IMG/VR virus record: IMGVR_UViG_3300015195_000015
Span: 1 to 27,211 of that record
From: a virus
Length of the DNA stretch: 27,211 nt
Direction: 5' to 3' (one strand)
The notes under the pieces were generated by a model. It saw only the letters and a list, made by a program, of their open reading frames with translations, was not told the DNA's origin and did not search any database. This document shows positions 1 to 27,211 of the stretch, one piece after another (positions within the stretch are counted from its first letter, which is position 1; every line of letters starts with the position of its first letter). A program made the position numbers and the translations under genes.

Positions 1-84
1 CCGTCGAATTGTAGCCGTTGCCGGTACGGAAGTCAGAGCCCGCAATCGCGGCGGGGATTTTCAGAATTGGACGTTCCCAAGCCA
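1..84 (-). CDS. Probable head decoration protein (5' part only)
   Basis: Only the first 28 codons lie in the window; the gene continues past base 1. The start ATG at 84 is preceded by a good Shine-Dalgarno AGGAG about 8 nt upstream. The N-terminus (MAWERPILKI, then a small-residue stretch ending GNGYNS) resembles the start of short phage head-decoration proteins that open with M-A-x-E-R-P and pack on the outside of the capsid lattice. Its position straight after the protease/scaffold genes fits a decoration or capsid gene. Family assignment is inference from position and a very short stretch. Confidence 0.45.
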
Positions 85-145
85 TGGGCACTTCTCCTTC
101 AAAGGGTCAACCGGCGTCTCACGACGCTGGCTCATGCAATTCTGA

Positions 146-1663
146 CTAGGCGGCTTTCTTCGTCGCCGCCAGTTCGTCCTGTTCCTGCTGTGCCAGATCG
201 GGGAACCGCTTGCGGATCTCCATGCGGCACTTTTCGATGGTGTTGAAAGCCTTCTCGCCCTTGGTGAGCAATTCCTTGGCCTTGGCGTCGATACCGTCGA
301 GCGCCTTGCCGAAACCCTTTGCGCCCGAACCGACTTCGGTAAACAGCGTGCCCTTGGCGATACGCTCTTCGGCCGTGCTGAGCACGACGGTCCAGGCATC
401 GGCCAGTGCCGGCTCGTGTGCGGCCGTCTTGGCGAGCAATGCGCCGAGCTCGTCGGGCTTGCCGACCTTGGCGAAACCTTCGGCGGCCTTGGCGAACTTC
501 GCCACGCGAGCCTCGGCGTCGAGCTTTTCGGCGCGATCATTGGCCTTGCGGATCTGAGCGTCCTGGTCCTTCAGGGCATCGAACACTTCGGCGCCGACCT
601 TGGACTTCAGGTAAACCTTGCCGGCGACGGATTTGAACGCATCGCCCTTCTCGATCATCTTCTCGGTGGATTCGTCCTTGCCGCTGTCGGCTGCGTCTTC
701 GGCGTCCATCGGGTTGGCGCTCATGTGCGCGTCGCGCTCGGATGGCGACATGCCGGTGAACGCGGCCTTTCCGCCCTTGGGCATCTTGGCCTTGTCGGAT
801 TCCATGAAGCGCTTGTGCTTGGCGGACATCGCGGCCATGTCTTCGGCGGCCTTGAGCGCGATGGCGCGCTTTTCAATCTCGGCGGTGATTTCCGCTTCGG
901 TTGCCGTCTCGGCCAGACCGAGTGATTTCGCGATTGCCTTGCTCATGGAACCTCCGTTGTCACCCTCGGCCAGGGCGCGGACGATAGTGGTCTCGACGCC
1001 CTCAGACACAACGCCTTGTATGGCATCCTTGAACTGTTGAAAAGTGGCTTGCAGCAAATCGCTTTTGTTGACCGCATCGGCGTCGGCGAAAATCGACTCC
1101 ACCGAAACACACAGCGCAGCGTAGTTCGTGTCGAGTTCATCGGCCTTTTCGAGACCTTCGACGTCTTCGAACAGCGATACATCCGCAGGGTCGTAAAGCA
1201 GCGCGTCGTCGGCCAGACGCTCGGCGAACTTGGACAGCTCCTTCGGCTCGAAATCGAAATTCGCCTCGCGAAGCGCGTTCCTGATTCGTGACAGATCGCG
1301 CTTTGTCGCCCTCCACTCTTCGGGAAGCGAGTCCGTGGCGCCGAGAGATTTCGCACGGCTGACAATGTGCGCTCGGATCGCGGCGTGAGAGCCCTTGCCG
1401 CGGCCGATTGCCTGCATCGCGTTCGACAGGTCGGAGACGTTCTCGATCGGATAGCGGCCGCCTGGCATGGCGTGACCGGCTGCCATGGACGCGCGGCGCT
1501 CTTCGGCTGTGAACGTGCGCTTGCACAGCTTCTCGAACTCGGCGTCGTCGTGATCGTCCGAGTCGTCTGATTTCATGATCACGACGCGCGCGCCCTTCTG
1601 GGCCGGATTCGTCACAGACGAAATCTCGTTGATCTTCAGCTCCCGCATGATGCGCCTGGCCAT
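146..1663 (-). CDS. Scaffold-like head assembly protein with DUF6582-type segment
   Basis: This is a 505-residue protein. ATG 1663 overlaps the stop of the upstream protease gene (TGATG), so the two are translationally coupled. Residues about 7-25 carry a pattern LKINEISSVTNPAQKGA, typical of the C-terminus of phage prohead proteases and of scaffold leaders. It is followed by a segment (GGRYPIENVSDLSNAMQAIG, then HIVSRAKSLGA) of the kind found in DUF6582-type phage proteins. The rest is rich in Ala, Glu, Lys and Asp with long predicted helices, as expected for a scaffold. An internal start near 944 (MSKAIAKSLG) could give a shorter scaffold, an arrangement known from several phages. The open frame extends upstream of 1663, but that extension is the shadow of the protease gene. 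Scaffold role is inferred from position and composition. Confidence 0.6.
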   Translation of the reverse strand: MARRIMRELKINEISSVTNPAQKGARVVIMKSDDSDDHDDAEFEKLCKRTFTAEERRASMAAGHAMPGGRYPIENVSDLSNAMQAIGRGKGSHAAIRAHIVSRAKSLGATDSLPEEWRATKRDLSRIRNALREANFDFEPKELSKFAERLADDALLYDPADVSLFEDVEGLEKADELDTNYAALCVSVESIFADADAVNKSDLLQATFQQFKDAIQGVVSEGVETTIVRALAEGDNGGSMSKAIAKSLGLAETATEAEITAEIEKRAIALKAAEDMAAMSAKHKRFMESDKAKMPKGGKAAFTGMSPSERDAHMSANPMDAEDAADSGKDESTEKMIEKGDAFKSVAGKVYLKSKVGAEVFDALKDQDAQIRKANDRAEKLDAEARVAKFAKAAEGFAKVGKPDELGALLAKTAAHEPALADAWTVVLSTAEERIAKGTLFTEVGSGAKGFGKALDGIDAKAKELLTKGEKAFNTIEKCRMEIRKRFPDLAQQEQDELAATKKAA

Positions 1664-2202
1664 CAATCCACCTCTTCGTCCTTGATCCGGTCGCCGCCGA
1701 TCGAGAATCCTGTGTACTCGCCGTTCTCGAATTTCGCCAGCACGTCGGCAGGCGGCTTGAAGCCCATCATGAGACCAGTCTTGCGCGTCGTCATGCCGAA
1801 CGCCTTGGCAATGTCCGTCGTCATCGGAAAGAGAAACAGCCACTGCGCATTCTCGTCGCCGGTGTGCATTTCCTTGTGATGGCGATCGCTGGCGGCAAAG
1901 TCGGCCGCCGCCTTCAGCATCGCGTCTTCGGGAATGTGATCGTCCTGGACGTCGTAATAGTCGACGCCGTCCTCTTTGCAGATGATGCCGTAGCCGAAGA
2001 CCATGCCGAGCTTTTTGTCGATCGACTCGGCCTTGGCGTACTTGCAGCAGGAATCGCCCTTCGGAGCCGCGCCGATCCGAGCGGCCATGCCACGCCTGCG
2101 CTTCTTGCCGGTGCCGCCAGCCGAGCTGATGTGCACGTCGCCAACGCTAGGCTGGTCTTTCGCCAAAGCGCTCAAAGCCGATTTGAAGCCGATTGCCGCC
2201 AT
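1663..2202 (-). CDS. XkdF-like prohead protease
   Basis: About 179 residues from ATG 2202. The frame opens at TTG 2238 and the start is uncertain because no strong Shine-Dalgarno is seen. The C-terminal two thirds match the XkdF-type putative phage serine protease pattern: a GYGIICKEDGVDYYDVQDD entry, HIPEDAMLKAAADFA, DRHHKEMH, then LFPMTTDIAKAFG, and the closing GEYTGFSIGGDRI. In this family the conserved His and the FSIGG end lie near the active site. The role is cleavage of scaffold and capsid precursors during head maturation. It lies directly upstream of the scaffold gene, as expected. Upstream of it the strand organisation flips, because a plus-strand cassette separates it from the rest of the head operon. 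Confidence 0.65.
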   Translation of the reverse strand: MAAIGFKSALSALAKDQPSVGDVHISSAGGTGKKRRRGMAARIGAAPKGDSCCKYAKAESIDKKLGMVFGYGIICKEDGVDYYDVQDDHIPEDAMLKAAADFAASDRHHKEMHTGDENAQWLFLFPMTTDIAKAFGMTTRKTGLMMGFKPPADVLAKFENGEYTGFSIGGDRIKDEEVD

Positions 2203-2286
2203 GCGCGCAGGATTAAGGCTGTTTTCGTTCCTACGCAAGGATTGATGCGGCAGGCCGTCGCACCACTAGGGCTAGATGCGGACACC

Positions 2287-2314
2287 TTGACCTGCGGACG
2301 TGGCGTCCTATATA
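2287..2314 (+). promoter_or_regulatory. Promoter P1 with embedded inverted repeat
   Basis: A -35 box TTGACC (2287-2292), a 16-nt spacer and a -10 box TATATA (2309-2314) precede the first cassette gene. Between the boxes lies a 5-5-5 inverted repeat, CGGAC-GTGGC-GTCCT (2295-2309), whose last base is the first base of the -10. The flank GCGGACACCTTGACC is repeated at the second promoter (3818-3832). The repeat placement suggests an operator for a dimeric regulator; that part is inference. Confidence 0.7.
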
Positions 2315-2350
2315 AGAGATGTACTAGCGGAAAACAAAGAGGAAGACGCA

Positions 2351-2617
2351 ATGGCCAAGAAATCGAGTTACTACGAAGGCGGGTACAAAGTGATGCTTCA
2401 CGGCGCGCCCTGCAAAGTGTTCGTGAAGCCTACCCCGCACATGCTGGCGGTGATGCGCGGCGAACAGTATGAGCCGTCCAATAGGCCGCTCTGCCGCGAG
2501 CTCGCCTCGAGCAGGTTTCCCCAGGTCAAATACTCGGCGCCGCCTTGGGTCGAGGAACTGATCGCCGGGTCGCAGAAAGCCTTGGGCCCGAAACCCGAGC
2601 TGGCGATGGCCGCCTGA
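2351..2617 (+). CDS. Small hypothetical protein, first gene of plus-strand cassette
   Basis: An 88-residue protein starting at ATG 2351 behind a strong AGAGGAAG Shine-Dalgarno. It is basic, Pro- and Ala-rich near the C-terminus, with no transmembrane segment or recognisable catalytic motif. Its stop codon overlaps the next ATG (TGATG), so translation is coupled to the zinc-ribbon gene downstream. It is the first gene after promoter P1. I do not recognise a family. Confidence 0.75.
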   Translation: MAKKSSYYEGGYKVMLHGAPCKVFVKPTPHMLAVMRGEQYEPSNRPLCRELASSRFPQVKYSAPPWVEELIAGSQKALGPKPELAMAA

Positions 2618-2820
2618 TGAAACTCCACCCCAAGATCACCCTGAAGCGCGTCGAGGCCGCGGTCGCCCAGTCCATGTGCGACACATCAAACCCTGGTTTC
2701 TGCATCTATTGCGGCGCGGAGACCGAGAGCATCGAGCCGGACGCTGGTCCGGACCCTTGCGAGAGCTGCGGACGAAAGGGCGCGTACGGCGCCGAGCAGA
2801 TCCTGATGATGATTTTCTAG
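2617..2820 (+). CDS. Small zinc-ribbon phage protein
   Basis: A 67-residue protein with two CxxC pairs (CIYC near residue 29 and CESC near residue 48). They are separated by an acidic stretch and followed by GAYGAEQILMM. This is the layout of a widespread small phage protein of the form NPGFCxxCG ... CxxCG ... YGAEELLMM; function unknown, probably binding one zinc ion. ATG 2617 overlaps the stop of the upstream gene. Confidence 0.75.
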   Translation: MKLHPKITLKRVEAAVAQSMCDTSNPGFCIYCGAETESIEPDAGPDPCESCGRKGAYGAEQILMMIF

Positions 2821-2829
2821 GAGAGCAAC

Positions 2830-3000
2830 ATGACCCAGATCCTGCTGGCCGCACTGAAGGCGATCAGCAAATACATCACGAATTATAAGCCTGAAGGCGA
2901 GGCTGGCCTGAAAGCCCAGCTGAGCCTGATCAACGAGATTGCGATTGGCGCGATCGAGCAGGCAGAGGCCGAGGAAACCGACAATGCCCATGCAGGATAA
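2830..3000 (+). CDS. Small helical hypothetical protein
   Basis: A 56-residue frame from ATG 2830, with GAGAG just upstream as a weak Shine-Dalgarno. Composition is Ala/Glu/Leu-rich and helical. Its last 17 nt overlap the next gene in another frame, in line with the dense packing of this cassette. No family recognised. Confidence 0.6.
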   Translation: MTQILLAALKAISKYITNYKPEGEAGLKAQLSLINEIAIGAIEQAEAEETDNAHAG

Positions 3001-3190
3001 ATTCGAACATCGTTATGGCTTCGGCCCGCCGAACCGGTCGTTCTACATCGCGGACGCGCTGATCTTCCTGAAATCGTACAACGGCACGCAGATCGACGCG
3101 GCGGCTAAGGGTTTGGAGGACGCAGACGTCGCCGGCTTTCACCGCGTCGTCGCCGCGTTGAACGCAACGCTCGTTAAGGCGGAAGCATGA
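2984..3190 (+). CDS. Small hypothetical protein
   Basis: A 68-residue protein from ATG 2984 with GAGGAA about 8 nt upstream. ATG 2990 is an alternative start two codons later. It contains RYGFGPPNRSFYIADAL and an Ala/Asp-rich helical C-terminus. The stop overlaps the start of the next gene (ATGA). No function can be named. Confidence 0.65.
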   Translation: MPMQDKFEHRYGFGPPNRSFYIADALIFLKSYNGTQIDAAAKGLEDADVAGFHRVVAALNATLVKAEA

Positions 3191-3558
3191 TCACGCTCCG
3201 CTACCGCTCGATCGACGGCGCCAACGTGCGGCGCCAGTTCACGACGCTAAAGGGCGCGCAACGCTACGCGCAGAACATGATCGGCGAGACTCCGGAAGTC
3301 GGCCAAGGCGGTCGATACGCGGTGAGCGCTGACGGCATCGGTAAGATCGTGCCTATCGCTGGCGCCGCGCTCGTTGATCTGTTTCCGAAGACTGTCGAGC
3401 CGCCGGCACCGCCACCGAACGCATGCCATTGCGAAGCATCCCAAGTCTACGGCGGGGACTGCGTTCACACGCTGGCCGGCGAGACTGAGTTTTACGAGCT
3501 GCTCCAAGCCCAAGAGCCGTGGGACGATCAGGGCAATCCACAAGGAAAGAACAGATGA
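3187..3558 (+). CDS. Hypothetical protein with Cys/His-containing C-terminus
   Basis: A 123-residue protein coupled by ATGA overlap to its upstream neighbour. The N-terminal half (ITLRYRSIDGANVRRQFTTL, then an Ala/Gln helix) resembles a small beta-alpha domain. A Pro-rich linker (EPPAPPPN) leads to a segment with CHC and a later Cys (GGDCVH). These residues could bind a metal, but the spacing is not a standard ribbon. No family recognised. Confidence 0.65.
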   Translation: MITLRYRSIDGANVRRQFTTLKGAQRYAQNMIGETPEVGQGGRYAVSADGIGKIVPIAGAALVDLFPKTVEPPAPPPNACHCEASQVYGGDCVHTLAGETEFYELLQAQEPWDDQGNPQGKNR

Positions 3559-3812
3559 ACTGGATCAAGACGACTGAAGAGCGCTTCGACGAAATGCTGG
3601 GCGTCCTGCCGCCGGCCATGTGGCTGGCCCACGGCTTCCTGGTCGGCGAGCCTTGGGACCACGATCGCCAGGGACGGCCGCGGTTTGCCGCGTTCGTCCA
3701 GGTCGACGGCGTCTATTACGAGAGCGCCGGGCCCATGACCGGGCCGGAATTTAGGGCGTTTCAGGCCTCGGATGTAGAGCGCAATGTTATTGCTGGCCAG
3801 GCCTCAGAATAA
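3555..3812 (+). CDS. Small hypothetical protein
   Basis: An 85-residue protein whose ATG overlaps the upstream stop (ATGA). It contains many aromatic residues (PPAMWLAHGFLVGEPWDHD) and a C-terminal GPEFRAFQASDVERN segment. No membrane segment or known motif is seen. It is the last gene before promoter P2. Confidence 0.65.
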   Translation: MNWIKTTEERFDEMLGVLPPAMWLAHGFLVGEPWDHDRQGRPRFAAFVQVDGVYYESAGPMTGPEFRAFQASDVERNVIAGQASE

Positions 3813-3826
3813 CAATAGCGGACACC

Positions 3827-3854
3827 TTGACCGCAGGCCAAGAAGGCCTATATT
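3827..3854 (+). promoter_or_regulatory. Promoter P2 with embedded inverted repeat
   Basis: A -35 box TTGACC (3827-3832), a 16-nt spacer and a -10 box TATATT (3849-3854). The spacer holds AGGCC-AAGAA-GGCCT (3835-3849), a perfect inverted repeat in the same place as in P1 but of different sequence. The upstream flank GCGGACACCTTGACC is identical to P1. Confidence 0.7.
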
Positions 3855-3881
3855 CAGTATGTCGGTTGAGGCCGACATCCC

Positions 3882-3977
3882 ATGAAAACCCTTTGGAAAG
3901 TGTTCGTCGCCTGGCTCGTCGAGCTCGGCACCATCGACTTTTCTCTCTTGGAAGGAGGCCAGTATGAGCCATCGTGA
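3882..3977 (+). CDS. 31-residue peptide
   Basis: A short frame from ATG 3882 behind GAGG at about 10 nt. It begins MKTLWKVFVAWLVELG, which is amphipathic and could touch a membrane. It overlaps the next gene by 14 nt and contains that gene's AAGGAGG ribosome site within its own coding sequence, so its translation may expose or load that site. Existence as a real gene is moderately supported by position after promoter P2. Confidence 0.4.
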   Translation: MKTLWKVFVAWLVELGTIDFSLLEGGQYEPS

Positions 3978-4173
3978 AATCGCCGTTCTCAGCCAAGCCA
4001 AGGCGCTCGGAATGGGAAACACTCTGTTCAAATACCTGCCCGCCGGCGCCGAGTTTAGCTTCGAGCAGGGCGGCAAGATCTTGATCAAACATCGCAACGG
4101 CTACCACGTCGAGGGCGTCGGTTACTACCGCGTCGGGCAGAGGGTCGCTGTTTGGAAAGGGGAGAAGTCGTGA
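3964..4173 (+). CDS. Small hypothetical protein
   Basis: A 69-residue protein with a near-ideal AAGGAGG Shine-Dalgarno (3953-3959). It has a beta-rich middle (GAEFSFEQGGKILIKHRNGY) and ends basic. The stop overlaps the GTG start of the following gene (GTGA). No family recognised. Confidence 0.7.
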   Translation: MSHREIAVLSQAKALGMGNTLFKYLPAGAEFSFEQGGKILIKHRNGYHVEGVGYYRVGQRVAVWKGEKS

Positions 4174-4460
4174 GCCAATCAATGCGTAAAATCATGGAAG
4201 ACCTGAACGAGCAGATCGTGGGCGAAGCCTTCGGGCAGCCGATCAGCCGGGGCCAGTTCCAGGAGGCCTTCAAGAAGGTCCACAATTCCAAAAACTGGAA
4301 ACTCCCGATCAACGCGATCGTCCCGCTCAACGTGATCGAAGTCGAGATCATGAAGCAGGCAATTCCCTTCTTCGTCGGGTCCGAGCCGAAAGTCTCGTAC
4401 GTCGGCGGCGGCAAATACCGGATCGAGGCGGCCGGCTACTACGTCTCAATAGGAGCATGA
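4170..4460 (+). CDS. Hypothetical protein
   Basis: A 96-residue protein starting at GTG 4170, coupled to the upstream stop; ATG 4182 is an alternative start. Helical N-terminal half, beta-rich C-terminal half ending in GGKYRIEAAGYYVSI. That ending echoes the YHVEGVGYYRVG end of the preceding protein, so the two may share a small domain. Coupled by ATGA to the DUF3560 gene. Confidence 0.65.
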   Translation: MSQSMRKIMEDLNEQIVGEAFGQPISRGQFQEAFKKVHNSKNWKLPINAIVPLNVIEVEIMKQAIPFFVGSEPKVSYVGGGKYRIEAAGYYVSIGA

Positions 4461-5269
4461 GCATGAACCACTACGAAGCAAAACAGGAAGCCAAACGCGA
4501 GCGTCTTGAGGCGCGCGCAGAACGTCTGGCCAAGGAAGGCGCGGCGCGCGTCGAGAGCGGCATGAGCCGGCTGCGCGCGATTCCGTTCGGCCAGCCCATC
4601 CTGGTCGGACACCACAGCGAGGGCCGCGACAGGAACTACAGGCGCAAAGCCGGCAACGCGATCGACAAGGGCTTCGAGATGCAGAAGCAGGCGGCCGAGG
4701 TTGCTGGGCGTGCGGCATCGGTCGGAACCGGTGGCGTGTCGTCTGACGATCCGGACGCGGTCGTGAAGCTGAAGGAACAGCTGGCTGAACTGCAGGCGAA
4801 GCAGGCGAAGATGGTCGCTGTCAACAAGATCGTTCGCAAGTTCAAGGCTGAGCCGCAGAACGGAATGATGGCGCTAGAGCAGATAGGCCTTACAGCCGGA
4901 GCCGCTCAGGGCGCATTTACGCCAGACTTCATGGGCAGGCTTGGCTTCGCCTCGTATCAGCTGACCAACAACGGCGCGAACATTCGAAGGATCGAACAGC
5001 GCATCGAGCAGCTCGGCCGCCACGCCGAGCGCGAAACCAAGGAAGTGCTGCATAACTCCGGCGTGACCCTGGTCGAGAATGCCGAAGAGAACCGCGTGCA
5101 GCTGATCTTCCCAGGCAAGCCGGCGGCCGATGTCCGCGCGATGCTCAAGAGCCACGGCTTTCGCTGGTCGCCGATGAATGGCGCTTGGCAGCGGCACCTG
5201 AACGGCTCGGGCATCTGGGCTGCGAAGTCGATCTTGGAGAAACTCAACGAGGCCACCTTGACCCCGTAG
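4457..5269 (+). CDS. DUF3560 domain protein
   Basis: A 270-residue protein. The N-terminal 60 residues (AKQEAKRERLEARAERLAKE, then IPFGQPILVGHHSEGRDRNY) are the signature of DUF3560, common on phages and plasmids of proteobacteria. A coiled-coil region follows (residues about 95-120, KLKEQLAELQAKQAKM). The C-terminus (about 205-262) contains a beta segment and SHGFRWSPMNGAWQRHLNG, a pattern also seen at the C-terminus of other plasmid/phage proteins. Biochemical role is unknown. It is the longest gene of the plus-strand cassette and is coupled to its upstream neighbour. Confidence 0.85.
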   Translation: MSMNHYEAKQEAKRERLEARAERLAKEGAARVESGMSRLRAIPFGQPILVGHHSEGRDRNYRRKAGNAIDKGFEMQKQAAEVAGRAASVGTGGVSSDDPDAVVKLKEQLAELQAKQAKMVAVNKIVRKFKAEPQNGMMALEQIGLTAGAAQGAFTPDFMGRLGFASYQLTNNGANIRRIEQRIEQLGRHAERETKEVLHNSGVTLVENAEENRVQLIFPGKPAADVRAMLKSHGFRWSPMNGAWQRHLNGSGIWAAKSILEKLNEATLTP

Positions 5270-5287
5270 GACAGGATGGCCTAGACA
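5258..5287 (+). promoter_or_regulatory. P3: third copy of the promoter/operator motif
   Basis: CACCTTGACC (-35 TTGACC at 5258-5263) is followed by AGGAC-AGGAT-GGCCT (5268-5282), matching the 5-5-5 repeat of P1 and P2 with one mismatched pair. A weak -10 TAGACA (5282-5287) comes next. The spacer is 18 nt. It overlaps the end of the DUF3560 gene and runs straight into a terminator, so it may be an operator or an attenuated promoter rather than a strong one. Confidence 0.4.
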
Positions 5288-5316
5288 AAACGCCCTCGGA
5301 AACGGGGGCGTTTTTT
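5287..5316 (+). terminator. Rho-independent terminator
   Basis: The stem AAAACGCCC (5287-5295) pairs perfectly with GGGCGTTTT (5306-5314) around a 10-nt loop, and the T run extends to 5316. It closes the plus-strand cassette after the DUF3560 gene. The small HTH gene starting at 5333 lies beyond it, so that gene depends on readthrough. Confidence 0.9.
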
Positions 5317-5332
5317 GCAAACGGAGATTGAC

Positions 5333-5524
5333 ATGACGTCGAAACAGTTCATTGCCGCGCTTGATCGGCTGAAGCTGACCCAGACCGCGGCTGCCGAGTT
5401 CTTGGGGCTGAGCGCGCGCCAGGTCCGCCGCATCGTGGCCGGCGCCTATAAGCCGCCGCTGGCCGCCGGCAAGCTGTTGCGCCTCATGATCGCAAAAGAC
5501 CTGACCGTCGCGGACGTGAAGTGA
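5333..5524 (+). CDS. XRE-type helix-turn-helix protein
   Basis: A 63-residue protein from ATG 5333 with GGAG about 6 nt upstream. The middle (LKLTQTAAAEFLGLSARQVR) is a clear helix-turn-helix, followed by RRIVAGAYKPPLAAGKLLRL. This is the pattern of single-domain phage Cro/XRE-like DNA-binding proteins. It sits behind a terminator and ends 3 nt from the convergent minus-strand operon. It is a candidate regulator of the cassette promoters; that is inference. Confidence 0.8.
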   Translation: MTSKQFIAALDRLKLTQTAAAEFLGLSARQVRRIVAGAYKPPLAAGKLLRLMIAKDLTVADVK

Positions 5525-5527
5525 CGA

Positions 5528-5710
5528 TCAACGCTGGCGCAACCGCTTAGACAGCGATTGTTCGCGAACGCGCTGCAGACGCTTTTCGTCCTTGCGCAGG
5601 AAGTCGCTGGAATACTTCGCATCTAGTTCGGCCTTGGGAATGACTGGCCGATCATCCTCGAATGCCTGATCTGGAAGCGTCTTGCCGTCTCTAGTCTTGA
5701 TGCCGCTCAC
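5528..5710 (-). CDS. Small basic protein coupled to zeta-toxin gene
   Basis: A 60-residue protein starting at GTG 5710, overlapping the zeta-like gene stop (GTGA). Highly charged: an acidic middle (AFEDDRPVIPKAELDAKYSS) and a basic C-terminus. Translational coupling directly downstream of a toxin-like gene invites an antitoxin guess, but it does not resemble epsilon or PezA antitoxins. No family recognised. Confidence 0.6.
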   Translation of the reverse strand: MSGIKTRDGKTLPDQAFEDDRPVIPKAELDAKYSSDFLRKDEKRLQRVREQSLSKRLRQR

Positions 5711-6681
5711 CCGCCACCTCCTGCTACGAACTTGGGCGCGCGGCCCAGAACGTTGTTGTCGTAAATCTGCCATTTCGTGAACGATGGCTTCAAGTTGTCG
5801 AATGTGCGCTCGTTCGTTGTGCTTCCCAGAACGACGCTCAAGGGCACATAGCGGCCATCGGCGCCGCCGCGTTCGAACCTTGCAAGCGCTCGGCCTGCAG
5901 CCTCTTTCGGGCTTGTGAACATGTAGTAGCCCTCGGCCTTGTAGCCCGCCTGATGATATTCGGCCAGTCGAACCGCGGCGCCGCTCTCGGACCGCAGTGT
6001 TGCGTCGAGCACCACATTCAGTTTGGCCGACCGCGCCGTGTTTTCTGCGCGCGCCAGAATGTCGCTCGATTCCTCGTGGTAAAGCGCGGCGTTCCATCCG
6101 GCGTACCCAGGCAACATTTCCTTAATATGGTCGGAGTTGAGCACGATTGCCTTGCTCGGATCGACGGGACCGGCTGGATTCGTGAACCAGCTTTTGCCAG
6201 ATCCACCGCGGCCGCCGAGGAAAGTGATCGTAGGCTTCTCGCCTTCCGCCGGCGTCGCGTCTTGCACCGCTTGATCGGTGAAAATCGTATCTAGAATGCG
6301 ATTGTGCGCCGCCTCGCGCTCTGCCGTGTACGTGCCATCCGGATTCTTGAAGCCGCCTTGACTCACCGGCGCGTCGGTCGACACGCTTCGCGACAGCCGC
6401 GCCTCGGTGTCGGCGATCTTGGCCTTTGTGTCTGCCGACGTGGTGGCGAGAATGTGATCTGGCGTGACGCTCGGATCATGGTGCTGGCCGAAGAGATTCT
6501 GCGCTGCTGTCTCAGCACTGCCGGCGCCTGAACTGAAGCGGCCACGCTCGTCATGGTTTTCGTTGTATTTCTCGACCTGCTCGAGCGCGTCATCAAAAGA
6601 AAGTCGCGCGGTGGTAATCGTTACTGGCGACGACCGCTTGTTGATTTGATCCAGCGCATCTTCGAACATCAGGCGCGCCAT
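5707..6681 (-). CDS. Zeta-toxin-like kinase with phage-head N-terminal segment
   Basis: A 324-residue protein from ATG 6681 with GAGGG about 6 nt upstream. A P-loop (GGRGGSGKSWF, residues about 156-166) follows ITFL, as in zeta/PezT toxins, which phosphorylate UDP-N-acetylglucosamine and poison cell-wall synthesis. Later, KLNVVLDATLRSE and YKAEGYYMFTSPKEAAGRAL fit the same fold. The first 50 residues are unusual: two copies of a 14-residue motif (ARLMFEDALDQINK and ARLSFDDALEQVEK) and then NENHDERGRFSSG, a linker commonly seen in phage head-associated proteins. It is encoded downstream of MuF, where polymorphic head-borne effectors are often found. Packaging in the head is inference; catalytic activity has not been shown from sequence. 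Confidence 0.75.
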   Translation of the reverse strand: MARLMFEDALDQINKRSSPVTITTARLSFDDALEQVEKYNENHDERGRFSSGAGSAETAAQNLFGQHHDPSVTPDHILATTSADTKAKIADTEARLSRSVSTDAPVSQGGFKNPDGTYTAEREAAHNRILDTIFTDQAVQDATPAEGEKPTITFLGGRGGSGKSWFTNPAGPVDPSKAIVLNSDHIKEMLPGYAGWNAALYHEESSDILARAENTARSAKLNVVLDATLRSESGAAVRLAEYHQAGYKAEGYYMFTSPKEAAGRALARFERGGADGRYVPLSVVLGSTTNERTFDNLKPSFTKWQIYDNNVLGRAPKFVAGGGG

Positions 6682-6695
6682 GATAGCCCTCAAGG

Positions 6696-6884
6696 ATGCA
6701 GCGATTCGACGTCGACACGCTTTCCGATGCAGATCGCGCCTTCGTCGAGGCGATTGCAGGCTTATACGGAAAGATCGAAGCGCTCAAGATTGTCTTCCCC
6801 ACGGGCGCAAAACTGGCGGCACTCACTGCAGCGCAGCTTGTGCTCGCCAGCTTAGTCAAACGTGCAGTTAGATCGCCGGAGTGA
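6696..6884 (+). CDS. Possible small plus-strand gene in the head operon
   Basis: A 62-residue frame (starts MQRFDVDTLSDADRAFVEAI) that fills the gap between two minus-strand genes and has natural-looking composition, with a helical and hydrophobic C-terminal half. There is no properly spaced Shine-Dalgarno: AAGG touches the ATG. It overlaps the end of the 50-residue minus gene by 17 nt. It may be real or a chance frame. On the minus strand this gap holds no convincing gene. Confidence 0.35.
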   Translation: MQRFDVDTLSDADRAFVEAIAGLYGKIEALKIVFPTGAKLAALTAAQLVLASLVKRAVRSPE

Positions 6885-7020
6885 ACGGCTTGTTCGTGCG
6901 CTCCTTGGCGGACTCGGCTGCCGCATCGGCCGTGTAGTTTTTGTCTTGCTGCGTGCGGCGCGCGTCGGCAACGAGGTTCGTTTCGACAACGGGCTGCGCT
7001 GGTCGGTTCTGCTTTTTCAT
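6868..7020 (-). CDS. Small charged head-region protein
   Basis: A 50-residue protein from ATG 7020 with a clear AAGGAG Shine-Dalgarno 7-8 nt upstream. It starts MKKQNRPAQPVVETNLVADA and is hydrophilic throughout, with no membrane segment. It lies between the permuted tRNA-like sequence and the zeta-like gene. No family recognised. Confidence 0.65.
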   Translation of the reverse strand: MKKQNRPAQPVVETNLVADARRTQQDKNYTADAAAESAKERTNKPFTPAI

Positions 7021-7096
7021 GGTCGTCTCCTTCGATCGCTGGAGTGCGACCGTGATGGGGAAACGTTCTGAAGGCGGCGACGTTCCGAAATGGGGT

Positions 7097-7184
7097 GGCG
7101 GCGCTCTATCCAGTTGAGCTACGAGGTAGGCATTCCGTGTACTTTGGAAAATCCTCGACCGGGATCGAACCAGCAACCTCCGCC
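7097..7184 (-). tRNA. Circularly permuted tRNA-like sequence (tRNA-Arg type)
   Basis: Read on the minus strand, the order is: anticodon-stem 3' strand GGCGG (7180-7184), variable loop AGGTT (7175-7179), T arm GCTGG-TTCGATC-CCGGT (7158-7174), acceptor 3' strand CGAGG (7153-7157), a 26-nt spacer, acceptor 5' strand CCTCG (7122-7126), TA at positions 8-9, D arm GCTC-AACTGGATA-GAGC (7103-7119), base 26, and anticodon-stem 5' strand CCGCC (7097-7101). Every stem of a tRNA is present, but the 3' half precedes the 5' half and the anticodon loop is open at the outer ends. Half sequences resemble bacterial tRNA-Arg with a CCGCC/GGCGG anticodon stem. Acceptor pairs 1 and 2 do not match, and T-stem pairing includes two G-U pairs. 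Inside the spacer, TTCC and GGAA can extend the acceptor hairpin. It starts within about 10 nt of the MuF stop codon. Whether it is a working RNA, a decoy or a remnant is open. Confidence 0.6.
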
Positions 7185-7192
7185 TGGCAGCA

Positions 7193-9061
7193 TTAGAACG
7201 CAGAAATGATCGTCACGCAACGGCAATTATGAGCTATAATTCCGTTGGCGACATACCAGCCGCCTTCCGTCTCGAGGTTATAGACATGCCCGCTGAATGG
7301 TTTCCGCCTGACGCTGATGACCTTGTTCGCCGCTATTTGTCCGGCACGTCCATCAATCAACTGGCGCGCCAGCTTGGCGTCAGCCGCATTCCTGTCACCC
7401 GTGTGCTCAAGAAGTTGTGCGGCGAAACGCGGGGTCGAAGCGCCGCTGAGACGCTGAAGTGGTCGCGCATGACCGCCGCCAAACGCAAGCGACAAGTGCG
7501 GGCAGCCCATGACGCGACGCGCGGCGCGCCCAAGTCTTTCGAGGCCAAGGTCAATCTCGCGCTGAGTTGCGAAAAGAGTGGAACGCGCAACGTCGGGCAC
7601 GGAGAGCGCGAACTGGCGAAGTTGCTCACTCAGCGAGGCGTTCCGTTCATTCCACAACAAGCGGTTGGACCCTACAACTGCGACCTCGGAACCTTCCCCG
7701 TCGCCGTGGAAATCTTCGGCGGCAACTGGCACTGGAGCGGACGACATTTCGCGCGAACGCCCGAGCGCATTCGTTACTTCATGGATCGTGGCTGGCACGT
7801 CTTCATCGTGCGCGTCACCAAAGCCAAACCCGTCACCGAACGCACCGCCGATGAGGTCGTCGCCTTCATTGAGCGCGCCTGCGCCGACCCACCCACGCCG
7901 CGTCAATATCGGGTGATTGACTGTGCAGGAAAATTCATTGCCGGCGGCAGTTCGAACGACCGCGACATCTCCATCGAATGCACGACGGCTATAGCCCGTG
8001 ATCGGACTTCTGGGCGTTACGAGAGTGTCCCCAAGAAAGCATTGAGGATGTAGCGGCGGGTACATCGCTGGCCCGAGTGGCGTTTCAAAGTAGCCGCCCA
8101 GCGGCACCCCATCCGGATTCATGTCAGGCACTTCGGCGCAGTAGATGCAAAGCCGGTCATCGGGAACCACCAGCCATTGGCGCCTCAACGTGTTGCGATC
8201 AAGCAGACCCTTGTCCGCCGCCTGACTCCATGCCGCATTCTGCGCTGCGTTCGCTGCCCTGATCGTCTCGGTGCGCGCGATGGTTTCGGCTCGCATCGTC
8301 AGCATGCGCTCGCCATAGCGTTCGACCTGGCGGTCAATTTCCTCTTGCGTCAGTTCGCGCTCAGCGTCGGCGCCCAGCGTGCGGTCAAGGGTCGGGTCGA
8401 AGCGCCGGTCGCGCAGCGCTCTGGTCATGGCCTCGCGGTCGCCGGTCTCGAGCAAGTTCCTGAAGTTCGACACAGCGGCCGCCTGGCGGTCCGTCAGGCC
8501 TATCAGGGAGCGGATCTGGCGCGCCTGCTCATAAGGATGCCCGCCGTAAGCCATGGCGTCAGCGACAATCCTACGGATGCCTAGACGGGTGTCGTTTGAG
8601 ATTTCGCGGATTAGGCCGAGGTCGTAACTTCGCAGGAACTCCGTCGCCTTCGGGTTAGCGATATCGAACCGCATGGAAAGCCGCCCAGCGGTCGGGATTG
8701 ACCGGGCCACGGTCTGCCGGCCAGCTTCGATGAACGCCGCCTCCAGCGGTGCGCCCAGGGCCACACTGAGGCTCGGCGCCATCGTCTGGTCGATGCCAAG
8801 CACCCGGATTACCTGGTTGACGTCGCCCGTGGCTATCGCGTCCGCCAGCGCCTTGTCGTCAACGCCCGCCTTGGCCTTGTCGATCGCGTCCAGAAACGCC
8901 TGGCGCACCTTCGGGTCGGCCTTGTCGGCGATGTCGAGCAGCCATTGATAGTCCGGCTCTGGGTCCATGGCCTTGGCCAGCGGCGAGCGCCAGCGCGTTG
9001 CCTGACGATAGCCGGACTGCTTGGCGATGCTGTGGCTGTGCGGAATGCAGAACCGGTTCAT
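7193..9061 (-). CDS. SPP1 gp7/MuF-type head protein interrupted by an intein
   Basis: A 622-residue precursor from ATG 9061, which overlaps the upstream stop (ATGA). Removing the intein leaves a 350-residue MuF protein. The MuF head-morphogenesis region contains AETIARTETIRAANAAQN, then RQWLVVPDDRLCIYC, and the conserved end YPPLHPQ-CRC. MuF proteins join the head near the portal and are ejected or help genome delivery in some phages. The intein lies exactly between HPQ and CRC, the most conserved spot of the domain. After splicing, only CRCVTIISAF follows. The mature protein would need splicing to restore HPQCRC. Neighbours (portal upstream, zeta-like protein downstream) fit the head module. 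Confidence 0.9.
   Translation of the reverse strand: MNRFCIPHSHSIAKQSGYRQATRWRSPLAKAMDPEPDYQWLLDIADKADPKVRQAFLDAIDKAKAGVDDKALADAIATGDVNQVIRVLGIDQTMAPSLSVALGAPLEAAFIEAGRQTVARSIPTAGRLSMRFDIANPKATEFLRSYDLGLIREISNDTRLGIRRIVADAMAYGGHPYEQARQIRSLIGLTDRQAAAVSNFRNLLETGDREAMTRALRDRRFDPTLDRTLGADAERELTQEEIDRQVERYGERMLTMRAETIARTETIRAANAAQNAAWSQAADKGLLDRNTLRRQWLVVPDDRLCIYCAEVPDMNPDGVPLGGYFETPLGPAMYPPLHPQCFLGDTLVTPRSPITGYSRRAFDGDVAVVRTAAGNEFSCTVNHPILTRRGWVGAGALNEGDDLIGGAFGDGFGFGDAHDEDVPATIHEVTNALGRSREMSSAPVPVAAEDFHGDGEGSEVAVVGSNRLLWNERNASLSEQLRQFALSVPDVARSTLFATQREIDLGLERLGRAARRVMGCPHLSLAFGGGHARPLQRLSGASTPRFAAQLLEHTGDRNAADAKLARQLIDGRAGQIAANKVISVRRKPFSGHVYNLETEGGWYVANGIIAHNCRCVTIISAF
7226..8041 (-). mobile_element. 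Intein in MuF (272 residues) lacking an in-frame endonuclease
   Basis: The intein begins with Cys1 (codon 8039-8041, CFLGDTLVTP) and ends with the dipeptide His-Asn (Asn codon 7226-7228), followed by Cys+1 (7223-7225). Block B is TVNHPIL with His43. Blocks F and G are GHVYNLETEGGWYVANGIIA then HN. A middle block has AEDFHGDGEGSEVAVV, typical of phage inteins of this subtype. No LAGLIDADG, HNH or GIY-YIG motif is present on this strand. The complementary strand of the same DNA carries a nuclease gene (7286-8053), so the element appears to be mobile through an antisense endonuclease. Splicing residues are all intact. Confidence 0.9.
7286..8053 (+). CDS. HTH plus Vsr-like (EDxHD-type) homing endonuclease, antisense to the intein
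   Basis: A 255-residue protein from ATG 7286, preceded by GAGG (7274-7277) at 8 nt. The frame is open from ATG 7229, which is the exact complement of the intein's C-terminal His codon. Residues about 9-45 form a helix-turn-helix (LVRRYLSGTSINQLARQLGV, then SRIPVTRVLKKL). A basic linker follows, then a Vsr/EDxHD-like core: GHGERELAKLLTQRG, YNCDLG (Asp133), VAVEIFGGNWHWSGRH (Glu142, His149), and a helix plus WHVFIVRV. The gene ends 12 nt past the intein's first codon, inside extein DNA. Its codons align exactly with intein codons on the other strand. Family placement rests on these motifs; it would cut intein-free MuF genes (inference). Its existence depends on both strands coding, which is rare but strongly suggested here. 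Confidence 0.8.
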   Translation: MPAEWFPPDADDLVRRYLSGTSINQLARQLGVSRIPVTRVLKKLCGETRGRSAAETLKWSRMTAAKRKRQVRAAHDATRGAPKSFEAKVNLALSCEKSGTRNVGHGERELAKLLTQRGVPFIPQQAVGPYNCDLGTFPVAVEIFGGNWHWSGRHFARTPERIRYFMDRGWHVFIVRVTKAKPVTERTADEVVAFIERACADPPTPRQYRVIDCAGKFIAGGSSNDRDISIECTTAIARDRTSGRYESVPKKALRM

Positions 9062-9339
9062 CAGTTTGCTTTGTCCCCGGACTGGCGCATGTGCCCGACG
9101 ATCCACTCAGCGATTCCAGCCTCTGATGTTTCGCGGACGATCGACCACGGCATTTCGATCTTGATGATTTGGTCGTCCATCACGATACCAAAGGTCACAG
9201 ACCCGCGCGTTAGCGAGGCAGCAATCTTGCCAGCCGGATCATTGGCGACCTTCTCGCCGCGCGATGCTGCTTTGAGCATCGTGGCGATGTTGTCGGCCTG
9301 AGCTTTGATCTTGTGGAGTGGAGACGCAGAAGTGGTCAC
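9061..9339 (-). CDS. Small head-region protein
   Basis: A 92-residue protein starting at GTG 9339, coupled by GTGA to the upstream gene and by ATGA to MuF. AAGG lies about 8-9 nt upstream. A helical N-terminus (SPLHKIKAQADNIATMLKAA) is followed by a beta-rich segment (GSVTFGIVMDDQIIKIEMPW). This small protein between portal and MuF is seen in related phages, but its function is not known to me. Confidence 0.7.
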   Translation of the reverse strand: MTTSASPLHKIKAQADNIATMLKAASRGEKVANDPAGKIAASLTRGSVTFGIVMDDQIIKIEMPWSIVRETSEAGIAEWIVGHMRQSGDKAN

Positions 9340-9863
9340 GTTCCAACCTTTTCGGTCTCGCTACCGTCCATTTCAAGCCAGATGAACTCGCCGTCTGTCC
9401 CGACTGGGAAGTGACCTCGGCACGTCGCGCAGAAAGTTCTGCTGTAGAATTTCGGGTCGCGCGCATAGGTTTCCGACAGCCCGCGGCCCATCGTCGTGAC
9501 GTGCCCGCATTTCGCATGCCGGTAGGCGTCTCGGTATGGCCGCACGAAGCCTTTCGAGCGCTCGCCTTCACTCAGAACGATGTAGCCTTTTTGCTGCCCG
9601 CTGGCATTCAGTTCGGTATGGCTTCTGTCATCGGGAACGGGTGAGCCGTCAGTCAGTTCAATGCGACTGCGATCAACGGGTGTTGTCTCTGCAATTCTGC
9701 GCTTTGCAATTTCCACGTCGGTGCGCGCTTTACGTTCATCGGCATCAGCACTTGACAGGTCGCGACGCACTTGGTCCTGCCGCGCCTGTGCCATCTGCAG
9801 CGCCTCGTGAGCCTTTTTCAGCTGTAGCTCCGCGTCCATCACTTTCTCCTGACTAACCATCAT
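9336..9863 (-). CDS. Conserved phage protein with coiled coil and zinc-type Cys pairs
   Basis: A 175-residue protein from ATG 9863, overlapping the portal stop. Residues about 9-60 form a coiled coil (LQLKKAHEALQMAQARQDQV). A middle signature YIVLSEGERSKGFVRPYRDA leads to CGHVTTMGRGLSETYARDP and then FCATCRGHFP, giving four Cys/His positions that could bind zinc. This is a recurrent protein between portal and MuF genes in proteobacterial phages. Function unknown; probably virion or assembly. Confidence 0.75.
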   Translation of the reverse strand: MMVSQEKVMDAELQLKKAHEALQMAQARQDQVRRDLSSADADERKARTDVEIAKRRIAETTPVDRSRIELTDGSPVPDDRSHTELNASGQQKGYIVLSEGERSKGFVRPYRDAYRHAKCGHVTTMGRGLSETYARDPKFYSRTFCATCRGHFPVGTDGEFIWLEMDGSETEKVGT

Positions 9864-12556
9864 GTGAACTTGAAGCCGCGCGCGCGTCGTCCTCTGAACT
9901 TGGCCAGCTTTTGAGCTGGCGTCTGAGCCGCAGGGTCGTCGTCGCCCTGACCTTGGCCTTGCGCATCGGCCGGGTCGGTCGAGTCCGTCGTTGAATCGGT
10001 CGTGTCGCCTCCAGCTTGATCCTCGCCGCCATCGTTGAACGCGCCGGACGACACGCCTGTCTGCGCCGGCCAGCCTGCCTCTTCGCGCAGGTAAGCCTCG
10101 AGGACCGGGTCTGGCATGATCGCGCCTGTGCCGATCGCCGCAGTGATGTAAGCCGCAACCTTGTCGAGATCATCCTTGGCAATCTCGCCATGCGCCATCT
10201 TGCACTGGCCTTTGAGGCCGTTGACGGTGAGCAGGTCCGGCACACTCTTGCGATTGAACTCGGCGGTGATCAGATCGAGAAACCCGCCGACCGCGACGCT
10301 GAACATCTGCGATTTGTTCTTGCTCATGCTTGACGAGCCACGGCCGGACGCAGCGCTCGAGCCCGAACCGATCGTGATGAAATCGGCGAGCAGCGTGGCC
10401 GCTATGCGGTGATCGTAGCGGTCGATGATTTCGTTGGTCGCGAATTGGCGCCGCCCGCCCGTGGCGAGCAACTCCATTTTGTAGAGCTCGTGCCCGTCTT
10501 TGTCGTACGCCATCGGCAGGACGAAGCCTTCCTGCTCGTTGCGCACCGTGTCGCGCACCACAACCTTGAGCGCTGCCAGCTGGGCCTTGTCTTCGGGGCT
10601 CGCGTTTGCATTCATCAAACGCGCCGGCACCCACATGACGGGCAATCCAGTCAGGTCGCGCTCGACGCCGATCGCCTCGATCATCTGGATGCGCTTCTTG
10701 AAGAAATAACTCGTGTAAGCGTTGCGCATGATCGAAACGCCTTCGGGGTTGTTCTTGATCAGGCGCGTCTTGAAATGCAGGCATTTGCCGAGCGGCACGG
10801 TGAGTAGCGGCCCGCCAGTGGGAAGCAGCTGGACTAGCGCGATGGGATCTCCGGACTCGTCAAAGACCCAGTGCAGCAGCGTTTCCTGCGCGCGCCCGGC
10901 GAACTTGCGCCATCCGATCATGCCGTCGTCATAGCGCGAGTTTTTCTGCGGATCGTTCGAGCGGCCGCTGCGGGTCTTGTAGACTATTTCGTGCACACAG
11001 TTCGAAACGATGATCGGCCCGGCACAGAACGTGTGGTCCTCGTCGACCGTGAAATCGTAAACGTCGCCGTTATAGTCTTCGGCGGTAATGTCGGTCACTT
11101 CATGGCCGATGGTTTGCTGAAACACCTTGCATTGCAGTCCCTGCGTCTTGGGGCCATCGCTGTGAAGCCATTTAAAAACGCTGGTGTAGGACATGCCGAC
11201 TTCTGCCGCTATTGCGTGCATCGTCATTCCGCCAGCACGAAGCATGTGGACGCGTTCGTTGGCCTCGACGCTGCGCTTCCAACGCATTTCTCGCTGCGGC
11301 AACACGCCGACGGTGTAGCCACCAGGAATCGTGCCGAACGTGCCTTGAGTGCCCCCGACGCGGTACGAAAGCGGCGACGGTAGTCCAAGGGCGCCCGCAA
11401 TCATCTGCATCTGGTGACCGAGGTTTTTGCTAACTGTGAAGGCTGCGGCGATTTCGGTGTCGCTTACGGCGTTCACGCCACGATGGCCGTCGCCGTACAC
11501 CCATCCGTCAAGCACGCCCTGAGCGAATGCCTCGTCGGTCGGCAAACGTGAAAGGGCCTTGGTCCATGAATCGTCGCCGACGGCCCATTCATCGATCAAC
11601 GCCCGGAACTCTGGGTGACTGAACGATACGCGACCGCTGTTCGCGCCAGAATATCCGCCGCCGGTGAGACCGGGAAACCCGCGTTGCGCGCGCGCCGTGA
11701 CCGGCGAGGGACGGCCTCCGTCGCGCGACTGGTATGGTTTAAGATCGCGCGCTACCGCCCAAGCGTTGCAGCGCTGCTCAACTTCATCGACTTCCTTGCT
11801 GTGCAGCGAGAAAGTGACGCGGTTCCGGTCGCCATCGCGGCTGCCTTCGGCCAGATATAGGCCGACTATCCATCCACTGTCATAGTCGCCGCCGGCCTCC
11901 ATCTTCGGACGTGGGCGCAGAACAATATCGCCTGCGACAAGTTCGCCGGCCGTAACCCAGCCACGCACTGTCGGAAGTTTGTGTTCTGGCGTCATGCGAA
12001 TCGGGTGCGGATAGCCGCGCGTTCGAATGCGCATCATTTTGCCAGTGTGGCGGCGCGTGAATATCTTTGTCACCGGACGCCCGCGCCCGTGCTTGGTCAG
12101 CAGCATGTCGCCAGTAGCAACCGCGTCGGCGCGCTTCACCGTCCCGTCTGCCATAGTCACGATCTGATCGGGCGGCAGACACCAACCGTACTGCAGGAAC
12201 GTCAGAATCTCGCTGATCAGCTCCGGCCAGGTCTGCTCGAGGTCCGTCATGCAGGACTGGCAGAAGTCGGCCGCCTCGATGTCGTCAGGCTTGGTGCTGG
12301 CTGGTTCGAACTTGAAGTCCACACCGCGCAACAGGAACTCGATCGCAAAGAACATCGCGCCGATGATCGGGTCGTTGTCCCGCATCTCGCGGTACATGCG
12401 CTGGCCGCGCCAGCCGATGAGTTCGCGAAGCCATTCTTCCCGAACGTAGCCCGAGAACTGGCGCAGGCCGGTCGCGCCGAACTCGGTGAACGAAATGTTT
12501 TCCGCGTTGTCGGCCGATGCAGGCGGGGCTGCGGTCACGTTGCGCTTAGCTACCAT
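9860..12556 (-). CDS. Portal protein (DUF935-like) interrupted by an intein
   Basis: An 898-residue precursor from ATG 12556; the exteins join to 504 residues, a usual portal length. N-extein features are WRGQRMYREMRDNDPIIGAM, EFLLRGVDFKFEP and EILTFLQYGW. C-extein features are VHEIVYKTRSG, SRYDDGMIGWRKFAGRAQET, HFKTRLIKNNPEGVSIMRNA and VERDLTGLPVMWVP, as in portal proteins of the DUF935/Mu gp29-like kind. The portal ring sits at one head vertex, docks the terminase and lets DNA in and out. The intein interrupts the conserved YGW-C-xHEIVYK spot. The start overlaps the end of the terminase frame by 11 nt. Confidence 0.9.
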   Translation of the reverse strand: MVAKRNVTAAPPASADNAENISFTEFGATGLRQFSGYVREEWLRELIGWRGQRMYREMRDNDPIIGAMFFAIEFLLRGVDFKFEPASTKPDDIEAADFCQSCMTDLEQTWPELISEILTFLQYGWCLPPDQIVTMADGTVKRADAVATGDMLLTKHGRGRPVTKIFTRRHTGKMMRIRTRGYPHPIRMTPEHKLPTVRGWVTAGELVAGDIVLRPRPKMEAGGDYDSGWIVGLYLAEGSRDGDRNRVTFSLHSKEVDEVEQRCNAWAVARDLKPYQSRDGGRPSPVTARAQRGFPGLTGGGYSGANSGRVSFSHPEFRALIDEWAVGDDSWTKALSRLPTDEAFAQGVLDGWVYGDGHRGVNAVSDTEIAAAFTVSKNLGHQMQMIAGALGLPSPLSYRVGGTQGTFGTIPGGYTVGVLPQREMRWKRSVEANERVHMLRAGGMTMHAIAAEVGMSYTSVFKWLHSDGPKTQGLQCKVFQQTIGHEVTDITAEDYNGDVYDFTVDEDHTFCAGPIIVSNCVHEIVYKTRSGRSNDPQKNSRYDDGMIGWRKFAGRAQETLLHWVFDESGDPIALVQLLPTGGPLLTVPLGKCLHFKTRLIKNNPEGVSIMRNAYTSYFFKKRIQMIEAIGVERDLTGLPVMWVPARLMNANASPEDKAQLAALKVVVRDTVRNEQEGFVLPMAYDKDGHELYKMELLATGGRRQFATNEIIDRYDHRIAATLLADFITIGSGSSAASGRGSSSMSKNKSQMFSVAVGGFLDLITAEFNRKSVPDLLTVNGLKGQCKMAHGEIAKDDLDKVAAYITAAIGTGAIMPDPVLEAYLREEAGWPAQTGVSSGAFNDGGEDQAGGDTTDSTTDSTDPADAQGQGQGDDDPAAQTPAQKLAKFRGRRARGFKFT
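11000..12181 (-). mobile_element. Portal intein (394 residues) with LAGLIDADG motifs and inner HTH
   Basis: Cys1 is at 12179-12181 (CLPPDQIVTMADGTVKRADA) and the terminal Asn at 11000-11002, followed by Cys+1. Block B is TPEHKLP (His67). Two LAGLIDADG-type motifs are visible: GWIVGLYLAEGS (103-114) and GVLDGWVYGDG (222-232). Residues 313-340 (MLRAGGMTMHAIAAEVGM, then SYTSVFKWLH) form a helix-turn-helix inserted between endonuclease and C-splicing region. Block F is VYDFTVDEDHTFCAG, and the end is IIVSN. The usual penultimate His is Ser here, a variant known to be tolerated in some inteins. No long convincing antisense frame is seen, unlike in the MuF intein. Confidence 0.9.
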
Positions 12557-14162
12557 CGTCGCTGCCGCCTATCTTGAACGGGTTGACGCGATGAAACGTG
12601 TCCGCGTCTATTTGAATCCCAGATATATCATCGGATTCTGCCAACTCAAAAAAAGCACCGGACGCCGCATCGACCTGATCGTCATGGCCTGCGACCGGAA
12701 AATTGCACAGCTCGTCGATGAAGTCTTCGGTCCAGTCAGCGTCGACCACATAGACGTTCCCCGCTTCGCACTGCGCTGCGAACGGCTCGGCGCGCGTTTC
12801 CTTCGGTCCGGTCTCGCGTGCTGAATAGGCGCTGAAGCCGGCGAGCATCGCGATCAGGCTTGCCGCCTGGTCCTTGCCCGCCTGGCCTGGATCTTGGGGC
12901 AATAGGATCGGCACGTCGCGACCGTCGCGCGTTGCCGTGGCCTTGATGCGTTGGCGCACGACATTGGCAGTCTCGCGGAAGCGCCGCACGTCCAGCACGT
13001 AGAACTTGCCGTCGTGTGCGCTCATCAGGATGCCGGCCGTGTAGTCCGGATCTCGCCCAGCCTTGGGCACTGTCGCAGCCAAGTCCCAACGCCGGACTCG
13101 GCGCCCTTCCGACGGAGCGGCGCGCACCAGCTGAAACCAGTCGCGCTTGAACATGCCGCCTTCGCGCGGTGCTGGCCTTTGCTGATACTGGCCGGCGAAT
13201 GCGTACGAGCCGAGCGCCACCTTGTCGCGCTTGATCACGTCGGCCGGGAAGCGTTCGGGAAAGAGCAGTTCGCCATCGACTTTGCGCGGGTCTTTGAAGC
13301 CAATCGAGGTCGAGCAACGCCGGTCGATCTCGAATTCCATCGGAAGCACGAGCTTTTCATACGGCATTTTGAAGTCTTCGATGATGCCGCACAGATCTTT
13401 GGGATGCAGCCGGTGCATGATCACGATGATGGCGTCGTGCCTGGCATCGTTCAGACGGCTGGTGACGGATTCGCGAAAGATGCGCGCGGCGCGAATGCGA
13501 TCGGCCTCGGACTCGGCGGTCTCGGTCGAATGCGGGTCGTCGATCACCACGCGGTTTCCGCGGCCCGCAGTGAGCGAGCCGAACGGCTTGGCTTCGCGCC
13601 CGCCGCGGGAGGTGTTTTCGAATGAGGTTTCGCCCACGCGGGTCAGTTCGACCGGCCAATGCGCCTGATACCATTCGGACATGACCAAGTCGCGCATCTT
13701 GCGGGCGTCGCGCGCCGCATAGCCTTCGTTGTAGGACGTCGTCAGATAACGCAGGTCCGGCCGACCGAACGGTCCCCATTCCCAGGCTTCCCACATGACG
13801 CTGGCGAGCAGGGACTTCATGCAGCCCGGCGGCACGTTGATCGTCAGGCGTTTGATCTTGCCGCAACTCACGGCCTCAAGGTGCTTGCAAATGGCTTCGA
13901 TGTGCCAGCCGCCGACGAACTCGGTGCCGGGCTCGAGCACATGCCAGGCCTGCTGAACGAAACCGTAGAGCGTTGCGCAGCGTTCGCGCGTCGCTTGCCG
14001 GGCCTGTTCGTTGGCCAGTGCGTTGCGGCGGTCGTAAACCTCCTGCTGTTCGCGCTCGCCTGCGTTCATCAGGGCCAGCGCTTCACGCGCCTTGGCGATG
14101 ATGCGAAGCCTATTCGGCCTCTGACGGAGGATCGAGAGTTCGTATGAATCCGACAAGTCCAA
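12546..14162 (-). CDS. terL: Terminase large subunit
   Basis: About 538 residues from TTG 14162, chosen because the protein looks coding before the TerS stop. The frame extends to 14264, and ATG 14237 and ATG 14069 are alternatives; none has a good Shine-Dalgarno. The ATPase has a Walker A-like loop VPPGCMKS (about 110-117) and Walker B RVVIDDPH. The nuclease domain shows RRWDLAAT and, near the end, GHDDQVDAASGAFFEL, the conserved acidic metal-binding positions. TerL pumps DNA into the prohead and cuts the concatemer. It lies between TerS and portal, as normal. No intein here. Confidence 0.9.
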   Translation of the reverse strand: MDLSDSYELSILRQRPNRLRIIAKAREALALMNAGEREQQEVYDRRNALANEQARQATRERCATLYGFVQQAWHVLEPGTEFVGGWHIEAICKHLEAVSCGKIKRLTINVPPGCMKSLLASVMWEAWEWGPFGRPDLRYLTTSYNEGYAARDARKMRDLVMSEWYQAHWPVELTRVGETSFENTSRGGREAKPFGSLTAGRGNRVVIDDPHSTETAESEADRIRAARIFRESVTSRLNDARHDAIIVIMHRLHPKDLCGIIEDFKMPYEKLVLPMEFEIDRRCSTSIGFKDPRKVDGELLFPERFPADVIKRDKVALGSYAFAGQYQQRPAPREGGMFKRDWFQLVRAAPSEGRRVRRWDLAATVPKAGRDPDYTAGILMSAHDGKFYVLDVRRFRETANVVRQRIKATATRDGRDVPILLPQDPGQAGKDQAASLIAMLAGFSAYSARETGPKETRAEPFAAQCEAGNVYVVDADWTEDFIDELCNFPVAGHDDQVDAASGAFFELAESDDISGIQIDADTFHRVNPFKIGGSDDGS

Positions 14163-14511
14163 CGGCGTTGCCGGCGAAGCGTCCGACAAGCTTGGCGATG
14201 AAGTCGTCGCTGAGTTCGATCGTGGTGCTGTTGCCATAGCCACGAGCTTTGCCATGTTTCTCAAGGAATTTCCACGCCGTCGCCAAATCGCCCTTCTTGA
14301 GCGCGGTCAGGATGATGTTCTCAGCAAGGTCGAGCGGCTCTTCCTTGATCACGAGGATGTAGGCCTGCAACTCCGGTGAGGCGGCGATGCGTTCGGCCAA
14401 GGCCTGGCGTGTCATACCGACCTGTTTTGCGGCACGCGAGACAATGGCGAAATGCTTGCGCAGCGCCGACTTGATCCTTCCGATGCGAATATATTTTGCG
14501 CGGCCGGGCAT
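14110..14511 (-). CDS. terS: Terminase small subunit-like protein
   Basis: A 133-residue protein from ATG 14511. The N-terminal part (KSALRKHFAIVSRAAKQVGM then TRQALAERIAASPEL) is a helix-turn-helix for recognising the packaging site. It is followed by a helical region (LAENIILTALKKGDLATAWK) typical of small terminases. It overlaps TerL by about 50 nt. The assignment rests on the HTH plus position directly upstream of TerL. Confidence 0.75.
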   Translation of the reverse strand: MPGRAKYIRIGRIKSALRKHFAIVSRAAKQVGMTRQALAERIAASPELQAYILVIKEEPLDLAENIILTALKKGDLATAWKFLEKHGKARGYGNSTTIELSDDFIAKLVGRFAGNAVGLVGFIRTLDPPSEAE

Positions 14512-14515
14512 TTGG

Positions 14516-14740
14516 TCAGGACTTTGTTAGAGCGGTTCCAGACTGGACGTCAACGGTCGCAGGCCTCACTCGACGGAGCACGCTGCATGCGTACTGAACG
14601 GCGACCGGATGAATGACCTGAAATCCGAAGAGGTCGTCCGCCAAGTCATCAAGGTCGCACAGGTCGTCAGGAATGCCGCGTTCGTAGGCCACCCGCACTA
14701 TCCTTTTGCATTCTTCGCGCGTTAGATCTCGACCGCTCAA
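14516..14740 (-). CDS. Small acidic protein, paralogue of 15743-15934
   Basis: A 74-residue protein starting at TTG 14740, overlapping the upstream stop (TTGA). It contains AYERGIPDDLCDLDDLADDL followed by FGFQVI. The same core (ERGI, then a short gap, LDDLADELFGFQV) occurs in the protein at 15743-15934. The pair looks like an old duplication. No known function. Confidence 0.65.
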   Translation of the reverse strand: MSGRDLTREECKRIVRVAYERGIPDDLCDLDDLADDLFGFQVIHPVAVQYACSVLRRVRPATVDVQSGTALTKS

Positions 14741-15006
14741 TCGAACTCTCCGTTCGCGTAGGACTCCAGTTTGACCGGCGCCGACCGCACCAGCAACTTG
14801 AGCCTGTCCGTCGTACACGCCCGCCCGTCGACCGTGTGCAGAATATGCTGGCCGTGATAGCCGGCGCGGTAGACGCGATGGCCTCGGCGGCGCAGTTCGA
14901 GCACGCAATCGTATATCGCAGCCTCTTCGCGCTTGCGGGCGGCGTTGAATGTCACGGAGAGCGGCAGTTTGAACTGCTGGCGCTCGCGGGCACGGGAGAG
15001 TTTCAT
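14737..15006 (-). CDS. Small basic protein
   Basis: An 89-residue protein from ATG 15006, overlapping the stop of the upstream gene (ATGA). Lys/Arg-rich helical N-terminus (KLSRARERQQFKLPLSV), a middle CVLELRRRGHRVYRAGYHGQ and a C-terminal strand with LKLLVRSAPVKL. It could bind nucleic acid. No family recognised. Confidence 0.65.
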   Translation of the reverse strand: MKLSRARERQQFKLPLSVTFNAARKREEAAIYDCVLELRRRGHRVYRAGYHGQHILHTVDGRACTTDRLKLLVRSAPVKLESYANGEFD

Positions 15007-15215
15007 TGCCGCCTCAGCTTGGCGCGCAGTTCCGAGAAATTCAGCACCGTTTCCGTCGGCTCGATCCGCTTCAACGGCCAGCGCCATGAAGGCTTTAGTG
15101 GGCCGTGATAATCGCGCGCACGCCGCACCCAGATGAAATCGCGATAGGCTGCGTCGTCATGGCCTTCGTGAATTGCGGCCAGGTCAGCTCGGGCCGTAGT
15201 CGGAACGTATTTCAT
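15003..15215 (-). CDS. Small basic protein
   Basis: A 70-residue protein from ATG 15215, with GGAGG about 11 nt upstream. Contains AAYRDFIWVRRARDYHGPLK and a Pro/Trp-rich stretch. Coupled on both sides by 4-nt overlaps in the small-gene chain. No family recognised. Confidence 0.65.
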   Translation of the reverse strand: MKYVPTTARADLAAIHEGHDDAAYRDFIWVRRARDYHGPLKPSWRWPLKRIEPTETVLNFSELRAKLRRQ

Positions 15216-15298
15216 GAGTGGTGTCGCCTCCAGATTGAGCGAACAACGATGAACGCGAGCGACATGGCAATGATGGCGATCTGCAGCCTCTCGCTCAC
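15212..15298 (-). CDS. 28-residue single-span membrane peptide
   Basis: Starts at GTG 15298, overlapping the upstream stop (GTGA), and ends overlapping the next ATG (ATGA). The sequence LQIAIIAMSLAFIVV is one hydrophobic span followed by a basic tail (RSIWRRHH), so the C-terminus probably faces the cytoplasm. Both overlaps support a real gene. Confidence 0.55.
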   Translation of the reverse strand: MSERLQIAIIAMSLAFIVVRSIWRRHHS

Positions 15299-15495
15299 GA
15301 TACCGACGCCTTCAGCTTCGCGGTCTTTTCAATCAGATCCGCCACGCCATTGAAGCCCGTCTGGCGCAGCGTGTCGACCAGATCGCCAGCCTCGAGCGCA
15401 ACCAAGCGCCAGTGCGGACGGACCAGAACGTCGCGCGTGCAGCCTAGAAGGTGGCCGCTTAGTTCGCCGCATACGATGCATGCTCGGTCGATCAT
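15295..15495 (-). CDS. Small Cys-rich N-terminus protein
   Basis: A 66-residue protein from ATG 15495. Begins MIDRACIVCGELSGHLLGCT, with a CxxC and a third Cys plus His that could hold zinc. The second half is a plain helix (LVDTLRQTGFNGVADLIEKT). No known function. Confidence 0.65.
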   Translation of the reverse strand: MIDRACIVCGELSGHLLGCTRDVLVRPHWRLVALEAGDLVDTLRQTGFNGVADLIEKTAKLKASVS

Positions 15496-15498
15496 GGT

Positions 15499-15618
15499 CT
15501 AGCTCGCTAACTGGCTGTGGAACGCCAGCAGTAGCAACGCTGCCACAATCGAGAGCAATGCAACTGCCGCCGTCACAGGAGCGCGCGGACCGTTATGGCG
15601 GGCGTGGTAGCCGGTCAT
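15499..15618 (-). CDS. 39-residue membrane peptide
   Basis: From ATG 15618 behind AAGG at about 7 nt, overlapping the stop of the gene upstream (ATGA). Basic N-terminus (TGYHARHNGPRAP) followed by one strong span (AAVALLSIVAALLLLAF). The open frame continues upstream to 15699 as a Lys/Glu-rich stretch, but that is the shadow of the CxxC gene. Confidence 0.6.
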   Translation of the reverse strand: MTGYHARHNGPRAPVTAAVALLSIVAALLLLAFHSQLAS

Positions 15619-15743
15619 GTTTTTACCTTCGCTGGTTTCTTTTTCGCTGTCTTCGGCTTTGCCTTCGGCGGCACGGCGCCGCGGCATAGATGGTTCCACT
15701 CCGATTTTTTACAGACTCGGCAGGTCGGCGGCGTTACTGGCAT
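15615..15743 (-). CDS. 42-residue CxxC protein with Lys/Pro tail
   Basis: From ATG 15743, which overlaps the previous stop (ATGA). The sequence PTCRVCKKSEWNHLCRG gives CxxC plus His and a third Cys, then a tail of Lys, Pro and Ala (KAKPKTAKKKPAKVKT). This is a common small phage protein layout. Probably binds zinc; function unknown. Confidence 0.65.
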   Translation of the reverse strand: MPVTPPTCRVCKKSEWNHLCRGAVPPKAKPKTAKKKPAKVKT

Positions 15744-15934
15744 CAGGCGTTGCCCCTTGCTTCGGTCAAGAGTGCTGAGACCATCCAAACGCTCGGCGCA
15801 TCCGTAACCTGAAAACCGAACAATTCATCGGCAAGATCGTCGAGCGTGAATACATCCCATGAGACGATTCCGCGTTCGATGGCGACCTGCGTAAGCCATT
15901 GCCGTTCGGTCTGCGTCATCGGGCGGGCGGTCAC
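15743..15934 (-). CDS. Small acidic protein, paralogue of 14516-14740
   Basis: A 63-residue protein from GTG 15934, overlapping the upstream stop (GTGA). It contains LTQVAIERGIVSWDVFTLDD followed by LADELFGFQV, matching the acidic core of the 14516-14740 product. Helical throughout. No function known. Confidence 0.7.
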   Translation of the reverse strand: MTARPMTQTERQWLTQVAIERGIVSWDVFTLDDLADELFGFQVTDAPSVWMVSALLTEARGNA

Positions 15935-16167
15935 TTCGGCAGCACCTTGCGCGCATGGTTGAGATTGAATTCGCCTGCGTTGCGCGGTTGCTTAGCCCAG
16001 CCTTCCGCCCAAATCCCTCCGGGCACGCGGGTGATGCGAACATGCGGAAACCCACGCGCGCTAAGACGTTCAAAGAGCTTGCGCTGCCGCTCGAGCGCAC
16101 CGCCATCCTTGTGCGGGGTGTAGAGCGCGATTTCGCTCAGCGTGACGTCGTCGGCGTCAATAGCCAT
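15931..16167 (-). CDS. Small hypothetical protein
   Basis: A 78-residue protein from ATG 16167 (TTG 16179 is possible). Contains LSEIALYTPHKDGGALERQR and RGFPHVRITRVPGGIWAEGW, a mixed alpha/beta fold. Coupled downstream by GTGA and overlapping the membrane peptide upstream by 11 nt. No family recognised. Confidence 0.65.
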   Translation of the reverse strand: MAIDADDVTLSEIALYTPHKDGGALERQRKLFERLSARGFPHVRITRVPGGIWAEGWAKQPRNAGEFNLNHARKVLPK

Positions 16168-16294
16168 GGAGCACCGCAATGCCGAGCGCGATTGAGAGCG
16201 CCGCCAGGGCCAGATCGGTCAGGATGCGCGCTCGGATCTGATTGCGCCGAACGGCTGCACTCCCGAATGGGTCAATTCGCGTTGGTTTTGGCAT
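16157..16294 (-). CDS. 45-residue single-span membrane protein
   Basis: From ATG 16294. Basic N-terminal part (PKPTRIDPFGSAAVRRNQIR) and a hydrophobic C-terminal span (ILTDLALAALSIALGIAVL). It is one of several tiny membrane proteins in this chain, and there is no known motif to separate a holin-like from another role. Confidence 0.5.
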   Translation of the reverse strand: MPKPTRIDPFGSAAVRRNQIRARILTDLALAALSIALGIAVLHGY

Positions 16295-16309
16295 TGGTTT
16301 ACTCCGTTT

Positions 16310-16429
16310 TCAAAATAGTCCTACAAATCGTGCCAGCAGCGCCCAGAACGACGCGACGCCGACAATAGCCCAACGCCAGAAGACTGCACGGAAGCGATCG
16401 TCTTCTTCAGTTCGCATGAGCACGCGCAT
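16310..16429 (-). CDS. 39-residue single-span membrane peptide
   Basis: From ATG 16429 with GGAGG 6 nt upstream; ATG 16417 is an alternative. Charged N-terminus (MRTEEDDRFRAVFWRW) followed by a span (AIVGVASFWALLARFVGLF). It overlaps the end of the upstream gene by 23 nt. No known function. Confidence 0.5.
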   Translation of the reverse strand: MRVLMRTEEDDRFRAVFWRWAIVGVASFWALLARFVGLF

Positions 16430-16739
16430 TCATTTCCTCCCATGCTTTGAACGCTGGTTCCGACGGACGCAGCGGATATATCTTTGCCTTGTCCCAGTCT
16501 GGAATCGATCTAAATTCTCGAAAGTCCGCGCTGATCGATGCGCGCAGCCAATCGTCCTTCAGGAAATCTCCCGGTGCCAGCTTGTGAAAGTGCATCTTGC
16601 ACACCGGAAATCCCATCGTCGAATTGCAGCCGTCGTACTTGCCGATCGAGAGCGGCGAGGCTGGCACGAAGAGTTGCGGCAGCAGTTCGGCTTTCGCGTT
16701 GCACTCTGGCGCGTAGCAGGTGTGGAAGTAGGCGGTCAT
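16407..16739 (-). CDS. Hypothetical protein with four Cys and several His
   Basis: A 110-residue protein from ATG 16739, coupled by ATGA to the gene upstream. HTCYAPECNAKAELLPQLFV opens it, and CNSTMGFPVCKMHFHKLAPG follows, giving a plausible zinc site (C..C / C..H.H). The C-terminal half is Trp/Lys-rich. The open frame extends further upstream only as shadow. Function unknown. Confidence 0.7.
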   Translation of the reverse strand: MTAYFHTCYAPECNAKAELLPQLFVPASPLSIGKYDGCNSTMGFPVCKMHFHKLAPGDFLKDDWLRASISADFREFRSIPDWDKAKIYPLRPSEPAFKAWEEMNARAHAN

Positions 16740-16930
16740 TCGACGACCCTTCCGTCTTTGGTGAGACAGAGTTCCGCCGCCTGAAGGTCGTAAATGTGAC
16801 CGTGCTTGCGAACGCAATCGCTCATACGATCTTCATATTTAGCGGTCTTTGCTATGCCCAATATGGCAATCACGCCAATCCCCGCGCACAAACCCATCCC
16901 GATCAACAAGTGCCGGCTCCGTTCACTCAT
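16736..16930 (-). CDS. 64-residue membrane-anchored protein
   Basis: From ATG 16930. Short basic start (SERSRH), a hydrophobic span (LLIGMGLCAGIGVIAILGIA), then a hydrophilic domain with two Cys (DCVRKHGH and AELCLTKDG) that could form a disulphide if periplasmic. Coupled on both sides by ATGA. No known family. Confidence 0.65.
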   Translation of the reverse strand: MSERSRHLLIGMGLCAGIGVIAILGIAKTAKYEDRMSDCVRKHGHIYDLQAAELCLTKDGRVVE

Positions 16931-17112
16931 GGCGATTGCCCCGGCGGATCGGTGTACTCGAGATAATCATCGCAGCCGTTTCGAAGCGCGCGGATCAATC
17001 GCATGTAGTCGCCGCTCGGGTTCGGCGCTTCATTCTCCCAACGCATCATGCGCCTGATGTTTCGCTGCAGGATCAGAATATCCTCGTCGGTCGGCTTGAT
17101 GCGGAACTTCAC
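16927..17112 (-). CDS. Small helical protein
   Basis: A 61-residue protein from GTG 17112, overlapping the HTH gene stop (GTGA). It contains DEDILILQRNIRRMMRWENE and ends acidic. The frame continues upstream only as shadow of the HTH gene. No function recognised. Confidence 0.6.
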   Translation of the reverse strand: MKFRIKPTDEDILILQRNIRRMMRWENEAPNPSGDYMRLIRALRNGCDDYLEYTDPPGQSP

Positions 17113-17468
17113 GGCGTCACCATCGCGATAATCCTTTTTGCCTCTTCGTCCTTGCCACGCGCTAGCATGGCCCCAGCCAGCCTGCATGCCGTCAGCGTGC
17201 GCATGAGCTTGGTGATCGATTTGGTCGGTGCGAACGGCTGACCGTTGCGTCGTCCCTCTTCGAACGCCTGCACCGTGCGCGCGCCGTTGGCGTCGGTGAA
17301 GCCGAGCAGGCCAGCAAGTCCGGCCTGTGACAAGCCCATCCATTCGCGCATTTGAACGATCATGGCTGGCGATGGCGTGGCGTCGGATTCGAGGAACCGC
17401 AGCATGCGGGCCTCGATTTCGGTCGAGGTCTGCGCGTCTGCTGCGATCTGGGCGAGGGATTTGTTCAT
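17109..17468 (-). CDS. XRE-type HTH regulator
   Basis: A 119-residue protein from ATG 17468. A helical N-terminus leads to the helix-turn-helix (MREWMGLSQAGLAGLLGFT, residues about 40-60), followed by RTVQAFEEGRRNGQPF, the usual XRE continuation. An inverted repeat and a likely promoter lie just upstream, so it probably controls its own operon. It heads the segment toward the terminase genes. Confidence 0.75.
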   Translation of the reverse strand: MNKSLAQIAADAQTSTEIEARMLRFLESDATPSPAMIVQMREWMGLSQAGLAGLLGFTDANGARTVQAFEEGRRNGQPFAPTKSITKLMRTLTACRLAGAMLARGKDEEAKRIIAMVTP

Positions 17469-17488
17469 GGCTCACTTAGGCCTTCGGT

Positions 17489-17526
17489 CGAATCGGAACA
17501 TAAGCACGCCTTGCGCCAGACGCAAG
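17489..17526 (-). promoter_or_regulatory. Putative promoter with inverted-repeat operator before the HTH gene
   Basis: On the minus strand TTGCGT, a 17-nt spacer and TATGTT resemble -35 and -10 boxes. The inverted repeat CTTGCG-N5-CGCAAG (17510-17526) covers the -35. The HTH gene starts about 20 nt downstream of the -10. Autoregulation is inference. Confidence 0.4.
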
Positions 17527-17528
17527 AG

Positions 17529-17720
17529 TTAATCGCCACGGCTATCCGCCAGCCAATAGGGGTTAGGACACTTTTCCGCTGCCTGCTGTTCGGCCCTACG
17601 CGCGGCCTGGGCGGCGTTCCACGCCTGCCTGCGTCTGTCTGCCGCCCGGCGGGCGAAATCCAGCCCAGCGAGCGCCTGTCGCAGCCGGACTGGCAATTTG
17701 AGGGTGTCGAGGTCGATCAT
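17529..17720 (-). CDS. Small Arg/Ala-rich helical protein
   Basis: A 63-residue protein from ATG 17720, overlapping the upstream stop. DLDTLKLPVRLRQALAGLDF is followed by an Arg/Ala/Gln helix and PNPYWLADSRG. It may be a small nucleic-acid-binding or coiled-coil protein. No family recognised. Confidence 0.6.
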   Translation of the reverse strand: MIDLDTLKLPVRLRQALAGLDFARRAADRRRQAWNAAQAARRAEQQAAEKCPNPYWLADSRGD

Positions 17721-17893
17721 AGCAGATCGTCCTGGCCGCGAATTGCCCCGGCGGCAGCCCGGTCAAAGTCGCGCTCGAGGTTCTTTGCAGCCTTCAGCTG
17801 GTCGGGCGTGCGGCCTTTCGTGAAGAATTCCTTCTGGGCATCGCGCATTTCAACGCCCAGTTTGATCACGTCCATGAGGTCGGTTTCGGTCAT
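17717..17893 (-). CDS. 58-residue helical protein
   Basis: From ATG 17893, overlapping the upstream stop (ATGA). TETDLMDVIKLGVEMRDAQK followed by FFTKGRTPDQLKAAKNLERD: all helical, charged. No known function; coupling on both sides supports a real gene. Confidence 0.6.
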   Translation of the reverse strand: MTETDLMDVIKLGVEMRDAQKEFFTKGRTPDQLKAAKNLERDFDRAAAGAIRGQDDLL

Positions 17894-18072
17894 GTCTTCG
17901 CCCTTCGCTGTTCGGCTCTTTCGCGGTCTCCGACTTCCAACAAAATCGGTCGTTGAATACGCAGATAGACCTGCGCGTAGAACTTGCGCATGTCGACGTC
18001 CGTTTCGGCATCAATCCATCCCTGAACGATCTTTATTCGCGCTTGAATCTCGGCACGTTCGGCGTCGGTCAT
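17890..18072 (-). CDS. 60-residue helical protein
   Basis: From ATG 18072, overlapping the stop of the DUF1376 gene (TGATG). TDAERAEIQARIKIVQGWID then KFYAQVYLRIQRPILL, entirely helical. No known function. Confidence 0.6.
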   Translation of the reverse strand: MTDAERAEIQARIKIVQGWIDAETDVDMRKFYAQVYLRIQRPILLEVGDRERAEQRRAKT

Positions 18073-18956
18073 CAGTGCACCCGTTCTTTCGGTTGAGTTT
18101 TGGCACGTTCTGCTTCGAACCGGCGCACCGCCTCTGCCGGGATGCGGTTTGTGGGGTCGTTCGGCTTTGGTCCCCACGCCTCGCCCCATGCGCCAGGCTT
18201 CGCGTCCGTCATCCCGTGAAAGACCTTCAATCGAGATACCCAGCTGTCGACTGGGCACGCCGGCTGTTCGTCCCGACTAAAGAGGCTGCCGTTGCCGTTC
18301 GGCGCCTTGATCGCGAATATCCCGCGCCAGCTTTTTTGCGTCGATTGATCCAGTACCGCCGCCGGATCTTGGCCCGCTTGGCGAAAGCCTGTCACCTCGC
18401 GAACGATCAACTCGATCGCCCTCGCGGTCAGCGGCGCCCGAATGCGTTTTCTCATTTCGGCGAATCCATCCCAAGCCTCTTTCGGCCACCAAGGTGGAAA
18501 TTCTAAGCTAGGAAGCGCCGCGGCTTTGGCCGTGGCGTTACTTTCTTTCTTCTTTATGACTTCTGGTTCTGAAGAATGCTTTAGCAAAACTGTGGCATTT
18601 GCTAGAGGCGGTTTGTGTACTTTCAACGCTTTAGCTATTCCACCAGACCTTCCGGCGTCAGCGCGTTTGTGACTTTTTTCTGAAGCTTTTTCGAGTTCCT
18701 CGGCGAGTCGCTTTTGTGTGACGACGCCGTCTTTCACGACCAGCAAGGCGATGATGTCGGGCTTTATGCGGACCCATCGCGCCCTGGTTAATCTAACGAT
18801 GCGCGCCAACTTCTGGTCGTCATCGGGGACGGACCCGCCAGCGCGCCACATCGTCATCAGCAATAACAAATAGGCACCGTGCTGCTCGGTGGTTAAAATC
18901 TGCGTGTCGCCCAAATAGTCGGCAACGTAAAACTGCATGAACGGCTGCTCGCTCAT
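18072..18956 (-). CDS. DUF1376 (YdaU-like) replication-type protein
   Basis: A 294-residue protein from ATG 18956, overlapping the helicase stop (ATGA). The first 60 residues (FMQFYVADYLGDTQILTTEQ then HGAYLLLLMTMWRAGG) are the DUF1376 signature, found in phage replication regions. The middle is Lys-rich and linker-like. The C-terminal part (VLDQSTQKSWRGIFAIK) is typical of replication initiator or helicase-loader proteins. It is adjacent to the DnaB-like helicase, so a role in origin opening or helicase loading is likely (inference). Confidence 0.8.
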   Translation of the reverse strand: MSEQPFMQFYVADYLGDTQILTTEQHGAYLLLLMTMWRAGGSVPDDDQKLARIVRLTRARWVRIKPDIIALLVVKDGVVTQKRLAEELEKASEKSHKRADAGRSGGIAKALKVHKPPLANATVLLKHSSEPEVIKKKESNATAKAAALPSLEFPPWWPKEAWDGFAEMRKRIRAPLTARAIELIVREVTGFRQAGQDPAAVLDQSTQKSWRGIFAIKAPNGNGSLFSRDEQPACPVDSWVSRLKVFHGMTDAKPGAWGEAWGPKPNDPTNRIPAEAVRRFEAERAKTQPKERVH

Positions 18957-20416
18957 TCGGCCCTCGCGAGCAGATCAGCGCTGCGGTCGGATTCAGTCGG
19001 CCGGTACGGCTCTTCGTCCCTGATCGCGCTCGCGGCCATGTCACAGTAAAGATCGAGATCGAACGGCGGGCCATGCCGCGCCTTCAGACCGAATAGCTCA
19101 AACTTGTGGGCAACCTGTTTGATGTCGTTCCGCCAGCCTTCGTATTCCGGCGAGCCGAACGGGAAATCAGGCTTGCGCTGCTGAATAAAGAAAGCCTTGC
19201 GATATGGGCACAAGATCAAATCTGCTTCCATTTCGATCGATCCGGATTCGCGAATGTCGGCCAAGGTCGGGCGCCGCTCTTTGCCGGCTGAAATCTCGGT
19301 GCCCTTTGTAAGCAGCTGGGCGCCGAACATGACCGGCCAGTCCAGAGACTTGGCCAGCTGCTTGGCACCGCGGGCGAAACCGGTCACTTCCTGTTCACGG
19401 CTGCGGTCTTTGCGCTCGATCGGCTGCACGATCTGAAGATAGTCGCAGACGATCAGGCCAAGGCCGCCATGCTGGGCTTTGAACGCCCTAGACCGGGAGG
19501 CAATCTGGTGGATCGTCAGCGTGTCGTCGTCGCAGATCTCGAGCGGCAGCTGCGGCGTGATGCGGTCATAAACCACCTGTGCGGCGCGTGCGGCCTCTTC
19601 CTTGGTCAGCCGCCCGTTGCGGAAGTGCGAATACCACATGGGCTTCGGTGCGGTATCGAAGTCCAGGTCGCAGATGGTTCGCTCCATCCATTGGCGGCTC
19701 TTCATTTCGAGGGAGAAGACCAAGGTCGGGTGGCCTGCTAGGGCCGCCCTGACGGCTATGCCGCCGAGCATTGCCGATTTGCCCATGCCGCTTCTGCCGG
19801 CAATGACGATCAGGTCGGAGCCATGCAGGCCGCCGATCGCCTCGTCCAGCTTGCTTAGGCCCGTAGGAACGCTGGGCACGGGCTTCCCGGCCAAGGCGCT
19901 CTCCACCAGAACCATCACGCCGGACGCCACCACGGATGCGCCTGATTGCGTGTCGCGCCTAACTAGCTCGCCTGCTACCTCGTCGACCGCACGAACGGCG
20001 GACGCCACCTGTTTTGTGACCGAAAGGTCTCCATCGATTGATGCTGACTGGGCAATATCGTTTCCAATCATGATTAGCCTGCGGCGAACGGCCAGGTCTC
20101 GAAGCTGGCGCGCATGATCACGAATGTTGAGCAAGGCAGGCGCCGATAGCGCCATGTCAGCGAAATAGGAGTGGCCGCCGAGTTCCTTGAGAACCGGGTC
20201 GGTTTTCATCACCGAATTTACGAGCAGCGGCGTGACGGTGCCCTCGTCGCGCAGCACACACATGAACTCGAAGATCCGGCCGTGGACCGGCTCGGAAAAG
20301 TGCTCGGGTTCGATGATGGCTGCGGCCAGGTCGATCTTGGCGTTGTCGATAAACAGCGTCCCGAGAATTGCCCGCTCAAGGGCGATGTCCAGAGGCGGTT
20401 CGATCGCGTCCGCCAT
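18953..20416 (-). CDS. dnaB: DnaB-like replicative helicase
   Basis: A 487-residue protein from ATG 20416. The N-terminal domain (LDIALERAILGTLFIDNAKI then EPEHFSEPVHGRIFEFM) is that of DnaB. The RecA-like domain has Walker A GRSGMGKS (207-214), TLVFSLEMKSRQWMERTIC, a Walker B region GLGLIVCDYLQIV and the DIRESGSIEMEADLI arginine-containing motif. It unwinds DNA at the phage replication fork. The ATG overlaps the stop of a 12-codon leader frame (20416-20454) that begins MRFSTPFFALVR. The longer upstream frame is rejected because it is Arg/Phe-rich shadow. Confidence 0.9.
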   Translation of the reverse strand: MADAIEPPLDIALERAILGTLFIDNAKIDLAAAIIEPEHFSEPVHGRIFEFMCVLRDEGTVTPLLVNSVMKTDPVLKELGGHSYFADMALSAPALLNIRDHARQLRDLAVRRRLIMIGNDIAQSASIDGDLSVTKQVASAVRAVDEVAGELVRRDTQSGASVVASGVMVLVESALAGKPVPSVPTGLSKLDEAIGGLHGSDLIVIAGRSGMGKSAMLGGIAVRAALAGHPTLVFSLEMKSRQWMERTICDLDFDTAPKPMWYSHFRNGRLTKEEAARAAQVVYDRITPQLPLEICDDDTLTIHQIASRSRAFKAQHGGLGLIVCDYLQIVQPIERKDRSREQEVTGFARGAKQLAKSLDWPVMFGAQLLTKGTEISAGKERRPTLADIRESGSIEMEADLILCPYRKAFFIQQRKPDFPFGSPEYEGWRNDIKQVAHKFELFGLKARHGPPFDLDLYCDMAASAIRDEEPYRPTESDRSADLLARAE

Positions 20417-20460
20417 CAGCGGACCAAAGCGAAAAAGGGCGTGGAAAAGCGCATACGAAA

Positions 20461-20521
20461 CCCCGTGAAAGGAGCGCCGGTCGGGCCGAGTCACGGGGGA
20501 ACTTGCTCCTGCGACCCGACC
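20461..20521. other. Structured stretch with three interleaved stems upstream of the helicase
   Basis: Three perfect inverted pairs are interleaved: CCCCGTGA (20461-20468) with TCACGGGG (20491-20498); AGGAGC (20470-20475) with GCTCCT (20505-20510); GGTCGGG (20479-20485) with CCCGACC (20515-20521). They occur as A C B then A' C' B', so they cannot form one simple hairpin but could form a pseudoknot or alternative folds. It lies between the helicase start and the upstream methyltransferase, in a 230-nt gap with no convincing gene. Possible roles are an RNA control element for the helicase, or an origin. Confidence 0.5.
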
Positions 20522-20595
20522 TAACGCTCATGCAGCTGGGAGCTACCCAACGCCGCATCAGTGCGGAGAGTCGCCAATACGGTCAAGCGATTTTT

Positions 20596-20617
20596 GGTTA
20601 ATGCGCACAGGATAACC
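20596..20617. repeat. Short inverted repeat GGTTA-N12-TAACC
   Basis: GGTTA (20596-20600) and TAACC (20613-20617) flank ATGCGCACAGGA, which contains the palindrome TGCGCA. It sits in the gap upstream of the helicase gene and could be an operator. Evidence is the symmetry only. Confidence 0.3.
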
Positions 20618-20649
20618 ACGCACTCGCTGTGGAGTTTGTGAAACAGCGA

Positions 20650-21366
20650 TCAGAGCAGCGAGCCGTCCGCAGGCTTCACGAAGCGAGCAATGTCGCCCGG
20701 CCGAGACAGCGCAGCGCGGGTGCCAGGCCGGATCGGGATGATCGACGGCCAGTGGTCCGGCTTCGGCTCGCGAAGATACAAAAACCACGCATACATGGTC
20801 GCGGTCGAGCAGGCTGGGTTCCATGGCCCAAGCTGCATCGGAACGCGCTCGCTGAACGGCGCCATCGCGTGAAGTTGAACTGCATCGCCATAGTGCAGAT
20901 CCGCGCGCTCGACGCTTTCAAGGAATGCGGCGCGGCAGAGAACGGCGACGCCTATCCTGGCAGCCTTCAGGCCGATGCGCACGAACTCGGCCGCATGTTC
21001 GAAGGGTGGATTGGTCACGATCATGTCACACTGCGGCTCGTCGGAAATCGGCGCGCGCAGGAAATCGACGGCGCCGAAGGCTTCGGAGTAGGTCGGCTCG
21101 ATGTCGGACGCTTTGACCTCTGGAAAGTATTCGGCGAGGCACTCGGCCATGATGCCATCACCGCACGCCGGTTCCCAGACAGATTTGGTCTGCGGCGCGA
21201 CGCTCAGAACGAACCTGGCGCCGGCGCGGCTCGCCCATGGTGGAGTGGAATACCAATCTCGCTGCCGCCATCTAGCCCGCGTCGCATCGTCAGCCTCGAC
21301 GATCACCGGCGCCCGACGCTCCTGCACGGCACGGCTGAGCGTTTTAGCCAATGTGGGCGGCCTCAA
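20650..21366 (-). CDS. Class I SAM-dependent DNA methyltransferase (N6/N4 type)
   Basis: About 238 residues from TTG 21366, the earliest in-frame start after a stop; TTG 21354 or GTG 21330 are possible. DWYSTPPWASRAGARF precedes motif I VWEPACGDGIMAECLAEYF. SDIEP binds the ribose region and TNPPFEHAAEF is catalytic motif IV (NPPF). The C-terminus (NPACSTATMYAWFLYLREP) is shared with a widespread phage methyltransferase. It probably methylates an adenine in DNA to avoid restriction or to regulate phage genes. Target site cannot be read from sequence. Confidence 0.8.
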   Translation of the reverse strand: MRPPTLAKTLSRAVQERRAPVIVEADDATRARWRQRDWYSTPPWASRAGARFVLSVAPQTKSVWEPACGDGIMAECLAEYFPEVKASDIEPTYSEAFGAVDFLRAPISDEPQCDMIVTNPPFEHAAEFVRIGLKAARIGVAVLCRAAFLESVERADLHYGDAVQLHAMAPFSERVPMQLGPWNPACSTATMYAWFLYLREPKPDHWPSIIPIRPGTRAALSRPGDIARFVKPADGSLL

Positions 21367-21373
21367 TCGTTAT

Positions 21374-21448
21374 TCATGGGAAGGCTGGGCTTTCTCCAGC
21401 GCCTTGCGGCTCGGAGGACATTCGCGGCCTCGCTAAGTACTCACCCAT
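21374..21448 (-). CDS. 24-residue peptide
   Basis: From ATG 21448, which overlaps the stop of the upstream gene by 8 nt. It begins GEYLARPRMSSEPQGAGESP and is not hydrophobic. It bridges the gap to the methyltransferase, but such a short frame could be chance. Confidence 0.25.
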   Translation of the reverse strand: MGEYLARPRMSSEPQGAGESPAFP

Positions 21449-21644
21449 TTCGTCTGCCAGTCCGCGCCGAGAATCTATGACCGGCCAGTTTGTCGGCTGA
21501 GCCTGTACCGGAAAATGCTTCGATTGTATCTGCCGCCCTGCGCCATTCGACAGCCATATTGTGCTCCTCGCTATAGCCCGGTTGTCCGCGCCAAATCTTC
21601 TCGTAGTTGGCGGCATGTGTACGGCATTCTTCTGGCGTAATCAT
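21441..21644 (-). CDS. Small helical protein
   Basis: A 67-residue protein from ATG 21644 with the repeated leader GAGGCCCGAAATG. ITPEECRTHAANYEKIWRGQ, then MAVEWRRAADTIEAFSGTG: helical with conserved-looking aromatic positions. No family recognised. Confidence 0.65.
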   Translation of the reverse strand: MITPEECRTHAANYEKIWRGQPGYSEEHNMAVEWRRAADTIEAFSGTGSADKLAGHRFSARTGRRNG

Positions 21645-21659
21645 TTCGGGCCTCAATAG

Positions 21660-21971
21660 TCAGTTGCGGTTCAGTTCTTCTTCAAGGCTGCGCGTCCGGC
21701 TGTAAAGCTCACGGCGCAACCGCTCGTTCTCTTCCGAAAGGTGGAGAATGCGATCCCGCGCGGCGCACACAATCCCCTCATGGTTGAGGTCATCGCGCAT
21801 CAGCATCCGAACTCGTCCGGCAATCTCAACGTCCGACAGCCACGGATATGACGCCTCCCGCCGATGGCCCATGTGGTGGAAAAGCTTGGGACCGCCAGTA
21901 TAGCTCTCGCGCCCTTGGTTCATTTCCTCACCAATGCGCTTCGCTTCGGACAGTAATCGCGCTGCGTCCAT
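21660..21971 (-). CDS. Hypothetical protein with coiled-coil C-terminus
   Basis: A 103-residue protein from ATG 21971, behind GGAGG at close range. Helical N-terminus, a middle SYPWLSDVEIAGRVRMLMRD and a C-terminal coiled coil (LSEENERLRRELYSRTRSLE). No known function. Confidence 0.65.
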   Translation of the reverse strand: MDAARLLSEAKRIGEEMNQGRESYTGGPKLFHHMGHRREASYPWLSDVEIAGRVRMLMRDDLNHEGIVCAARDRILHLSEENERLRRELYSRTRSLEEELNRN

Positions 21972-21983
21972 GACCTCCGGCCT

Positions 21984-22241
21984 CTATGTCTTAATCGGGC
22001 CGAAGGTGGCAAAGCCGCGCGGAAGTTGCTTCTGCATCACGACCATGCAGTCGCCACAAAGCGACATACTGCCTATCGCGCCATCTTTTCCCGGCTTTGT
22101 TTCGGTAGCGATGACCATAGGCTTCGCATCGCACCGGATCATCTTATGACCGCCGCCTAAGGTGAACGGCCCCTGACCGTTCGGCTTCTCGGCTTGGCAG
22201 CGTTTCAGGTCAGGCGGGATAAGTTCGGCGGTCTTAGTCAT
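21984..22241 (-). CDS. Small protein with four Cys, possible zinc site
   Basis: An 85-residue protein from ATG 22241 after GAGGCCCGAAATG. Cys residues in LKRCQAEKPNG, HKMIRCDAKP and SLCGDCMVVM suggest a split zinc ribbon (C ... C ... CxxC). Overlaps the next gene upstream by 4 nt. No known function. Confidence 0.65.
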   Translation of the reverse strand: MTKTAELIPPDLKRCQAEKPNGQGPFTLGGGHKMIRCDAKPMVIATETKPGKDGAIGSMSLCGDCMVVMQKQLPRGFATFGPIKT

Positions 22242-22519
22242 TTCGGGCCTCTACTGTTTGGTTTGGGAAGATAGACAGGCTTGCCTTTGAACCGCTTCGG
22301 ACGAAACCTCTCGCAATGGCAATCTGCGGATGGCTGTCCGGCGTGTTCCTCGCGTTCACCGCTAGTTTTGCCGAAAGAATATAGAAGGCAATCGTGCGGT
22401 GCTTCAGCGCAGTGAACGCCCAACGTATGACCGCATACGCATAGGCGATACCAATCGCCATCGTAGGAATAGCGGCCGTCCTCGTCTCGCGTTTGGGCTT
22501 GCTTTGGCTCGTCAAGCAT
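22238..22519 (-). CDS. Small Cys/His-rich phage protein
   Basis: A 93-residue protein from ATG 22519. CVCGHTLGVHCAEAPHDCLL, then CHCERFRPKRFKGKP, is a recognisable small phage protein layout (CxCGH ... H ... C ... CxCERF), probably a zinc binder. A second open frame overlaps it almost completely (22234-22515); this frame is chosen for its metal-ligand pattern and its start module GAGGCCCCGAAATG. Confidence 0.7.
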   Translation of the reverse strand: MLDEPKQAQTRDEDGRYSYDGDWYRLCVCGHTLGVHCAEAPHDCLLYSFGKTSGEREEHAGQPSADCHCERFRPKRFKGKPVYLPKPNSRGPK

Positions 22520-22532
22520 TTCGGGGCCTCAA

Positions 22533-22811
22533 TCAGTGATTTGTGTCGCAGTCAACGCGCGAGCAGTCAGGGCATGTGCGCCGGAACATTTCGTCGTCAT
22601 GTGCCTTGAGCAATTTCTTGGCGCAAGTTCTTCCAAACGCAAACCATCCCTGTGATTTTTCGGCAGGGACCGCGCCGTGGTCGTGGTAGGTGTTCGTCCG
22701 CTGGTCTAGCTCTAGCCACGCCACAATACCGCGCAACGGCTTCTCACAGCATGTGCAGAAACGCTCCGATGGCGCTTTGATTTCACTGGCTGGGGCGGTC
22801 ACTCGCAACAT
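22533..22811 (-). CDS. Small zinc-binding protein, first gene of the leftward early operon
   Basis: A 92-residue protein from ATG 22811 with GGAGG 7 nt upstream. CTCCEKPLRG near residue 19, GRTCAKKL in the middle and CPDCSRVDC at the C-terminus give several Cys pairs. It is transcribed from the minus-strand half of the divergent promoter. Function unknown. Confidence 0.7.
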   Translation of the reverse strand: MLRVTAPASEIKAPSERFCTCCEKPLRGIVAWLELDQRTNTYHDHGAVPAEKSQGWFAFGRTCAKKLLKAHDDEMFRRTCPDCSRVDCDTNH

Positions 22812-22835
22812 GGAAGTCCTCCATCAGTTGAACCC

Positions 22836-22875
22836 TACATACCCCCTTGCTTCTCAGTTTTCAATAGGGTATGTA
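22836..22875. promoter_or_regulatory. Back-to-back divergent promoters on an inverted repeat
   Basis: Plus strand: TTGCTT (22847-22852), 17 nt, TATGTA (22870-22875). Minus strand: TTGAAA (complement of 22859-22864), 17 nt, TATGTA (complement of 22836-22841). The two -10 boxes lie in the arms of the perfect repeat ACATACCC (22837-22844) / GGGTATGT (22867-22874). Each -35 lies inside the other's spacer, so both polymerases cannot bind at once. It separates leftward and rightward genes. Confidence 0.65.
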
Positions 22876-22882
22876 AATAAAT

Positions 22883-23404
22883 ATGAGAACCGGCCTGCCC
22901 CCTATTAAAACCGCCCGTGGTTTCGCTCGGGACGAGGCTGACGAAAGACGGCTCCGCGCCAAGGGTGTGAAAGTCATCTACAGGGCTGACAACGGCGAGA
23001 CGCTGGACCGGGTGAATATGCGCAAGGGAGAGTTCCTGAACGTGGTGGACGGCCTGAAGGGCTTGGCGGCGCACCGTGCGGTGATGACCAAGGAAGTGGC
23101 GCGCATTCACAAGATGGGTGCCACTGTCCGCGATGCCGAAACCGAGTTAGAGAGCCGCACAGACGGCGCAGAGATGATGCGGCTGGCGGTCGCCCCCAAG
23201 ATCGATCCCAAGAAGGCGGCTGAGTTCCAAGCCATGTCGGCCAAGAAGCGGGTAGACGATGGGCGCAGCGGCGAGAAGCGTGCGAAGGTGATGTGGCACG
23301 ATCAGCGTTTCAACCTGACTGAGTTCGAGGAAGCGACGGGCTGGCCGCGCTCGACCGCCTATCTACAGTTCGGGCCACGGTTCAAACGGAAAATCAAAGG
23401 CTAG
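22883..23404 (+). CDS. Resolvase-like or regulatory protein at the divergent promoter
   Basis: A 173-residue protein from ATG 22883. The expected transcription start (7 nt after the -10) coincides with the ATG and there is no Shine-Dalgarno, so the mRNA is probably leaderless. The first 90 residues (ADERRLRAKGVKVIYRADNG, MRKGEFLNVVDGLKGLAAHR, ARIHKMGATVRD) resemble a serine-recombinase N-terminal domain fold, but the usual catalytic Ser context is missing. The C-terminus (FEEATGWPRSTAYLQFGPRF) may be a helix-turn-helix. It could be an early regulator. The family call is tentative. Confidence 0.55.
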   Translation: MRTGLPPIKTARGFARDEADERRLRAKGVKVIYRADNGETLDRVNMRKGEFLNVVDGLKGLAAHRAVMTKEVARIHKMGATVRDAETELESRTDGAEMMRLAVAPKIDPKKAAEFQAMSAKKRVDDGRSGEKRAKVMWHDQRFNLTEFEEATGWPRSTAYLQFGPRFKRKIKG

Positions 23405-23412
23405 GAGCGCCT

Positions 23413-23586
23413 GTGCAGAAGTTTGTGCCGCAGATGACAACCAAGGTCGATGCTGTTCGGCACATCAACTACACTTGCTCGCCGGAGCAGTACGAGGAAC
23501 TGGAAACCATCGCGCACGACGCTGGTGTTTCTCTCAAGGAACTCATCCGGCAGATGGTTCAGTTTGCTTTGAAGAATAGAGATTGA
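23413..23586 (+). CDS. Ribbon-helix-helix protein
   Basis: A 57-residue protein from GTG 23413 with AGGAG (part of the upstream stop TAG) 5 nt upstream. The core (INYTCSPEQYEELETIAHDA then GVSLKELIRQMVQFAL) is a CopG/Arc-like ribbon-helix-helix, a dimeric DNA-binding fold. A similar protein is at 24192-24380. Confidence 0.7.
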   Translation: MQKFVPQMTTKVDAVRHINYTCSPEQYEELETIAHDAGVSLKELIRQMVQFALKNRD

Positions 23587-23596
23587 GGAGCCAAAC

Positions 23597-23752
23597 GTGA
23601 CGCGAGCGACGGTAGTGTATGTGGCGAGTTGGACGATAGTCGGCATCCTCGCGCTGGCTGCTCTCAGCTACGATCTGCACATGATCTTCGTCGTTCTTCC
23701 ACACGACGCTTACGAACTTGGCCGTACTGTCGCGGCTGCAATTCATCATTGA
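23597..23752 (+). CDS. 51-residue single-span membrane protein
   Basis: From GTG 23597 with GAGGAG upstream (part of the previous stop). TVVYVASWTIVGILALAALS is one hydrophobic span. A short tail follows, ending in His. No known function. Confidence 0.5.
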   Translation: MTRATVVYVASWTIVGILALAALSYDLHMIFVVLPHDAYELGRTVAAAIHH

Positions 23753-23761
23753 GGAGCATCT

Positions 23762-23980
23762 GTGAAACTCATACTCGAAACCGAAGGCGTGAAGCGGGAA
23801 CTGAACGGGCCGTTTCACCTGTGCGCCAGTGCGACGGATTTGGAAACGCTCCGAAGCCAACTCGATTTGATCCTCGGGAGCTGGAAAGAGGGCGGGTGCG
23901 TGTACGGATGGACAACCATTTTCCCACGCCCAGTCCCGCAGCAACATGGAGGCACACCGCTTCCATGGAAGCAACAATAG
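23762..23980 (+). CDS. Small hypothetical protein
   Basis: A 72-residue protein from GTG 23762 with GAGGAG 5 nt upstream. KLILETEGVKRELNGPFHLC then SQLDLILGSWKEGGCVYGWT. The beta-strand start and Trp/Gly C-terminus suggest a small compact fold. No family recognised. Confidence 0.6.
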   Translation: MKLILETEGVKRELNGPFHLCASATDLETLRSQLDLILGSWKEGGCVYGWTTIFPRPVPQQHGGTPLPWKQQ

Positions 23981-23991
23981 GGGAGCCAAGG

Positions 23992-24180
23992 ATGAGCATC
24001 AAGATCGTGAAGCAGCCAGACGTTCATGTGACGGAGAGCGAGCTTCGGAAATATCAGGACGAGTACAAGAACGCCTATATGTTCTATGCAGGCACACCGC
24101 CCACGCTGGAGGAGTTCATTCGCCGCAAGAAAGCAGCGAAGGAATTTCACCAAGGCGGCTATCTAGAAGACAAAGCTTAG
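23992..24180 (+). CDS. Small helical protein
   Basis: A 62-residue protein from ATG 23992 behind GGGGAG. KIVKQPDVHVTESELRKYQD, then PPTLEEFIRRKKAAKEFHQG. Charged and helical. No function recognised. Confidence 0.6.
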   Translation: MSIKIVKQPDVHVTESELRKYQDEYKNAYMFYAGTPPTLEEFIRRKKAAKEFHQGGYLEDKA

Positions 24181-24191
24181 GAGCATTTCGT

Positions 24192-24380
24192 TTGCCAGAG
24201 TACGGAGCAATGAGACGGGTTCCCGGTGTTGGCCATATTCAGGGTGGCCACGTCAAAATGGTTTGCGCCATCGACCCGGACACGTTTGCTCAAATTCGTG
24301 CGTTGGCGGTGAAACGGAAAACATCATTGGCTGAACAGATCAGAATTTTGATTGAGTTCGGCCTAGAATCAGAAACGTAG
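24192..24380 (+). CDS. Ribbon-helix-helix protein
   Basis: A 62-residue protein from TTG 24192 with AGGAG 8 nt upstream; ATG 24210 has the site too close (2 nt). HVKMVCAIDPDTFAQIRALA then KRKTSLAEQIRILIEFGLES is a ribbon-helix-helix. Paired with the protein at 23413-23586. Probably a transcriptional regulator. Confidence 0.65.
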   Translation: MPEYGAMRRVPGVGHIQGGHVKMVCAIDPDTFAQIRALAVKRKTSLAEQIRILIEFGLESET

Positions 24381-24389
24381 GAGCGTCGG

Positions 24390-24463
24390 GATGCTGTGGC
24401 GGAATGGTTACGCAACAGATTGCAAATCTGGCAATGCCGGTTCGATTCCGGCCAGCATCTCCA
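24390..24463 (+). tRNA. tRNA-Cys (anticodon GCA) with encoded CCA
   Basis: Acceptor GATGCTG (24390-24396) pairs perfectly with CAGCATC (24453-24459). The D arm is GCG/CGC, the anticodon loop is TTGCAAA, and the T arm is GCCGG-TTCGATT-CCGGC. The discriminator is T (U73), an identity base for cysteinyl-tRNA synthetase, followed by an encoded CCA (24461-24463). One anticodon-stem pair (A-G) is mismatched. It is preceded by the same TAGGAGCG module as the protein genes. Confidence 0.9.
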
Positions 24464-24464
24464 A

Positions 24465-25073
24465 ATGAGAGCGGCTTTGAAAGTCTTGATCGCATGTGAG
24501 TTTTCCGGCGCGGTCCGCCGCGCCTTCCGCGCTCGCGGACACGATGCTTGGTCATGTGACTTACTGCCGGCACTCGACGGCGGCGAACATATACAGGATG
24601 ACATTCGCCATGTTTTGAGAGGCGCTTATATCTGGGACTTGATGATTGCTCACCCGCCCTGCACCTACATCTCGAATATGAGCAACTGCCGGATTAATGA
24701 ACCTGGACGGCGTGCGCTACGCGAAGACGGCTTGCATTTCTTTCGCCTATTTACCCAGACGAACATCCCGCATGTCGCAATCGAAAACCCGCGCGGACTT
24801 CCAGAGCGCGAATACCGGAAAGCGGACCAGATCATTCAGCCTTATCAATTTGGCGATCCATATTCCAAAGCAACTTGTCTCTGGCTCAAGGGATTGCCAA
24901 AACTTACGCCGACAAAAGTTGTAGAACCGGATCGCAAGTGGGACGGCAAGCGATATAGGACTTTCGTTGATCGTCTCCCGAGCAGCAGCCCACGAAGGTC
25001 AATCACATTCCCAGGAATTGCCGAAGCGATGGCCGACCAATGGGGCAATCTCGCCAAACTGGAAGCAGCATAA
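24465..25073 (+). CDS. C5-type cytosine DNA methyltransferase-like protein
   Basis: About 202 residues from ATG 24465, one base after the tRNA CCA; TTG 24477 behind GAGAG is equally plausible and gives the common start LKVLIACEFSGAVRRAF. Motif I is VLIACEFSGAVRRAF with DAWSCDLLPA, the catalytic PPC motif IV is IAHPPCTYIS, and the ENV-type motif VI is VAIENPRGLPE. The C-terminal half (YQFGDPYSKATCLWLKGLPK) is typical of a compact phage methyltransferase family. It would modify cytosines in phage DNA. A frame open further upstream reads through the tRNA and is rejected. Confidence 0.8.
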   Translation: MRAALKVLIACEFSGAVRRAFRARGHDAWSCDLLPALDGGEHIQDDIRHVLRGAYIWDLMIAHPPCTYISNMSNCRINEPGRRALREDGLHFFRLFTQTNIPHVAIENPRGLPEREYRKADQIIQPYQFGDPYSKATCLWLKGLPKLTPTKVVEPDRKWDGKRYRTFVDRLPSSSPRRSITFPGIAEAMADQWGNLAKLEAA

Positions 25074-25085
25074 GGGGAGCCAAGA

Positions 25086-25232
25086 ATGCCAAGCACCAAA
25101 GCCTTGATGGCGTGCGCTCGCTGGCTGATCGCCTGTCGCTCTTTCGGCTGGCCTGCGTCTTCGATCAAGTTCTTGGACGAGCTTTGGTGGAAGTATCACG
25201 ACGACCACGGCAACCTGAAATCCAATTCATAG
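25086..25232 (+). CDS. Small Trp-rich protein
   Basis: A 48-residue protein from ATG 25086 behind GGGGAG. Basic and Trp-rich (ALMACARWLIACRSFGWPAS then LDELWWKYHDDHG). No known family. Confidence 0.5.
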   Translation: MPSTKALMACARWLIACRSFGWPASSIKFLDELWWKYHDDHGNLKSNS

Positions 25233-25241
25233 GAGTTTCAA

Positions 25242-25334
25242 ATGGAGATGCAGAAGAAGCGGCCGCGCAAAGACCTTATCATCGCATTTGAGCGTTTGAT
25301 CGCCGAGTGGCGCGAACTGAAAAGTAAGAACTAG
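25242..25334 (+). CDS. 30-residue basic peptide
   Basis: From ATG 25242 with AGGAG 6 nt upstream. EMQKKRPRKDLIIAFERLIA then a charged end: one amphipathic helix. Position in the chain supports it. Confidence 0.5.
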   Translation: MEMQKKRPRKDLIIAFERLIAEWRELKSKN

Positions 25335-25343
25335 GAGCCAAGC

Positions 25344-25532
25344 ATGGACGCCAAAGAGTTTCACGCAATCGTCCAGCGAATGATCGCGGAAGATGCGGAG
25401 AAATGTGCCATCGACCAAATGCTTTATGGTCGGTCACTCATTTCGATCACGCCAGACGGCATTCATCGCGTCCCGCCAGAAGAATGGGTTTCGCTGGCCG
25501 AGGATATTGTTGTCCTGAAACCAAAGACGTAG
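25344..25532 (+). CDS. Small hypothetical protein
   Basis: A 62-residue protein from ATG 25344 behind TAGGAG. DAKEFHAIVQRMIAEDAEKC then SLISITPDGIHRVPPEEWVS. Helical start and beta end. No family recognised. Confidence 0.6.
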   Translation: MDAKEFHAIVQRMIAEDAEKCAIDQMLYGRSLISITPDGIHRVPPEEWVSLAEDIVVLKPKT

Positions 25533-25541
25533 GAAGCCAGC

Positions 25542-25625
25542 ATGGACAGCTTTCTCGCAACGATGCTTGCTGGCCTTACAGTCTTCGGCATTGGCATCTT
25601 TGTCGGCAGATCGTGGAACAGGTAG
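25542..25625 (+). CDS. 27-residue membrane peptide
   Basis: From ATG 25542 behind TAGGAAG. FLATMLAGLTVFGIGIFVG is one hydrophobic span, with a basic end (RSWNR). Very short, but spaced like its neighbours. Confidence 0.45.
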   Translation: MDSFLATMLAGLTVFGIGIFVGRSWNR

Positions 25626-25634
25626 AAGGCCGCC

Positions 25635-25769
25635 ATGACCTTCCCCTTCCTCCTGATCGACCTGGTGATGATCGCGGTTCTTGTGGGCTATTGGCGCGGG
25701 ATGAGTGATGGAAACTCAATGCTCGACGAAAGCGATCGTTCGGCGCATTGCTGCCGGCGCCCAACATAG
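25635..25769 (+). CDS. 44-residue membrane peptide, end of rightward operon
   Basis: From ATG 25635 with GAAGG 5 nt upstream. One span (FPFLLIDLVMIAVLVGYW) and a polar tail. It overlaps the convergent GP88-like gene by 54 nt. No terminator hairpin is obvious. Confidence 0.45.
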   Translation: MTFPFLLIDLVMIAVLVGYWRGMSDGNSMLDESDRSAHCCRRPT

Positions 25770-26585
25770 GCCACAGCTTCCACAGTTCGTTGTTTTGCTG
25801 AGTTGCGCCGGACAAACTATCGAGTCACCACGCATAGTCGCATCAGCCACTACGATCGTCCGCGGGCCAGACTCGGCGCCTGAAGTGCGGACCGCAAATC
25901 GATCCCAGGCATAGTCACGCAACGCCGCGATGCGTTCGCCAATCGGATCATCGATCTGGCGCGCGGTGTAGCCGAAGACGCGAAGCGCTGGAAACTCGTC
26001 GAGACGATCAGCCCAGAAGTCGACATAGGCGACGCTGTAGAAATCTCCGCCCAAATGCAGGCGCACAACGAAGCCGTTCTGGTGATTCTCTTGCAGCTTC
26101 GCCAGATCCGCGATGATCGCATTCTCAAGTTTGTAACCGTGGCGATAGCGCACTGATCGACCCATGTTGTTTGTGTAACAATTTCTCCACTGCAAACACG
26201 ATGACGGACAGGTCGCGCGCTCTTCCAAAGTGAGACTCACGATCGGCATTCCGCGCCACGCGCCCTTGAACACCTTGCCGCCGAGCTTGCGCTGATTGCC
26301 TCCTGGCTTCAGGACGCCGAGCGTCGGATTACGAACCTGATGCGGAAAGAGCGTGCGCCCTTCGACGATGGCGCGATGTGATGGCTTGAGTTCGACGGCA
26401 CGGCCACCATGAAACTGGAGGCCCATGCGCATGGACTGCCCTGCGATACTGCCGCGACTGCGGCCCATTGTGTCTGCGATGAGATTTATGCGGCCGCCGT
26501 GCTCATGCCACAGCTGCGCGAGACGCTGCTTTTCGTGGTCTTGCCACTTTGGTGCTTTTGGCTCGCTTGGGCTTCCCATGCTCAT
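25716..26585 (-). CDS. GP88-like protein with N-terminal HTH
   Basis: A 289-residue protein from ATG 26585 (ATG 26579 possible); neither has a clear Shine-Dalgarno. Residues about 13-55 (KWQDHEKQRLAQLWHEHGG then LIADTMGRSRGSIAGQSMRM) form a GcrA/Myb-like helix-turn-helix. From about residue 75 it follows the GP88 pattern known from mycobacteriophages: NPTLGVLKPGGNQRKLGG, KGAWRGMPIVSLTLEERATC, CPSSCLQWRNCYTNNM, HLGGDFYSVAYVDFWADRL. The clustered Cys residues suggest a metal site. Molecular function of GP88 is not known. The gene overlaps the RuvC end by 83 nt in another frame. Confidence 0.75.
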   Translation of the reverse strand: MSMGSPSEPKAPKWQDHEKQRLAQLWHEHGGRINLIADTMGRSRGSIAGQSMRMGLQFHGGRAVELKPSHRAIVEGRTLFPHQVRNPTLGVLKPGGNQRKLGGKVFKGAWRGMPIVSLTLEERATCPSSCLQWRNCYTNNMGRSVRYRHGYKLENAIIADLAKLQENHQNGFVVRLHLGGDFYSVAYVDFWADRLDEFPALRVFGYTARQIDDPIGERIAALRDYAWDRFAVRTSGAESGPRTIVVADATMRGDSIVCPAQLSKTTNCGSCGLCWAPAAMRRTIAFVEH

Positions 26586-27129
26586 GAATGAAGAGTGGCG
26601 TGACCTCGTGCGCGGTGGAAGGCTCCAGCTTCGACAAAACGAAACTACCCACACACAAAGCGGCGCCGGTGTGACCGTCGCGGCAGGGCCAGCCACGGTC
26701 TCGACACGCCTGGATGACGGCGCTTTCGATGTTCTTTGACTTGCGCGGTACAACCTCGAGGAACGCGCCGCGGGCTTCGCTCTCCGAGCATTCAACGCAA
26801 CGCAGCTTCAACTCGGCCGCTACAACTTCAATAATCGTGGTGAACCCCATCAAAGGCCGAAGCGATTCCGGCCGCACGGGCACTGGCTCGCTCTTGCCGG
26901 TCTTGGGATTGAACCGACGCACGACACCGACGAACGGGGAAGCGAACGCAACGACGTCGAACGGTCCAAGGTCGCAGATCAGTTCGCGGAGCAGTTCGCC
27001 GCAGCGCCGGCCGGACGTCCCCATGGTCGAATGATCACCGGGAATGAGAAGGCTCCCGGCAGCGATTTTGTCGCCGCCGAGAGCCGCATATCCCATGCGA
27101 AAACCCGCATCTATTCCAAGCACACGCAC
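26503..27129 (-). CDS. ruvC: RuvC-like Holliday junction resolvase
   Basis: A 208-residue protein from GTG 27129, one base after the upstream stop (TGACGTG). VRVLGIDAGFRMGYAAL carries the first catalytic Asp, FDVVAFASPFVGV the second strand, and LRPLMGFTTIIEVVAAELKL and SEARGAFLEVVPRKSKN follow. The final motif reads DGHTGAALCVGSFVLS, where most RuvC proteins have an Asp before the Ala-Leu run, so a key acidic position may be shifted or lost. The C-terminus is strongly basic. It would cut recombination junctions before packaging. Confidence 0.75.
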   Translation of the reverse strand: MRVLGIDAGFRMGYAALGGDKIAAGSLLIPGDHSTMGTSGRRCGELLRELICDLGPFDVVAFASPFVGVVRRFNPKTGKSEPVPVRPESLRPLMGFTTIIEVVAAELKLRCVECSESEARGAFLEVVPRKSKNIESAVIQACRDRGWPCRDGHTGAALCVGSFVLSKLEPSTAHEVTPLFIHEHGKPKRAKSTKVARPRKAASRAAVA

Positions 27130-27130
27130 G

Positions 27131-27211
27131 TCAGTTGCTGGCCTTCGCCGAGGCGGCGCCGAACAACGGCAGCGCACGGCAGGCCTGCTCGAGCTCGTCG
27201 TACACGTCGCG
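27131..27211 (-). CDS. 3' end of an unidentified gene
   Basis: The last 26 codons (RDVYDELEQACRALPLFG then an Ala/Ser end) of a gene entering from the right edge. Its stop TGA is one base before the RuvC start. Too short to classify. Confidence 0.5.
   Translation of the reverse strand, partial: RDVYDELEQACRALPLFGAASAKASN

What the first reader, a model, noticed from the sequence alone, without database searches (positions are those of the whole stretch)
7097..7184. Circularly permuted tRNA-like sequence directly after the MuF gene
All tRNA stems are present in permuted order: anticodon-stem 3' strand, T arm, acceptor hairpin, D arm, anticodon-stem 5' strand. The anticodon stem is a perfect 5-bp long-range pair. 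Permuted tRNA genes are known from some algae and archaea, where they need special splicing; I know of no established phage example. Here the open end is the anticodon loop, so the RNA looks like a tRNA already cut in its anticodon. Possible readings: a gene matured by circularisation, a decoy for anticodon nucleases, or the middle of a former tandem tRNA pair.
Basis: seen in the sequence. Interest (0 to 1): 0.88.

Follow-up and report, generated by a model that had tools for sequence, protein, structure and literature searches.

The report
Phage Y-RNA-like permuted tRNA mimic
A short stretch after a phage capsid gene encodes an RNA shaped like a tRNA whose parts are in rotated order; this is the known design of bacterial Y RNAs, so it is an addition to a known kind rather than a new one.

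Summary
On the minus strand, 7184-7097, every tRNA stem is present in circularly permuted order; anticodon and acceptor stems are each 5 of 5 Watson-Crick, and the isolated 88-mer's minimum-energy fold is exactly this cloverleaf. Chance (0 of 1,500 simulated windows reach 4/4) and a leftover tandem-tRNA junction (0 of 414 real junctions reach 5/5) are unlikely.

The novelty claim does not hold. This is the tRNA-like module of YrlA, the bacterial Y RNA (RF02553, model positions 23-85). Permutation is YrlA's normal mature form, so no splicing or circularisation is needed. A model built from 30 other phage RNAs, without the window, scores it 56.2 bits over its full length. Related RNAs covary and some lie beside phage Ro60 genes.

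Open: the Ro60-binding stem is not demonstrated, no Ro60 gene is found in this 27-kb fragment, and the two nearest relatives that span the site lack both the RNA and the intein beside it. Best reading: a phage YrlA-type tRNA mimic, possibly a Ro60-free orphan.

In passing: a conserved endonuclease-like gene lies antisense inside the MuF intein.

The parts
7097..7184 (-). YrlA-type circularly permuted tRNA-like RNA module (88 nt)
   Evidence: RF02553 29.6 bits at 7099-7182, model 23-85; model R2 built without the window, 56.2 bits, positions 1-73/73
7180..7184 (-). anticodon-stem 3' strand GGCGG
   Evidence: pairs 5/5 with 7097-7101
7158..7174 (-). T arm, loop UUCGAUC
   Evidence: sequence; R2 alignment
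7153..7157 (-). acceptor stem 3' strand CGAGG
   Evidence: pairs 5/5 with 7122-7126
7127..7152 (-). closed loop joining the acceptor strands, with an inner UUCC/GGAA hairpin
   Evidence: MFE fold
7122..7126 (-). acceptor stem 5' strand CCUCG
7103..7119 (-). D arm GCUC-AACUGGAUA-GAGC
   Evidence: sequence; R2 alignment
7097..7101 (-). anticodon-stem 5' strand CCGCC
7189..7198 (-). UUCUAAUGCU just 5' of the module; AUGCU lies near this place in the comparator RNAs (which were picked for it); UUC-UA is also the last MuF codon and the start of its stop
   Evidence: 10-mer shared with L062; 67 of 3,882 window 40-mers share a 10-mer with some comparator. L178 MuF also ends TTCTAG, so the first half may be coding only
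7080..7201 (-). possible outer (Y-like) stem GCGUUCU 7201-7195 with GGAACGU 7086-7080; not established
   Evidence: in MFE and centroid; not better than shuffled flanks, 401 of 1,000 as low
7193..9106 (-). MuF-like head gene with intein directly upstream of the RNA
   Evidence: PHROG 3517 3.6e-63; Pfam Intein_splicing 1.2e-6, below its curated cut-off; NCBIfam intein_Cterm over its cut-off
6868..7020 (-). next small ORF downstream (50 aa)
   Evidence: the ORF listing

Best explanation
The element is a phage-encoded small RNA of the YrlA type: the tRNA-like module of a bacterial Y RNA, lying on the coding strand of the phage head genes in the gap between MuF and the next ORF (transcription itself not shown). 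It is functional in permuted order and is neither a tRNA gene nor a splicing precursor. Inferred mechanism: the module folds into a tRNA-like L whose acceptor end is a closed loop and whose anticodon end is open, so it cannot be charged or decode and is recognised only by proteins that grip the tRNA body (Ro60-associated machinery, tRNA-modifying enzymes, or tRNA-cleaving defence nucleases). Shown: structure and family resemblance of the module. Inferred: expression, protein partner, function.
For: Only RF02553 and the true tRNA-Cys score below E 1 in the Rfam scan of the window. Leave-window-out model of 30 phage RNAs: 56.2 bits, all 73 positions. Covariation on 39 rows including the window: 90.9% of cells paired against 67.4% shuffled; score 0.635 against 0.181 shuffled and at most 0.142 with partners slid by 1-3 columns. 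In 52 T-arm/D-arm junctions picked without regard to the two long-range stems (but with an upstream ATGCT and no anticodon arm of their own), the acceptor has at least 4 pairs in 40 and the anticodon stem in 23, against 26% and 11% when partners are swapped among the 43 with at least 3 pairs in each. Canonical tRNA tertiary residues are present by sequence (U8-A14, A15-U48, G18/G19 with U55/C56, U54-A58; roles recalled). Related phage RNAs lie beside TROVE/Ro60 genes: Gordonia phage Trax, Xanthomonas phage Olaya, and 6 of 27 IMG/VR records at E<=0.001, 4 over Pfam's cut-off, each within about 2 kb of an RF02553 match.
Against: Far below Rfam's gathering score (29.6 against 69 bits), though Trax's Ro60-adjacent RNA (44.1) and the best of 26 other records (59.8) also fall below it. 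RF02553 is not specific at low scores: 13 of 14 control genomes ring at E<=10 and 7 of 14 at E<=0.001, and 10 tRNA-rich records reach up to 37.6 bits (some may be Y-like RNAs). One true tRNA-tRNA junction (L043) scores 57.4 with R2. So score alone does not separate it. RF02553 matches only the tRNA-like part. The outer stem is no better than shuffled flanks. No TROVE gene in the window, which may be a fragment. The relatives L178/L179 (71% TerL identity) lack the RNA, so orthologous conservation could not be tested.
Confidence: 0.8

Rival explanations
1. Relic of two adjacent tRNA genes: the 3' half of one and the 5' half of the next survive, and the pairing is coincidence.
For: T and D arms are real tRNA parts; RF02553 and R2 also pick up tandem tRNA junctions, one of which outscores the window with R2.
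Against: 0 of 414 real junctions have both stems 5/5; no tRNA genes nearby; no tRNA-family match in relatives L178/L179; covariation among related RNAs.
Confidence: 0.05
2. A true permuted tRNA gene, matured by end joining at the open anticodon end into a working tRNA, as in some algae and archaea.
For: Open end lies in the anticodon region; tRNA body intact.
Against: Base 33 would be C, not the usual U; only 5 acceptor pairs closed by a 26-nt loop, no CCA at the expected place; the same layout in dozens of phage RNAs fits Y RNA. The RNA's true ends are unknown.
Confidence: 0.03
3. Ro60-free orphan RNA that works as a decoy: it competes with host tRNAs for a tRNA-cleaving or tRNA-modifying enzyme during infection.
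For: No TROVE match in this record nor in 21 of 27 other detector-picked records; Y stem not demonstrable; the inhibitor idea is raised for Salmonella YrlA in PMC7790460 (passages).
Against: Records may be fragments; Ro60 could be host-encoded or divergent; no nuclease partner identified.
Confidence: 0.3

Closest known systems
YrlA Y RNA (Rfam RF02553; bacterial Y RNA structure 6CU1, seen in passages of PMC11472068)
   Same: Permuted order, T and D arm sequences, closed acceptor hairpin, open anticodon end
   Different: Outer part of the model (1-22, 86-114) not matched; acceptor loop long (26 nt); no Ro60 gene in the 27-kb record
Phage YrlA-like RNAs beside Ro60 (Gordonia phage Trax, Xanthomonas phage Olaya)
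   Same: Same module; Trax's alignment also lacks part of the second Y helix
   Different: They sit next to a TROVE gene; this one sits behind MuF among head genes
Permuted tRNA genes of some algae and archaea
   Same: Halves in reversed order
   Different: Those become ordinary tRNAs; here no usual anticodon loop or CCA end is seen

Membership tests
YrlA / bacterial Y RNA | Circularly permuted tRNA-like module with T arm, closed acceptor hairpin, D arm and long-range anticodon stem | tested here: met
YrlA / bacterial Y RNA | Ro60-binding stem outside the module | tested here: inconclusive
   RF02553 aligns only 23-85; AUGCU present; stem no better than shuffled flanks
YrlA / bacterial Y RNA | Encoded with a Ro60/TROVE protein | tested here: inconclusive
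   No match in this 27,211-bp record, which may be a fragment; 21 of 27 detector-picked phage records also lack a match
YrlA / bacterial Y RNA | Rfam curated gathering score (69 bits) | tested here: not met
   29.6 bits; a curation threshold rather than a biological feature: Trax's RNA beside Ro60 scores 44.1
YrlA / bacterial Y RNA | Binding to Ro60 in vivo | not testable with these tools
   needs co-purification
Permuted tRNA gene | Usual anticodon loop and CCA-type acceptor end after end joining | tested here: inconclusive
   By reading: base after position 32 is C rather than U, and no CCA at the expected place; true RNA ends unknown
Tandem tRNA remnant | Neighbouring tRNA halves and no cross-complementarity | tested here: not met

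The most novel reading that the evidence does not exclude
Many phages carry Ro60-free Y-RNA-like tRNA mimics as free-standing counter-defence RNAs that occupy host anticodon nucleases or tRNA-handling enzymes without being cleavable, because the anticodon loop is missing.
Probability: 0.2. Interest if true: 0.75.

Novelty: new member of a known kind. Interest (0 to 1): 0.38.

Why it matters
It shows that the permuted tRNA shape in this phage has a known explanation (Y RNA), and that such RNAs occur in dozens of the viral contigs fetched here, many with no detectable Ro60 gene in the same record. That makes a testable question of whether phage Y-like RNAs work without Ro60, for example as tRNA decoys.

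Tried and rejected
Close relatives by the MuF protein in IMG/VR: 14 pattern matches, none confirmed. By terminase: L178/L179 (71%) span the site and lack the RNA; L180 (63%) is a 4.3-kb fragment that shows only terminase and portal, so it says nothing about the site. Genome collection by terminase: one distant hit. Blastn of the RNA in phages: 144 records, none covering 80%; the 60 listed cover at most about a third, many on annotated tRNAs. R2 over eight phages with a MuF intein, one Rhizobium phage and L178: 4 of 10 with a match at E<=0.1, best 22.6 bits, so the RNA does not travel with the intein there. Fold energy as evidence: rejected. Outer Y stem: plausible by eye, not supported (401 of 1,000 shuffled flanks as low, 916 of 1,000 flanks from elsewhere in the window; flanks could also fold on themselves, so the test is weak). 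UUCUAAUGCU: two more phages have it with the same 4-nt spacing (L202, L203), but they were searched for by it, and UUCUA is also the MuF Phe-stop, as in L178. Promoter scan of 6600-7600: none found. RF02553 and R2 scores as sole evidence: rejected.

Rows dropped: of 52 junctions 43 had at least 3 pairs in each stem; three (L032, L134, L157) were dropped; 38 of the remaining 40 plus the window went into A1 (two with 37-nt acceptor loops left out); 30 of those 38 into A2 (rows with a 4-nt variable loop, a near-duplicate and L137 left out). In one search own anticodon stems were taken as the best of three variable-loop lengths, which favours them a little. The 26 and 27 records were picked by my own detector, so those counts are not a survey.

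Papers: PMC7790460, PMC7765460, PMC11472068, PMC7824862, PMC8058203, PMC9569102 and PMC12363180 were seen as passages only; the others as search listings. Chen 2014, Sim and Wolin 2018, Sim 2020, Wang 2018 and Boccitto and Wolin 2019 were not held; what they say is recalled or second-hand.

Full report
OBSERVATION. All four tRNA helices are present in the order anticodon 3' strand, T arm, acceptor hairpin, D arm, anticodon 5' strand. Anticodon and acceptor stems are 5/5 Watson-Crick and sit in tRNA phase: 5-nt variable loop, U8-A9, one base between D arm and anticodon stem. The isolated 88-mer's minimum-energy fold is exactly this cloverleaf. Energy itself is not evidence: 177 of 200 shuffles are as stable, and with longer flanks other folds compete.

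CHANCE AND TANDEM CONTROLS. Among 1,500 simulated windows none had both stems with at least 4 Watson-Crick pairs; 9 strands had at least 3/3. Among 414 genuine tRNA-tRNA junctions in fetched loci none had both stems 5/5. No tRNA lies nearby.

WHAT IT IS. Rfam names it: RF02553 YrlA, positions 23-85, the tRNA-like module, 29.6 bits, E 0.011 against all Rfam. The model is not specific at such scores: 10 tRNA-rich records reach up to 37.6 bits, and 7 of 14 control genomes ring at E<=0.001. So I built independent evidence. Pattern scans of IMG/VR followed by a structure detector gave dozens of permuted RNAs without an anticodon arm of their own. In 52 junctions chosen without regard to the two long-range stems, the acceptor has at least 4 pairs in 40 and the anticodon stem in 23; swapping partners among the 43 with at least 3 pairs in each gives 26% and 11%. 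On the alignment of 39 RNAs, covariation is 0.635 against 0.181 in shuffles and at most 0.142 with partners slid by 1-3 columns (rows had been kept only if they had at least 3 pairs in each stem, which favours the structure). A model from 30 of them, without the window, finds the window's RNA at full length with 56.2 bits, E 9e-19. The same model gives 57.4 bits to one real tRNA junction (L043) and 62-64 bits to stretches between tRNA genes where ARAGORN calls none (L046, L008/L029).

Ro60 CONTEXT. Gordonia phage Trax (L013) has the RNA just upstream of a TROVE gene, as has Xanthomonas phage Olaya. Of 27 IMG/VR records picked by the detector, 6 match TROVE at E<=0.001 (4 over the cut-off), each within about 2 kb of an RF02553 match; 21 do not match. 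Of seven further records with such an RNA only Olaya matches (the eighth record, L178, has no RNA). The window has no match, but may be a fragment. Whether the window's RNA has the Ro60 stem is undecided: AUGCU is present and a stem GCGUUCU/GGAACGU can be drawn, but shuffled flanks do as well, and part of the flank is the end of the MuF reading frame.

RELATIVES. L178 and L179 (71% terminase identity, possibly one phage type) have MuF and portal without inteins and no permuted RNA. So the RNA is not ancestral to the group, or was lost; the stems could not be tested at the orthologous place.

FUNCTION. Known from passages: Deinococcus Y RNA tethers Rsr to PNPase, and Salmonella YrlA gives no fragments when an anticodon nuclease is induced and might inhibit it competitively (PMC7790460); the Y RNA structure 6CU1 superposes circularly on tRNA (PMC11472068); several phages are said to have YrlA (PMC7765460); a small subset of jumbo phages has a TROVE protein, which in cells works with a tRNA-like partner (PMC7824862). 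From this I infer a tRNA mimic on the head-gene strand, acting through tRNA-body-binding proteins. Expression, processing and partner are not shown.

VERDICT. A real, well-formed element and a new phage example of the YrlA tRNA-like module. Not a new class, not a spliced tRNA, not a tRNA relic. The strongest open point is whether it and its many relatives without a detectable Ro60 gene work without Ro60.

SIDE FINDING. The MuF intein (about 7226-8047, minus) is overlapped on the plus strand by ORF 7229-8053, which has HTH_7 similarity (8e-5) and MTES_1575 nuclease similarity (1.2e-4), both below Pfam's cut-offs, and matches 125 phage records, 98 over at least 80% of its length. In 8 of 8 fetched records it lies antisense inside an annotated coding sequence at the MuF position, in the same codon-on-codon phase. 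Resampling synonymous codons of the sense gene predicts 7.8 antisense stops in a Helicobacter prophage (0 seen; 0 of 2,000 resamplings open) and 5.4-6.7 in the Vibrio, Aggregatibacter, Salmonella and Klebsiella phages (0 seen in Aggregatibacter and Klebsiella; 1 in Vibrio and Salmonella, ending the ORF a few codons before the match end; open in 0.05-0.45% of resamplings). The test is weaker in Escherichia (0.037) and weak in GC-rich genomes (window 0.08, Gordonia 0.23, Pseudomonas 0.52). Three literature searches listed no paper whose title or shown abstract describes this (one search listed 10 of 17). No PDB chain matched it convincingly.

Noticed in passing
window 7229-8053 (+), inside MuF intein 7193-9106 (-): A probable homing endonuclease (HTH plus Vsr-like nuclease similarity, both below Pfam's cut-offs) is encoded antisense to the MuF intein, codon on codon. 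The antisense frame is present in 8 of 8 fetched phage records from Helicobacter to Gordonia, and in AT-rich ones it is open far beyond what synonymous resampling allows.
   Followed up: partly
window 9860-12556 (-): The portal gene also carries an intein (residues about 157-519, Pfam 3.4e-10); relatives L178/L179 lack both inteins.
   Followed up: partly
L036 463-596 and 708-779 (-); L175 2033-2097 and 2518-2589; L202 7699-7766 and 7872-7940; L101, L072, L140, L158: Several phages carry two or more YrlA-like RNAs, mostly close together.
   Followed up: partly
L046 7753-7823 (-); L008 6220-6289; L029 2303-2372 (-): YrlA-like stretches sit within phage tRNA arrays in gaps where ARAGORN calls no tRNA.
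   Followed up: no
L177 947-2368 and 2512-2587 (Mycobacterium phage Bromden): A gene annotated 'RNA-binding protein' lies just upstream of a YrlA-like RNA, yet the record has no TROVE match: possibly a divergent or different Y RNA partner.
   Followed up: no
window 5707-6693 (-): A zeta-toxin-like kinase domain (Pfam 2e-24) in a gene that PHROGs links to a minor head protein.
   Followed up: no
window 24390-24463 (+): Ordinary tRNA-Cys(GCA) gene, apparently followed by an encoded CCA.
   Followed up: no

Follow-up and report, generated by a model that had tools for sequence, protein, structure and literature searches.

Antisense coding of a Vsr-like nuclease within a phage MuF intein suggests a mobile element that uses both DNA strands

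An intein in the MuF-like head morphogenesis gene of a viral genome and a nuclease gene on the complementary strand of the same DNA very probably together form an antisense intein/homing-endonuclease mobile element. Comparative sequence analysis establishes that the shared segment is dual coding, wherein one strand specifies the intein and the other, in codon-aligned register, specifies a protein with a helix-turn-helix (HTH) domain and a Vsr-like nuclease domain. The DNA examined (hereafter, the window) is the whole 27,211-nucleotide stretch of IMG/VR virus record IMGVR_UViG_3300015195_000015, and its relevant features are collected in Table 1.

Results

The MuF intein and the nuclease occupy the same DNA

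The MuF intein has the sequence hallmarks of a class 1 intein (Cys1, TxxH, a C-terminal HN, and Cys/Ser/Thr+1). Cys1 opens the motif CFLG, block B reads TVNH (T40, H43), block F reads GHVYNLE, and block G (IIAHN) ends in His271-Asn272 and is followed by Cys+1 (IIAHN|CRC). A Pfam search with the sense protein returned Intein_splicing (1.2e-7) and no match to an in-frame nuclease family in the intein. Motifs and Pfam thus agree with the first-pass annotation, which had described a 272-residue intein with complete splicing blocks but no endonuclease in its own frame. Cys1, Thr40, His43, and Asn272 are invariant among 37 intein members. In the AF2 model, which has the HINT fold and whose top Foldseek matches are the RadA, GyrA, and RecA inteins, pLDDT is ~90 for the splicing parts and mostly 33-50 for the linker, which is predicted to be disordered and shows low sense conservation except where the nuclease frame fixes the residue. 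The intein is expected to splice out of MuF, restoring the capsid protein.

ORF analysis bears out the earlier description of an antisense frame that is codon-aligned with the intein and free of stops from ATG 7229 to the TAG at 8053. Its product matches HTH_7 (8e-5) and MTES_1575 REase (1.2e-4) in Pfam. The AF2 model of the nuclease, predicted with IMG/VR loci as the only input, is confident (pLDDT 88), and VIA-align places its core closest to Vsr (1cw0; Z 11.9, rmsd 2.1 over 112) and I-Bth0305I (3r3p; Z 10.4, rmsd 2.2 over 92), the latter of which is also matched by sequence profile (E=3.3e-5). SurE, XPF, and mitoribosome chains also appeared in the Foldseek and VIA lists and were taken as distant or coincidental fold similarity. 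Among the core residues initially proposed, Asp133 and Glu142 stand, both being invariant in 37 members along with R161, but His149 is conserved in only part of the family (at least 90% in 20 IMG/VR members, missing from several phage members). E107 is conserved at 90% or more. No second copy of the nuclease was found within the 27-kb window.

Table 1. Coordinates of the antisense pair and of other features in the window
Feature	Position	Strand	Remarks
MuF-like head morphogenesis (minor capsid) gene, host (extein)	7193..9106	-	637 aa from GTG; Phage_Mu_F 2.4e-5
Intein in MuF	7226..8041	-	272 aa; insertion at LHPQ|CRC; splicing blocks and HINT fold
Antisense nuclease gene	7286..8053	+	255 aa and TAG stop; N-terminal HTH, C-terminal Vsr/EDxHD-like nuclease
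Candidate -10 promoter element TATAAT	7235..7240	+	complement of two block G Ile codons (ATT ATA)
Ribosome-binding site GAGG	7274..7277	+	8 nt before ATG 7286; complement of block F Asn-Leu codons (YNLE)
Conserved nuclease start ATG	7286..7288	+	complement of block F His codon CAT (GHVYNLE)
Nuclease HTH domain	7313..7420	+	residues ~10-45; Pfam; AF2 helices 10-45
Vsr-like nuclease domain	7589..7948	+	residues 102-221; VIA-align fold matches; invariant D133, E142, R161
Nuclease D133	7682-7684	+	
Doubly coding catalytic segment	7700..7714	both	nuclease VAVEI (+) is the complement of sense linker motif DFHGD (-)
Nuclease E142	7709-7711	+	
Nuclease stop TAG	8051..8053	+	complement of extein Leu codon CTA in the window
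YrlA-like (Y RNA-like, tRNA-mimic) match	7099-7182	-	just downstream of MuF; E=2.2e-4; 29.6 of 69 bits, under the Rfam gathering score
Portal gene intein	11000-12181	-	394 aa; Portal_Mu 1e-19; Intein_splicing 3.4e-10; LAGLIDADG-like motifs, by eye only
tRNA-Cys gene	24390-24463	+	

The antisense frame is open beyond the expectation from codon usage

Across 108 distinct members (deduplicated, with intein ends trimmed to leave the core), the intein core comprises 26,167 codons, of which 4,606 specify Leu or Ser, and just 2 of these are stop-forming; the remaining two antisense frames contain 645 and 1,351 stops. The sense core is open in all 108, and in none of them are the splicing blocks kept while stops run throughout the antisense frame. 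For the first 40 members, a set that includes a near-identical Klebsiella pair, the stop-forming codons TTA, CTA, and TCA make up 61 of the 2,065 intein codons for Leu/Ser versus 316 of the 2,152 extein ones (p=4e-44, a value that ignores kinship).

When the window intein was recoded with sense-synonymous codons according to phage codon usage, the antisense frame stayed open in 0.8% of the recodings. A nuclease HMM built without the window scored the real sequence at 325 bits versus 118 +/- 15 for the recodings, and the reverse recoding lowered the intein profile score from 305 to 141 +/- 14 bits. The frame is also open in members of 41-49% GC whose exteins have many stop-forming codons. For the member L010, such codons number 1 of 78 in the intein versus 44 of 113 in the extein, and its recodings carry 25.8 stops (minimum 13) versus 1 in the real sequence. 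The portal intein of the same genome served as a control and, at 61% GC, has 4 stops in its register-0 antisense frame.

Selection acts on the two frames in different zones

We tallied single-base codon differences in 27 disjoint pairs of members, a sampling that avoids relatedness only in part. In the linker, 922 differences are sense-nonsynonymous and antisense-synonymous versus 222 of the opposite kind, with the same direction in 27 of 27 pairs, whereas the extein control yields 368 antisense-synonymous versus 1,872 sense-synonymous differences. The corresponding values are 22 versus 192 for the C-splice zone and 202 versus 273 for the N-splice zone. This zone-wise pattern indicates that constraint comes from the nuclease in the linker, from the intein in the C-terminal blocks, and from both proteins in the N-terminal blocks. 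Judged from these substitutions, both frames are under purifying selection, as expected from the first-pass suggestion of dual coding.

Sense codons preserve antisense expression signals

Codon choice in the sense frame preserves sequences that on the other strand read as a -10 box, a ribosome-binding site, an ATG, and usually a stop, each of these being a putative signal for nuclease expression. In most members, the nuclease starts opposite the block F His codon or within a few codons of it; among the 108, the start is ATG in 89, GTG in 11, and TTG in 2, with none at the expected place in 6. A GAGG-like sequence precedes the start in relatives. The His codon opposite the start is CAT in 80 of 89 cases versus 57 of 200 at two control His positions, the Leu codon opposite the ribosome-binding site is CTC in 66 of 97 versus 848 of 2,547, and Leu2 is encoded by the stop-making CTA or TTA in 59 of 66 versus 32 of 2,547; p values for these biases count related members as independent, and the positions were chosen after the pattern had been seen. 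The stop was originally placed in extein DNA, which is true of the window but not of the family, for among the 102 members with a recognized start, 93 have the stop within the intein, and in 55 of them it lies opposite codon 2.

At one fixed offset in block G, at least 5 of 6 positions match TATAAT in 55 of 108 members, and 31 have the exact hexamer. At the three residues of this box, Ile is ATA in 41 of 51 cases versus 339 of 1,370, and Thr is ACA in 31 of 55 versus 122 of 1,511, with p values that are descriptive because the offset was picked after scanning the region. No sigma-70 two-box site emerged from a generic promoter scan, and no -35 element accompanies the candidate at 7235-7240. 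Of the two starts offered by the first-pass annotation, ATG 7286 is conserved, but ATG 7229 is not the family norm. The latter is disfavored because the -10 box lies downstream of it, and in several relatives, in-frame stops ahead of codon 21 separate this position from the conserved start and exclude use of the far start there.

The antisense pair recurs in diverse phages

Searched separately by tblastn, the nuclease matched 125 phage records and the intein 109-121, and these independent matches place the antisense pair in the same register, a recurrence the first-pass annotation had proposed to look for. The pair is present in ~125 phage records and 95 further viral or bacterial contigs, and its register is the same throughout. 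Hosts of the phages include Salmonella, Escherichia, Shigella, Klebsiella, Edwardsiella, Haemophilus, Aggregatibacter, Vibrio, Pseudomonas, Gordonia, Mycobacterium, and Rhodococcus, among others. In the first 20 regions read, the match lies antisense within an ORF that is annotated as head protein or MuF, bears some other name, or has none. Three of these 20, from phages ES2, Vibrio H2, and Sampson, give no nuclease BLAST match, yet have the same open antisense frame. In Rctr197k (L036), the host gene instead encodes a dCMP deaminase (Pfam 5e-11).

A profile scan that used a closer subset of the 37-member nuclease alignment recovered 15 bacterial contigs as well as 213 viral relatives, of which 80 were kept. 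An opposite-strand intein match is present at 95 of 95 loci fetched with the nuclease profile; the E-values of these intein matches are not independent, because the complement of the nuclease profile feeds the linker columns of the intein profile, and the splicing ends were therefore read directly. Titles of the bacterial and viral records name Proteobacteria, Chloroflexi, Cyanobacteria, Actinobacteria, Firmicutes, and others, a phylum spread to be read with caution about binning because most titled records are MAGs. 

Several loci have peculiarities of their own. In Rhodococcus REQ3 (L041), the intein is shortened to 225 aa and starts with Ala instead of Cys, and the nuclease match is partial. 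The MuF gene of a Scytonema contig (L134) has, beside the antisense-nuclease intein, a second mini-intein of 130 aa with 4 antisense stops. In vB_StyS-sam (L025), gp43 (2126-2527, minus strand) is annotated as hypothetical and lies inside the antisense nuclease region; no record seen labels it as a nuclease.

Empty alleles and several insertion sites

The 1,044-nt MuF genes of fPoEco01 and SETP3 lack the intein and represent precise empty alleles, that of fPoEco01 being identical in length to the joined exteins of Escherichia phage Snoke, with 87% DNA identity. The Snoke N-extein matched 691 phage records versus ~125 with the element, although these 691 are diverse and the comparison is only a rough measure of sporadic presence. 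In fEg-Eco06, the element occupies a different MuF site and the HPN|CRS site is empty, and another MuF gene (L044) holds two elements, the second of which (L044b) marks a further insertion site.

A single relative of the nuclease was found outside the antisense arrangement. In Acinetobacter phage vB_AbaM_IME285 (IME285), the free-standing protein AYP68850 (profile E=1.6e-49) is encoded by a gene that shares 7 nt with the end of a MuF gene lacking an intein, and the strand opposite to it has 12 stops in the register of the pair.

Discussion

We propose that these observations reflect one mobile element of ~0.7-1.4 kb in which each strand of a shared DNA segment encodes a protein of its own. On the strand of the host gene, the intein would splice out of MuF and the capsid protein would be restored. 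The other strand would yield a separate HTH and Vsr-like homing endonuclease whose expression signals are embedded in the intein, with the -10 box opposite block G, the ribosome-binding site and start opposite block F, and the stop at or close to the codons opposite Cys1-Leu2. Probable targets of the nuclease are MuF alleles that lack the intein, cleaved close to where the element inserts; the element would be copied when the break is repaired with the occupied allele as template. Sequence comparison shows selection on both frames, conserved expression signals, empty alleles, and several insertion sites; transcription of the nuclease gene, splicing of the intein, and cleavage and homing by the nuclease are inferred.

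Only TTA, CTA, and TCA make antisense stops, so codon-aligned frames can stay open in G+C-rich genes. One might therefore regard the antisense ORF as noncoding and kept open simply by sense conservation together with a G+C-rich choice of codons, the more so as several high-GC exteins are also poor in stop-forming codons. We give this reading virtually no credence. The frame is open even at 41-49% GC, the L010 intein departs sharply from both its extein and its recodings, the portal intein of the same genome has stops in the same register at 61% GC, the nuclease HMM score is far above that of recodings, and the linker substitution pattern is inverted in every pair. The recoding and substitution tests refute a chance frame from codon bias and, along with recurrence, uphold the first-pass claim that one segment encodes intein and nuclease on opposite strands. 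The converse view, that the nuclease alone functions while the intein frame is an artefact or a remnant, might draw on the predicted disorder of the linker and its scant sense conservation beyond nuclease-dictated residues. It is nevertheless highly improbable. The splicing residues are invariant in 37 members, the C-splice zone is under sense purifying selection (192 versus 22), and the sense core is open in every member, with the extein in frame after the intein; the invariant residues and the substitution test reject a degenerate intein.

An explanation in which both proteins are real but the nuclease has a role other than homing, such as excluding competing phages by cutting MuF while copying is incidental, is less easily set aside, though we consider it unlikely. 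In T4-like phages, homing nucleases can bring about marker exclusion, and the free-standing IME285 relative adjoins an intein-free MuF gene. However, homing is consistent with the sporadic occurrence of the element, with its several insertion sites, and with the precise empty alleles; exclusion and homing are not mutually exclusive. Homing by an antisense nuclease remains our preferred explanation, and we consider it likely that the elements form a class widespread across several bacterial phyla, in their phages and prophages alike. In such a class, intein and homing endonuclease would overlap fully in antisense, the promoter element, ribosome-binding site, start, and stop of the nuclease would lie in the complement of the splicing blocks, and the nuclease schedule would be separable from that of the late capsid gene.

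Inteins that bear LAGLIDADG or HNH endonucleases (e.g., PI-PfuI) resemble the MuF element in their HINT domain, conserved host protein, and associated mobility nuclease. Their nuclease, however, forms part of the intein polypeptide itself, in the same frame, whereas that of the MuF element is a separate, opposite-strand protein that partly overlaps the splicing blocks. The Vsr-like catalytic fold is common to the antisense nuclease, I-Bth0305I, and other EDxHD/Vsr-like homing endonucleases, but those are intron-encoded or free-standing rather than antisense to an intein. Dassa 2009, cited in PMC12350094, is said to describe free-standing Vsr-like nucleases near split inteins. The nearest analogue is found among group I introns, where homing genes likewise lie opposite the splicing element, as with I-DsqI (PMC9548176) and in Porphyra (PMC2585584). 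These cases differ in that the splicing element is an RNA intron in eukaryotic rDNA, the nuclease is of the His-Cys box type, and the gene sits in a peripheral insertion without overlap of a second protein-coding frame.

The open-access literature searched contains no description of an antisense nuclease in an intein, which is weak evidence of novelty as subscription papers were mostly outside the search; one paper found for Jerseyvirus notes an intein and homing endonucleases and makes no mention of the antisense arrangement. The MuF element represents an unusually well-supported long antisense overlap, given selection in both frames and conserved antisense expression signals. It would explain the continued mobility of inteins that have no in-frame nuclease, and would reveal a nuclease family hidden in genes annotated only as head proteins, even in well-studied Salmonella and Escherichia phages. 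If the proposal is correct, expression of the nuclease could follow a schedule separate from that of the late capsid gene.

Intein-free MuF genes can also have nuclease genes as neighbors. AYP68850 of IME285 combines an HTH with a nuclease core of the same family and adjoins MuF, but differs from the MuF element in that this MuF gene is intein-free and the opposite strand is closed by stops. In fPoEco01 (L141), a gene annotated as an HNH homing endonuclease (3615-4238, plus strand) lies directly downstream of the intein-free MuF gene.
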